A DNA stretch of 64,000 nucleotides from Ulota crispa (lineage: Eukaryota; Streptophyta; Bryopsida; Orthotrichales; Orthotrichaceae). Positions 1 to 64,000 of the stretch are shown piece by piece. How positions within the stretch are numbered: position 1 is the stretch's first letter; the number at the start of each line of letters is the position of its first letter. The DNA is taken from the NCBI GenBank assembly GCA_963920765.1, contig OY987251.1, forward strand, positions 3,846,501 through 3,910,500, in the 5' to 3' direction. The position numbers were made by a program, and so were the translations under genes. Below the pieces are notes generated by a model. It saw nothing but the letters and a program-made list of their open reading frames with translations. It was not told the DNA's origin and did not search any database.

Positions 1-1023
1 ATGGAAGATAGGGAATTCCAAGATCTACGTGGGCATCTAATTTTTTTTCCATTCCGACACATATTGAAGAACTCATGCATTAATTTTTAGAAAATGGGGG
101 AGGGTGGGCAACCCAAAAACTTCTTTGAAGATTGGTTTTAAAAAAATAAGAATTTGAAGTCGGTTCTTTAGATTTACATATATTTGGGAAGCTTTCAATC
201 ATTTGATTATAATTAATGAGATGAAAGTCACAAAGAGTTTTAGTTTGCGGGTAGGTATGGTTTTGAGAGACTCCATACCTACCCGCAAACTAAAACTCTT
301 CATAAATTTCATCTCATTAATTATAATTAAATGATTCAAAGCTTGCCAAATATACGTAGATCTAAAGAATCCGTTTCAAATTTTTATTTTATTAAAACTC
401 AAATTTTAATGAAGTTCTTGGGCTGGCCGCCCTCCCCCATTTTCCAAAAATTCATGCATATTCTCTAAGGGCACGCTATCAATTTGATCATTTTTTGTAA
501 ATTTGAATGAGTCAATTCCAAAGGTTTTTGTCAATCCCAACATTTTCTTGTCAATTTGGACAGATTTGGTCAATTAATATGTGTCAATTCAATCACGGTT
601 TCCTTGTAATGATAATCTCTTCAATAAATGTCAAAATGAAGAAAAATTAGATGCCCACATAGATTTTTGAATTCCCCATCTTCCATAAAAGTTTCAGAAA
701 ATCACACAAAGTAGTTTAGTTATAAATACTGCGGCCTACAACTTAACTTTGTTCACTCCATAGTTGACCAATTGCATAGTACATGTTCTAATTCCTCTAA
801 TCAATGTTGGTAATTGCCCGTGTCATGCACAACATTCTGACCTTTGGAGAGTTTTATATATTTATGTGGTGACCACAAAAAGATAATATTAACTTATGCA
901 CAATGGTCAATTATGGTTTCATGTTGCAATATTGTGGAGTGAACAAAATTAAGTTATAGGCCGCAATACATGCCCAAAACCCCATTTGTCCCGCAAGGGG
1001 ACAATTGAGCCGTTAGGGGTTAA
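1..1023. mobile_element. Foldback element with TTAA/CCC-type right end, left end outside the window
   Basis: Two long arms face each other around a centre near 270-282: the left arm runs from base 1 (ATGGAAGATAGGGAATTCC) and the right arm ends near 690 with the inverse (GGAATTC..CATCTTCCAT). A further tail runs to a GGGGTTAA terminus, with TTAA at 1020-1023. The right arm carries about 150 extra bases (near 465-625) that the left arm lacks, and a second MITE (730-965). Related arms occur at 14477-14650 and 15787-16146, so this is a family. The centre looks like two inverted copies whose inner ends were lost. No coding sequence was recognised. Confidence 0.7.
730..965. mobile_element. 236-bp MITE nested in the foldback element, with target duplication
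   Basis: The terminal inverted repeats are about 31 bp with two mismatches; both start TGCGGCCTA and reach the TTGTTCACTCCA word. ATAC flanks both sides (726-729 and 966-969). The related element at 16081-16100 has the uninterrupted sequence (..AGGTACATGCC..), which acts as an empty site and confirms the insertion. Superfamily not assigned; a 4-5 bp duplication is compatible with several DNA transposon groups. Confidence 0.8.
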
Positions 1024-1630
1024 TTGATTTTGACCTCTCATAACTTTGACATGCAAAATTTGTAGACAGGTTTTTAACTTGAGTTAGGCTTCTACAAAAA
1101 AATAAAAAACATCAATCGTGGCTAACAAAATCATGGGTGTTTTTGAGATTTTTTTTGGTCAGTTAGAGATCACGCCTACCTAATAATTGAAATGGCAAAA
1201 AGGTTCCTAACACACACAAACAATGCTTCAACTTGCCAATGGGTGGTGGAGATTAGTTGTTGTTCCAAGTAGTGAGCATCCAATTGCATTCTCCCCGTTC
1301 CTGTATCTATCGTTTTCCAATGACCGACACTTGCACAAAAATACGTGCAACAAATATATCCATGGATATTTAATTTTTTATCTCTTTATTTTTATTGGTG
1401 TTTGTCACACTAGTGAAATATGCGGACCTGTTAGTGTGGATGCCCATACTCCTAGTTCCAAAAGCCACTTGCCCATACCCTTAGCAACGGTTCTGTTATT
1501 CTGCAGAACTGCATTTACGTGTTTGTGGGGCCAGAGTGGAAAAGCTCAACAAAATCATGGTGAAAGTAAGAAACTGCCCCTATCCAGTGACTTTTTACTT
1601 TTATCTCCTTTCGCGATTCTACAGATCACA

Positions 1631-1948
1631 TAAGGTATGTACACCCATAAGAGTCAAAGTAAGGGTTTTGCACATGATGAGTATCAACAAGCAGCTAGCA
1701 AATTATAGGATCCTATTAAGAACAGAAAAACAATAAGTTTGCACTTTTGAATGTATTATTTGGATACTGTGAGAATAAGTTGTGAATTTTTAAAGAGCAA
1801 ACTGCCATTGCACCTCTAACCATTTTCAAGATTTCATGTTCACATGTTGTACATTCTTGTCATTACATCTATACACTTTCACATATTTTTCAAGATTTCA
1901 GAGGTGACGGTTATGGGGACACTGACGCTTATGGGTGTACATACCTTA
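1631..1948. mobile_element. MITE-like inverted-repeat element
   Basis: The ends are inverted copies of each other: TAAGGTATGTACACCCATAA on the left and TTATGGGTGTACATACCTTA on the right, followed inwards by GAGTCA/TGACGC. The interior is AT-rich. Reading frames in it (1223-1736) show no protein signature and are treated as chance. It lies next to another element at 1964. Confidence 0.65.
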
Positions 1949-1963
1949 GAGCAAACTTCCATG

Positions 1964-2374
1964 CTAAGGTGACCTTACCCATACCCTAGCGTTGAAGGGT
2001 TTAGGGTACTTCAAGATCTTGGAAAAATTAGGAAAAAAAATGTAGGGTTTGCCTTTCAACAAGCTATCATGGAACGTAATTTTTGTGAAAAAAAGTACTA
2101 TAGACTACTTTATATAACATGGCAAAGTTACAGCTCATAGGGTCCCTAAAGCAACTCAAGACTACCCTTGAAATTGCTCGGATGTGTTCCTAAGATGGCA
2201 CTTGATGGTCCCAATTCCAACCCTCCCATAGCAGCATAGCAATTGACATGTGGTAAAATTCACTTATGCAAGCAGCGTTCATTGCTCCACTTTGGGTTTA
2301 TTAGTGTACTTCAAAACCCCCAAATTTAGGGTGCGGAATTGAGTGCCACTTGGGTATGGCTAAAATCACCTTAG
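1964..2374. mobile_element. Non-autonomous element, family A copy 1 (about 0.4 kb)
   Basis: The ends are CTAAGGTGACC and its partial inverse TCACCTTAG. The interior is clearly related to 62216-62613 along its whole length: both contain CTTACCCATA, AGGGTTTAGGGTACTTCAAG, CAACAAGCTATCATGGAA and ATTGCTCCACTTTGGGTT in the same order. Two dispersed copies with matching ends indicate a mobile element. No coding capacity seen. Confidence 0.75.
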
Positions 2375-2423
2375 TTCCAAAATTAAATTAAAATAAAAAA
2401 AAGAACAATGTTCTTGAGAATTA

Positions 2424-2802
2424 ATATACACACACTCGGGGTTTGATATGTACAATTGGGAGGGGTACATTGTAGATTTTTACAATCAACAAGTTGTATT
2501 TGGAGAAGTTGAATTAATATTTGGGTTTAGATACCTTGATTTAGTCTTAGAGCCACAAAGGAGGTTATAATTAAATAACCCCCAATTAAAAAGCCTAGTT
2601 TTAAGGGTAAAAGTAATAAATTTGCTATCTAATTAAGCTTTTCCACTAGATGTTGTTCAATTATAGCCTCCTTTATGGTTCTAGATGAAATCAAGGACTC
2701 TGAACCCAAATCTGAATTCAGCATTTCCAAATACAACTTGATGATAAATATCTAAAATTCAACCTGCTTAGTGTGCACACATCAAACCCCGGGTGTGTAT
2801 AT
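2424..2802. mobile_element. Foldback MITE, family H copy 1
   Basis: Two arms of about 170 bp are inverted imperfect copies: the left starts ATATACACACACTCGGGG and the right ends CCCCGGGTGTGTATAT. The inner arm motif (CCAAATCTGAATTCA, TTCTAGA, ATCTAAAATT) recurs in the foldback at 43211-43613, so both belong to one family. Confidence 0.65.
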
Positions 2803-5800
2803 CCATTTCCTTATTTTTTTTTCATTACAGACTTGTGTGTCAGTCCTTTGTCTCCTAGTTCCAAAGCTAATATAAAAGTCTACCCGAAATCATGACCTTT
2901 AAATAAGTAGATCTCTGAATTCCAAATATTAAATCAAAATTTGTACATTCAATCCCCTTGTGGTAAATTTATAAACTCTTACATTGTTTTGTTTTGGAAG
3001 GTGGAGAATATTGGCTTTTCCACTTTCCCAATGCCCATGCACATATATGGAGAACACAAAATCCCAAGTTGAACTTAATAACTTTGACATCTTGTTTGTG
3101 GGATCAAGGCGATATTTTGTTGTTGTTGTAGAAATTCACTATCTAGGTATTGAATTTGGGAATACTATATTTTGGATACAAAAACGTTGATGTTATACAC
3201 AATCCCCTGAAAGAAATGAAAACGACCAATTTCAAAATAGGGATAGATTCTTATTTATATCTTGTTTGGAAAATACTGTAGGTGAGGTTTTATAGCCTGC
3301 CCCACAAACAAGGAGTTCGAGTCATGAACTCCAGTATGAGGTTTACTGTTCTCTTGCATGCAGTCACTAATATCTTTTTGCCCCCCCGCCGAATTATCCT
3401 CTCGGTCGATTTCTTAAAATTAGCAAGAGCTCACATGAAGCCTACGTGACCTACACTAAATATTGCATTTAGGATGCACTGACAATTAGGTTGGCTTGCC
3501 TTGAAAAATTACCTCACAACTTATCACTTGACCACTTGGAGGTACACGAGTAATTCTCTAAAAATTTGAATTTCACATGATTTACAATTTGAAAGTTGCT
3601 AATTTGTCTTAAGCTTAGTTATTGTTGTAGGCCTTTTAAAATATGTTTATTCCAATAACCATTCATGAAATTTGTTGGAACAACAATAACAATAAATATT
3701 TAAATAGTGTAAAATGTCAAGAAATTAGTGTGGGCAACCTAATCGCAATATTCAATGTTGACAGACATTATGAAATTACCACTGGAAATTTTGAATATTA
3801 CGAAAGGAAAGAAAGAACTTCAAGGAAGTTTCAAAATTATGAAATCAACATTTAGTTAAATCTTGATTGTTTATTTTAAATATCAGTTAAGGTCTGTTGT
3901 TTTATTCAGTTGCGGTATTACTACGGTTTTTTTTCGTGATTTATTTATTTTTGTATGTTTTCATTTGATTATCAAGAAGTGAATGTCCTTCATATAGAAA
4001 GTGAATTGATAAAAACGGCTGAAAAAAAAATTTGGTTCTGAAAATATTGGATGAAAGACTGATGGGAACTTTGGATTAGAAATCATAGTTTACAAATAGA
4101 AACGAGAATAGAAATAAGTAAAATAAGAATTTTAGCTTTCCAAACTCCAAATTGTCATATTTAACTAAGTATGGATTTTGCAAAAGTCATATGTAACAAA
4201 TTTTAAAAAATGAACCGAAGGTCTCCCATGGTTCAGCCATTGAGAAATTTCATGATTTTTTTTTTTTAATTTATTTTTGTCATATTTCAATTAAACATTT
4301 GACGTTCTTCTAATTCTATGCAAAGTTCATATTTAATCAAATATGGCATAAGTTGGGCAAATGTGAATTGCTCTCATTCAAAAATGCTGGATCGTTTTAT
4401 TTTATCAGAGTAGGGGGATTGGAAATCAGGATTAAAAAAATTGTATGTCACGTGGGTTTTATCAAGTATAGTCTGCTACTTGTCGAAGTGATAAAGTTGC
4501 ATGAAATATCCTAATCGTATTGTCTTCATACATGATTTCAAGAATCATCTTCCATCATCAACCTCAACCCGATCATGCATGAATTGAAAGGAGTGTAGGC
4601 TTTAATTTAGAGCAAGGCTACTCGAAGTTCCATTATTGCCTAGAATGCAATGAAAATGAGTATTTTAGTTTCCGAACCAACAACTATATGACAATAAAGT
4701 ACCTCAACAAAAGACAAAGTTTAATTCGTAGGTTTAGAGCACGTAATAAAATAAAATTTGGTGAAAATACACAGAAATGTTTTGAAATGAAGAGGATGAA
4801 CCCCGTGACAATTGAGGAAAACCCAGTGAATCCCTGTGATTGGAGGAAAACTAGCCAATAAGCTTGTAAGAAAATCCTCAGAACCCAGTTTTAAATTGTT
4901 TTATTCGTGAAAAGGAATCACGTTAACCACAATAAGCCGTCATTCGTTCAAGTCAAGTACAAGAATCTTGGAATATTCCCACCCTGATTCAGGCCCAGTC
5001 AATTCTATTCTTCTATTGAAATATCTCATGTGGAAAACTATTGCTGGCAGACACGGTTTTTGCCAGCCTCTTGTGAAAAAGTATTGGATTTATCCTTCTT
5101 CTTCACATGCCTTCAACGTTTCTGTTTTGAAAAAAACCATAAAAAAACAAGGAAAAAGTACAACTAGGCCTATATCTCAAAAAGTATGGTCAGTTTCATT
5201 TCAAAGTACGAAGAAGAAAGAAGAAGGAAGAAGTAGGAAGAAAAAAGGAAGAAGGGTAACTCCGATCTTGCTCAAGAAATTTTTAGATTTTCATGTGATA
5301 ACAAGGTCATTTGATCCCACCACAATTAGGTGTATTGTGATGATAAGCATCTTGTCATAGCTCAAAGTTTGAATTCACAATCACCTCATTGGTGTGTGAA
5401 AACCAAAAAATATTGTGCACATTGCAAGGTGTGATTTTTAACTTCCCAATGGCCTTGTATGAGAATCCTAAGAAAAAGTCCAAGATGTCAACAACTCCAA
5501 ATAAATTTCCGATTTTTGAAATCACCCTAAGAATTGAGGATTCTTCTCTATACAAAAACACTAGAGAAATTGTTACAGAAAGAACTGATTTTGGTGAGAA
5601 CTAGAGCTTTGAAACTTCCTAATTGTTTAGTTAACATCTTGGAGCATTGGTTTCCACAACTAACTTATGCAACGTCATCTCTTTGAATTGTTTGCCAAGT
5701 GGTAAGGGACATTTTTGTAGGAATGGCCATTTGTACATAATTGTCCTTGCAAATTATATATTTAACTACTCTGATCACATTGTGGTGTATGGATTCACTG

Positions 5801-6656
5801 TTTCTTGAACTCGAGCTTTGCAATATGAGGTGTGAGTTTTTGGGCCAATCGTGTCAATGTCTTGTTGGTGGTCAATGTGAGGACAATTTATTTGTTTAAT
5901 GCAAATCCTTGTATCAATAAAAAGATATACATTTGAGTGATTGAGATGTAATGAAACAAATTGGCTTTATGTCAAACAATGTTTTTAAAGAGTATTAAAA
6001 AATTGTGACACAATTTTGAATATGATCCAAAACATGAAGGCTATTGCGTTCTAGAAGTTGAACAAATAAGTTCTTGAACACATTACAATAGATTTGCAAA
6101 CCTTAAACACCTATAATAGGGGAGGTTTTTCTTTGTCAAAAAAACTGAGTTGTTCATGCAATCAAAATGTTGAATTGCATTGTTAGGAATCTAAGTTATG
6201 ATGAACAGTATGATTGACTATGACAACGACAAAGACATTTTGCTTTATACTCCTCCTTCCCAAATAAAAGTTGAGGTTTCCTTTAGCCTTAACAATGTAA
6301 ATCACAAAATCTTTTTGAAATAGAGGAGTACATTATAGCATATACAAAGGTCAAGTTGTTCATTGCCAAAAACATTAAATGTTTGAAAGCTATAGTGGAA
6401 TAATTATGATAAATAAAGCTTACATGAAAATTGACAAAAATTTTGGGTCATGTATTGAACCAATGGCATGTAGGCAAGCCAGTGATAATAAATCTTACAT
6501 TAAAATAATGTAGACTTTAGTTTCTTTTCAACTAATTTTTCACAAACCTTTCATTATCAAAATTTTCCTCAACCTCAAATGAATTGAGAGCATCTTCGGC
6601 ACTCATGTATTAAATGCCTATACCAAATCCAATTCTTACCATAACAACACTCAGCT
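2803..6656. other. Gene-free AT-rich stretch with dispersed repeat fragments
   Basis: No gene, RNA or complete element recognised. Reading frames here (for example 4968-5360, lysine-rich) have no recognisable domain and no coding-like composition. Parts at 3460-3600 and 3690-3800 match 28476-28612 and 29800-29900 and are relics of one repeat family. A Stowaway-like short pair (TACTCCTC and GAGGAGTA) encloses about 6247-6325. Confidence 0.5.
3460..3800. repeat. Degenerate dispersed repeat, partner near 28.5-29.9 kb
   Basis: Shared words in the same order include CTTATCACTTGACCACTTG versus CTCATCAATTGGCCACTTG, ATTTCACATG(A/G)TTTA, and GAA(G)TTAGTGTGGGCAA(C/T)CTAA. In the second copy the two halves are 1.2 kb apart, so one copy has been split or rearranged. 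No coding content seen. Confidence 0.45.
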
Positions 6657-6905
6657 TTAACCCCTGAGTGCCCCGGCGACCACTATGTGGTCGCTCAGTT
6701 TTGAAAAATGTCCATGTTTGACTCTTATCTTCTTCTTGATGGTAAAGTAAAAGGATTTGTACTTTTTCATGTACCTTTAGGCATGTGTTTACTACCACTC
6801 AAAAAAAATTCAAGCTATTTGACTCTACTTAGGTAATACTTTTATTGGACTAAGTACACAAGAGTATGGATTTGAGTGAATATGGCCTAGGCGCTCAAGG
6901 GTTAA
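6657..6905. mobile_element. piggyBac-like MITE (TTAA ends), about 250 bp, copy 1
   Basis: The element begins TTAA-CCCCTGAGTGCCC and ends GGCGCTCAAGGG-TTAA, so its ends are inverted repeats bounded by the tetranucleotide TTAA. A second copy at 34720-34977 matches nearly throughout, for example TCCATGTTTGACTCTTATC and TGTACTTTTTCATGTACC. TTAA duplication plus CCC/GGG termini is the hallmark of the piggyBac superfamily. The assignment is by termini only, because no transposase is present. Confidence 0.75.
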
Positions 6906-7180
6906 AGGTAGCTTTACACTATGGTGGAGAAGAACACCAATCAAAAATTACAAGGAAATGGAGCAATGTGATTGGAGGAAATTTCATATTACACTAGATT
7001 GGATTTGCATGATAGTCAAGACTTGTCCGGTGGAGAACTTCAAGCATGAAAAAAAATGACATGGATGCCTATGTGCCAACACTTTTGGTACTAGAGTTCT
7101 CTTGAGATCAAGTTTCTTGGGCAGCCCTCGAGGAGATCACTCCCTCTTATATTTTGCGTACACTTGAGATAATGACCTAT

Positions 7181-8101
7181 TTAACCCCTAAAGGCCCAAG
7201 GAGCCCACTTTGGGCTTTATGAGAACTCGGGCAGGCTCTATTGACTTCATAATTTGGAAGTTTTTCATGAAATTTTTAGAATGGATGCTACTCAACATAA
7301 TCTACACGTGAAGCTTTATTTCATGCCATTCCAATAAGTAATGCAAAAGTTATAAGGTATTTTCAATTTCCATGTCAAACTGGGCAGTAAAAAATGTATT
7401 ATAAAATTTTTATTTTTATTTTTATAGAATTGTAAAGAATGATACCTACTCAAAAAAAATTGAATCACTCAATTCCAAACAATGAGGTAAGAGTTGAAAG
7501 GAGCTTTCTTTTGTGGGCAATGAAGGTAGGAAGAGAGCAAAAAAAACATATAAAGTTATCTTTTATTCTCAATTTTGAAACTTTTCAAATGAAAATGAAA
7601 ATGAAAATTACTAATTGTCTGTGAGAGCATTCTCACCATTGGGATTAACAATTTTCAAATTCTTCCAAAACTTATTAGCATATAAGTTACATTTTTCATT
7701 CATCAATACCTTTCACTTTACAATTTTTGTAAAAATGAATCCAAAGTTTTTTTTAATTAAATTTTTTTATATATGCTTTCAACCCATTTTCCAACATATT
7801 GCAAAAATTGCACAAGAAATACAACATACGGGTTTTTCTCTAAAAAGTTTGAAAAACAAAACTTCACCTTCTAGAAGGATTAGAAAAGCCTACATTTTGA
7901 AGTTTGGGCACATTGATCTTGCAATTGGTGGGGATATTCATTTTGAAATTTTGGGACAATGTAATTGTGCAAGTCAACCAAAGGATCCTACGATTGGATT
8001 TGTGAAAAAGTAAGTTTCAATGAATATTTTGACCCTGGTTTGGGGACTAATATTTTGAAGCAGTTTTGGGCCTCTAAACACAAAAGAATTTTAGGGGTTA
8101 A
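7181..8101. mobile_element. piggyBac-like non-autonomous element, 0.92 kb, copy 1
   Basis: Starts TTAA-CCCCTAAAGGCCCAAG and ends ATTTTAGGGG-TTAA. The copy at 27522-28433 is colinear with it along the whole length and differs mostly by point changes and small indels. Both carry a conserved reading frame near the right end (see 7615-8013). Lengths of 921 and 912 bp suggest recent spread of one parent. No transposase motif was found. Confidence 0.8.
7615..8013 (+). other. Exon-like reading frame carried by the 0.92-kb element (copy 1)
   Basis: The last 43 codons, starting RKAYILKF and ending PKDPTIGFVKK, are also open in the other copy (28067-28345) with few replacements (G/R, N/T, I/V). The frame ends at AAAAAGTAAGTTT, which is also a near-ideal 5' splice site. 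This suggests a piece of a host exon with its donor rather than a complete gene. The N-terminal part is not conserved and has no plausible start. I do not recognise the protein. It may be a captured gene fragment (Pack-MITE style) or chance. Confidence 0.35.
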
Positions 8102-8343
8102 ATGAGGGCTATTTACCTTGTCAAAAAGATTATAAGACATGGTATTTTTTTAAATAAAGGTAAATGTTAGTGATTAAGTGCACCATATTGGTACTTATAC
8201 TTTTTCTTGGGGGTCATTTTAAGCTACCCTATATTACTTACAATCCTTTATTCTCCTTCTATCCCAATCCCTTGTAAATCATTCTATTTGTTATATGCAT
8301 TTTGTTTCTTGAGTTTTCAGCTTCAAACACTATTGAAACCCTA

Positions 8344-8560
8344 AGTGTTCAGATTGAGAAATCAAACCCCAGCATATGCCATTGCAAATCCAAACCCCAG
8401 TATGCAACACACATGTGGGAATTTTTTTCAAACAAATCTGACTTCCATTAGCATCCCCATAGCAATGAAGGCAAGTCCAAAAAGTAATGCTAAAACCATT
8501 GGGATACCCACTCCTCCAATGATGACCAAGCGGTTGGTGACAGCCATCCATCCACAAATT
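8344..8560 (-). pseudogene. Decayed membrane-protein exon, possibly PAM68-like
   Basis: On the minus strand one frame reads MAVTNRLVIIGGVGIP, then a hydrophobic run (MVLALLFGLAFIAMGM), then reaches a stop. The same frame continues after the stop with ILGFGFAMAYAGV and stops again. The pattern of an N-R-(L/M) head, V-G-I-P, a transmembrane stretch and a second small-residue-rich hydrophobic stretch recalls PAM68-type thylakoid assembly factors. The spacing is two residues shorter and the resemblance is weak. The in-frame stops and lack of flanking exons argue for a pseudogene or captured fragment. What is seen: hydrophobic coding-like frame with stops. What is inferred: the family. Confidence 0.25.
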
Positions 8561-11417
8561 TTTGAGATTAAAATGTACTTTCTGTTCTTGTTGAAAGAAC
8601 TCTAAAGCCCATGGCCCCAAACCATATGCCCTACTTCCTATACCCTAAGTACTCACAAGTCACTACTAACCTTTTTTTTCTATGCTATTTTACATCTACA
8701 ACTTATATAATTCTATCATTTTTTGTCTACCCTATATTATATATAATCATGTTTTCCACTACTAGACCACCCTATATTAGATGTAATCTTTTCACAAATT
8801 TTACCAAGAATTAATATAATGGACCCTACATTTTATTGCACGTAGTTTCTACTTTTTTTGCAAGTGACCTCCCTGAGGGGCAACCTCAATCTTGAACAAG
8901 AAACTTAGCCTCCAAAGAACTCCAACCTCATTTATTGTCTTTCCATTATGACATCTCAATTGCGCAATTGAGGGTTTTTTTAATTTCAAATTTCATTAAT
9001 GGGCTCTTTGCCTCTTTTTCTTTCTAGTGCTCTTGGTAGTGCAAGTGCGTCTATTAGAGTTTCCTTTTGCTTTAAAGTGTTTTGTAGTGCGGGTGCTTGG
9101 CAAACTTCTTTTTTAGTACTTTAAATTTATATTTTTAGTACTTTAAATTTATAGTGAGATGTTAACTTGAGTGTGGAGGTTCTGTGAAGAGTTTTGTGTT
9201 TATACAAGTAATCTTTGTTTGTTTTCCTTTTTTTGTTTTGATGTTTTAGAAAATTCTATTTTTATCAAAACAAATTTTGTTAGTTGTTTCTTTAATTTTG
9301 ATTTTTAAAAATTTGTACACTTTTTTAATTTTCAATATTTGGAAAAATATATATATTTATTCTCAATATCACGTTTTAAAGAAGAAATGTTTTAATCAAA
9401 TTTAAATACAATTTTCTCTTACATTTTTGTAATTTTCCTAATGTAAAGGAAGTCATGATTTACTACCAATTTTAGTATCTGATTTTAAAAAAAAGATCAA
9501 CTTACTATTAACTAATTCAATATTAAAAATTCAAAAATCCTTTATCAAAGAAAATTTAAATTATTCTACATGAGGTTTTAGGAAGAAAAAAAACCCCATA
9601 TTATTACTAATTCTATACAAATTGATTTCAAAAAAGAAGGTTTTCTTTTAATATGTCCAAAAGGAAGTTGGCTAGTTTCTTGTAAATTCCTCCCAAAGGT
9701 AACAACAACCTAAACTATACATATGGGGAGTTCATTAGGATTACAGTTTCTTTGTTGTGAATGGCCAAAATTTTCCCTTGGTAAAGTTGTTCACTAGATT
9801 TCATTTTGTGAAATTGTCTAAGAGACTTCTTTGCTTGGCTTGTTTACACGAGGAGTAGTCACGGCTTCTTGGAGAATGAAAAGAGAATGGAGATTGAGAA
9901 GTTGTGGAGAGAAAAGAGGAGCCAATAGTAGCTAATTCTTTGTGAAGATGGTGTGACACCCCAATTGTTTGTTTTGGAGGATGAGAACGGGGAATGGTTA
10001 CCTGCTTTTCAAAGATTGCGCTCTCCTCCAACAGGAGCAATCAATCGAAAATAAAAACAAGATGACAAGGTGAAACATGGGTAGCGGGAGGTGAAACTTC
10101 TCCTTTAAAACCCTCATTCTTCACCTCTGGAGGAGAAGAATGGATTGGTGAGAAGTTCTGCACACAAACCACAACGAAGGCTCTGGCAATCAATCAACAA
10201 GCAACACGCTCGCGTTCTCATACTCCACATATAGAGAAGAAAGTGCTGTGACAAGCCCTACTACAACCGGTCAAGACTTCTTCTCCCATTATTTTGTTAT
10301 CTTTCCATCGTGTACAACATCCCACCAATGGCCTCATATAATCATGTCTTGGCCAAAATTTCTTACTCACCAAAGCACTTCTCCACCATAGTGTAAAGCG
10401 ACCCTATATACCTAAACCCAAATTTTTTGTGACATTAGTGGAAATTCAAACCCGTATAAATGCAAGTGTGTAGGTCATGAATTGATTGCGAGAATGACAT
10501 GGGTGGAAAATACCGAAAGACTTTTAAAGTAAAGAGGATGTCAAACTAGCTACGATTGGAAAATCAGGGTGATTTTGTGAAAGGAAGAGAATGACAAAGG
10601 GAGCATACACAAAATGTGAAATGTCATTTTCTGCATAATTACAAATATGAACTTTATAATGACAGCAAAGACACCGGATAGAGCCTTCTGCAGTTTAGTA
10701 AATTTTCAAAATTTTGTTTCCCTCCGCAATTGCTACGTGGGTTGTGGGGATACAATAATTTGTACCAGAGAAAAGTATCCCAAGTCATTGCGACAATCAT
10801 TGAGACAAACATTCATCAAAATCTTAAGATTTGCCAAAATAATAAGCTACACAAATAGAATCCTAGCAAAATTCAACACATGACAAACTGAAGTGGGAAA
10901 GCTTGTCCTTGGGTTTTACAACGATAAATGCCATATTACTAGAGGGTTTTTTTTATTAAAAAAAAAAAAAAATTCCTGCCTCCCATTGCCATTCCAAAAG
11001 CTTGAGGAGAAATTCAGCGTATCATTACTGGAGATGCTCTTAGCCAAAGTATCTATATTGAGACTCCTACATGTGCCACACATTCAAACCTAACATATGG
11101 TAGTCACATTTTTTGTAACAAATAAAAAACATTAGTAGAAATTTAGTTTGTTCTGAATTGAATCCACCTTTGTGAACTCAAGATTGCATAAGGGGCAGTT
11201 CACATTTTGTCCCACATTCCATTAAAGTCTTTGAATCTCATTGGTGTAAAATCAAATTTTGAGATTTGGTGCTTCACATTAAGTCCCAAGTAGCACGTTT
11301 TGGTTTATTGCATTCTGCTCAAGTGACAACACTTTTTGAAAGTTTTGGCAAAAAAGAATATGGGATTTCACTCAAGGTTTGGGTCAACCATTTAGCTAAA
11401 TCCAATTTTTAGCCCAA

Positions 11418-11437
11418 CCCCCCCCCCCCCCCCCCCC
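11418..11437. repeat. Poly-C tract, 20 bases
   Basis: An uninterrupted run of 20 C on the plus strand, the only long C homopolymer in a window otherwise rich in A/T runs. Its exact length may be affected by sequencing or assembly error. Confidence 0.9.
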
Positions 11438-11539
11438 ACAAGTTTTACATAGAATATCCATGACTTTCTTTAGTACTCCTTTTGGATCTTAACCCTAAAG
11501 GATGTTGTTTTGTATATGCTCTTCCATGTTGTATACAAA

Positions 11540-11728
11540 TGAGGCACTAGGGAAGTACATGAATCTCATTGGAGTTGTAAATTTCAAATTAAATCACAAA
11601 AATACCAATGACCAACTAGGATTTCTTGGAGAATTTTTGGTGTTTATTATAAAGCCAATTCTTTAGGTACTAGATGATCCTCATATGAATACATGCCAAC
11701 ATTTTTCATAGAGGGTTTAATGATCCAA
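11540..11728. repeat. Dispersed repeat, family J copy 1
   Basis: Colinear similarity to 59815-59990 in the second intron of the methyltransferase gene: ACATGAATCTCATTGGAG(T/C)TGTAA, CAC(A)AAAATAC versus CACAAACATAC, TAGGATTT, AGTACTA(A)ATG(G)TCCTC, CATATGAATAC and GATGATCCAATG. The element limits are not clear. Confidence 0.5.
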
Positions 11729-12122
11729 TGAAACTAGGATCTCAAGTTGAGGTGGAACTTGCAAAGATGGGACGTAGTACGAACCGCCCCTAAGGAGAGG
11801 CATTTGCAAGGGGATTGCTTGCCCTTCTCTGCCCAAGCAATCATGTAAGAATCTGCAAATAAAATTCAACCATATCTGTAATAAGCTTCCCTGGAATTTT
11901 CCATGACCCCCCGTAGTACTTTCTGATAAGCTCAAGCGTTTCTGAGAATCACGCTGCAGCCCCAAGCTCAAGCCCAAGCCCAGCCAATAAGACAAACCCC
12001 GGACCAACACACTAGGAAATGCCACGTCAACCCAAGGACTTGCAGTCAAAAGGATAATCATTTGACTACCCACCCTGAGAAAAAGCTCCACGGCACCGTG
12101 ATAACCTTTTGACTCCAAATGA

Positions 12123-12359
12123 TTAACCCATGAGCGCCCAGAGTTATTTTGAGATTTAGGAGAGAATGGGGGTTTAATGGCCACCACAGCTTGAAAAATT
12201 ATATTAAGAAAAAGTGACCGTAGGATTTGAAAAATGATTACCTTATGTGCTGATGGGGACCAAGCATGACTGTTTTCATCGTACAAATTTAGAGAAAAAA
12301 TGAGATAAAGTTGTGGGCCCCAATGACAGGATCATGTTGCTGGGACGCTTAAGGGTTAA
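12123..12359. mobile_element. piggyBac-like MITE, 237 bp
   Basis: TTAA-CCCATGAGCGCCCAG on the left mirrors CTGGGACGCTTAAGGG-TTAA on the right. The end sequence is close to that of the 34720-34977 element (CCCATGAGCGTCCCAG), while the interior is different. Confidence 0.7.
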
Positions 12360-13261
12360 ACAATAAAAATAAAATGTTTAAACCCCTAAGAGTGCATGCG
12401 TCCACCATGTGACTGATGAATGATTTCTAATTCTTATCGTAAGAGTTGCATCATACGGATGCAATACACCCAAGTATATTAAGAAATCTGTTTTCTTGTC
12501 TGTTTTTTTGTGTAAGCGTTTTGTTTGATAATTTGATGTTGGGTGATTTTTGCATAATGTGAACAATGAATGATATTATCCCCTAAGTGCTTGAGGGTAT
12601 TTTTCTTGTTTTTGGAAGGCAGTTTCAGAAGTTTTTGAATTGTCCTTGTATGATCTTTATTAAACACCAAAACAAAATTGTAAACGTAAGATCTTGAACT
12701 TCAAACCTCTTAGATGGTGCCGTCAAAAGAATTTCCAAAAAGGACGCATAAATTTTAAGATATTTGTGATTGAATGTGGACAAGTATGGATTTTTTTGGT
12801 TCTTTTAGCTGCCCAAAACTTCTAATGCAAACACAATAACCCGTGTGTACAAAAATGGGAAACAACCACTTACAATGATTTATTGTTTGTTTTTGTCACT
12901 TCCAAACTAATGACCCCCTTTGTTACGTACCTCCCATGGTCTGTAACTTAAATCATCCAAACATGCTAATTAATCAACAATCTATACATAATAAACTATG
13001 TAAACCACAAAGAGCTCAACCACCCGACCATAGAGAGAGATTATCTCCCAACAAGAATTTTTCTCCTCACCCTCCAAGCCCCATCTTATACTATCCGTCC
13101 TCTTCATAAAAATAGAGTTACTTTGACTATTTTTATCTTTTTATTTTTAACATTCATCTCCAACCCTTTGCTAAGGTAAAACTCTTAGTTATATTCTAAA
13201 TATAACTCACATCATATCTCATCTTTTACTTGGAATTGTCTAGCTCCAAGTTCCAATCTTA

Positions 13262-13462
13262 TCATCAAGTGTACATCTGGTACACTTGTCATCCATGGTT
13301 CATCTTGACCTTATCATCCAATGTTCATCTTGACACTTATAATCCATTGTTCATCCTAACACTTGTCATCAAGTGTACATCCCGTTCACTTGTTCTCAAA
13401 AGTACATCCCATGCCTTTGTCCTCAAGTGTACATCTTGTACACTTGTCATCAAAGTGGAGTT
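13262..13462. repeat. Degenerate minisatellite, unit about 27-29 bp
   Basis: The unit CACTTGTCATCAAGTGTACATC recurs in degenerate form about seven times, with the core alternating between AAGTGTACATC and ATGTTCATC. The plus-strand frame across it (13230-13481) simply reads the repeat and is not a gene. Next to it, 13530-13700 holds short palindromic words around TTCACAATT(T)AT. Confidence 0.7.
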
Positions 13463-14273
13463 GTCTAATTCCAATGCATAAATCCGTCATCCAAAGATAT
13501 CATCCTTCTAGCCTGCAGCTTATCTACTAATTCACAATTTATAATAAATTAGTTCCTCGCTGATTGTTCAATTATTAATTCACAATTCATTGTGAATTAA
13601 TTAATTCATCAATCTTTCATCCATCCTCGGTGGTTTAAATACTAGTTCACAATTTATTATGAACTAGTTCATCCATCAATCAATCAATCATTTGTCAAAG
13701 GTCATGACACCCTTCCAAATCCATGATCATAATTTCACAAATGAGCTTGCAATGCAATTGTGAAATAGCTACCACCTAATACAATGACTTGTTCTAACTC
13801 CAATTATTGACCAAAATCATTATTAATCAAAGAAGCTTCAATGGTGAATGAATTCTAATATGTATAACAAAAAAAATCCAAGTGAAGTTAAAGCAAAAAC
13901 ACATTTAGATTTTTTAGGTGACAAATTTTCAATAAAACAACCCTCAATGCCCTAGGGAGTGCCCAAGAGAAATTTTCACTTTATTCTCAACTTGATGCCC
14001 ATCATTTCAATGTGGCAACTTGACATAGGCTCTACAGTAACACTATTCATCACACTGTTTGGTATGCAAGAGGTATGCTTGAAGTTTAGTTTCCACCATT
14101 ATCCACTAGAATAAGGTATGGAAGACAATAAAATTGAACATTGAAGCTAACTTCAACCAATTACTTCTTCAAAAATAAAACTTTAAAACAATTAGATCTT
14201 TGTCTTCAACAAGGTTTCAAAGTTTCTTGGAGTTTCTTGAACAACAAAATTTGGTGCCTTGGGTATGTAGGGG

Positions 14274-15210
14274 TTAACCCCTAAAGGACCCGACCCCCTT
14301 TTTTAGCAACATAGCAATTTTGGGCAAGTGGTTGTGATTGGAGGACTTCATATTTAGGCTAAAATTTAAATAGAATGTGGGAACAAGGTTTATCTATTGT
14401 ATGAGGTTTATCTTTTGTATGCATTAAATTTCATGACATTTGGAAGTACAAATAAGAAGATATGGCCTAATAAGTAGTTTTTTTTAACTCAGCGGGCAAT
14501 TTGGACAGACTTTTAAAAATCACTTTTAAAAAAAAAGAGTTTGAAATTGGTTAAGAAGATTACTGTGAATGTAGAAAGCTTTGAATCATTCCATTTTGGT
14601 CAACGAGATGAAAGTTATGAGGAGTTTTTGTTTGCTGGTAATTATGGATTCTCTACTCTATAATAAACTTTGAAGTCCTTTGTTTTACTCAATTTTCAAT
14701 ATTTTGGGGAAAAAAACTGAAGGATGTAGATTGTTTATTACAACATTACAATTGTTGGGATTGGCATTTTTCATTTCCATAATTAAATTTTTAACAATTT
14801 AGTGTTTTGAATCATTCTCTATTTCTTCTTACTTACTATTTTTTTCCCATATGTTGCGTAATTCCAAATGATTTGAAATCTTTTTGGCATGGACCCTACT
14901 TAGGAGGGATAAGGAATCTAAAAAAGCACCACCCACACGGTCTTTTTTCTTTGGGAAATTTGCCTTCTAAAGGGTAGCTGTCCGATTTTTAACAAGATGT
15001 TTATGAATACTCAAACCATTCTATCTTCCAATCCATGCTCTGGAAAAATTTGAAATTTTTTCCATACCTTCTAAAACTATCCTACAGCAAGATCCTACGG
15101 TTACATTATATGCATAACAATGTTTATGTTATCAAATTTGGTTGATGCTCTAAAAATGGCAGTTTTGGAGAGTTGTTGGTGAAAACGCTGCTTGGACTTT
15201 TAGGCGTTAA
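14274..15210 (+). mobile_element. piggyBac-like element, left member of a head-to-head pair
   Basis: Begins TTAA-CCCCTAAAGGACCCGAC and ends GGACTTTTAGGC-GTTAA. Its right end is an inverted homologue of the start of the next element: CCAAAACTGCCATTTTTAG versus GAAAACTGCCACTTTTGGG once reversed. Its interior (14477-14650) matches the left arm of the foldback at 1-280. Length 937 bp against 940 bp for its partner. No coding sequence seen. Confidence 0.65.
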
Positions 15211-16146
15211 CCCCTAAAGAACCAAGCTCTTTTTTCAGTGAAAGTTACTGAAAACTGCCACTTTTGGGGGAATGAGTAGAAAGGTAGAAAAAACAATTAT
15301 TTTTGGAAATCTGACCATAAGATCTTGCCCTAGACTATGGGAGGTACTTGTGGAAAGGAAATTAGCTCATCCTAGATGTAGAGGAGTGAGATATTGACAT
15401 CTAAAGTGAAAAAAATAGTTTTTTTTCCCTATTGCCCAAAATTTTCAAAAGCCCTTGATTGCCCATAAATCAAATAAATTGCTCTAAGCAAAGTTGAGGT
15501 TCATTTTTTCCATGTAGAAGACCAAGTTAGGTAAGTGTGGGAGAATTTTCAAATGAATTAGAGGTGTGAATCATACTTTGTAAAACCTTGGAATGCCATA
15601 AGGTCATGAAATTTGCATATACACTAGGCAAAATTGGAGGATATATGTAAAATTCAGAAATTTGAATTATTCTGATCCAAACGATGAAAACCAAGGAATC
15701 TTCATCTAATACAACTTGGAAAGGAAAGAAGTAAAAAAAATACACAAAGAGCACAAAAAGGTAAAGCACCAAAGGCAAAAGGAATGGAGGTATGGGAGTC
15801 TTGTACTTGCCCGCAAACTAAAACTTTTCACTCATAAATTGAAATTGAATAATTCAAAGCTCCTCGCATATGTGCAAATCTAAAGAACTAATTTCAGATT
15901 TTTATTTTGAAAAAAAATTATATTGGAAAATATTTTGGGCTGCCCAATCTCCCTTGTTTTTAAAAAATTCAAGCATAACTTCTTCAGTAATTGTTGGAAT
16001 GATGGAAATATTAGATGCCCATGCAAATCTTTGAATTCCCCATCTTCAATAAAAGTTTCAAGAAATCACGCAAAGTAGTTTAGCCATAGGTACATGCCTG
16101 AAATCCTATTTGTCTCGCAAAGGGACAATGATCCTTTAGGGGTTAA
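15207..16146 (-). mobile_element. piggyBac-like element, right member of a head-to-head pair
   Basis: Shares the central TTAA (15207-15210) with the previous element and runs in the opposite sense to it. Ends ATCCTTTAGGGG-TTAA. The stretch 15787-16146 matches the right arm of the foldback at 282-1023, including GAATTCCCCATCTTC, AAAGTTTCA and the TTTGTC(C/T)CGCAA(A/G)GGGACAAT tail, but lacks the nested MITE found there. Confidence 0.65.
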
Positions 16147-19100
16147 ACACTCATTGTAGGAGATGTACAAAAAAACACAAGAAACACATTCAAATAAGTA
16201 TTAAGGTAGTAGCACCCATCAACCTGACCGTCCCATGGGCATCACTGACATCATAATTAAAAAAGCAAATGCTTATGAGTGAACTAAGTGATGGTTATGG
16301 GTGACAAAGTGATGGTTGTGGGTGATTGGTATGACGGTTATGAGTACCCATCTCACTATTTAAGAACCAACAAACCTTATTTTTAGCATCTCTTACACAT
16401 GATTCTTACAATTTCAGTGATTTTGCACTTGGAAAAATACCCACGCACACATGACTTTGTGGATAACTTCCCAAACTAAACTAATATTTTTTATTCTTTG
16501 TTTCCAATCTAAAAATATAATTTTTGCCCTTGTCCAACTACCCTAACCATGCTAAAGTGCTTAAACTCACGCTTATGGGCGGCTACTTTAGAAGGCATTT
16601 TTGTTTGTTTAAAAGAAAAAGTGATTTGTTCGATCATTGGGTGATTCATTATTTGTATGCAAGACTCTACATTGGAAAAAGAAAAAGAACTTACACAAAT
16701 GAAGATGTTGTTCCTGACATCTACTGACACTGACTTGTTTTTCCAGAAGATCTGTATGCCACGTCTCCTTGTTTTATTGGGGGGTTAAGCTAATTACGAC
16801 GGACGCCACAAGCAGAGTTCATAATTAGCTCAACGAAGGGCGGATTAAACTCTGCTAAATGCGCAGAAACTTCAAATTTCACAAGGTGGTAGAGAGTCTA
16901 TAGACATACTGTAGCTATAAGCTTAAAGAAAAAACTGGTTGACGTGTAGTTAAATTTAACTTCAGTCGGGATCGCTGGAAACCACAGACGTTGCTTACCC
17001 CGGATGAAAGGTCTAGTCATTTCTGTTCATCCCAAAGAGTGAGATTATGCTAAGTTATAGTTTACAGAGCCCAACATGGCTTTCTTTTTACATTGTTGAA
17101 AATTGTTTCGAAAGTCCCTTTCAATCCCCGATGCCAAACTTCAGTCCCTCTGTCCCTCTAAAATGTCCAAATCAAACACATTTCTTGTACCACTAAAAAG
17201 CTCCCTTTTGCTGACTTCAAATGCTAAGAAAGCGTTTGTCATGTTCAATGATCTCATGGGGGCAAGTTAAGCAATTAGAGAGCATTCCTCTCCTAGCAAG
17301 CTTGGCCTTGTCCATATGGAGGTACCATTGTTGCTACTAATTTTTAAATCATCATCAATAGTGAAGAGCTTGGAACATGCACAAATTTGGTACTTTGTGC
17401 ATGGGATTTGGGTGTCCAAATTCCAACATCAAAGTTGGAGATTTTGCACATCTTTGATAGAAGGTGTATTGATTCTAGAATGCATGTGTCACTAGCACAA
17501 AGATAAAAATAATGAGGAGCTGGCAGCATTTACAAACTATGTAAATATACAGTACTTTTTGCAAGAAATTTGGGTGCCTAAACGACCACACAAAAAATAG
17601 AGATTTTGCATACATTTGATAGATGGTATATTGTTTTTAGAATGTATGTGTCACTAGCACAAAGACTAAAAACACAGTTAATCCTTAGGAATGAAGATTT
17701 TTGGACGTTTTTAGAGGGACAGAGGGAGTATGAATCATTCATGTGAGTTGTTTTATTATGGAGTAAGCGTGTGGTTATGGATTAGGCAAAGTATTCAGAG
17801 ATTTTTGAACGTTTAGTCAAAACATACGGTAATATATTGAGAGATTTCTGAATGTTTTAATAAAACATTAAGAGAATTTTGTGATAATTTGTATACATTT
17901 CCAAAATAACCTAAATATCATTTACAAACTTTGCAAGGTCCATATTCAATTGAATATGGAATCCAAAGAATGCACATTGTTTTGTCTGAGCATAAAATTA
18001 GAAGCTTAGCAAAATTATAATTCTTGTAAATTTTTTAAGAGTTTAGTACACCACAAGAAAATTAGACTTGCACTATCTCAAACATATCATAAATAGCACA
18101 ACTTAGTTAAATTGATATTCCTTGCACTAATGAGATAAATCGGTATAGAATTGAAACCCGCCCTATAAGTATATCAATGAGATTTATATTGTCAAAACGT
18201 CCTAATTCATGTTGGATTGCATTTGACAATCAAAAGAGGATTCTGGATACTTCCAAATTATGTATTATCGTATGAATGAACTAAGAATTTTGGAGAGTGC
18301 TTACTGTATATGCATTCAAAATGCTTCTCATGCTCAAAAAGTGACCGTTTTAGGTGAAAGATATGTAGTGATTGGTTTTGGCAATAAAATTCATTTTTTT
18401 GATATGATGTTGTATGGGCACACATTATCCCAAGAAGACTTCAACAAAAAATATTCTACTTGAAACACTACCTCTTTGTCATAACTTTGTTTGTTGAAAC
18501 TAAAATTGAGGAAATTGAAAGTATAATTAAGAAGTTTTCAAGTTCATAGCATTACAAAAATTTTGAGCCTTTAAAGAGCCCCTTCCAAAGTCTCAAAAAG
18601 TATCTCAAGATACATACTTATTACAACAAACAAATCACTAATCCCTTATTTCTGCCCACCTTTTGAGTTCAATGCAATCATGAAAATTATGCTGTTGTGT
18701 CATTCCAATTGAATAAAGATGTGAGTACAATAAAACCATAACTTCTACTTTACTCTATTTGTGAAGTTGAGTGAATTACTTGAATAGTAACTAGTGAGTT
18801 CATTTACATATTTTTTCAATGCAATGCTTTTGTGTTGTTTTAAATTGTGAAGGTGACTAAAATCCTTCATAAATGATAGCAATGAATACAAGTCATTTTT
18901 TCTATACTAACGCTAACATCCCTAATTTCCAAATACTAGCTTGCTTTGTCAAATATGGGGGGCTCTTTGAGAGCTCAAAATTTTCCCAATGGGAATGAAT
19001 CCTATAACATTGTTTACAAGCATAATATGCTACAATTAATCTTGAGGAAAGAAATTCATTATGCACCAATTCTTCTTCCCGTAAGTTGAAAAAATGACAT

Positions 19101-19643
19101 ACCTTAAGAGACACATTAGTGAAATTAGTGAAAAACTGAGATAACAGTTTTATTCATGATTAAAGGATAATTTAAACTTATGATTGAATCCCTACTCCAC
19201 CAAACTTCAACAACTTACAACTTCTCCAGACAATGTCTGAAACCACATCATATAATACATTTCAATCCTCTCAAATATGCAAAAATGCCTCACTTGGAAA
19301 TATTTTCCCTAAAACAAAAGAAAATCAATAATGCCACACTCGACTAGATATGAAATATTTATATAATATGGACTTTCTACACCCATGGGCATTGAAGATT
19401 TTAAAAAAATTGCATGCATTTTACCCAATATTTCCCTATATTTTGCAAGTATCTCAATATATTTTGCAAGTACTTCTCATGAACTGATTAGTTATGGACT
19501 TTAATTTGTTCATACTTAGTGAAATGTGGCATTCCTTCCGATAACAAGAAAAACGTTGAAAACAAAAAAGAAGGCTACTGAGATGACTTCCCTAACTTTC
19601 ATTATTTACTAAAAACGACAGTCCTCCGCCAACACTCTTCATT
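16147..19643. other. Gene-free stretch
   Basis: No gene recognised. 16200-16350 repeats a degenerate word around GTGATGGTTATGGGTGA. 16785-17040 is less AT-rich and contains a short stem (GCAGAGTT with AACTCTGC) but no known RNA family. A Stowaway-like element lies at 17145-17728. The frame 18260-18463 has no recognisable domain. Confidence 0.5.
17145..17728. mobile_element. Stowaway-like element with internal duplication
   Basis: Left TCCCTCTGTCCCTCTAAAA and right TTTTAGAGGGACAGAGGGA are inverted repeats of the type seen at Stowaway (Tc1/mariner) MITE ends, with TA just after the right end. The left TA is not intact. Inside, about 120 bp is duplicated in direct order (17395-17520 and 17555-17675), both with ATGTGTCACTAGCACAAAGA. 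Confidence 0.6.
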
Positions 19644-19966
19644 AGGGGGTTTCAAACATAAAATTTGGCCTTTAAACTTCTCACCTCACACTCTCACAGG
19701 ATCTCTGCTCACTAGTGCATTGCTTTCATTCCCTTGCAAGCGCAAAGTTTGAGATACCCGTGACTTTGCGGAAGTTTCTGCAAAAGAAATTTTGGGGTTT
19801 GAGGATGCAGGTGAATGAATTGTACGAAGTCGCAAAGGTGAATTTCTGAAATTCACTCCTCATGTGAACCACGTTAGGCGTGAAGTCCAGAGGTGAGTCA
19901 CCTAGCTGTTCACTAGCCACAAAGGTTGAATCGCAATGTGAGTCACCTGAAAAAGTTTAGCCCCCT
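19644..19966. mobile_element. MITE, family F copy 1 (AGGGGGnTTCAAAC ends)
   Basis: Starts AGGGGGTTTCAAACAT and ends GCCCCCT; ATT stands on both sides as a possible 3-bp target duplication (TA immediately next to GGGGG/CCCCC would also fit). It matches 50489-50814 over its whole length. It lies about 520 bp upstream of the TATA box of the asparagine synthetase gene. The direct GTGAGTCACCT words near its right end are also in the other copy. Confidence 0.75.
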
Positions 19967-20293
19967 ATTCGTGCAAAGTTGCAAACCTTGGATTTGGACG
20001 TGATCCTCCTGAGGTGCAGGAATGGTAAAAGTGTGCATATCAGATATTTTGAAGTTACAATGAATCCATCCAAGTGGAGTAGCACAAGGCATTGCGCGGG
20101 TGAGAACCAACTACCAAAGCCGTCCACAAACTAAGGAACCAAGCACAGAAAGAAATCCATTTACCAAATAGCGCACAAAATTTCGCACACCCCCGAATTC
20201 CTTGCATTCAAAGATAAGAACATCTATTTCTGTCCAGGGTCCCACCCACTCCCAGGTCAGGAAATATTTCCTCACCTCCCAATAGCACTCAGC

Positions 20294-20301
20294 TGACGTG
20301 G
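20294..20301. promoter_or_regulatory. ACGT-core motif (TGACGTGG) upstream of asparagine synthetase
   Basis: TGACGTGG lies 188 bp upstream of the TATA start (20489). ACGT-core elements bind plant bZIP factors, which are known to control asparagine synthetase genes under sugar starvation and darkness. Function here is inferred from motif and position only. Confidence 0.35.
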
Positions 20302-20488
20302 ACCCTACTTATGAACAGTTGGACCACCAAGCCGGTTGCGTCCCTAGACCAACGCCGGAACCTCTAGACTCCCTAGACTCCCTATAGACTAGAGAGTCCC
20401 GACGAACGACACATGCGGCTCTGATTGGGAAGAATTTTCGGAGACTATCACTCTAGTATGCCCCGGATCAGCGGCCCCGCCTCGCCAC

Positions 20489-20494
20489 TATAAA
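20489..20494 (+). promoter_or_regulatory. TATA box of the asparagine synthetase gene
   Basis: CTATAAACT sits in a GC-richer segment just before a pyrimidine-rich leader (CTCTCTCCTCTCCC..), the usual plant core promoter layout. An inverted CCAAT (ATTGG, 20424-20428) lies about 60 bp upstream. Transcription would start near 20520, which gives a leader of about 580 bases before the ATG at 21104. Confidence 0.6.
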
Positions 20495-21103
20495 CTCTGC
20501 CATCGCTCCAGCTCTCTCCTCTCCCATCTCATCTCTCCTCCTCTCCCACTTCGTCTCGCACCTCCGGCGATCTCCTCTGTCTTCTCAATTGCTCCACATT
20601 CCCAAGCTCGCAATCCGAGTTCCAGTCCTGGTTCCGGTCAATTTGCAGCTCGGGTTCCAGTCAATTGAGGTCCAGCAAGTGTGGATTGTAGTGCTCACGA
20701 CAATCACCTTCTGTCTTCTCTGTTTTTGTCTTCACAGCTCGGCATTCCGAAGTTTGCAGTCTCTGTGTCAGTCCGACTTCCAGCACAAGCTCTAGTCAGT
20801 TTGCAGTACTTCGGTGTCTAGTCAATTGCAGCTCTGTGCATTTTGATCGTACTCTTCTCTATCTTTGTTCTGTCTTCTCGCATTCTCGTATTCTCTAGTT
20901 CGTACTGTAGTACGGTTCCAGAGAATACTGCGATTTCCCTGCTACGTAGTACAAGAGTACCGACCAGCTGTTCGATCCTCGTACGTACGTCGATCAGTGA
21001 TCGCGCCATTCCAGTGACATTATTACTCGAGGACAGTTGTCTCGATTGTGTGGAGATTGCGGGTATAGTTTTTTGTTGTTTGGTGTTGTAGGTGAGACAC
21101 ACC

Positions 21104-24100
21104 ATGTGTGGAATTCTGGCCATCCTCGGCGCCCAGGAGGAATCTCCTGCCCGGCGCGATCGTATTCTCGAGCTCTCTCGTAGGTGAGCTAGCATTTATC
21201 CTTCTTTTTTTTAGAGCCAATTTGCAATGGTTTGAGCATATTTTGAGGAGTGAGAGAATATTCGTGAGCATGCATCGGTACTTGGACCTCTGCTAGTGGC
21301 CATGCAGAAGAGTCTAGTGCTAGAGCTTGCTTGCTAGCGAAACTGGGTTGTAATTGTGTATGTTTTATGATTTTGTAGAGGATTTTGTACGTTGCAATGG
21401 CTGATTGTGGATTTGTTGTGCAGGTTGCGTCACCGAGGTCCGGACTGGAGTGGATTGTTCGTGGGGCAGAAGAGTTGGTGCTACCTGGCGCATGAGCGCT
21501 TGGCCATTATCGACCCGGCTTCGGGCGATCAGCCTCTCTACAATGGCACCAAGGACATTGTTGTTGCCGTAAGTTGATAGACCTCCTTAGTAGTACCCTT
21601 GCATAGTCAAAGCAAAGCAAAAAAAATGAACTTTGCAACAACTGTTTTTTTTTGGGTTCGCTTTACAAATTTAGTAAGTTAAGTCCCTAGTTGCGTAACT
21701 ACCAAACTAACCTGTAAGTGGTCTGTTGCATGACCGGTTTTGGTTTTTTTGCAGGCCAATGGCGAGATTTACAACCACGAGCAGCTGAAGAAGACCATGA
21801 AGGACAAGGAGTACCATACCCACTCCGACTGCGAAGTCATTGCTCACCTCGTAAGGGGCTCCCCCTCTCTCTCTCCTCTCCCTTTCCTCAAAGTTAGAAT
21901 TTCAGAGTTTTCCAACACAGTACAGCTAGAAGAATTAGTTGATTGATATTTTAAACGTTTGAAATTAAAACTTGAACGACTTTTTTCGGTTTTTTTTCAC
22001 ACTTTTGGTGTATTTTTTGTTGGGTTTTTGTTTGTGTTTGGCAGTATGAGGATGTGGGCGAAGAGGTCGTGGGCATGCTGGACGGCATGTTCTCCTTTGT
22101 ACTGGTGGACAACCGTGACAACTCCTTCATTGCCGCTCGTGACCCCATTGGCATCACCCCTCTGTACCTCGGATGGGGCTCCGACGGTACTATTCCTAAT
22201 GTTTTTTTGCACGTTGTCGATTATGAACAGAAAGTGAACAGTTTTTCATACTTATCTCTTTTTTTTAATTTTTTAATGGGTTCCAAGTTGACCAAAGTGG
22301 TGGGACTCTTGTTTGGTGGGGGCGGCGGTTACAGGAAGTGTTTGGTTTGCCTCGGAGATGAAAGCCTTGAAGGACGATTGTGAACGGTTTGAAGTTTTCC
22401 CACCTGGCCACCTCTACTCCAGCAAACATGGTTAGTAGATTAATTACTCCTGCTTCAATGTTCAGAGAAAATACAGTTTCGGACACTTCAAACCCCTATA
22501 CATGTAGAATTTTCCGTAGTGGAGAGGAGATCAAAGTCTTTCATAAAAATCTGTTGCAAATCTGAAGAGGAAGCCCCATTTCCATAGCCGATATCAGAGG
22601 CCATAGCCATATATCCAAGCTTATACTTTCCTAGTTACCAACTGAAACTCAACAATTACCGACACCTAGTATCCTCCGCCACAGCAAAAGATCTAACACT
22701 TGCGAAATGTGTGATTGAAGGAGGACTTCGCCGGTACTACAACCCACCATGGTTCTCGGAGACCTACGTTCCCACAACGCCTTACGACCCTCTGGTTCTG
22801 CGCGCCGCCTTCGAGAAGGTAATAACACTCTAAAACTACATTTTTTCTTATACAATTGCAATCTCAGTTAGTACTTCGTAACAGGAGATTGACTGACAAG
22901 TGTTGGATACGGATTTGCTCGCAGGCTGTGGTGAAGCGACTGATGACCGACGTGCCGTTCGGAGTGCTCCTCTCCGGAGGCTTAGACTCGTCACTGGTTG
23001 CGGCGGTGGCGTCCCGACATCTCGCAGGCACCAGAGCCGCAAACATCTGGGGAAAACAGCTCCACTCCTTCTGCGTTGGGCTTGAGGTACCTATAACCAA
23101 TCACACCATTAGGAAAATAGTGAGCCCTCCAAGAGTCCCTTAAGTTCTGATTCTCTTAAAATTTATTGAGCTTAACCCCACAACGCTCCGGGTATCTCAG
23201 AATACACTGAAAAGGGGGCGACTTTCTCGCCCTTGCGGCGTTGAGGGCTTAAATAGGGGTTCACTAAAAGTGTGTGAAGTGTCCCTACTTTGCGTGACTT
23301 TCCTCTTGCACAAGTACTAAGCATTGCAAAGGCATGGATATATTTTTTATGGTATTTTTGAACTTGACTTAACACAATCAAGTGTCGTATCATAATTTTT
23401 TGTAATGAATTTTAGGTGTTGTGCATGGTTGCCCTTGTTGTTTCAATTGGGACCCAACTGAAGGCTCTTAGCCATCATTACACTCAAAGTTTTGGATTAG
23501 GAAAAGTAGGTTGTAACTACGGCATTTTCCATATCCCAAAGTACAAATTAAAACCATTACTAGGACAGGAGGTTCTTTACTTTGCTAATGTCTCCGTGGT
23601 TGCAAGTTTGTGGTCAGTTTCTGAATAACTTTCGCAAGCGAACTCTTTGTATTGATGGGTTTTGTGACGAATTGCAGGGATCTCCGGACTTGAAGGCTGC
23701 GAGGGAAGTGGCTAACTACATCGGCACCCGCCATCACGAGTTTAACTTCACTGTCCAAGTGAGTGAGAGCTTCTTCTAGCACGTGAATATTTCCACAAGT
23801 TGTGTAGACTGGGTGTGTGTTGTGATTAGAATGGAGCTCGGTATTGATGGCGGATGAGCGTGTTGGTTTGCAGGAAGGGTTGGACGCGCTCTCGGAGGTG
23901 ATCTACCACGTGGAGACGTACGACGTGACGACGATCCGGGCGAGCACGCCCATGTTTCTGATGACACGCAAGATCAAAGCGCTGGGCGTGAAGATGGTGC
24001 TGTCGGGCGAGGGCTCTGATGAAATCTTCGGCGGATACCTCTACTTCCACAAGGCGCCTAACAAGGAGGAGTTCCACCACGAGCTCGTGCGCAAGATCAA

Positions 24101-25312
24101 GGCCTTGCACTTGTACGACTGCCAGCGTGCCAACAAATCCACGTCGGCCTGGGGCCTGGAGGCCCGCGTGCCGTTCCTGGACAGGGACTTCATGGAAGTC
24201 GCCATGGCTATCGACCCCGCGGAGAAGTTGATCCGCAAGGACCAGGGCCGCATTGAAAAGTGGGTCATGCGCAAAGCCTTCGACGATGAAGACAACCCCT
24301 ACTTGCCCAAGGTGTCACATTCTCCCCCTCTTCATCTCTTCCTTTTTTTTCCTTCTCTAAACCATAATCTTTCCTAGACGACTAATCATAAAAAAACAGG
24401 CCATAACCACTTCCTTCTTCAAAAAGATTCTATTCTCATTCAGATAATTCAGAACATTTTCTTGCTTGCTCTACCATTAGATACTCCAAAATTGTCCCTT
24501 TTCCATTAAAAGAATGCTAGTTAACTTAATTCGAAAAGCCCACACTGTGGAATGAGCTCATCAGTTCCATAACTGGGCTTTACCATATTTTCTTCCCGGA
24601 TTTGTTGAGGTTTAGGTAAGATCACGAAACATTTTTGCTAGTTTAGTAACGTTCAAGCCAAGAATTTAGATGGAAGTGCACGCTTTGGTTTTTCGTACAG
24701 CCAGTTTAAAGATTTGCTTAACATAGTACACAGGCATTGCAAGAATTCAGATAGAGTCCGGACTAGTTCAGGTTTTTGTGAAATCACTAAACATTGCGAA
24801 GCTTGTTGCTAATAAATCCTCTGTGGGGAAATGGGACTGTGCAGCACATTCTATACAGGCAGAAGGAGCAATTTAGCGACGGCGTGGGCTACAGCTGGAT
24901 CGACGGGCTGAAAGCGCACGCGGAGAGCCACGTGTCCAGCCAAATGCTGAAGCACGCGAAGCACGTGTACCCTTTTAACACGCCGCTGACGAAGGAGGCC
25001 TACTACTACCGCATGATCTTCGAGAAGCACTTCCCGCAGCAGTCCGCTCGGATGACCGTCCCGGGAGGCCCCAGCGTGGCCTGCAGCACGGCCACCGCTG
25101 TGGAGTGGGACAAAGCCTGGGCCGGTAACTTGGATCCCTCCGGCAGAGCAGCCCTGGGATGCCACGACGACGCCTACGCCCACAAGGATTCCAAAACTGC
25201 AAATGCCGGTGCCGGTGCCGGTACAGGTGCAAATGCAGGTGCAGCAACAGCAGCAGAGCCACTTCATGTTAACGGTGCCCTTTCCACGCCGAAATACCAG
25301 GCGGTACACTGA
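21104..25312 (+). CDS. ASN: Asparagine synthetase [glutamine-hydrolysing], ten exons
   Basis: Transfers the amide of glutamine to aspartate with ATP, giving asparagine, the main nitrogen transport compound; cytosolic. Exons: 21104-21183, 21424-21568, 21755-21850, 22045-22186, 22335-22430, 22721-22818, 22925-23086, 23678-23758, 23874-24311, 24845-25312. Together they give exactly 602 codons (601 residues) with GT-AG borders throughout. The start MCGILA puts the catalytic cysteine at residue 2 (after Met removal, Cys1). Residues 1 to about 190 form the class II glutaminase domain (HRGPD, NGEIYNH). SGGLDSS (236-242) is the pyrophosphate-binding loop of the synthetase domain, followed by [12 protein letters not shown] and the conserved KEAYYYR and VPGGPS blocks. 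The C-terminus carries an Ala/Gly/Thr-rich tail (about 565-583), so the protein is slightly longer than typical plant forms. No break seen. Confidence 0.97.
23172..23252. mobile_element. Very short TTAA-ended element in an asparagine synthetase intron
   Basis: TTAA-CCCCACAACGC on the left mirrors GCGTTGAGGGC-TTAA on the right, with 81 bp in all. The termini follow the same rule as the larger piggyBac-like elements, but at this size chance cannot be excluded. It lies in intron 7, away from the splice sites. Confidence 0.4.
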
Positions 25313-25365
25313 ACTGAGTTCAGTTCACACGACATTACTATAACAGAACATATCTAGATTTTAGG

Positions 25366-25469
25366 ACTAGATATTAGTACCGATGTTTCCATATCTAGAT
25401 ATTAGTACTGGTGTTTCCATGTCTAGATATTAGTAGTGATGTTTCCATATCTAGACATTACTACTGCGG
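25366..25469. repeat. 28-bp tandem repeat in the asparagine synthetase 3' region
   Basis: Units start at 25390, 25418 and 25446, exactly 28 bp apart, each beginning CAT(A/G)TCTAGA(T/C)ATTA; a partial unit precedes them. The array starts about 50 bp after the stop codon, so it is probably transcribed as 3' UTR. Each unit contains TCTAGATATTAGTA with small internal symmetry. Confidence 0.85.
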
Positions 25470-26381
25470 TTCTTACGGCACCGGACTGTCGTACAGTTAC
25501 CACCACCCGGGATTTAGAACAGCAATTCTGAGACATACCAACAAAAGAGAGCTTCGGTGTGGGTACCCAACAAGCTGGGTTTTCATGAAACGACCTGAAG
25601 CATGCAATTGCGCCCTTGTCCTGTAAGTAGAATAAGCAAGCGGTACTATGCGAGCAAATAGTGCAACAGGAAATAAAAATTTCACGTGAAACAGATTGAT
25701 ACTTGGGAAACGACTCTGGCTAGTGAGGTGGAGTCGTTGGTATGCAAGGATTGTAGCTGAGATTTTGAGATCGTAAATAGGGCAAACAGAAGTGTGACAG
25801 TAATACTGAGTGAAGTAGAAAGGGACATCAATCTGCTAGTCTTATGGTTTTGCAGCCGGCCATCATTTGAGCTGTGGTGCTACTTGTAAGCTTTTTGCTT
25901 TCACTGAATAATGATCCCTCATTTCCATGTCCAGCTTGTGGCTGACTGACAACCTTTTGATCATTTCCTATAGCAATGTACTAAGTTAAAAATTTATCTA
26001 GCGAAAAGTTTACTGCTTTCGCAAAAGGATTAGAATGAACCTTAATAAACCTTTCACTCCTCGTGACGTGGTATCTGCTTGAATGTGCTGTTGCGCCAGT
26101 TTGACGGTAAACACTAACTATGTGACTAGTTTTTTTATGTGATTTTCTCTGTTTGAAGTTTCGAATATAGCTTTCCTCCTGTTCCGTAGTCCGGGAGAAA
26201 ACTGAGACAGTGTCGCCCACATGCTTGATTCCTGAATTTGCTGAGCATTTTTCTAAAGGAATGAAAGTATTGACGAATTCCAACCTATTCCGTGATTCCT
26301 CCCTTGGGATCCTCTAAGCTTGCATGCCGCTATAATCGGGACTTGGGGATGTTGTTCATTAAATATTGCATTTAGGTTGCC
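25470..26381. other. 3' flank of the asparagine synthetase gene
   Basis: Probably the rest of the 3' UTR and flank. AATAAAAATTTC near 25672 could act as a polyadenylation signal, and another AATAA lies near 25905. No further gene or element recognised. Confidence 0.35.
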
Positions 26382-27018
26382 TTAACCCTAAATGCCCAAG
26401 CGACCAGATTTGGGTCGCAACAAAGAATTAAAACTTATCGAATCACTTTTTTCAATTTTTCTTTTTCAACTTAAGTTGGTTTTGAAGTCTATTTTCAACA
26501 TCAAAAATCTGATTTTGAAAAAGAAAGTTGATGATTTTTCTAATCAAGACTTTGTACAAAGGTATCCTCTGCAATCTTGAGTTTTTTAGTGTTGAAAGAT
26601 CTTGAAAATGAGTCTCAAATACACTAGAGCTTGGAGAAAAAATCACATTAGAAATCCATTTTTTTTTAAAGATAGTAGATTTTGAAAGTCGTAGATTGAT
26701 TAAAGTTAAAGAGTAATGACCTTAAACCTCATATTTTTTTGGTAACCAACTTTTTAGATTTGACATGTGAAATGAGGATTAGAAAACTTCAAGTCACTTT
26801 TGCAGTTTTAACACCCTCATGTTCAAACGTTATAATCTTTCAAACTATAAGTGATATTGTTGTGTTTTCTTTTCCCATGTAATCTCTAACATGTTGAGTT
26901 TAAATTTGCACAAATACAATTGAAAAAACTTGATGAAATTTATGAAAAGGTTGGTTGATTGTTTTGTTTCATGAAAATTCCAAGAAGCTCAAATAGGGCT
27001 TGGGCATTTAGGGGTTAA
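26382..27018. mobile_element. piggyBac-like non-autonomous element, 637 bp
   Basis: TTAA-CCCTAAATGCCCAAG mirrors CTTGGGCATTTAGGGG-TTAA, an inverted repeat of about 20 bp with one extra base. The interior is AT-rich and not shared with other elements in the window. No coding sequence seen. Confidence 0.75.
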
Positions 27019-27521
27019 AGCATCTCCACCGGTCCGAGCTCTTTCAAAGTTTTTCATCTGCTTCTGTCGGCTCTCAACCTCTTTGATCTCCACCTACCCA
27101 TGCTCTTCAAAAAGGTGGCCTTGCACTCCAACACATCTTATAAATAATCAGTTGACCACTTATCAAGGAAAGTAGAGGATAAAGTTCTCCACACTTAGGA
27201 TGAATAGTGTCTTGAAGGGTTCTTGCTAGACAAGGTAGGACAAAGTGTTTTGAGAGGTTTTTGAGAGGGGCCTCAACACTTTTCATCCACTTTGAGCATG
27301 TTTGAGCCACCAATGGAGATGCCCTTAGAGCATGTCATGTAACCCTCTAAATGTCCAAGCCCCTTTAACTTTTGGATGATGAGCAATCAATTCTAGCAAG
27401 TGTCATTCTCTACATTTAAATTCCCCCTTTAAATAAGTCATATTTGAAGGGGCCACTAAATCCTCTACAAGCTATCTATTTAGCAAGTTGCATTGTTGGA
27501 GATACAAGTGGCCATCCCTTC

Positions 27522-28433
27522 TTAACCCCTAAAAGCCCAAGGAACCCACTTTGGGCTTTATGAGAACTTGGGCAGGCTCTATTGACTTCATAATTTGGAA
27601 ATTTATCATGAAATTTTAAATTGGATGCTACTCATCATAATCTACATGTGAAGCTTAATTTCATGTCATTCCAATAAGTAATGCAAAAGTTATAAGGTAT
27701 TTTCAATTCAATGTCAATCTGGGCAGCAAAAAATATATTCTATTTTTTTTTTTTAAATTTATAGAATTTTATAGGTTGATACCTACTCAAAAAAAAATTG
27801 AATCACTCAATTCCAAATAATGAGGTAAGAGTTACAAGGAGTTTTCTTTTGTGGGCAATGAAGGTAGAAAGAGGGTAGAAAAATCATATAAAGTTATCTT
27901 TTACTCTCAATTTTGAAACTTTTCAAATGAAAAATAAAGTTACTAATTGTCTGTTAGAGCATTCTCACCATTGGAATTAACAATTTTCAAATTCTTCCAA
28001 AGCTTATTAGCATATTAGTTATATTGTTCATTCATCAATACCTTTCACTTCACAATTTTTGTAAAAATGAATCCAAATTTTTTTTGGTTAAATTTTTTTA
28101 TATATGCTTTCAACCCATTTTCCAACATATTGCAAAAATTGCACAAGAAATACAACATATGTATTTATTTTTTTTTAAGTTTGAAAATCAAAATTTCACT
28201 TTTTGGAAGGACTAGAAAAGCCTACATTTTGAAGTTTAGGCACATTGATCTTGCAATTGGTGGGGATATTCATTTTGAAATTTTGGGACAATGTACTTGT
28301 GCAAGTCAACCAAAGGATCCTACGGTTGGATTTGTGAAAAAGTAAGTTTCAATGAAGATTTTGACCCTAGTTTGGGGACTAGTATTTTGAAGCAGTTTTG
28401 GGCTTCTAAACACAAAAGAATTTTAGGGGTTAA
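27522..28433. mobile_element. piggyBac-like non-autonomous element, 0.91 kb, copy 2
   Basis: Second copy of the 7181-8101 element, bounded by TTAA-CCCCTAAAAGCCCAAG and TTTTAGGGG-TTAA. Flanking sequences differ from those of copy 1, so this is transposition and not a segmental duplication. The same exon-like frame stays open at 28067-28345 despite indels upstream of it. Confidence 0.8.
28067..28345 (+). other. Exon-like reading frame carried by the 0.91-kb element (copy 2)
   Basis: Counterpart of the frame at 7615-8013. The block from RKAYILKF to GFVKK is intact and again ends at AAAAAGTAAGTTT, which doubles as a splice donor. Upstream the two copies differ by small indels and are not in the same frame, so only the last 43 or so codons are conserved. 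Function unknown. Confidence 0.35.
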
Positions 28434-31294
28434 GTGGACAAAGAGGAACTAAAGGGACCTTGGTAATTGCAGGATTGCAATAGATGCTCTTAACAGTGAG
28501 GTTGCCTTACCCAAAAAAGTCACCTTGTGACTCATCAATTGGCCACTTGCAGACCTAAGCAACTCTCCAAATACTAGGATTTCACATGGTTTATATAACT
28601 TAGATGCCACTATAGTAGTGCCTCTTTAAGATGAACCTTTATAAGAAAAAACGCTTAGCTAAGATGAAGGAGATGACTATCCTTGGCGGTTGGGGAGCTA
28701 CAAAAGATGTGTTTGGTTACAATGAATGCTTTCCTTACAAGAAATGAATATGCTGTCCGGATACCATCATCTTATCCAGGCACCATTGTATTTTGTTTTC
28801 TTGCAATTTTATTATTGTTGTCAAGCTATTTAACCCGTCTAAAGGACCAAGGGTGTTTTTTGAGATTTTTTTTCAAAAATTGCCAACTTTGAGTGCATTG
28901 CCCAAATTTGAAAAGATATATATTTTTTTAAATTTCAACCATACAAAAGTGTATTAAAAAAGTAAATCAATGTGTGAAAAAAAAAATCAGCCCATAACAC
29001 TGTGTGGATTGTAAGATTCTAACGTTGAAGTGATTTTTTGTTTTTTTAATTCTTGCAAAACAAGGTCGGCAAACTTTGAGCCCTTCTAGAGTAAAATTTT
29101 TGCTCTACACAAAAATGAGGATTTTGACGATTCATAAGTATGTGATGTTAGATTCACTCATGAAAGTTTTCAAAAGCAAATATAGAATCTGGCTTATTCT
29201 ACACCATTGTGCAATACAAGGAGGTCAAGTGAAATGGCAATACAATAGTCATTTTTTCATGATTTCTTGTGCAATAAAGAAGTCTTATGTTTAAAATTGG
29301 AATTGTGAAAAGACAAACATTTGAAATTTGTGAAAAAACTTTAGGAGCTTTGAATTTTTAAATTGAAAGATAATAGGGCTTGAAGTCAGAAGAAAATATT
29401 TTTGCTTGCAACCGCCCACACATAGTTAAAAAAATTGGACTGCTCTTAGAATGTGATTTGAGAGCTCAGTTTTTTTTGTTTTGACAAATTGTCTATCATA
29501 TTTTATTAGAAATATATTGACCAAATTTCAAAAGTTGATGAGAGTTTTAGCATGATATTCTCCAAAGATGCCCAAATTACCCAAGTTGCCCAAATTCTTT
29601 TGGGCAGCAAAATATTTTTAATTGGGCATCTGATTGGGAAAAATATATTTGGACCTTTTGTAAAAATTTTTAAGAACACTCAATAAAATTTGACTTCAGA
29701 TGACCCTACCCAAGTTCCCAAGTGTCCATTGAATGGACACTTGGTCTATTCATGATTAAATATTATATTTTACAAAAAATTCTGATAAAAACTGTTGTAG
29801 TACCAATAAGTATTAATGTAGTAATAGTGCAAAATATTGAGGAATTAGTGTGGGCAATCTAAATGCATTATTTAGCATGGCAACTTATTGCACTGCTAAG
29901 TCTAGCTACTGCAAGTTTCAAAATCGCTTAAATGCTTGGCATCTATGCTGTTCCTTTGGCGGTTCATTCTTTGAGACATTCTTTGAGACATTCAGTTGAG
30001 GTTTCTTTTTGGAATCATGGGATGCTGTGTAAGTTTATATGCTTGGGCTTCAGATGCTTTGTTGATTGTCTCCTTCTAATCTCTCCTTCGAGTTTGCTGT
30101 AATATTTTTGAGCCTGCAATCAACATTGACTAAGTTTACCACGAGCGCGGTACACTGTCATCAAGGCGGACTTTTCCATGTGCCAACGAAGTTGGTGAAG
30201 TCTATTTCCACATTGATCAGCAAAAAGATCTTAATTTTTTTTTTTTTGTTAAAATGCGATTTTGGGATGTCTAGATTTTATGTTTCTAAAAGATTTTTGG
30301 TATTTTTGAGTGAATTTTAAGATGATTTTTTCAAGAACTTACATCAATCAATGATGAAATATCTTGAAGAAAGTATCAAAATATTTATTTTTAATCACCA
30401 AAATATTCTCACAAATGCAAAATTCAATATTTCCCAAAAATTGTTTTGGAAAAGACTTTTTCCCAACTTAATGAGTATTGTGGTGTTTGCATTGTCTCAT
30501 GAGAAGAAAAGATAGATAAAAGAGTAGGAAAGCCTTTGTTGGCAAGAAAAATCTTAGACATGCAGAAATTAACAAATCATTTGTATTATGACACATTTAA
30601 CCAAATATGAATTGTTCAAAGTCCGTGGGGGAATGATCTAGAAATTGCAGAGGTTAGTAGTATATTGGGAAGAATTTGCAAAACATTGGGAGATACTTGT
30701 GATTATGAAAAGATGTGTGTAAACCAAAAAAATATGTAAAACTTTGAGAAAAAAGTTTTGCAAAATATAGAGTAGTTTTTGATGTTCAAGGACATAAAAA
30801 ATCCATAGTTACATTGATAGTTCATAAGTTGTTGAATGTGTTACCACTTACTCTTAGACTAAAAATTGGTGGGTGGACTCTTGAGTGAACCGTTTTTTTT
30901 TGCTTTCCCATGTTGGATAAATAACATATTTACCATTGGATATTCTCTTAACAATGTCTTTCCATTGATATGTTGCTCAATCTCTTTGAAAATGAACCTC
31001 TGATTTATGGAATTTATTGTAGACTTTTAATAAATTGTATAATAATGGAGGTATCCTATTGCTTGTCAAATTCAGTTACCCTTCTAAGCAAAGTTTTCAA
31101 ACAACACACCAGTTATTATCCTTATCCAACAAGTTTGTCTAACCGCTATTTTATTTGTTCTTGTTAATCACGTTTCCATCCTAGTTGTTACTACTTTGTT
31201 GTTTTATTTTTTGGGCTTTACAAAACTTGCCATACATAAAAATCCACCTACTGTTGACTAAGCACGTTGCCTTGGAACTACAAAGACCTTATAT

Positions 31295-31446
31295 AACACA
31301 ATATTAAGTAATTTGAGAAAAAAATGAAGTTTAGAGACTTTGGGATTTTGTGTTCTTGAAAGAATGTTCATTGATTACTCTTTGAAGAACATGAAAATTC
31401 AAAATCCCAAAATTGTATTTTTTCACAAATTACTTAATACCATGTT
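31295..31446. repeat. Inverted repeat, about 65-bp arms
   Basis: The outer words ATTAAGTAATTTG and CAAATTACTTAAT, and inner words CTTTGGGATTTTG and CAAAATCCCAAAA, pair across a short centre. The arms are imperfect. Probably a MITE relic; no clear target duplication. Confidence 0.5.
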
Positions 31447-32983
31447 TTGTGTATTTTGAAGTTGCGTGATTTAGTGGCTTACTTGTGAAAATCAAGAATC
31501 ACAGTTTGAATTCACTAATAAAGTTATTTAAATAAATTTTGTTAAATTGGCAAAAATTCTTGACATTGGCATTTTTTTCAGAATGTGAATTTTGAATTTT
31601 GAATCCATTATATTGGACTAATTTGAATTCCCTATGACTCCAATGGAGATTTTGTAGTTTTTCTCTGCTAGTTTTTGCCAGTCCTTGTGTTTCTTGGTGT
31701 TCCACTCTTTACATGGAGGTAATCTTCTAAGGTTTTCTTTACAGACAAAATTTGTGAGATGTTTTTGTTGGGAATTTTTCATTTTTATCAATTGTGCAAA
31801 ATGCTTATAGGGAATTTAAATTGTTTTTAGACATTGCTTTTATATGCTAGAGATCCTTAAAGAAATTTCTGTGCAAACAAAATTAAAGAGTATTTTTGCA
31901 GGATATTTTATTTTATAAATAGTATAAATTGCAAAATACTTTACTTTAAACACATGCCATGGAAAATTTTTGGAGTATAAATGCAAGAGAGATTTTTGTA
32001 ACATGCTCCAAATCATGTTAATAATAATTTTACGAGTTTTCATGACCAATAAAGAATTGGAACATTCTCAACATGAGCTTGCATTACAAACATGTGCTTG
32101 AAATTCACAATACACCAAGGTTTTTGCAAACCAAATTTCCAACAATGGATTTTGAAAACTAAGAAACATTCCAACCATGGATTGAAAGATTTCACCTTTA
32201 CAAGCAACCACAAAAAAAAATTATAAAGAAAGAACCAAATCTTTAACAACTACTGCACTTCAAAAGCTATTGTATTTATCCAGTACAATAATGTATTTAT
32301 GTAGTACAATAATGCATTTATCTAATACACTATTACTTTGGGTATACTCCAATGAAGGGTCACGTCCTCATTAGTTGCCCTTGAGAGAAATCATTGGGAA
32401 AATGGCATGTCCAACATGCCCCATATTTTAAAGAAAATCCCATAAAACTCTCATAACTTTGGAACCATAAACCCAATTTTTTTGTAAAAAGTATCCCACA
32501 ATCCACATACCCCTTGCAAAAATGTTTCTAAAAAACAAAAATAAAATGATCAAGATTCGCAATAGAACAAACTTATCCAAAATCCATTATGTCCTTGTAG
32601 GGACAATGGGCCTTTAGAGTTAAATAGCTTCACTTGTCTTATGTTTATCCACGTATCAAAAAATCCGTCCTCCTAATAATAATCTAGATATTGGTTGGTT
32701 TCTAATTATTTTTGTTCATATATCAATTTAACTTCCTCCTCGAAATCACCGAAACCACATTTCAGTAATGATGAATAAGATGTCGTTACAACAAACACTA
32801 ATTCTCTCTTGCATCCAATTTTCCTAACGTTGCTATAAGTGCCTTATATGTTTGAAAGGAAATCAGAAAGAAAATTGTAAACCTCCAAATTTGTTGTATG
32901 GTAATAAGTTTGAAGGAAAGCTCCTTCTCATTTTAAAGAATGTCTTACAGTTGAGAAGAGTGATCTAAGTAAGGTGAAGGGTC

Positions 32984-33102
32984 AACCCCATATTTGATCA
33001 ATATGGAGTTGTCAATTATACATAGAGTGTATTTGGACCAACGCAATGTTCAAATACGTTCCATATATAACTGACAACTCCATATTGATCGAATATGGGG
33101 TT
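32984..33102. repeat. Compact hairpin, 53-bp arms with 12-base loop
   Basis: The left arm AACCCCATATTTGATCAATA pairs with the right arm TATTGATCGAATATGGGGTT, and pairing goes on inwards through GGAGTTGTCA with about five mismatches over 53 bp. The loop is near CCAACGCAATGT. It could be a very small MITE or a small-RNA precursor-like hairpin. Confidence 0.65.
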
Positions 33103-33883
33103 GTATGTTACTCTTTGTATATTGTAAACCTCCAAATATTATATAACTCGCTAGTTGAAGCTCGGCTCTTGGCCTCCTTTATATATTGTTTTCCTTCATG
33201 GATTCACCTTTTTACTGATTTTTGTTAAGATGATCAGCATTTCAAGAATTTGTACATGTCAAAACTTTTTTTCTAACATGTTATAAAATAGTGTTTATCA
33301 CCAAACTTAGCTTTTCTTTTCAAAATTGGTCATGCTACACTAAATATGTCTCCAAAAATCACAACATCAGAACAACATAGTTTTCAATTACATTTCAAAA
33401 AATTCATTTCACTTTGTAATGAAGCATTGGTAGTAAAAGCCATAGATTAATCTTACATTTTGAATCCAAAATCCAAAGTTCACACTTCTTTTTGCCCTTT
33501 TGGATTCAATACATTTCTCTTTATTGTACTTTGTGATAATGTACCATAAATTATTAAAAAAACCAAAGAAAGCTCTAAGATTATCAACTGTATTTCCTGT
33601 TATCATTTTTTTCTTCTAATGTAAGGTTCCATTATTTTAGAAAGGCACTGGAAAGAATTTGATTGGTTTCATCTCCAATTGATATTCTTGTAAGTCCATT
33701 GTTACATTGTAAAAAGTGTAATAGATTGAAAATATATGCAATTTTTTTGTGGTAAATCCTATATTCAAGATGTTAGAATTTATTTGACGTATTATTCATT
33801 TGTTTATTTATTACATTAATTCAAATTATTAAAACTTGTTGTTTAAAAAAATTGTAAAAAAAAATTGTAAAATGATTTAGCCT

Positions 33884-34116
33884 TTAACCCCTAAAGAACA
33901 TAACGTGCCGTTGCGACTAGTAGAATACAAGGTGTTTTCTTGTATTTGGACTAGATTCATACATTTACTACATGTGAGATCAACAAAGAAGTTGGAGAAT
34001 AGATTAAAGTTGTTCTAATGAGCTATTGGAGATCCCAAATTAAAACTTCTTTTTGGTAGCAAATGCTAGTTATACAATAGCATATATACTATGGCCTATG
34101 GTCCTTTAAGGGTTAA
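33884..34116 (+). mobile_element. piggyBac-like MITE, left member of an inverted pair
   Basis: Starts TTAA-CCCCTAAAGAACATAACG and ends GGTCCTTTAAGGG-TTAA. Its reverse complement is closely similar to 34113-34355 along the whole length: TATAACTAGCATTTGCTACC, TTTAATTTGGGATCT, AACTTCTTTGTTGATCTCA and CAAATACAAGAAAA are shared in order. Confidence 0.8.
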
Positions 34117-34355
34117 CCCTTAAAAGGACCGAGCTACTATAGTACATACTATGTACATTGTTGTATAACTAGCATTTGCTACCAACAATTTTTTTTAATT
34201 TGGGATCTTGACCACCTCACTAGAACAAATTGATTTATATTCTAACTTCTTTGTTGATCTCAAATTTAATAAAGGTGTGGATGCACTCCAAAATACAAGA
34301 AAAATACTCCATATTGTACTCGTTGCAAAGGGCTGCTCTGTTGTTCAAGGGTTAA
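34113..34355 (-). mobile_element. piggyBac-like MITE, right member of an inverted pair
   Basis: Shares the TTAA at 34113-34116 with its neighbour and ends GTTCAAGGG-TTAA at 34355. The frame 34208-34438 overlaps it and runs out of the element; it is not a gene. Confidence 0.8.
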
Positions 34356-34503
34356 AAGAGGCGGAATACTTGATCGATGAGAAAGACAATTCTCAAAAAA
34401 CTAAATACTATCCTTATTGCATGATGTTTTTGTATTAACTTATAAGCTATTTCTTCCCCTTTGGTTGAGACAACATTCAAGTAAAGATTAGATTACGTTT
34501 AGT

Positions 34504-34653
34504 TTAACCCTTAAACATCCCAAACGCCCTCTCTGGCCGTATGTCCACCGTATATTGATCTGGCAAAACATGTTGTTCAGCAGTTTGATTGCAAGGGTAT
34601 ATTCAAAAAATACAATCCCGTTGCGCAACTCCTGAGGGTTGTTCAAGGGTTAA
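34504..34653. mobile_element. piggyBac-like MITE, 150 bp
   Basis: TTAA-CCCTTAAACATCCCAAACG on the left and GTTGTTCAAGGG-TTAA on the right. The interior includes CTCTGGCCGTATGTCCACCG, which recalls the CGGCCGTATGTAC-type words in the element at 54154-54384. Confidence 0.6.
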
Positions 34654-34719
34654 GTCATAAGCACCGTTTGAGAAGAGAGGTGGTGTACTAGTGCAGCATC
34701 CATTTTGCAAGATGAAGAA

Positions 34720-34977
34720 TTAACCCATGAGCGTCCCAGGACCTCAAAATGGGACGCTCAATTTTGAAAAATATCCATGTTTGACTCTTATCCTCTTCTT
34801 AATGGTAAAGTCAAATGACTTGTACTTTTTCATGTACCTTTAGGCATGTGTCTACTACCATTAAAAAAAAATTCAAGCTATTTAACACTACTTAGGTAAT
34901 AATTTTATTGAACTAAGTACACAAGGGTATGGATTTGAGTGAATATAACCTAGACGCTCAGGGGATAAGGGGGTTAA
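34720..34977. mobile_element. piggyBac-like MITE, about 250 bp, copy 2
   Basis: Near full-length relative of 6657-6905. Starts TTAA-CCCATGAGCGTCCCAG; the right end is disturbed (GACGCTCAGGGGATAAGGGGG-TTAA), with extra G-rich bases before the TTAA and another TTAA a few bases on. It is the fourth element in 1.1 kb. Confidence 0.7.
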
Positions 34978-37900
34978 GGGGTTAATTCATAAGTAAAGGG
35001 GAACATGTACCTTGCATTAGTGTTATCAATTTGCATCTTTATGACGCAATTATAACATAATATGTGTTTTGCTCAAAAGCATTGTTTCTATAGTACCTCC
35101 AGCACTCCTAGGAATGTCTCAAATCATCTTAGAAATTTGATTATTTTAGCAAATAACCGAACATTTGAGAAATCTTGAACTTGTCTTATATTATGCAAAC
35201 ATTTGTGGGATGTTATGGATTTATTTTTTTAAATTTTTTATGATACGATTTTTTAGGGATTTAAATATTAAGATAGATTTGGGGACGAAGATGAGTATTC
35301 TTCACTCCCACACTCCTCCCACATATTCAAACGTCATATTCATTAAATTGGGAATTTGTGAACATTTTGGGAACTTTGGCCATTTTTTGTTTTGTGTGCA
35401 CTTGACTATTTTCTAACAAAATGAGATATATATCTTCCAAAAATATGCTCTTTATTACCCAAGAAGCTTATAATCTTTTAGAAATACGCTGTTTATTACC
35501 CAAGAAGCCAAGAACGGGACCTATTTGTTCCACAAAACATCATTAATTAGGTTTAAAGTGATCACCTTAAACCTAGCTTTCGGTTTAAGGTGAAATACAA
35601 TTTGGGAATCTGGTTTTCCCAATTTAATGAATATAGCGATTTCAGTTCTTTATCAAATCTAAAACAAATGAAATGTCTAAAAAGAGGGACAAATTGCATT
35701 AAGATTTGACATAAATCTAATTAAGAGAAGTTTTTAAAAAGTAGCATTAAATCTTGCTTTAAATGCTATTGAAATCACTACAAGTCAATCATCAATTTAC
35801 CACCAAGATGTTCTCAATCTATGCTCAATCTACAAGAGGCTTGCTTGGGTTGAGGCAATTTCAAATTCTAAAGGGAGTTTAAAAGCCACAAAGGTGTTGG
35901 AAGTGTTGATGGAAGTTGATAGATATGACATTTGCATTTGTGCAAAATTGCATTTAGCATGGATTAAAGGAATGAATTAGAAATACTCTACTCCTCAAAT
36001 TTTAATGTATTTATTCCCCTTTTTAGGCTTTTCAAATATGTAATCATTTTGAATGTGATGAAGAATTGAGTACATGGAAAGGGTTTGAGTGAGAACTACT
36101 ATTTCATGTCCTTAACTCTAAATAGGCAACTACACAATGAAAAGAATGACTTCACAATCCTTTGTCTTGAAAGACAGTTTCCAAATTGAAAATTCATTCC
36201 AAAACCTACAAAGAAGGTGACTTTTTTACTAGTGTAAAATTTGCATGATGCAAAACAATACGAATGCTAGATAAAAAATGCCAAGCAAAATTTTCAAACT
36301 CTAGCTTCTAATGACAACTATCTTAGAAGCAAGGTTGTGACATCTTGAGGCTATGACACACTGTCACATTATGTAATTATGATTATTACATCTACTATGT
36401 GATCAAAATTTGTGCAAAATTATAGAATTACCTCATCTCAAGAAAATGGTTTTGGACAAAAAAAAGTCCATAATAAATTGTGATTGTAAAATATTATCAT
36501 AATGAATTTTTTTAAGAATTAAAGAAAATGAAAGGAAACTTGCCACATGAATGTAATAGAACATGAAAAGCATGTTCATGTTGTTAATTATCATGTGGTC
36601 AATGTAAAAAGCATGACAAATAAAACCAAGCCAATCATCTTTTAGTTTGTTTTCAAGTTTTGACAATGATTTTGATTGGGTTTTTGGGTCCCTAAGACGA
36701 GGTTTTATTTTTTATGCAATTATTCCCTAGAAAGGATGAATATTTATTGAGAGTATTTGAACATGTTGTTCCTTTGTAAGTGGATGAAATTTCTCTAGAA
36801 CGTTACAATTTTGAAATGACATTGCTCTCTATGGAGAAATGTGATATGTTTTGACAAATATATGAAATTTTATCCATCTTGTTCATATGGCATCCATGTT
36901 GATGGATACAAAAGTTTGTCCACTCCTGCAAAATTTTCATTCTAACATGATGTTTGTTAATTTGGGAAACACACTTTCCCAAAACAAATTTTGGGATACT
37001 AAAATTTTGCATTTGTGAGAATATTTTGGTGATTTAAAGTGAAGTTTTGGATAACTCCTTCAAGACATTTCATCCTTGATTTGAGGTCTTGAAGAAATCA
37101 TTAAAAAACTCACTCTATATCACCTCAAAACTCCTAAAAATGAAAAATTTAGAAGTCCCAAAATCAAGGATTTCTCCCAAATTAACGAATATTGTGTTTT
37201 TGCATTATCCAAAGCAATGAAAAAATAAATGCTGATAAAAGTAGCTTTCAAAGAATTTTAGTATTACACTACTTTAAAAGCATAGTCGTATTAGGCATAT
37301 GACACAAAGGATGTTCAAATTACATTTAGGAAAGAATCAAATTTATTGCATGATTCTAATAGGATGAGATATCTTTTTCACTAAAAATGAAATTTCCACT
37401 ATTTTCTTTTCCTTTGATTAAACTTATTAGCTTCTTACAGTAATTGTCTTTCTTGTATTTCAATTTAGAAAAGCTGATCTTTGATGAATTGGTATTACAG
37501 AAGGCACACATTTTGAACCATCCAATTTTAACATTCCAAAAACCAACTTTTAATTGGTTTCATTATTTGTAAACATTTGCCTCATAGTTTCTTGTGGTAG
37601 GCATACTTGCTATATTAGACTATTTTCAAAATCATCTCTTTTCAACAATATCACCACCATTGTTAACAAAGTGGTTTTGACCTTTCAAAGATTAATATAC
37701 AATTTAGATTTCCAAAATTGTGATGGTAGATTATAAAATACAATTTGGAAGAGGAATCAGTTAATGATTTTAAATTAACAATTATATGATATGATACATA
37801 GATCATATCCATACAATTAGATCTTCCCTATCTCTCACTTGAATTTGAGTTTGTAACATTTGAGTTTTTTGCATTTCAATATTTTGAACAAGACTATTCC

Positions 37901-38491
37901 TTATGGTAGCACAAGACTTAATTATCAAACTACATTCATTTAAAAATATTATACTTGATGAACATATTTTCTATAAACAAATTGTAGTGCTTATACACCA
38001 AAGTCCAAGGAAATGACAAGTTGTTGCAACTTATGAAATATGAAACACAATGGCATTTGTATAAAGCAATAAATTTTATAATTCAACTAATTGTGAGCAA
38101 TTGGATACTTTGCATGCAAAACCATATACAAAATCACAATATAATAATACCCCGCAAATTAGAACTAGTTTGGAATGCATTTCTTGACAAGCCTAATTAA
38201 TTACCATTGATAGTTTGCATAAATTTTTTTTAACATTTACATGGAATGTAGCTTTAGAAGCTAGTTTCCATTAGAGAGAGTAAGGGCCAAATTCCATGTT
38301 GGCTTAAAATCAGCCCTAATTGTTAATATATTTTTTAAAATCAAAAAATTAAATCTTCATATTTCTTGTGTTTTTGGCAAAAAAAAAAAAACTTGCTATT
38401 AATAATAGTATTTTTGTTTTTCAATTTCATTGTTCTTAAAAATGCTTAGATGCATGGTTCTATAAATTGTTTGCCATTTACTAGCTCTTCC

Positions 38492-38860
38492 ACATAACAT
38501 TCAGTAGCTTGAAGAGAGGATGCCTTTCCCTCTCTTCAAGTATCACCACAAACTTCATCCTGACAATTTTTTTTTTTTTTAAATTTTTTTAAATTTTTTT
38601 TAAATTTTTTTTTAAATTTTAAAAAAAAAATTTAAATTTTTTTTTTTTTAAAATTTTCTAACATGGATGGCCCCCACATCGACGTATGTGCACTAAAATG
38701 AGCCTCTCTTTCATTAATTGTCTGACAAATTTAGCCAAGTGTCCTCTTAGCTAGTGATGGGTGTGGAATATTCCACACTCTTTCATCAAAGAATGTGGAA
38801 TATTCCACACTCTTTAGCTGGAGGGAGGGCAGGCCTGCTAAGTGCTATTGAATGTTATGG
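38492..38860 (+). repeat. Direct repeat, copy 1
   Basis: Shares with 39221-39497 the ordered words CATAACATTCA, TGCCTTTCCCTCTCT, CATGGATGGCCCCCACATCG, GAGCCTCTCTTTCATTAA, AAGTGTCCTCTTAGCTA and TTAGCTGGAGGGAGGGCAGG. Copy 1 has a long A/T block and an internal duplication of an 18-base palindrome, GTGTGGAATATTCCACAC. It could be a pair of short terminal repeats of a small retroelement, or a tandem duplication. Confidence 0.7.
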
Positions 38861-39220
38861 AAACTCAAAGTTCATCCACCTCTTAAAAATCATATACAAC
38901 TTATATATATTTGTGTCAAAATTGGCTCCTATATGTCTGTCTTCTCTTCTCCCGCGGCAAATTAGAGCTGAAAGCAACAAATAACTTAAGCTTAGTCTGA
39001 TAGAAACCCTACGCCTTCACTCCTTTATCAAAAATCAGAAACTAAAATACAAACATCTCTCCATCGGCCTTACTTTTTGCAAAAATTGCGATTCTACAAA
39101 AGCTACTTCTATATTTCCAAACAAAAGAGTGCCGATTTCGTGAAGCTTGTTTAATTTGACTACTACTTATGCCAAAATAGAAAAAAAAATTTGGTACAAG
39201 AACCTTAGCTATTTCTAAGA

Positions 39221-39497
39221 CATAACATTCATTATCCTAAAGAGAGGCTGCCTTTCCCTCTCTGTATCACCCACGAACTTCATCTTGACACAAAAAAAAA
39301 GTTTTTTTTTTTTAATAATAATTTTTTTGACATGGATGGCCCCCACATCGACATATGTGCACTAAATTGAGCCTCTCTTTCATTAACTCTTTGACAAATT
39401 CAATCAAGTGTCCTCTTAGCTACTGATGGGTGTAGAATATTCTACACTCTTTAGCTGGAGGGAGGGCAGGCATGCTGAATACTATTGAATGTTATGC
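39221..39497 (+). repeat. Direct repeat, copy 2
   Basis: Partner of 38492-38860. Only one, mutated, copy of the palindrome is present (GTGTAGAATATTCTACAC). Both halves of the palindrome changed together, which may reflect selection on symmetry or gene conversion; chance is possible. Confidence 0.7.
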
Positions 39498-42429
39498 AAT
39501 TTCTAACCACAATGGAAGTTGGTTCTAATAATCCAAAGTTTTTACATATTGACATCAAAACTCAAAATTAAAAAATCACAAACCAAAGTTTAAAAATCAA
39601 AATAAGTACATATGTAAATTATTATTTTTTACTCAATGAAAATTTCTTTAATTAATATTTAAATTTAAAATTTAAAAAGTCTAAATATAGAGTATCATTT
39701 ATAGTTTGAAAATAAGAATTATCACCAATCTCATAGAGAAGTCCAAAGTTGCCTTGAGTTCTCATTGTCTTAAGCACCTCAAGTGGAGTTCATGCTGTTA
39801 TGAAACGAAAGCAACATAGAGTGAAACCAAATTATCATGGCAAATTTAGAGAGTTTCAAATAATTAGAATGAAAAGGAGACTCAAAACTTGCCTTTACAA
39901 ACCTTCTACACTTGGAGTGAGTATCAACCGTTCTTTTGTTGTTGATGTCATCGTAGTATGAAATTTTACACCGTTGTCCTCATGCTTTACATCTATATTG
40001 CGTCTTTCTATGCCTTCATTTTTTTTTCAATCTTGTTATGTCTTTTGATACTTGCCGTTTTAGGTTAGATGATTTAATTGTGTGGAGGTTTTGTAGTTTC
40101 ATTTTTCTTGTTGCTCGTTAATTAATTTGTGACTTGTGCACTCTGCTTGTTATGAAATAGTTCACTTGAGACCATTCCTTGCTGTTAATTCACATCTACT
40201 GATTTCATTGCTGCAAATTGTGATGTTTAGGTAGTTATTGCTCTATAATATTGATCTAATACATAGTTATTTGAATATGCTTTTTAATTGCAAGAGACTT
40301 TTTATTGAGACAAAATGAGATTTACATATATGTGCTGAAGATGTTAACAATTTTTTTTCTTCATCTCTTCATTGTTTATGTTCATGGCCTCAAGAGTGGA
40401 TTCTAATCTTGATTATAATGCAGCAAGGTTTTTTTATATTGTAGGATTGTTTCTTGCAGGCATCAAGGAGGTTTGACATCATCATCTACAAAACATTTGC
40501 ATTTTAGAAATGGAGTTTTTTGAAGAAACAATGGCTTCAGTAAGTGTATGTGCACCGTACAATCACAATGGTTTCTACCAATGCCATTAACATCGTATAG
40601 CGGTGAGAAATGTAAACAACGATTAAGACAGCTGTAAAAACGTCAATCAAGTATCAACAATTTGTTTTTGTTTGCTGACAAGTCACTTTGGCTCATTTTG
40701 TTGTTGCTTTTATTGTACTCAAGAATCAAACTGAGAAGGACGGCCGCTTAAACATTCAATGCATACAAAATTGCTTAAAAATTTAAAATTTTCACCATCT
40801 AAGTGAAGCAATGGTTATGATTTAAAGAATGTTGCATTTACTAGAAAAGATCAAATGTAGACTGAGTCCATACTTTGCAGTGAGCTAAAGAAGGCCATAC
40901 CCAAGAAAGTGACAGCAATTAATGATCTGAGAATTTCATCAGCAAGTCATATGGAAATTTGTGTTGTTAAGATTTAATATGTGCATACCACACTTATTAT
41001 AATTTTTTTACCATTGCTTCTTTATTGTGGAGGTTTTTGTATGCTTCCATAATTTATAGCAAAAAACCTGTTCTTTTATCTTTATAAATATGCAAATATA
41101 ATTGTTCAACAACCATTTTTTTGTTCCAAATTTGTGCTTCTAAATTTCTTCAAATGTACTAATAATTGAGAATTAAAATAACTTTGTTCTAAATTGCATC
41201 TTGTCCATCTTGAAAAACATTGTTTATGGATTTGAGTATTTGACGCAATGAACACTTAGCAAATTTTGGATAATTACTTCACCACTTTTTGAATATGTCT
41301 CTAATCTGGTTTATATTATTTTGAGAAAATTTTCTAGCATATATAAAATATGCAATTTTTGACCATTTCTATGGTTGTGTAGTTTAAAAAAGAACAATAA
41401 AATAATGATTGCACTAGTTCATGGAGCAGCTATGGTGATGACTCTACATAGTATCAATTAAAATTATATTTTATCAAATGGTGTCGTCATGGTCAAGAGA
41501 TCCATAGATATGAAACAAAATAAACAAATATCATTAAATGTTTTTCTGTTTTTAGCTCTTCAATTACATAGCACAATTATTCTTGGCAAATTTCTCCTTA
41601 AATTCTCATAAACATTTAATACCAATTCAATTAGATGGTGTCTCTAAGTAATAATTTTGAGTAAATCATGCTTTACTCAAGAACGTCATTACAACTAAGG
41701 TTTAATATATTGATTTTTGGTATCACATGATTGACTGTTAATGTCATGTAATTCTAAATCAAAAGGGCTAAAATGCCAACCTCATATAACCAACACCTAA
41801 GAGCCAAGAACAATACATATACTTATTTGGTCACAGTCTTGCTAGCAATATTGTTGAACTAAGAATGATGGTGTACTTACTTAAAAAAAGTTAAGAGCAT
41901 TGTAAGGTTTTAGACCTAATTATAAGTTGAGACTAACTCAATTTAATCTTTTAATTGCTACAATTAATGTAATTTGCTAACAGTTGAAAATTGATATCAA
42001 TGCAAGGTATGAAACATTATTTGATACGCAGCTTGCCAAATTGAATGATCTTTGGCATTGTAGTCTTCACATGTTTTTTGGCTTGCTGAAGTGCTAGTAT
42101 ACATTAAATAAAAACAAAACAAAAGGAGTTTAAAAGTTTAAAAAATAATCAATACAATGGGAATTTTATGGTATAATGTTGAGCTGTATCCATGAACTTG
42201 TTGTATGAATGATTTTCAAAAAATTATTGCTACTTTCACTAATAGAAAATTCAACACAAAATCAATAGAATTTCAACCATATACTGTTGATTTTTTCAGT
42301 GGATTTGGTCAAGTTGATTTAAGTACTTTTCTGTTGATTTTCTATTGATTTTTTGTTGATTATTTACTATTTTCTATTTTCACATATTTTATGTTGTTTA
42401 ATTCTATTTTTTTTCAATTTTTAAATTTT

Positions 42430-42437
42430 TTTTCATA

Positions 42438-42470
<33 letters not shown>

Positions 42471-42700
42471 ATAATAAAAAAGTGAAATTTTTTTAAGGGT
42501 CAAGCAGCTGCCCGCGCCTTTGGGTGGCTGCCCGAACCACCGGGCCGCTGCCTCAACCTCCGGGCAGCCGCCCAAACTACCGGGCCACTGCCCAAATCCC
42601 CGGGCAAGGCTGCCGGTAATGGAGTTTGAACCCCCCACCTCCGACTCACACTCCACAACTCTACCACATTCCAAAAACCACTAGAGAATGTGCACACACA
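42430..42700 (-). mobile_element. tRNA-related SINE candidate, minus strand
   Basis: Reading the minus strand from about 42700: TGGTAGAGTTG fits the RNA polymerase III A box (TRGYNNARNNG). It is followed about 23 bases later by GGTTCAAACTCC, close to the B box (GGTTCRANNCC, one mismatch). Then come a body with a GC-rich 20-bp tandem repeat and a long A tail (the T run at 42438-42465). This order (pol III promoter, body, A tail) is that of a SINE. The A-to-B spacing is shorter than usual, and no target duplication was found by eye. Confidence 0.5.
42507..42606. repeat. GC-rich 20-bp tandem repeat, five units
   Basis: Five units of exactly 20 bp (starts 42507, 42527, 42547, 42567, 42587), each close to GCTGCCCGAACCACCGGGCC. 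It is the most GC-rich spot of the intergenic DNA. Each unit can fold on itself (GCCC with GGGC). Confidence 0.85.
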
Positions 42701-43210
42701 CATGTGCACAATAGAATCATGATTCTATTTGTACATTAAATGTTCATGTCTTTAGTAACTCAGTAAACTTTGGAGGCTATTTGGCTCATTAAATGAATTT
42801 AAAAAAAAAAAACTTATAACTAAGAATAGTTGGTAAATGTATTTTGCTTTCACCTCCAACAATTTTTTTTGGATTTCAATCTTTTCATCAAAAGTTATGA
42901 GCTAAAATCAAAGAAGGTATTTAGAAATTTCAAAAATATTGTTTATTTCCATCTTTTTTATTTTTTTTATAAATTTTTATTGGAATTCACAAATCTCAAA
43001 AGGATTGTTGTAGGCAAAGGTTGGATTCATTAATAATTATTATTTAGTGCTAGTTTTTTTGTAAAAAGAACCTTATTTTGTTAAAATAGCCTCCATAGTT
43101 TGATAGCTTCAAATAACATGAAATTGTGAAAAGTTACAGAATTAAAATCTTGCAATTATAAAATCAAAATTCTGTAGACTTTTGAATAGTTTTGGATATT
43201 TTTTAAGGGC

Positions 43211-43613
43211 ATTAATATGTGAACCACACCCTTTGAATTATTGTACCACACCCCCAAGGTAAATTTTAGATTTCTACCATCAAAAATTTGAGTTTGAGAA
43301 TTTTGAATTCAAATTTGGACTTAGAGACCATGATATTGTCTAAGACCATAAAAAAAGTTGCAATTCAACAACACCCAATGAAAAAGCTTATCTTTTTTTA
43401 TAAACAAAAGTAAAATTAACAATTTTCTCCCTAACTAAACTTTTTCATTGGGTGTTGTTGAATTGCAACTTTTTTATGGTTCTAGACACTACCATGGTCT
43501 CTGAGTCCAAATCTGAATTCAAAATTTTCAAAGTCAGCTTTTTGATGGTAGAAATCTAAAATTTACCTCGGGATGTGGTATAGTAATTGAAAGGGTGTGG
43601 TACACATATGAAT
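43211..43613. mobile_element. Foldback MITE, family H copy 2
   Basis: The arms of about 170 bp are closely matching: ATTAATATGTGAACCACACC pairs with GGTGTGGTACACATATGAAT at the outer ends, and CAACAACACCCAATGAAAAAG pairs at the inner ends around an AT-rich loop (43390-43435). Higher arm identity than family H copy 1, so this copy is younger. Confidence 0.75.
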
Positions 43614-44479
43614 TCCCATCTTTTAAAGCTTATAAAAATATTTTATAAGATTGTTTTTTTAAAAATTCATTTGGTTAGTAATAGAAGGAAAAATACTAAA
43701 AATTTCCTTTAAGTCTTTCAAAATATCAAGTTTATGCCAAAAATATTTGAAATATAAAAAATATTCCTTATTTTTTGTAGGAATATCAATTATACTCCTA
43801 TTATTTTGGAAAAATAATAAAAAAGCTCTTCTATTTTGAAATGTTAAATATATCCTTGTGTTACTTGAAATGTAAAAATCACCTTTGGTTTCTTGTAAGA
43901 ATGTGCATTAAACTATACACTTGGTTATCATATAACACAAAGATGTAAATAATTAAAAATAGTTGAGGAGCATTTTTAGTATTTTCCCAATATATTAGAA
44001 GCACTGTGGATATTTATACAGAAAGGAAAGATATTTTTGGTACTTTTAATCCTTGAGGGACATATATGATTTTTTCAAAGAATTGAGGAGCATCTTTTAT
44101 ATTTGTTTGTAAAGAAATTTTGGTATTTAAAACAACAAAATGTTGTATTTTTTATATAAAATTTTGTTGAATTAGTGAAGTTGTGTCCAAAAGTGTTTAG
44201 ATCAATAGAAAACCGTTGATTTTTTTGTTATTATAGTCATGTTTTTACTTGACTTTAAAGGCTGCTAATTTTAAATCTAACCAAATTGTGAAAAGTACCC
44301 CTCAAAACATTTTAATGAGGTCCAAAAAGATTTGAGAAAGATTTCAAAAACTAATCTAAACTCTTATAATAGATTTTTTAATAAAAATATTTTAAAGTAT
44401 TTTGATGAATTACAAAATGATTTCTAAAGGACTCTAATTCAATCTAAGAGATTCTATTTCTATAAAAAAAATTTGAATT

Positions 44480-45160
44480 ACTTTAACAAATTTCATAAAG
44501 ATTTAAAAAGATTCTCAAAGATTCCAAAAAGGTTCTTGGAAATTCTCAGAGATTCTCAAAGATTTTTAAAATTTCAAAAAGGATTCTCAAAAGATTCACA
44601 AAGATTCCCAAAGTTTCTTAAAGATTCTCAAAGCTTCTCAAAGCTTCCAAGAAGATTTCAAGGTTATTCTTAAAGATTTTCAAAAATTCTCAAAAATTTC
44701 CTAAAAGATTTTCAAAGATTCCAAGAAGATTCTCAAAGATTCCAAAAAAACTTGAAAAGATTCCCAAAGATTTCCAAAGATTTTCAAGGATTCCAAGAAG
44801 ATTCTCAAAGATTCCAAAAAAACTTGAAAAGATTCCCAAAGATTTCCAAAGATTTTCAAGGATTCCTAAAAGATTTTCAAAGATTCTCAAAGATTCTCAA
44901 TTGTCCTCAAACATTCTCAAAGATTCCAAAAAACTTGAAAAGATTCCCAAAGATTTTCAAAGATTTTCAAAGATTCCTAAAAGATTCTCAAAGATTTCAA
45001 GAAGATTTTGATTCTAAAATCTTGAAAAGATTCTTAAACATTCCTAAAAATCTTGAGAAGATTCTCAATGATTCCCAAAAGATTCTTGAAGATTCTTAAA
45101 GATTCACAAAAGATTTTCAAAAGATTTTCAAAGATTCCAAAATTTCTGTTGATTTAGATA
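44480..45160. repeat. Minisatellite of TCAAAGATT-type units
   Basis: About 0.67 kb built of degenerate units such as AAAGATTC(C/T)CAAAGATTCC, with a higher-order block (44722-44788 and 44789-44855) repeated nearly exactly. The period avoids stop codons in several frames, so long frames appear on both strands (44752-45099, 44690-44890); they are by-products. The flanks 44168-44232 and 45205-45265 are direct repeats (GTTGAATTAGT.. and GTTAAATTAGT..), so the array may lie inside a larger mobile element. Confidence 0.8.
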
Positions 45161-45265
45161 ATGGTGTTCAAATCAACAGAACGTATTTAGTTTTATACAG
45201 AATTCTGTTAAATTAGTCAATTAGCGTGGGCAAGTGCCCAAATCAATAAGAAATTGTTGGTTTTT

Positions 45266-46307
45266 TGTTGTTTTGGACGGAGTTTTCTACTAGTGTAGCC
45301 GCCCAAACAGTTGAAGCAACTACAAACTAACACTTGAATCAAAATCCTTAAACCCACTTCAAGGATTTTGAAAACATGAACTTTTGCCAAAATTGAGTCA
45401 CTCAACCTTGCATTAACCCTTTGTATTGCTTTCAATTAAACCCTAACAATGGTGTATTAAACTATATGAAGATATGTGTTGAATTGAACTAATTATGGAC
45501 TATCCAAAATCCATAAGTAATAATCCTTAAAATGCTTTGGTTTGTAAAACATTAAGAGATGTATGCAAACCATTGGTAGATATGTGTAAAACATTAGAAA
45601 ATCTCCATATATTCAATAATATATAGAAACTCCATAAATACATGAAAAGCTCATAATTAGTTAACAACTTTGTACAAACAAATAATGTTGAAGATGAGTA
45701 AATAAATCTTACACAATAGTTGTAAACAAGACAATCCATGTAGGTGTTTTGGATTTATTTATGTAATGGTCCTCATATGAGATTTCAAAATTTAAAAGTG
45801 TAATCTTCATTTAAAACCCACTAAAAAAACACAAAACTAACAAAAGAAAACTAAGGGAGATCCACCATAGTTGAAAAAATGACACATGTGTTTGATCATG
45901 TTTCTTACGGTTCTTTTCTGTGGCTATTTCTTGCTAAAGCTTTTGTACATCATCGTAGCAATGAATGTTTTTCATTTTAGTTTAAAATAAAATAAAAAAC
46001 ACAAATAAATAAATAAATAAAAATAACTAAATAACTAAATAACAATAAATAAATAGAAAATGAGAAAATAAGGAAAAATAAATGACACACATGGACTCAT
46101 GGAGATTCCATTTAGTGGGTGGATGGGGTTGATTCTTTTTGCAGTTTATAGATATACTAATTTTGCCCATACTAAGCAAGGAGGTTCCATTAAGCAAAAT
46201 TTTGTCACAATCTTATCTCATTTGGCTTTGATTATCTTAATGCAAAAATTATGTACAAAAAGTTGGACAAGAATGTCAAACCCCTCTTAAAACAAAAAGT
46301 GAACAAA
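45266..46307. other. Gene-free stretch
   Basis: AT-rich DNA with an AAATA/ATAAATA-type simple repeat at 45980-46080. No gene or complete element seen. Confidence 0.5.
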
Positions 46308-46639
46308 AAGGGAAAATTTCATGGATACCCTTGAAGTTTGCAATATTTACATAGATACCTTTGCTTTTTCAGAAAGTATACAAACATCCTTGGACCAATA
46401 TTTTAGGCATTTATTTGTTGTGCTTGTACTTCTTTCATAACCAATGTTGAAGAAGGGAATGTAATGAAACAAAAAAGAAGTAACTTACACACAAAGGAAG
46501 GAAGAAAGTGACATGCACAACAAAACAAACGCCTGAAAATATTTGGACTTCAAAAGGTATTTATGAAATTTCTGACAAAAACAGGGATATATAAATGTAA
46601 ATATGACAAACTTCAGGGATATCCATGAAATTTTCACTT
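46308..46639. mobile_element. MITE, family B copy 1 (AAGGGAAAATTTCATGG ends)
   Basis: Long inverted repeats: AAGGGAAAATTTCATGGATA on the left and TATCCATGAAATTTTCACTT on the right. It is colinear with 58081-58392, including GTGACATGCACAACAAAAC. The centre holds an inverted AAGTAACTT/AAGTGACATG region, so the whole element is nearly palindromic. Confidence 0.8.
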
Positions 46640-46739
46640 AAAAGAATACTAGCGGTGTCAAATATTTAGATGAAACACTACTAATATTAGTAGATTTATC
46701 GATGAATGTACATACAAGGATGATTACATGCTTGCATTC

Positions 46740-48230
46740 ATCGGTGCAAGTCGCGCGACCTTCGGAAAAGTAATAAAAAACCCCTGAAACCCGCACTCAG
46801 AGGACTCTGAGTCTCCGAGTGCGCGTGCAGGGGAACGCTGGAGAACGCCTGTGAACCGCAAATTGAACATGCGAAAACGCGTGGAGAACTCTCCGAGGAG
46901 CTTTCCTTGACAAATGGGAGTTCCGGCCGGGAAGACGAGGCTCCGACTCCGGCACCTCAGTCACGCTCTCCTCTTTTCCTCAAGTGATTTTGTTCCTGGC
47001 TTAGATCCTGCCTGCGGTCTCACCTATTATCCTCGCGCTTCTTCCACATTTCAAGAGCGTCGTCTCCTTGTCATTTCAAGGTATGTTTTGCCTGATTTGG
47101 TTTCCTATCGACCTCACGCGGCCTCCTTGCAATTGTGCTAAGTATTGTCGTGATCTAGAAAAATGTTCACTCCATCCTACCGATTTAGTGCTCTCTCTGG
47201 TTGCTACGGGAAGAAAATTGATGTGGTGTCGCTAGGAGGAACGAGGTTAATGATATAGCGCTTATTATTTTCTTCTTGGTTAGGGATTTAAGTTTTAGAT
47301 TGCTCTTGGATTCTGAGAGAATATGAGCTGGCCGTTAGTGAGGAGTTCGGCTTAGTTTAAGATTGTTTAATTTTGGAACACTATGGAATGGATTGAGGAT
47401 GAAGTATGATGAATTTTTTGGCGGAGGTGATTCAAGGTGGCTTAGAACTCGTGTGTTTAATTTTTTGGATGTTCTTGACTTGTAGGTGTTGGTGTAGGTT
47501 TCCTAAATTTTTATCTCGTAATATTGTCTCGGCATTGTTTTGAGAATAGTGCCACGAAAGAGTTATAGTTAGAGCACAGTCTGCTAAAGCGGAGGACATC
47601 AAGTAAGATTTAAGCTCTTAGTATAGTCTCACTTGTGAAGACGATTGTTCAATGGCTTTAGGAGCTCTCACTAAAGAAAATTGAGGCTAAATCTGCAAAA
47701 CAGTGGATTGAGGATGAAGTATGATGACATTTTTGGCGGAGGTGATTCAAGGCGGCTTGGAACTCGTGTTCTTTTTTTTTGGCTGTTCTTGACTTGTAGG
47801 TGTTAGTGTAGGTCTCCTTAAAAAGTTCTTTAGTAATATTGTCACGGCATTTCTTGAGAACAGTGCCACGAAAGAGAGTTGTACTTAGAGCTCAATATTG
47901 CTAAAGCGGAGGACATCAAGTAAGAGTTATGCTCTTAATATATTCTCACTTTGGAAATCAATTGTATAATGGCTTTAGGAGCTCTCACTTGTGAAAATTG
48001 AGGTCAAATCTGCTAAACAGTTCTTAGAAAATAATGAACATCTTTCAAGGGATTTGGATTTGGATTTTGTAGATTCGCCGTTTAATTTGGAGGCTGGTTT
48101 GCAGGGTTGTGAAGACGAACTAGTGTTGGAGGGAGGCGGGATTTTGGTGGACCAGCGAGGGGCTGACGGTGATGTGACATAAGAAGTGCTTCAATAAGGA
48201 AGTTGTTGTGTGCATTAACGTCGAATCACC
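46740..48230 (+). promoter_or_regulatory. Promoter and leader region of the Rab GTPase gene
   Basis: GC-richer DNA from about 46750 likely contains the start of transcription. CATTTCAAG|GTATGT (47080) is a good splice donor, and TTTGCAG|GGTTG near 48105 is a possible acceptor, so a leader intron of about 1 kb is likely. The frame at 46914-47141 has no plant-protein features. No TATA box is obvious. The exact leader structure is inference. Confidence 0.4.
47391..48020 (+). repeat. 315-bp tandem duplication in the Rab leader
   Basis: Two units, 47391-47705 and 47706-48020, start GATTGAGGATGAAGTATGAT and end (T/A)CTGC(A/T)AAACAG. They share GGCGGAGGTGATTCAAGG, CTTGACTTGTAGGTGTT, GCGGAGGACATCAAGTAAG and GGCTTTAGGAGCTCTCACT in order, with roughly one base in ten changed. 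The units probably lie in a leader intron. Confidence 0.85.
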
Positions 48231-49451
48231 ATGGCGAATGGGTACCATGATTCATACGATAACAAGATAGACTACGTGTTCAAGATTGTGCTCATTGGAG
48301 ATTCGGCAGTTGGAAAGTCGCAGCTGCTTGCTAGATTCTCCAGGAATGAGTTCACTCTTGAGTCGAAAGCCACAATTGGAGTTGAGTTCCAGACGCGTAC
48401 CATTGTTGTGGACCATAAGACCATCAAAGCTCAAATCTGGGATACAGCTGGACAAGAGAGGTATGTTTTTTTTTTTCCTTCTGTTTGATTTTCCTTGCGT
48501 TCAGTTCTAATAAAATCATCTGTCTTTGATGTAGTGCTTTTGAGCTCTCATTCTACTGTTTGAACTGTAATATCGAGCGCCTCTCGCGCTATCTTTATAG
48601 GATTTATGTGCATTGCTCAGAAAGTTTTATTCAGCACTGGACTTCTTCTGTGGATATAGCGAAGGTTTTTTGGACCTCAGTACCCAAGAAAATAAATATG
48701 GAGTCCATTTTGGAAGCTGATAATTGATTATAGTAATTTCTAAGATCAATTTCTGTTATTCGATAATGTAGGCATGATTCTTTTTCTGTAGGTGTATTAT
48801 CTTGTTCCCTTCGCATCCCGAAGTGCACAATCACTGAATTTGGTGTAATAGGGGTTAATCAACACATCTTCAGTCATTCTGTTTTCGCCCCTTTTCCAGA
48901 GATGTTGGTTGTCTTGACATTTTCCTCTGCATCTTGGTTATCTCAAAAACAATTTTATTTGGATGAACTAGTACAATCAATGATTATCCTCTCACGTCTC
49001 TGTTGACATGTCGAGCAGGTATAGGGCTGTTACAAGCGCCTATTACAGGGGTGCCGTAGGTGCGATGTTGGTCTACGACATCACAAAGCAACAGTCATTC
49101 GATCATGTTCAAAGGTGGTTGGAGGAGCTGAGAGCACACGCAGATGCCAACATCGTGATTATGCTAATCGGGAACAAGTCGGACTTGGGCAGCTTGCGGC
49201 AAGTTGACATAGATCACGCGAGAGAGTTTGCAGAGAAACAAGGGCTGTCTTTTCTCGAGACATCAGCGATGGAATCTACAAATGTGGAGACTGCGTTCTA
49301 CACTGTGTTGTCCGAAATCTACAAGATTGTCAACAAGAAGGCTCTCATTGCAGATGAAAGCCGTGGAGTTTCTCCACTCGTACCTGGAACGAGAATCAAT
49401 CTCACAGAGAAGGATGATGTCATTCCAACCAAGAAAGGACGATGCTGCTGA
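48231..49451 (+). CDS. RABA: RABA (Rab11-type) small GTPase, two exons
   Basis: Molecular switch for vesicle traffic between the trans-Golgi/recycling compartment and the plasma membrane. Exons 48231-48460 and 49019-49451 join in phase (AG|G, an Arg codon) to give 220 residues, the normal length. All GTPase motifs are present: P loop GDSAVGKS (23-30), effector loop TIGVEF (48-53), WDTAGQE (70-76), NKSD (129-132), ETSA (157-160), and C-terminal CC for double geranylgeranylation. [16 protein letters not shown] is the plant RABA signature. [10 protein letters not shown] and ESTNVETAF point to the RABA4/RABA5/RABA6 side of the family, and a tree is needed to choose. One intron at the codon just after WDTAGQE is typical of plant RABA genes. 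No damage seen. Confidence 0.96.
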
Positions 49452-50488
49452 ACGTAATCCTTGAATGTTAATATCTTTTGAGAGTAGGTGGTATCAGAGT
49501 TCAAGACTTGTGGTGATCTAAACCATCTCGATTTGACATCCCTACAAGGGTCTAGCTCTTTGAGACGAGAATTCTGGGGCTTAAATTGCGCAGGATTGGA
49601 TTTGGAAACAAACAACAAAGTTGTATGTTGCTGAATTTGCTAACCCCTATTAAACCCAGGTTATGTAATCCATCATTGAACCTAGTTTATCAAGTTGATA
49701 GACGCATTTAGAAAATGTCATCAATTGTCAGCTACCATTGAGTTGCTGAGGACTCATTTGTTCTTATGTGCAATTTAGTGAGCTGCAATTTGGCTTCTAT
49801 ATAGCCTTTTAGATGGAGGAGGGTAGTCTCTGTCAAGCCCGAGTGTGTAGGCGCATGATCTGTGCTCTAATGCTGTATTATGTTTTGTTGTTCCAAACCT
49901 TGTTTCAGCTGGTTCAATAGTGAATCTCCTTTTGCTGAATATGATGTAGTTTAGAATAATGAAAGGCATACATGTTGGAATTACTGCATTAATGCTTGCA
50001 AGTTAATCGTGGTCACTTCTTTGTAACTTTAGTGGGAATGGCAGGTCAAATGGAAAGTTTGATTGAAAAACATAAAAAAGGGGTATGAGGAAATGTTTGG
50101 ATATGATATGCTGGGCTTTGCGAAGACTTCAAAGTAGCACAGAATAGTTTGTTCTGTGTTTTTAAGGGAGGTCCTAGAAGGCTGATGTCATTGTCATCAA
50201 GCGTAAATGACATCTTTCGGGTGTTGTGTAAATGACTCCTTATAGTTATTACATAAAAAGCTTTTGTGCACAAAGGATGTTCATTGTTTGAACAGAAGGA
50301 TATTTTTAAGTTTTGTAAAGTCATTTGAATTAATTAAAAGGCTTAGCTAGTTTGTCTTGTTATGACAGTTTTATTCTTGTACTACCTTTATTTTGGAGTA
50401 TGTGATTCTGTTTTTTAATTCCACTTTTGTTGATCATATAATAACTCAATTATTTTTAAGGGTTGAAATCTTTTGTCACCACAACAAT
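49452..50488. other. 3' flank of the Rab gene
   Basis: Probably 3' UTR followed by AT-rich spacer. No gene or repeat recognised before the MITE at 50489. Confidence 0.4.
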
Positions 50489-50814
50489 AGGGGGCTTCAA
50501 ACATGAAATCTGGCCTTCGAACTTCTCACCTCATAGGATCTCTGGCACTAGTGAATTGTTTTTGTTCCCTCTCACGCGCAAAGTCTGAGACACTTGTGAG
50601 TTTGCGGAAATTTTTATGAGAGAAGTTTTGGGGTTTGCAGACACGCGTGAATGAGCCGCGAGAAGCCACAAAGATGAGATTTTGAAGTTCACACCTCACG
50701 TGAATCACATTAGGAGTGAAGTCTAGAGGTGAGTCGCGACGAGGTTCACGAGTGAATTCACGAAGGTCAATCGTGATGTGAGTCACCTAAAAACGTTGAT
50801 GTTTGAAGCCCCCT
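50489..50814. mobile_element. MITE, family F copy 2
   Basis: Starts AGGGGGCTTCAAACAT and ends ATGTTTGAAGCCCCCT, a terminal inverted repeat of 16 bp without mismatch. AAT stands on both sides. It matches 19644-19966 along its length. The combination of a 3-bp AT-only duplication and G-rich ends would suit PIF/Harbinger; a TA duplication would suit Tc1/mariner. Confidence 0.8.
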
Positions 50815-51725
50815 AATGATCTATATTGTATATATTCATGGCAACCTACTTGAAGATTGGGCTCAATAAGCCTCCATATAACCTACTCAAAATTATTGTG
50901 TTTATACATAGAGTTTTCAATGGGTCTCTTATTGTAATACAAAGGGAGTGTAATCCTCCATGATTCATTTAACAAGGAATGGAATGATTCCATGCTCTTT
51001 TTATGTCAAAATATTCTTGCACTTTCAAGACAACAAAGTAGTCTCTTTATTCCTCAAAGATTTTGTGACTTTTTAGTATACTAGCATAATAAGCCATAGA
51101 GGCATTACTACTTTGCTATCTTGAGTACACAAATTTTTAGTCATAGGTAAGCTCACATTTTGCAAGCAAAAAGGAAATTATTAATTTTTGAAAAATCTTA
51201 TAATTCCTGTTTTTTGTATGGTTGCAATAAGCAACAAATAGAAAGCTCTTACCTACCTACTAGAGAATAAAGAGTTGAACTTTTTAAAATTTCACCTTGT
51301 TTGTGTCACCAATGACAAGAAAGTATATGAACTAATGAAAAGCCAACAAATGAATTAATGAAAATAGCCTAGTAATTGATTAGAATTTGGAATAAAAGAT
51401 GTACAACTAGTGAAGTAACTCAAAGAATTGGAAATCAACTGTAAGAGGAAAAATAATAGGGAATATTTAGCTTTTTTGTTCATGACCTAGGCAAATTGCA
51501 ATTTGCTCTCCTTGAATAAAGTTGAACAAATTGCCTTGAAATGATCAAAGACAAACAATTGGAGCTAATTTAAACATTAGAAATAGACCTTCAACTAGAT
51601 TGAACTTTTTGTATCTCACTAAAAAACACTTTTAAATTCTTAACCCTATTTTCCTTTCTTTGATCTTCTACAAACCTTTTATTACTAACTAAAACTTCAA
51701 GGCAAATCATTCTGTGTCTTCAAGT
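50815..51725. other. Gene-free stretch
   Basis: AT-rich spacer; no gene or repeat recognised. Confidence 0.5.
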
Positions 51726-52126
51726 TTAACCCTTTAACGACTGGTCGACTAGTTTCTGGTCGATTTTGACTCTTTTCAGTTTGTAGAAAGAGCATGTCAA
51801 GGAATTTGATGACATGGCAAAGGGGACGGGTCTAGGGAATTGGAAAGTGAAGAGTTTAGGACAGTAACCAGGCCAATTTGAGGTGAGGGTTGAAAAAACT
51901 AAAAGAGTACTGGCTGAAAATATACCAATAAATGTAAAAAGATGACCATAACAACTAAAGAGTGAGCATAATTCACGATGCATAACACTAAACCCTGCAA
52001 GATACTTCCATTTGTATGGTTAGATCTGTGGTAGACATCTACATTCAATAACCCTAAAATTTCCCCCAAATGGCCATACAAAGGATTGCCCACCCCTAGA
52101 ATCGACCACGATCGTTGAAGGGTTAA
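51726..52126. mobile_element. piggyBac-like MITE, 401 bp
   Basis: TTAA-CCCTTTAACGACTGG mirrors CGATCGTTGAAGGG-TTAA, and inside the termini GGTCGA and TCGACC also pair. The minus-strand frame 51726-51983 lies wholly inside the element and is not considered a gene. Confidence 0.75.
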
Positions 52127-53269
52127 GTCCCACTAAATTCTTGATTTCAAATTGCCTAAAATATTGAAAACAAATTCTTATAATTTCATACTATGTTCCA
52201 AATCCCAAGAATTAGGATATGTTCACACTGAGTGTTAGGAAGAATATTAGCAATATGAATGCAGTCTAAAGATGTGTCCAAATACATCTATTTTTTCTGC
52301 ACTAATATCCCTCCTAATACCAAATGTGAATATTCCGTAAGATCCCTTAACAATGCCTACACATCCATACTCTATGAAGAAAATTAGGGCCAAGAATGTG
52401 GAACCTTGCTCCAAAGATTAGGTGTAATAAAGATACAAATCCAACTAGGAAGCCAGACTCTAGCAAAAAAAAAAAACGTAAAATGTTCATACCTTTTTTC
52501 TCCTAGTATTTCTTTTGCCCTTTACCATGCAACAAGAGTTGGGACCTGGCATTAAGCTCGGGAATTCGAGGTTTGAAACCTCCGATGCGGGACCTGGAAC
52601 CCGGGACGTGAGATTCGGACTTGAGACATGAGATCCGGACTTCGGACGTGAACAATGGCACCTGGGACCTGGGACGTGGTGTGGACCGCGCCCGAATACA
52701 AGGACCTTGAAATGTGGAAAGCTAGTTCCTCCAAAAGCTCGTTCAAATTTGCACTTGTTTGAATCCTCCCCTACCACTGATGCCAATTGTGGAATGCAAT
52801 ATTCTGAGAGCGTGTAGCAGATTTCACAATTGATTACTATACTGCAGTTTTTAGTAAAAAATTTCGATTCACGGAGCAATCTCGGGCGTTTTTTTTCATT
52901 TTGGAATCAAGCCTTTTTGTCGTGCGTGGTCTGATTACACGTTGAGCTGCAAAGCTGCAACCGTGTCTGAAGAAATTGAGAAGAAATTGAGAAGAAATTA
53001 GCAGAAGGATTGTGTAGATTGATAGGAACTGCACGAATTGATTGGCCACGGGAGTCATTTTCTTAAACAGCAAAAATCGAGACTAGTTGCGACGATGATA
53101 GCTCTGTCGGTGATGGTTGTGAGGAGCTAACTGCATGACGATGCGTTGGCGAGTGTGGCGTTCGAATGAGTCCTCTTTTGCTTCTGTTGATTACGAAACT
53201 TTTTTGTTATAAGAGCTTATCAAGAAGCGATCACAAGTTAGGGTAAAGCAGGGGGCAACGGCACTGACA
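52127..53269. other. Upstream region of the channel gene
   Basis: 52535-52695 is GC-richer and repeats the words GGGACCTGG, GACGTGAGATTCGGACTT and GACATGAGATCCGGACTT, a degenerate minisatellite with GACGTG cores. From about 53080 the sequence is less AT-rich and probably holds promoter and leader. No clear TATA box was chosen. Minus-strand frames here (52487-52879) read the repeat. Confidence 0.4.
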
Positions 53270-55923
53270 ATGGACGAGAAACTTCAAGGCGAGCTCCCGC
53301 AGGTGCCGATCAAGGGGAAAGCTCTCCTCCGATCAATTCAGGTCAGTTTTGCAATGTATATTGTCTTGCGCTCTGTTGCTAAAAAACCTAGTATTTCTCA
53401 ATCAAAGCTACGATTGAATATTCCAGATTCGAGTTTTCGGACTGTGTTATTGCTAATTAGTTTTGCGTTCTTTTCTAGTATCTTATGTTCTTGAGCTGAA
53501 ATTGAAAAGCGTTGGAAAGCGTTGAAGTTGACGCTGAATCAGAAAACGAGAATGTCTCGAGCGCTGTTTATGGAAACAAGGATTGATTAGTGCTTTTTTT
53601 GGTGATAATCTTGATTTTTTGGTGCTTCGGGGTTTCAGTTGAGATGTTCTGAGGAGTTGTTCGATTGTTTTGCAGGTTAAACACGAACAGAGTTTATTGC
53701 TGCGACTGTACAACTGCTACATTTACACGCTGCGCTTGCCGCTCCCCATCTTCTTCCTCATCATGTTCTCCACGCCATTAGTCTTGAGCTTTGTCTTTAC
53801 ATCCTTCTTCTTGTTGGACGTGGACGGGCTATTCATCCCGGAGGATCGTGATTGGGGAAGGCGGAGCTGGTGGGACAACGTGTACGGCCTAGCTGGTGAG
53901 ACTCACTTTAAGGTGTTCATCTTTAGCCTGTCGTTGTGCACCACATTTGGAGGGACAGGTGTTGAAGCTCGCTCGCCCTACAACCTTCTTCTGGCCAATT
54001 TGAATACGTTGACGGCTCAGCTCATTTTTGTCTTCCTCAGTGGCGCAGGTATGCTCATTGTCATGGTTGCTATTATATCAATTCGCAAATGGCTTTATTC
54101 TTGTTGTGGTCGCTGCCTCACTTATTAAGGTAGGAGGTTCTAAAATGGAGCACTTAACCCCTGAAGGGCCCTTGGACCATAGAGATACGGTACCAAATAC
54201 GGTCGCAATTAATATTCAGAAGTTTGAATTAGCTGGAAATTAAGTGTTACAACCATACATATTGAAGGGTTGTATGATGGTGGGTGCATAATTTTTTTGG
54301 AAAGTCCTCAGAGCAGCTCAAATACGGCTGTATATACGGCCGTACATACGGCCAGAGATGGCTGATGGGCCGTTCAAGGGTTAAGGGCTGAAACTGAATT
54401 TGGGGATGTGAAATTTCTTGAAATATTTTTCAGTAAAATTTCTTTGAAAGACAAGAGGAATCGGCATCTAACCAAATTTGTTTCATATTTTTTGAAGCTT
54501 TGTGGAATTAGTTATGAAATTTTGAAGTGGGAAGGCTATAGGTCTCTAAAGTGGTGCACCTCCTCAAATGTACATTGCCTGTACATTGTTGAAGGGCTAT
54601 GAAAAGCAACATGCACAAATTACGTACATTTGAGGAGGTGCACCATGTTAGAGCATGCACCATTTTAGAACCTCCTACCCTAAGAAGGATGACCTGATAG
54701 GAATTCGTTGTCGTTGCACGTGTGCAGTGTTTTACAGATTGTCGCAGCCTGCGGAGCCAGTTCGTTGGGCTAAAATGGCGCTCATTACCAACGACAAGTT
54801 CACTGAACATGCAAATAATCTGTTAGCACCTGGCGAAAAGCCGCACAAGTAAGTTTTGCCAGGAACTTGTCTTGGATTTGTGCCTGTAGCTGCTTTATTG
54901 TGTTAGTAACATTTATTTATTCCAGTGGTTTGATCTTGTGGTGTCTCTAGTGTTGAATGGTGGAAGTATTGTGTACAAACTCCATAGAATCAATGCCGGT
55001 GCTGAGCTCTAGACCCTAATGATTTCTCATTGTAAGACTATGTACTGTACCTTGAATGACCTAATTTACCGACGGAGGGTGACGCATCTTTCTTTAAATC
55101 GTTCTTGCATTCCGTTGCATGCCGGTTTTATGTTATCTCGGTAAGCTCGTTGACATTATTATATGTGCACCTTCGAATGGTGTGTAATGCTTTCGATTTT
55201 CTGTCAAATTTTATGTTCTTCAATCTGCTTACCAGAAAAGAGAAATTTTACTCTCGACGAGTTACTGACTTACTGACTTGAAGTACGAAAAACGTGCAGA
55301 TCCTTCATCGTTCGAGTAAATCTGGCAGATCCAGCAAAGGTGGTGTTGATCGAGTGCAAGTTTGAGATCATCTACCGATGCATTGTGACTGAGGCTGGTC
55401 AAACCTCTCCGTTCGTCCACCATGTTTCTCTCCAGCTGGTGCGGCCAGAGGTCTCCTATCTCAGATTTGGCCTTATCGTTCGACACATTATTGACGATTC
55501 TAGTCCACTTTGTGGAATGGACTTTGAGGTGGGAAACATATCATACGTTAGTTTACTTCAAGAGCAATTGCTAATTTAAGCAGGATACTAATATATAACA
55601 TATACATACTGGCAGTGCTTTTTCAAATTAGAGCTTTCCATCTGAAATGACTGACTGTGGGTGTGTTTTGCAAGGCGTTAAAAGCGAGGGATGCTTCATT
55701 TACTGTTACAATGTCAGGAACCGAGCGATCATCCATGCAACCAGTCTTTAGTGAGAACTTGTATGCCGTTGTCGACGGAGATGTTATCTGGGACCGGCAA
55801 TACGAAGACCAGCTTTTGAGGGACAAGCAGGGGCGCACTATCTTCTCTGCAAATATGTTGAACCGCTTGAAGCCTTTGAATGAAGAGCGCGGCGATAGCA
55901 ATATACAAAAAAAGACAGCCTAA
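53270..55923 (+). CDS. Inward-rectifier (Kir/IRK family) channel-like protein with altered filter, five exons
   Basis: Exons 53270-53341, 53676-54048, 54728-54848, 55300-55528, 55675-55923 have GT-AG borders and join in phase to 347 residues. Order: short cytosolic N-terminus, first membrane helix (about 46-71), pore helix (102-113), filter region (114-118), second helix (127-151, then FYRLSQP), and a C-terminal beta-rich domain. HIIDDSSPL (251-259) and the late IWDRQYEDQL (303-312) are the marks of the Kir C-terminal domain (compare HVIDESSPL and the I(L/R)W..RF motif in Kir and KirBac). The family forms tetrameric potassium channels. Here the pore aligns without gaps but TVGYG is replaced by TFGGT (114-118), so potassium selectivity is doubtful. 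Intron 2 is filled with nested MITEs. Function unknown; could be a non-selective channel, a silent subunit, or no longer a channel. Confidence 0.85.
54154..54384. mobile_element. piggyBac-like MITE nested in the outer intron element
   Basis: TTAA-CCCCTGAAGGGCCC mirrors GGGCCGTTCAAGGG-TTAA; 231 bp. The interior has repeated TACGG words (ATACGGCTGTATATACGGCC), forming small inner palindromes. Confidence 0.75.
54547..54651. repeat. Inner inverted repeat in intron 2 of the channel gene
   Basis: TGGTGCACCTCCTCAAATGTAC pairs with GTACATTTGAGGAGGTGCACC around a loop of about 50 bases. It may be a separate small MITE or an inner part of the outer element. Confidence 0.65.
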
Positions 55924-55962
55924 CAACAACGGTTTCTGTAGACATCATGATTTGTGATACAG

Positions 55963-56077
55963 GTAGGCCTAAGTGAGAAGATCGAGAACATCAATGCTGC
56001 CAGCAGCGCTAGGAGGCTGGTTGTAGACGGTTTTGTAGGACGCGCAGCCACTCCTAAAATCCCTTCAGCGCTAAAAG
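55963..56077 (+). other. Exon-like segment after the channel stop codon
   Basis: GATACAG before 55963 and AAAAG|GTGAGT after 56077 would make a good acceptor and donor. The 38 codons between (VGLSEKIENINAASSARRLV..) are open and not repeat-like. The stop at 55921-55923 lies only 39 bases upstream, with no usable donor before it. It may be a 3' UTR exon, an exon of another isoform, or a relic. Confidence 0.25.
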
Positions 56078-57340
56078 GTGAGTATCGAAAGTGGACTCCG
56101 GGGTTGTAGATTATCCCTTGATAGAGTGTGTCATAATTTCTCTCAAGAAAAGAAATTCTATGACGAGTGTCGATGAACGCTCAGCATTGTAGGCAGACGT
56201 TCAACTTCGCCTGCCACACTGGTTTATGTAATATCAATTGAAATTGAAAGAGAATGTTGTCGCCTATGCGTCTAAATTTAGCATCGAACCGGCTATGTCT
56301 GAACGTCACAATGGATCTCAGTTACGAGATATTGGAGCAAGCGAAAACGGAGCGGGATGACCGTGCGCACTCTAATGCAAGAGTATCTCGATGCAGCGTA
56401 CCGACATGTTTGGTTTCTGCTCAGTTGTGTCTCGGGAATGAGACGCGCATCTCGGAACTCCATTTTGTGAGTGTCAATTAGTAAAATTATTCAAAGTAGT
56501 CTGAGGAGGCAAAATGTTTTCAGGTGAAATGGGAGGGATCAATAGTGGTGGGTTCTTTGATATCCCCATATTTTTCAATACTTCAGTTGGAGTTTGAATC
56601 TCCACCATTAGAAGCATGAAGCTAGTCACAAAGCATATACATGATTTTTTCACGTCAAAAAGTGTTACCGCCCACTACCTTTGAGCTAGGTGACATATTC
56701 GAACATTGAATGTCACAGCAAATTCTGTCCATCGATGGAAGTGGGTATGCACAATCGGGAACTTCTTGAGAGTGTGCGTGACTGTAGTGATGATTATACT
56801 TAACGAGCCGTTTTTTCTTTGATTGGAAAGAAGACGGATCACAACACTGTTTCCACACGTACGATACAGATATCAGAGTACTCGTAGATTAAAAGGCGAC
56901 TTTTGGCAATGTGATTTCAAATTTCTCCGAGGCGTTAGTACTTTTCGAGGACGTTCCGGGTTCAGAATTGCGCCCGCCGGGTTGGGAAACGAAAGACAAA
57001 GTCGCTGCAAATCATGAACTGTAACACCCCCTGTTACCGACTGCTGTACGAATCCCATGCGATGCAAATTGCTACGTTGCAACACATAGGATCTACTCAG
57101 GAGATTTTTAGGGTTAGGAAGTCCAAGGAAGACAGGAGCTCCAGAGCTTGTGACAGCGAAGCTTTGCAAACCTGGCATAATTTGGCGTCGTAGGTTGCTC
57201 CAGCTACTGCATCTGACGTTAATTTCATTGGCAGCGATATTTGATGTGGTTCTCTCAACTTCCCATGGCGAAAATAGCTCTGTCCGTTTAAAAGGCGCTA
57301 CTCATGCTTAGCATTTTCAAGCGTCACGGCAACGCCGAGG
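56078..57340. other. Spacer between the channel and methyltransferase genes
   Basis: Moderate GC, no repeat recognised. The frames 56254-56481 and 56873-57178 have no domain. The last part probably contains the promoter of the methyltransferase gene. Confidence 0.4.
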
Positions 57341-57352
57341 TTTAGGGTTTAG
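57339..57352. promoter_or_regulatory. Telo-box-like motif upstream of the methyltransferase gene
   Basis: GGTTTAGGGTTTAG contains AAACCCTAAA on the other strand, the plant telo box, which is common in promoters of ribosome-biogenesis and translation genes. It lies about 190 bp before the ATG. The fit with an RNA methyltransferase is suggestive only. Confidence 0.4.
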
Positions 57353-57534
57353 GAGCATTCTTTTATTTTCTGGGTTTTTATGGGATTGTTATAGGGTTTG
57401 TATATCCTAATGGGCGTCTAACAAAAAATCGATTTTTTTTCTTGGTTGGCCCTTTTGTGGGGCCTGTTGAAGGGCCGAAGTAGTTCTGAAAAGAAAGTGT
57501 TCCGGTTCGATGATCCATGTAAACAGATCACAGT

Positions 57535-60500
57535 ATGGCTCTTTGTAAGGAGCTCACTTCATCAGCAAGGTATTCTGCCAGGACCAACGATGCTTTCATC
57601 TCAACTTTCCAAAGTCCACGTCCGACCGCCACATTCTTTACGAATTTTGTGGCTTGTAGAGGACTCCGGGCTCCGGTGACGAATGGCACCAACGCGGAAT
57701 TCAAGCAATGGCGAATTAGGGCAGTGCAATTTGATGAGAGTGCGAATTTGCAAAGGTTCTACGCGACTTGCGAGGAAGGATTGGAGGAGATCCTGGCTGC
57801 CGAGCTTTCGTCTCCCCTCATCAACGTCTCGCAGGTAGAATTAGGGTTTGGTGGAGTGTCCTTTGTCGGCACTCAGAGGACGGGATATAACGCCAATCTT
57901 TGGCTGCGCACTGCAGACCGCGTGCTGTGTGAGCTCGCCCGCGGGCTCTTGCCTAAGGGCCGAATCGGAATTTACGACTTTGTGAGAGCAGCTGCAGATT
58001 GGCCTTTACTTCTCGTTGACGATGCCACACCTCGAATTTCACAATCAGGTGAGTATATTCTACCTTCTTCCTGTTACATAAAGGGAAAATTTCATGGATA
58101 CCCCTGAAGTTTGCCATATTTTCATAGATACCCCTGCTTTTTCAGAAAATTCACAAATACCCTTGGACCAAAAAATTTAGGCGTTTGTTTTGGTGTGCAT
58201 GTTACTTCCTTCTTCCTTTGTGCGCACATATAACAAGAAAGTAGCGTGCGTGTAAAGGGAGAAGGAAGTGACATGCACAACAAAACGAAGGCCTGAAAAT
58301 TTTGGTCCAAGGGTATTTGTGAAATTTCTGAAAAAGCAGGGGTATCTATGAAAATATGGCAAACTTCAAGGGTATCCATGAAATTTTCCCTTGATACTAT
58401 TGTTCACGTAATTTTTTTGATAAAGCATGCACTGAAAAGTAGCTTCTCTTAGAGTGTTGTGCGGGCTTGTTAGAATGCCACAATTCTCGCTTCGTAGTGT
58501 TTTGATTCGCTAAAGTTAAGGTTGTAGGGTTTAAGGTTTAAGCTCTTTGGATGTCCGGCCGTTGTGTGTGTCATTCTCTAGCGCACTTATGGAGATATAA
58601 GGGAGTGGATATTTTTTGCGTAGCTTTAAGCATTTTAACCAGTATGTATGTAAGATTGTGCTTTCATTGAGGAGATTGCTAAATAAAGCTCACTCAACTA
58701 CCGAGATCACTTTGGGTACTACAAGAGCCAAAGCCTCGTTGAGATTAAGTTTTAGTAACTCAATGTATGAATTCTTATGCAGTTCCAGTGTGAAGTTACA
58801 GACCACTATCAAAGAAACAGTAGACGACTCCATTTTCTATTCAAAGATGAGGGGACAGATCATCAAACCCGCCCGCCGGTAGAAACTTTGTGGGTTCTAC
58901 CCTGCATGTAGAACCCGCAGCTTCTCTCGTATGATAGGGGAGTTAGAATACGTCCATGGCTAGAATTCGATCGACCATTCAGTGACACAATCTACATGAC
59001 AGACAGAAAAATAATTGGGTGGGGGAAAGACTCAATTTTAGTATTAAGTTAGGTGAGAATTGGGTGGAAAAAGATTCAACTTTTTATGTTAAGATAGGTG
59101 AGTGGCCATCCACCAATTTGGCCAAGTCGTGGTCGTGACTACATATTTTTTTGCTAATTCAAAGCCAACCAAGTGTATTGGAATAGACAAGTTGCTATTG
59201 GTAACAAAGGTCAGTTATCAGAATATGGGATCAGGGTTCCCAACTGATGGTTTTGCTATCCTCCTTATGTGCAGCAAAGCGCTACAAACTCCGGAAATTC
59301 TCAGTTCAAATCAAATTACAAAATTCCGCTGATAACCACGCTTTGGTGTCCACTAGCGTGAGCAACGCAATCTGGGACTCGCTTCGTGATGGTTGTGGTC
59401 GACAGTGGCCTGAAAAAGAAGACGCAGTGAGCGTTCCTCTCGTTTTCCACGTGGACGGAGACTCGGCAGTTCTGTATCGAGATATGAGTGGGGTGAGCTT
59501 GTACAAGCGTGGGTATGGCGACACCACCACCACCACCACCACGGTTCAGTCGAAGGAGGGATTGGCAGCTGCCGTTTTGACAATTGCTGGGTGGAATCCC
59601 ATGGTGTTGGGATTTGGTGAAGCTAACAAGAATCCTACCCAAGACAAAAACCGAGTTCTTCTAGATCCCTTTTGTGGAACTGGGACTTTTCTTATACAAG
59701 CTGCTCTTATGGCGACTCACGTTGCACCTGGTTTGATGCGGCGACACTGGCCTTTCCAGGTAAGTAGAGTAGGATGTTGCTGTATTTTATACGATCTCCT
59801 GTGTTGTATACCGATGGGGTATTTGGGTAGCACATGAATCTCATTGGAGCTGTAAGTTTTAATCCAAGTCACAAACATACTACCGGTCACATAGGATTTA
59901 TTGAGAAAGTTTTTACATTTGTTTTAAAGCCTTTTTTTTCAAGTACTAAATGGTCCTCGTATGAATACAGCCAACACTTTGGGTAGACAACATCCTTTAG
60001 GGGTGAAGAAGCAAATGTCTGATATCAGGGTAAGGGCAGGCTTCCATGTGTCGGTGCCGTTGGAGAAGAGATGATCCAATGCGCTTACCGGAAGTTGGTA
60101 AAAGTTGGCGAACAAAGGTTTTGTCAAACACTTCGTAGGGAGGAAACAAGGGAAATTGTCAAGGAAATCTGATATGTGCTGAATTTCATAATGTGCTGTT
60201 GCCATCGATTTTGTAAATAAATAGCACAAGTGGATTTTTTAATCCAAATTGGGTGTATTATACACAGTTGGAAAGAAAATCTCTCTATGTTGGAAAATAT
60301 CTTCCCAATTTTTATATTACATGCCCCATTTGGAACAAAATAGCAGTTTCTCCGTACTTGTTTATAGACGGTCACTTAATTGTTGTGGCCTGTAGGTCAA
60401 TTTCAATCAGTGAAATTGGCCAAGTTCTTAGACAAAACATTATTCTTAAAACACAAAGACAAGCTTGAATCATGCTGACCAAGTTTGCCGGTTCTTTGAT

Positions 60501-62255
60501 TGCCAATTAACCACACTACCATGGATTGGTATTGCGATTTTGGCAAACTTCTCTGAACACGTGTTGTGGCTGTGATTCAGACATGGCATGATTATGATCA
60601 GAGAGCGTGGACAGAATGTCGAGATGCTGCAGTTTCAATGCAAGTTTCGTCTGTGTCAAGTTCTGCACGACTCATTGGAAACGACATGAACGAGGGGGCT
60701 CTCGCCAAATGCAAGAGATTTGCAAGAGCCGCTGGTGTGCTCCCTCTGCTGGATCTGAGCTGTGAAACATCTCGCCATTACCGTCCCCCCTGCACCCCCT
60801 CCCTCGTCGTCACCAATCCTCCGTGCGCACCACCTTTGACGTATTCTAGGTTTTGTGCACTTGCTCCTGATGCATGCATCCTGGTGCTTTAGAGTACAAA
60901 CCAAGTTCAAAGTCCCTAAAATCTAGAAATTCAGTAGAAGAAAAACCATGTCCACAAAGATTGCATAATGATCAAAATGAATAATTCTAGTCATTGTGGA
61001 CATGGTTTTCTTCTTGAGCTACTACCTTTTTCTTAGCGGCTGTTTAGGTCATGACACCTATTTGTGACCTTTACTTAAACGTGATCTCTCTCTAAACTTC
61101 TTGCCTAAAACGTGCATGACCTGAATATAGGAACCTAGAGTTGATTTCTGATTTGGTACAGCCCTTTAAAAATTCATAATTTGTTCATAACCGATGCTTA
61201 TCTAAAGCTTGCCAACGTGGTTCACTCTCATTGGGTCCTAGGATATTTTGTGCCACACATGTGGATGTACTTAATTTGCTAGCTTTTGGTGGACAAGATA
61301 TGACAACCACCTTAGTAAACAAGAGAGTCATGATTTTGAAATTTGAATTTTTCACTTAATTACTAACGCAACCAAGTCACACAAACTAAGATCAAATTAG
61401 GGTTTGAACGGCAAGAAACCGGTTATATAAGGTGAAAGGTGGGTTTGTTGGTGCAGATCATTGCCTGTGACCCCGCTTAGTGTACCGGCTTTGCGTGGTG
61501 CTGCAAACTAGCTCACAGTTGATAATTGGCTCCAAGTACCCTGTTGCCAAGTACATACAATGTCCAACAATTACATGCTAACACACATTAGGAATTTTTT
61601 TGGAGCAGATGTACTCCCTTTGTCTTGAAATAAGTGTCCCCGTTAGAAACTTGGGTCTTTTTCAGTACGTTTTGAGTAGGTTGTATGGAGACTTTCTTGA
61701 ACCCAATTTTCTATTTAGGTTGAAGCAAACACATCAATGTTCTTCATTGATTGTGGTGATATAATAGTTGGATCCGTATGAATATTGTATTTTACAGCGA
61801 CATTGGTATAAAAAAAAACATGAGATTCTAATATGAACACTTATTTTGGCGACAGAGGTAGTAGTAGCTTTTACAAAATTTGACGGCACTTTGGAAACTT
61901 GTGGTGCAGCCTTCGGGGAGAAGATGAGCGATTGCGCACATTATGGCAAGGCTTCGGCCAGTTCCTGAAGTCACAATGCCGGGGTGCTGATGTGTACGTC
62001 CTCTCCGAGAACGACTGGTTCACCCATGCCCTGCACATGCTGCCTGACCGCAAGTGGGACATGCAGCATCACAAGCAATGGCGTGGCAAATTGTCTGGTA
62101 GCAGAAACGAGAAACTCTTCGGTTCTCAGGAACGCAAGCTTCTTCATTATTATGTGCAGTCTCGGCGTGCTCAAGGAAATCCTTTGTCAGCCATTCCGTT
62201 TTCTTCACTGTCTCCTAAGGTAACCTTACCCATATCCGAGCGTTTAAGGGTTTAG
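57535..62255 (+). CDS. RlmL-like (THUMP and UPF0020) RNA methyltransferase, four exons
   Basis: Likely an AdoMet-dependent guanine-N2 methyltransferase of rRNA, probably in an organelle: the first 60 or so residues are rich in Ser, Thr, Arg and poor in acidic residues, like a transit peptide. Exons 57535-58048, 59275-59759, 60581-60840 (or ending 60822) and 61910-62255; both choices keep phase, giving about 534 or 528 residues. FYATCEEGLEEILAAEL (75-91) and ANLWLRTADRVL (120-131) are typical of the RlmL N-terminal/THUMP part. RGY (250-252) precedes the catalytic domain, DPFCGTGTFLIQAAL (302-316) is AdoMet motif I, and TNPP (411-414) is motif IV, but the usual Tyr/Phe/Trp-Gly after NPP is missing. 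A (ACC)n microsatellite encodes seven Thr (255-261). The last 12 codons and the stop lie inside a MITE (62216-62613). Confidence 0.85.
58081..58392. mobile_element. MITE, family B copy 2, in intron 1 of the methyltransferase gene
   Basis: Near-palindromic element of 312 bp: AAGGGAAAATTTCATGGATA pairs with TATCCATGAAATTTTCCCTT and the pairing extends inwards over most of the arms (CCCCTGAAGTTTGCCATATT, GCTTTTTCAGAAA, CCTTGGACCAA). It starts only 32 bases after the splice donor at 58049. Arms are more alike than in copy 1, so this is the younger insertion. Confidence 0.85.
59013..59105 (+). repeat. Short tandem duplication in intron 1 of the methyltransferase gene
   Basis: ATTGGGTGG(G)GGAAAGA(C)TCAA..TT(A)AGTTAGGTGAG appears twice, about 50 bp apart. 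Minor local duplication. Confidence 0.5.
59815..59990. repeat. Dispersed repeat, family J copy 2
   Basis: Partner of 11540-11728, here within intron 2 of the methyltransferase gene. Ends unclear. Confidence 0.5.
61614..61861. mobile_element. Stowaway-like MITE in intron 3 of the methyltransferase gene
   Basis: CTCCCTTTGTCTTGAAATAA on the left pairs with TTATTTTGGCGACAGAGGTAG on the right, and TA stands on both sides (61612-61613, 61862-61863). The end motif follows the Stowaway consensus CTCCCTCCGTTTC. The element lies about 48 bp before the acceptor of exon 4. Confidence 0.75.
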
Positions 62256-62613
62256 GGTACTTCAAGGTCTCGGAAAATTCAGGATTTTTTTTTGTAGGGT
62301 TAGCCTTCCAACAAGCTATCATGGAATGTAATTTTTGTGGACAAAAGTATTGTAGATTATTTTACATTTAAGGGCAAAGTTGCAGCTCATAGGTCCCTAT
62401 TAGCAACTCTAGACTACCCTTGAAACTGCTTGGATGTATTCCTATACATGTACTTGACGGTCCCAATCTTGAGCCTCCCACACTAGCTCCTAAACTAACA
62501 TGTGATTTGCTTGTGCAAGTGGCATTCATTGCTCCACTTTGGGTTCAAGAATGTGTGGAGATCACCCAAATGTAGAGCACGGCATTGCGGACCGCTCAGG
62601 TAGGTTACCTTAA
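62216..62613. mobile_element. Element of family A (copy 2) at the 3' end of the methyltransferase gene
   Basis: CTAAGGTAACCTTACCC on the left pairs with GGTTACCTTA on the right. It is related throughout to 1964-2374. The reading frame of exon 4 runs straight into it and ends at the element's own AGGGTTTAG (stop at 62253-62255). The first bases also read AAG|GTAACC, a possible splice donor. Confidence 0.75.
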
Positions 62614-64000
62614 TTCAATTCATCTAGATTTGTTGTGTGAAAACACAGAATTCCAACACTGGAGATAATGGTACTGTCACTTTCTAACTTCATAAAAAAA
62701 ACTGAGTCTTTTCCCTCACCTAGTCTTTTTCTCTTTGTTGTAGAATTTGTGTCACTCAAATAAATGCATTGCGTTGCGTGATTGGTCGATTTGACTTGAC
62801 CCTAGTCATAGAGACACCCCCACACCTCCCCTTTCTCACAATCTCCCCCTGTCTCTTGTGAGCAAAGTTGCAAGTTGTACTAGCAGGGTTTGCTTTCTCA
62901 CTATGAACATTGTTGCATATTATACAAGGAATGTTTCTATACCTCCCCTTTGATGTGCAGGGAGAATTGGCAATTAGTGTATTGCTAGCTCCGGTGAAAA
63001 TGCAAGATAATTGATTGAACTTTGAAGGTACATGATCAAATCTGGCCATTTTTTTAATAAAATGCATAATTATAGTATAAAGGTAGGCAACATCTAATGT
63101 ATTCTTGTGAAAAGTGGGAATTGCCGGATATTAGCATGTAAAGCTCATAAATCTCCCCAAACATTCTTCTCCTCTCTCATGTCCCCTCTTTCACGTGAGC
63201 AAAGGTACAAGTAGGGTTTCTACTTTGCAATCTGTTCCGTCATACTTCCAAAAGAAAAGCTTGCGAGACATTTTTTCAGGAGTGGATTTCTGTATGGGAA
63301 GTTTGGAAGTACTTTAAGTGGTGATTTTGAGAATGTTGGTGCTTGTTTATAGGTACTTTTTTTTGTCCTTTTGATGATTTTTTAGTCTCCATTGAGGGGG
63401 TGAAAGGTTTTTGTTGGTAATATGGATATTGTAATGTGAATTTTTTTTTTTCAAATTACTGCATTTGGAATTGTGACCACAAAGGGGCACTCTTTTCTTC
63501 GAGATGAGCTATTAGGATTTCAGGGTTTTGCATGTGTGTAACATGAAATGGTACACTAACTATGTTATGTGGGATTGGAGTTCAATTACAATGGGTGAAG
63601 GCTTAATGTGGCTCGCTACAATTATGTAATATGGAATGGACGTTGGGAGGAGTGTTGTTGAATATAATTTGCCAGTTATAGCGAGCGGCAAGAGTTGTGA
63701 GTGGGATTGGCAAATTATATTCAACAACATTCCTCCCAAAGTCCATTCCGTTGAGTAATCATCTCTTGTAAGGTATTTTTGACTAGTGGTTGCCATTCAT
63801 TTAGGGTTTATATACACTTTCAATGCTATTGGGAGGATTATGTTGGATTGCAAAAAGGCGTCCTAAAAAGCTCATAATACCGAGCAAGAGCTGATTACGT
63901 AAAAGACAATATTTTTAGTTACTTGGGTTTATCCTATTAGTGAAGACCCTCAATATTACTAGTCTTTTTGTAATGTTTTCAACCTTCTAACCAAATAAAG
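62614..64000. other. 3' flank and gene-free stretch
   Basis: No gene recognised. Two related CT-rich spots (62815-62860 and 63160-63200: CTCCCC.. CTCTTGTGAGCAAAG versus CTCTTTCACGTGAGCAAAG) with AAGTTGTACTAGCAGGGTTTG versus ACAAGTAGGGTTTCT suggest an old duplication. A hairpin lies at 63633-63749. Confidence 0.45.
63633..63749. repeat. Compact hairpin, 43-bp arms
   Basis: GGAATGGACGTTGGGAGGAG pairs with the right arm ending CTCCCAAAGTCCATTCC, and inwards TGTTGTTGAATATAATTTGC pairs with GCAAATTATATTCAACAACA; about three mismatches in 43 bp, loop about 30 bases. Suits either a tiny MITE or a small-RNA precursor. Confidence 0.7.

Follow-up and report, generated by a model that had tools for sequence, protein, structure and literature searches.

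The window, a stretch of 64,000 nucleotides from the moss Ulota crispa, carries on its plus strand a gene of five exons, which join into 1,044 bases, that is, 347 codons and a stop. This five-exon frame had been proposed by the first-pass annotation, and when the splice model was re-derived its exon coordinates proved exact to the base; all four introns (334, 679, 451 and 146 bases; phases 0, 1, 2 and 0) run from GT to AG. Exon 1 (53270-53341) encodes residues 1-24, an N-terminal tail with a glycine, G16, that is near-invariant in the family alignment. Exon 2 (53676-54048; residues 25-148 and the first base of codon 149), placed by the splice model and a match in the same genome, holds the slide helix, TM1, the pore helix, the filter and most of TM2, as judged from an AlphaFold2 model of the homologue P0001. 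Within it, the pore helix (53898-53942, about residues 99-113) includes the family-invariant residues S110, L111 and T113, and is followed by the codons of T114-F115-G116-G117-T118 at 53943-53957, which replace TxGYG in alignments to chain 1p7b and to bacterial-type Kirs, and by TM2 up to residue 148 (53976-54047). TM2 ends at about residue 154 in exon 3 (54728-54848; the rest of codon 149, residues 150-188 and part of 189), together with the gate phenylalanine F150 and an SQPAEP linker. The cytoplasmic beta domain is divided between exon 4 (55300-55528; the rest of codon 189 and residues 190-265) and exon 5 (55675-55923; residues 266-347 and the stop). The HIIDDSSPL block noted earlier was found in the translation of exon 4, and the IWDRQYEDQL block in that of exon 5, along with SSMQPVF. 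Since the 349 residues of P0001 form one frame on a contig of 1,545 bases, less than the window gene measures with introns included, and since P0019 and P0021 bear transcript-assembly names, we infer that relatives of the gene have spliced transcripts.

Inspection of the surroundings by eye only showed a Rab GTPase-like frame at 48984-49451, an asparagine synthetase-like frame at about 23826-25312 and a frame resembling a THUMP-type RNA methyltransferase at 57523-59837. A 141-codon frame at 44674-45099, also seen by eye, is made of KDFQRF-type repeat units and is probably a tandem repeat, not a gene. Intron 2 (54049-54727; phase 1, after codon 148, as read from the sequence) contains a MITE-like element at 54121-54687, to which no strand was assigned, with 32-nt terminal inverted repeats (54121-54152 and 54656-54687, 91% complementary). 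With up to 2 mismatches allowed, a 20-nt pattern from these termini gave 815 genome-wide matches and its reversed control none, which marks the element as native to this genome; within the window no further copy of the repeat was found at up to 3 mismatches, and it is confined to intron 2. The earlier statement that the introns share the MITE families of the window therefore holds genome-wide for one element, and is not borne out for that repeat elsewhere in the window. Contamination or recent transfer was considered and rejected in view of the introns, the element with its 815 matches and the plant-like look, by eye only, of neighbouring frames.

In a Pfam search, the 347-residue protein matched IRK_C over residues 196-320 (27.2 bits, cut-off 22.5) and gave no match to the transmembrane model IRK at E up to 1, so that only the first of the two matches looked for was obtained. 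The same pattern was observed in the family: IRK_C was matched in all 22 aligned members at E up to 0.01 (in the fern protein P0047, at 18.4 bits, below the cut-off), and IRK was absent (0/22) among the three Pfam families that these members matched. The controls P0057, P0065 and P0074 do match IRK. NCBIfam gave no match for any of four proteins, the canonical Kir P0057 included. Homology to Kirs over the whole length was observed by profile comparison with 24 bacterial-type Kirs (hhalign probability 99.9, E 2.5e-34, 286 columns). The AlphaFold2 model of P0001, whose numbering is one higher than that of the window protein, has the Kir fold, with a slide helix, two transmembrane helices with a pore helix between them, and a cytoplasmic beta-sandwich. 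P0001, P0002 and P0003 are full-length homologues at 79-82% identity, one of them named, from Ceratodon purpureus; with the IRK_C score, they place the resemblance well beyond chance. We regard it as nearly certain that the gene belongs to the Kir superfamily and that its filter loss is fixed.

The filter was assessed in an alignment of 143 rows, comprising 4 proteins of U. crispa itself, 36 of 53 family proteins (17 partial or odd ones were omitted), 25 canonical streptophyte-type Kirs and 78 further Kirs taken as bacterial. T114 to T118 align without a gap with TVGYG of 1p7b (residues 110-114), which we take to be KirBac1.1, and with the profile of the 24 bacterial-type Kirs; against canonical streptophyte Kirs the aligners insert gaps directly after the filter, and the gap-free alignment first described does not extend to these. 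A TxG[Y/F]G filter occurs in none of the 40 aligned family rows, and GYG is found nowhere in any of the 53 family proteins. Instead, 33/40 rows read F-G-G-[T/A/S], three are one residue off (FNGT, FGAS, FAGS), and four have a filter one residue shorter and without TxG; T114 itself is not strictly kept, with a weighted frequency of about 0.79 in the family. As controls, TIG[Y/F]G is present in every one of the 23 canonical rows, out of 25, in which this region is covered, and [T/S]xG[Y/F]G in 77 of the 78 bacterial-type rows. The homologues thus share the lost GYG and none has an intact one (0/53), which answers the concern that GGT is a sequencing error.

The four shorter filters belong to one of the proteins of U. 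crispa (G000:C1:16505855-16508599, L021) and to P0049, P0031 and P0034, and read STGLQPxxAPLSP or ST/CTSLQT. These members are possibly another pore type, and since 4/40 filters lack TxG, even the inner filter sites may have been lost in one subclade. The single bacterial-type exception, P0108 (312 aa), groups with bacterial-type Kirs and matches IRK_C strongly (97.5 bits), with SLNSP in place of TxGYG; filter loss may therefore have occurred elsewhere too.

Among the matches listed, at least 53 family proteins were found (38 and 15 further), with named sources in mosses (Ceratodon, Sphagnum, Physcomitrium), ferns (Adiantum, Ceratopteris) and the genera Closterium and Klebsormidium; two further sets of locus names we read as Mesotaenium and Spirogloea. 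Homologues were accordingly found in mosses, ferns and streptophyte algae; among the matches listed, none is labelled as coming from a liverwort, hornwort, lycophyte or seed plant. With two short patterns and tblastn, no relative was observed in prokaryotic genomes (126 pattern matches) or viral contigs (37 pattern matches). Some members are named 'Inward rectifier potassium channel ...' in databases, evidently from the domain. P0039-P0048 (718-930 aa; the ferns P0040, P0046 and P0047 among them) have N-terminal extensions of several hundred residues, which are absent from the moss window protein, and STSFTRA stands near the C-terminus in the four of them that were read (P0039, P0040, P0047, P0048).

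The genome of U. crispa (274.8 Mb) holds at least four family members, on contigs C10 (the window), C6, C9 and C1. The paralogues have the filters TAFGGT (C6), TTFGGS (C9) and the shorter GLQP type (C1), and C9 falls into a clade with named ferns (support 100/97). All four have a splice-like phase 1 junction after the codon matching residue 148, and because this junction is common to them the copies are probably old. Far from being the remnant of a single lineage, the family is spread among streptophytes, and U. crispa alone has four copies or more.

A Pfam IRK search of the same genome also identified a canonical Kir, an uninterrupted frame of 526 residues with the filter TIGYGG at 24313-24314 kb of contig C4. 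Its GC content (G000:C4:24313496-24314389; L001, L017, L018) is 52-61% in a region that is mostly 30-49%, and about 6 kb away lies a frame that by eye resembles a 5'-3' exoribonuclease. The high GC had raised the suspicion of a contaminant, which was rejected since the frame lies inside a 25.7-Mb contig and has homologues in Ceratodon, Physcomitrium and liverworts. Its named relatives are from Ceratodon, Physcomitrium, Marchantia, Riccia, Calypogeia, the chlorophyte Cymbomonas, Klebsormidium ('Inward rectifier K+ channel') and Chara ('ATP-activated inward rectifier K channel').

Streptophytes carry two kinds of Kir. In a tree of 72 rows from which the filter columns had been removed, each plant kind forms one side of a branch with 100/100 support, and profile comparison places the family closer to bacterial-type Kirs (2.5e-34), the canonical streptophyte Kir being more distant (6.8e-17). 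AU tests did not reach rejection either for uniting both plant families (p 0.362) or for joining P0108, the Kir with the altered filter, to the family (p 0.308). Both kinds include named members from Ceratodon, Physcomitrium and Klebsormidium; among the named matches listed, ferns are found in the filter-less family only and liverworts in the canonical kind only.

The window gene is under purifying selection. Against the C6 paralogue, dN and dS over 312 codons were 0.169 and 1.161 (NG86) or 0.170 and 1.048 (YN00), a ratio of about 0.15 that is rough, as dS, at around 1.1, approaches saturation. Taken with the relatives that share the lost GYG, this agrees with the proposal of the first-pass annotation that an IRK-type protein persists in the moss lineage. 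An explanation by decay into a pseudogene or by sequencing artefact, which has nothing in its favour beyond the unusual filter, is ruled out for practical purposes by the low ratio, the intact frame and splice sites, the three further paralogues and the homologues with the same filter.

Mean column entropy was compared over five segments, lower values indicating stronger conservation. In the family, TM2 was the most conserved of the five (0.65 vs 0.99 for the filter, a value raised by the four shorter filters), whereas the filter was the most conserved segment both in canonical Kirs (0.06 vs 0.97 for TM2) and in bacterial-type Kirs (0.45 vs 1.44). Twelve of the 31 TM2 columns are invariant in the family, or 11 if residue 148 (G) of C9, omitted from its joined piece, is counted. 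This conservation is helical: 66 of 10,000 shuffles were as strong, against 1,063 for canonical and 4,800 for bacterial-type Kirs. By the helical-moment test, the conserved face carries T135, Q139, F142, S146 and F150, the first four of which are presumably pore-facing, going by work on Kir2.1; compared with the other TM2 positions, these five did not stand out significantly (3,957 of 53,130 subsets, 0.0745). N132, Q139 and S146 are family-invariant polar residues of TM2, spaced seven apart. F150 is invariant in the aligned family rows and aligns with residue 146 of 1p7b; F146 is given as the bundle-crossing gate of KirBac1.1 in the part of PMC4919593 available to us, so that by alignment the protein has an aromatic residue at the position of this gate. 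As far as sequence can indicate, the earlier suggestion that selection acts on a property other than K+ selectivity is supported.

Beyond TM2, the cytoplasmic acidic residues are kept (D299 in 39/39, D/E301 in 38/39). Basic residues after TM2 are lipid contacts, and those at the foot of TM2 are mostly lost in the family: position 155 is Q in 36/40 rows vs R in 78/78 bacterial-type rows, and position 159 is P in 35/40 vs R in 25/25 canonical rows, with R152 kept in 40/40.

The gene is best explained as a member of an old streptophyte Kir/KirBac clade that lacks TxGYG throughout and mostly reads TTFGG[T/A/S] in the members examined. Its product would assemble as a Kir-type tetramer with a slide helix, TM1, a pore helix, TM2 with F150 and a cytoplasmic beta-sandwich pore; that it forms a pore as a tetramer is, on the predicted fold of the homologue, probable. 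The filter keeps its inner part, T-x-G (which makes sites S4-S3), as it does in most of the family, and lacks the outer YG (S2-S1), as in NaK and CNG channels. Because the outer YG is lost and T-x-G kept as in those channels, little or no K+ selectivity would be expected, and cations would pass with little discrimination; by this analogy we put conduction of that kind at even chances. With the filter lost, permeation would be shaped instead by T135, Q139, F142, S146 and F150; as a counterpoint to conduction, the inner pore could be constricted or blocked by F142 and F150. A gate in TM2 would be worked by the Kir-type cytoplasmic domain, under a lipid control that would be altered, since basic residues have been lost from the foot of TM2. 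In mosses, ferns and streptophyte algae, the filter would have been relaxed and selection would have moved to the inner pore helix. A streptophyte channel class in which the Kir fold is uncoupled from K+ selectivity and serves as a gated pore that lets other cations, or solutes, through is a reading whose chances we judge to be balanced, and as part of it the class may, if descent was vertical, be older than the point at which Klebsormidium and the land-plant line diverged.

It is possible, at somewhat better than one chance in four, that the Kir fold is kept around a pore that does not conduct, the protein serving, by way of its cytoplasmic domain, as a sensor or scaffold at the membrane, or else damping canonical GYG Kirs as a silent subunit of mixed tetramers. 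The loss of the outer filter, the phenylalanines on the conserved TM2 face and the changes at its foot (Q155 in 36/40, P159 in 35/40) would all fit such a role, as would the naming of Ceratodon, Physcomitrium and Klebsormidium in both kinds of Kir. A pure scaffold, however, would not need TM2 to be the most constrained segment measured, on the very face that bears the gate residue. Mixed tetramers are also unlikely to be a general role, given ferns without a named canonical Kir and liverworts without a named family member among the matches listed; since the named ferns and the named liverworts each occur in one kind only, an obligate mixed tetramer is disfavoured. A channel selective for ammonium, a divalent cation, an anion or a small neutral solute, its choice set by N132, Q139, F142 and S146, seems to us unlikely, although the chemistry of TxGYG is lost, subclades differ in the outer filter and N132, Q139 and S146 are invariant in TM2. 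Anions in particular are disfavoured by the retained D299 and D/E301.

The Kir fold hardly ever occurs without GYG (77/78 bacterial-type and 23/23 canonical rows have the signature), and this clade keeps the fold and the gate residue without it, having apparently dropped GYG before land plants; it amounts to a natural experiment on a Kir pore without its filter. Because further mosses, as well as ferns and streptophyte algae, have relatives with the same filter loss, the sequences suggest an old plant channel class with a different job, apparently unstudied. A predicted channel family is thereby added for mosses and ferns. The question is directly testable with the relatives in Ceratodon and Physcomitrium, two mosses for which knock-out methods are well established. 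In the open-licence PMC literature no paper on the clade was found by title or abstract start among the matches listed, and earlier work is possible; the part of PMC4565715 available to us mentions Kir once, setting it apart from voltage-gated channels.

Among known systems, plant KCO3 and the TPK channels resemble the window protein in having a two-helix pore unit. In the accessible part of PMC8619664, plant 'Kir-like' means KCO3, which is counted there among the TPK channels as a member with a single pore and has a GFGD filter; the window protein has IRK_C, and neither a Pfam Ion_trans_2 match nor a G[Y/F]GD filter (it reads TTFGGT). Membership of KCO3/TPK was rejected on these grounds, and the first-pass annotation was right to set KCO3-type 'Kir-like' proteins apart. 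In contrast to that usage, plants hold true Kir-type proteins, and of two kinds.

KirBac1.1 and KirBac3.1 differ from the window protein in having TVGYG where it has TFGGT, Q/E behind the filter where it has S110, R at 155 and R/K at 159 where Q and P are mostly found here, and in lacking its TM2 face of T/Q/F/S/F. The canonical streptophyte Kir (C4, Marchantia, Chara, Klebsormidium) shares IRK_C, the superfamily and some genomes with the family, but it keeps TIG[YF]G, forms a separate clade (100/100) and is farther away by profile than bacterial-type Kirs. NaK and CNG channels are not Kir proteins. The likeness to them would be one of working only, a K+-channel-type pore that keeps T-x-G and has lost the outer YG, as here. 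In the parts of the sources available to us, a CNG-mimic filter reads T-T-V-G-E-T (PMC6091977), against T-T-F-G-G-T here, and NaK with TVGDGN, in which S3 and S4 are the sole remaining sites, does not select among cations, becoming K+ selective when its filter is changed to TVGYGD (PMC9822992). An acidic residue replaces the tyrosine in NaK and CNG, whereas a glycine takes its place in the window protein.
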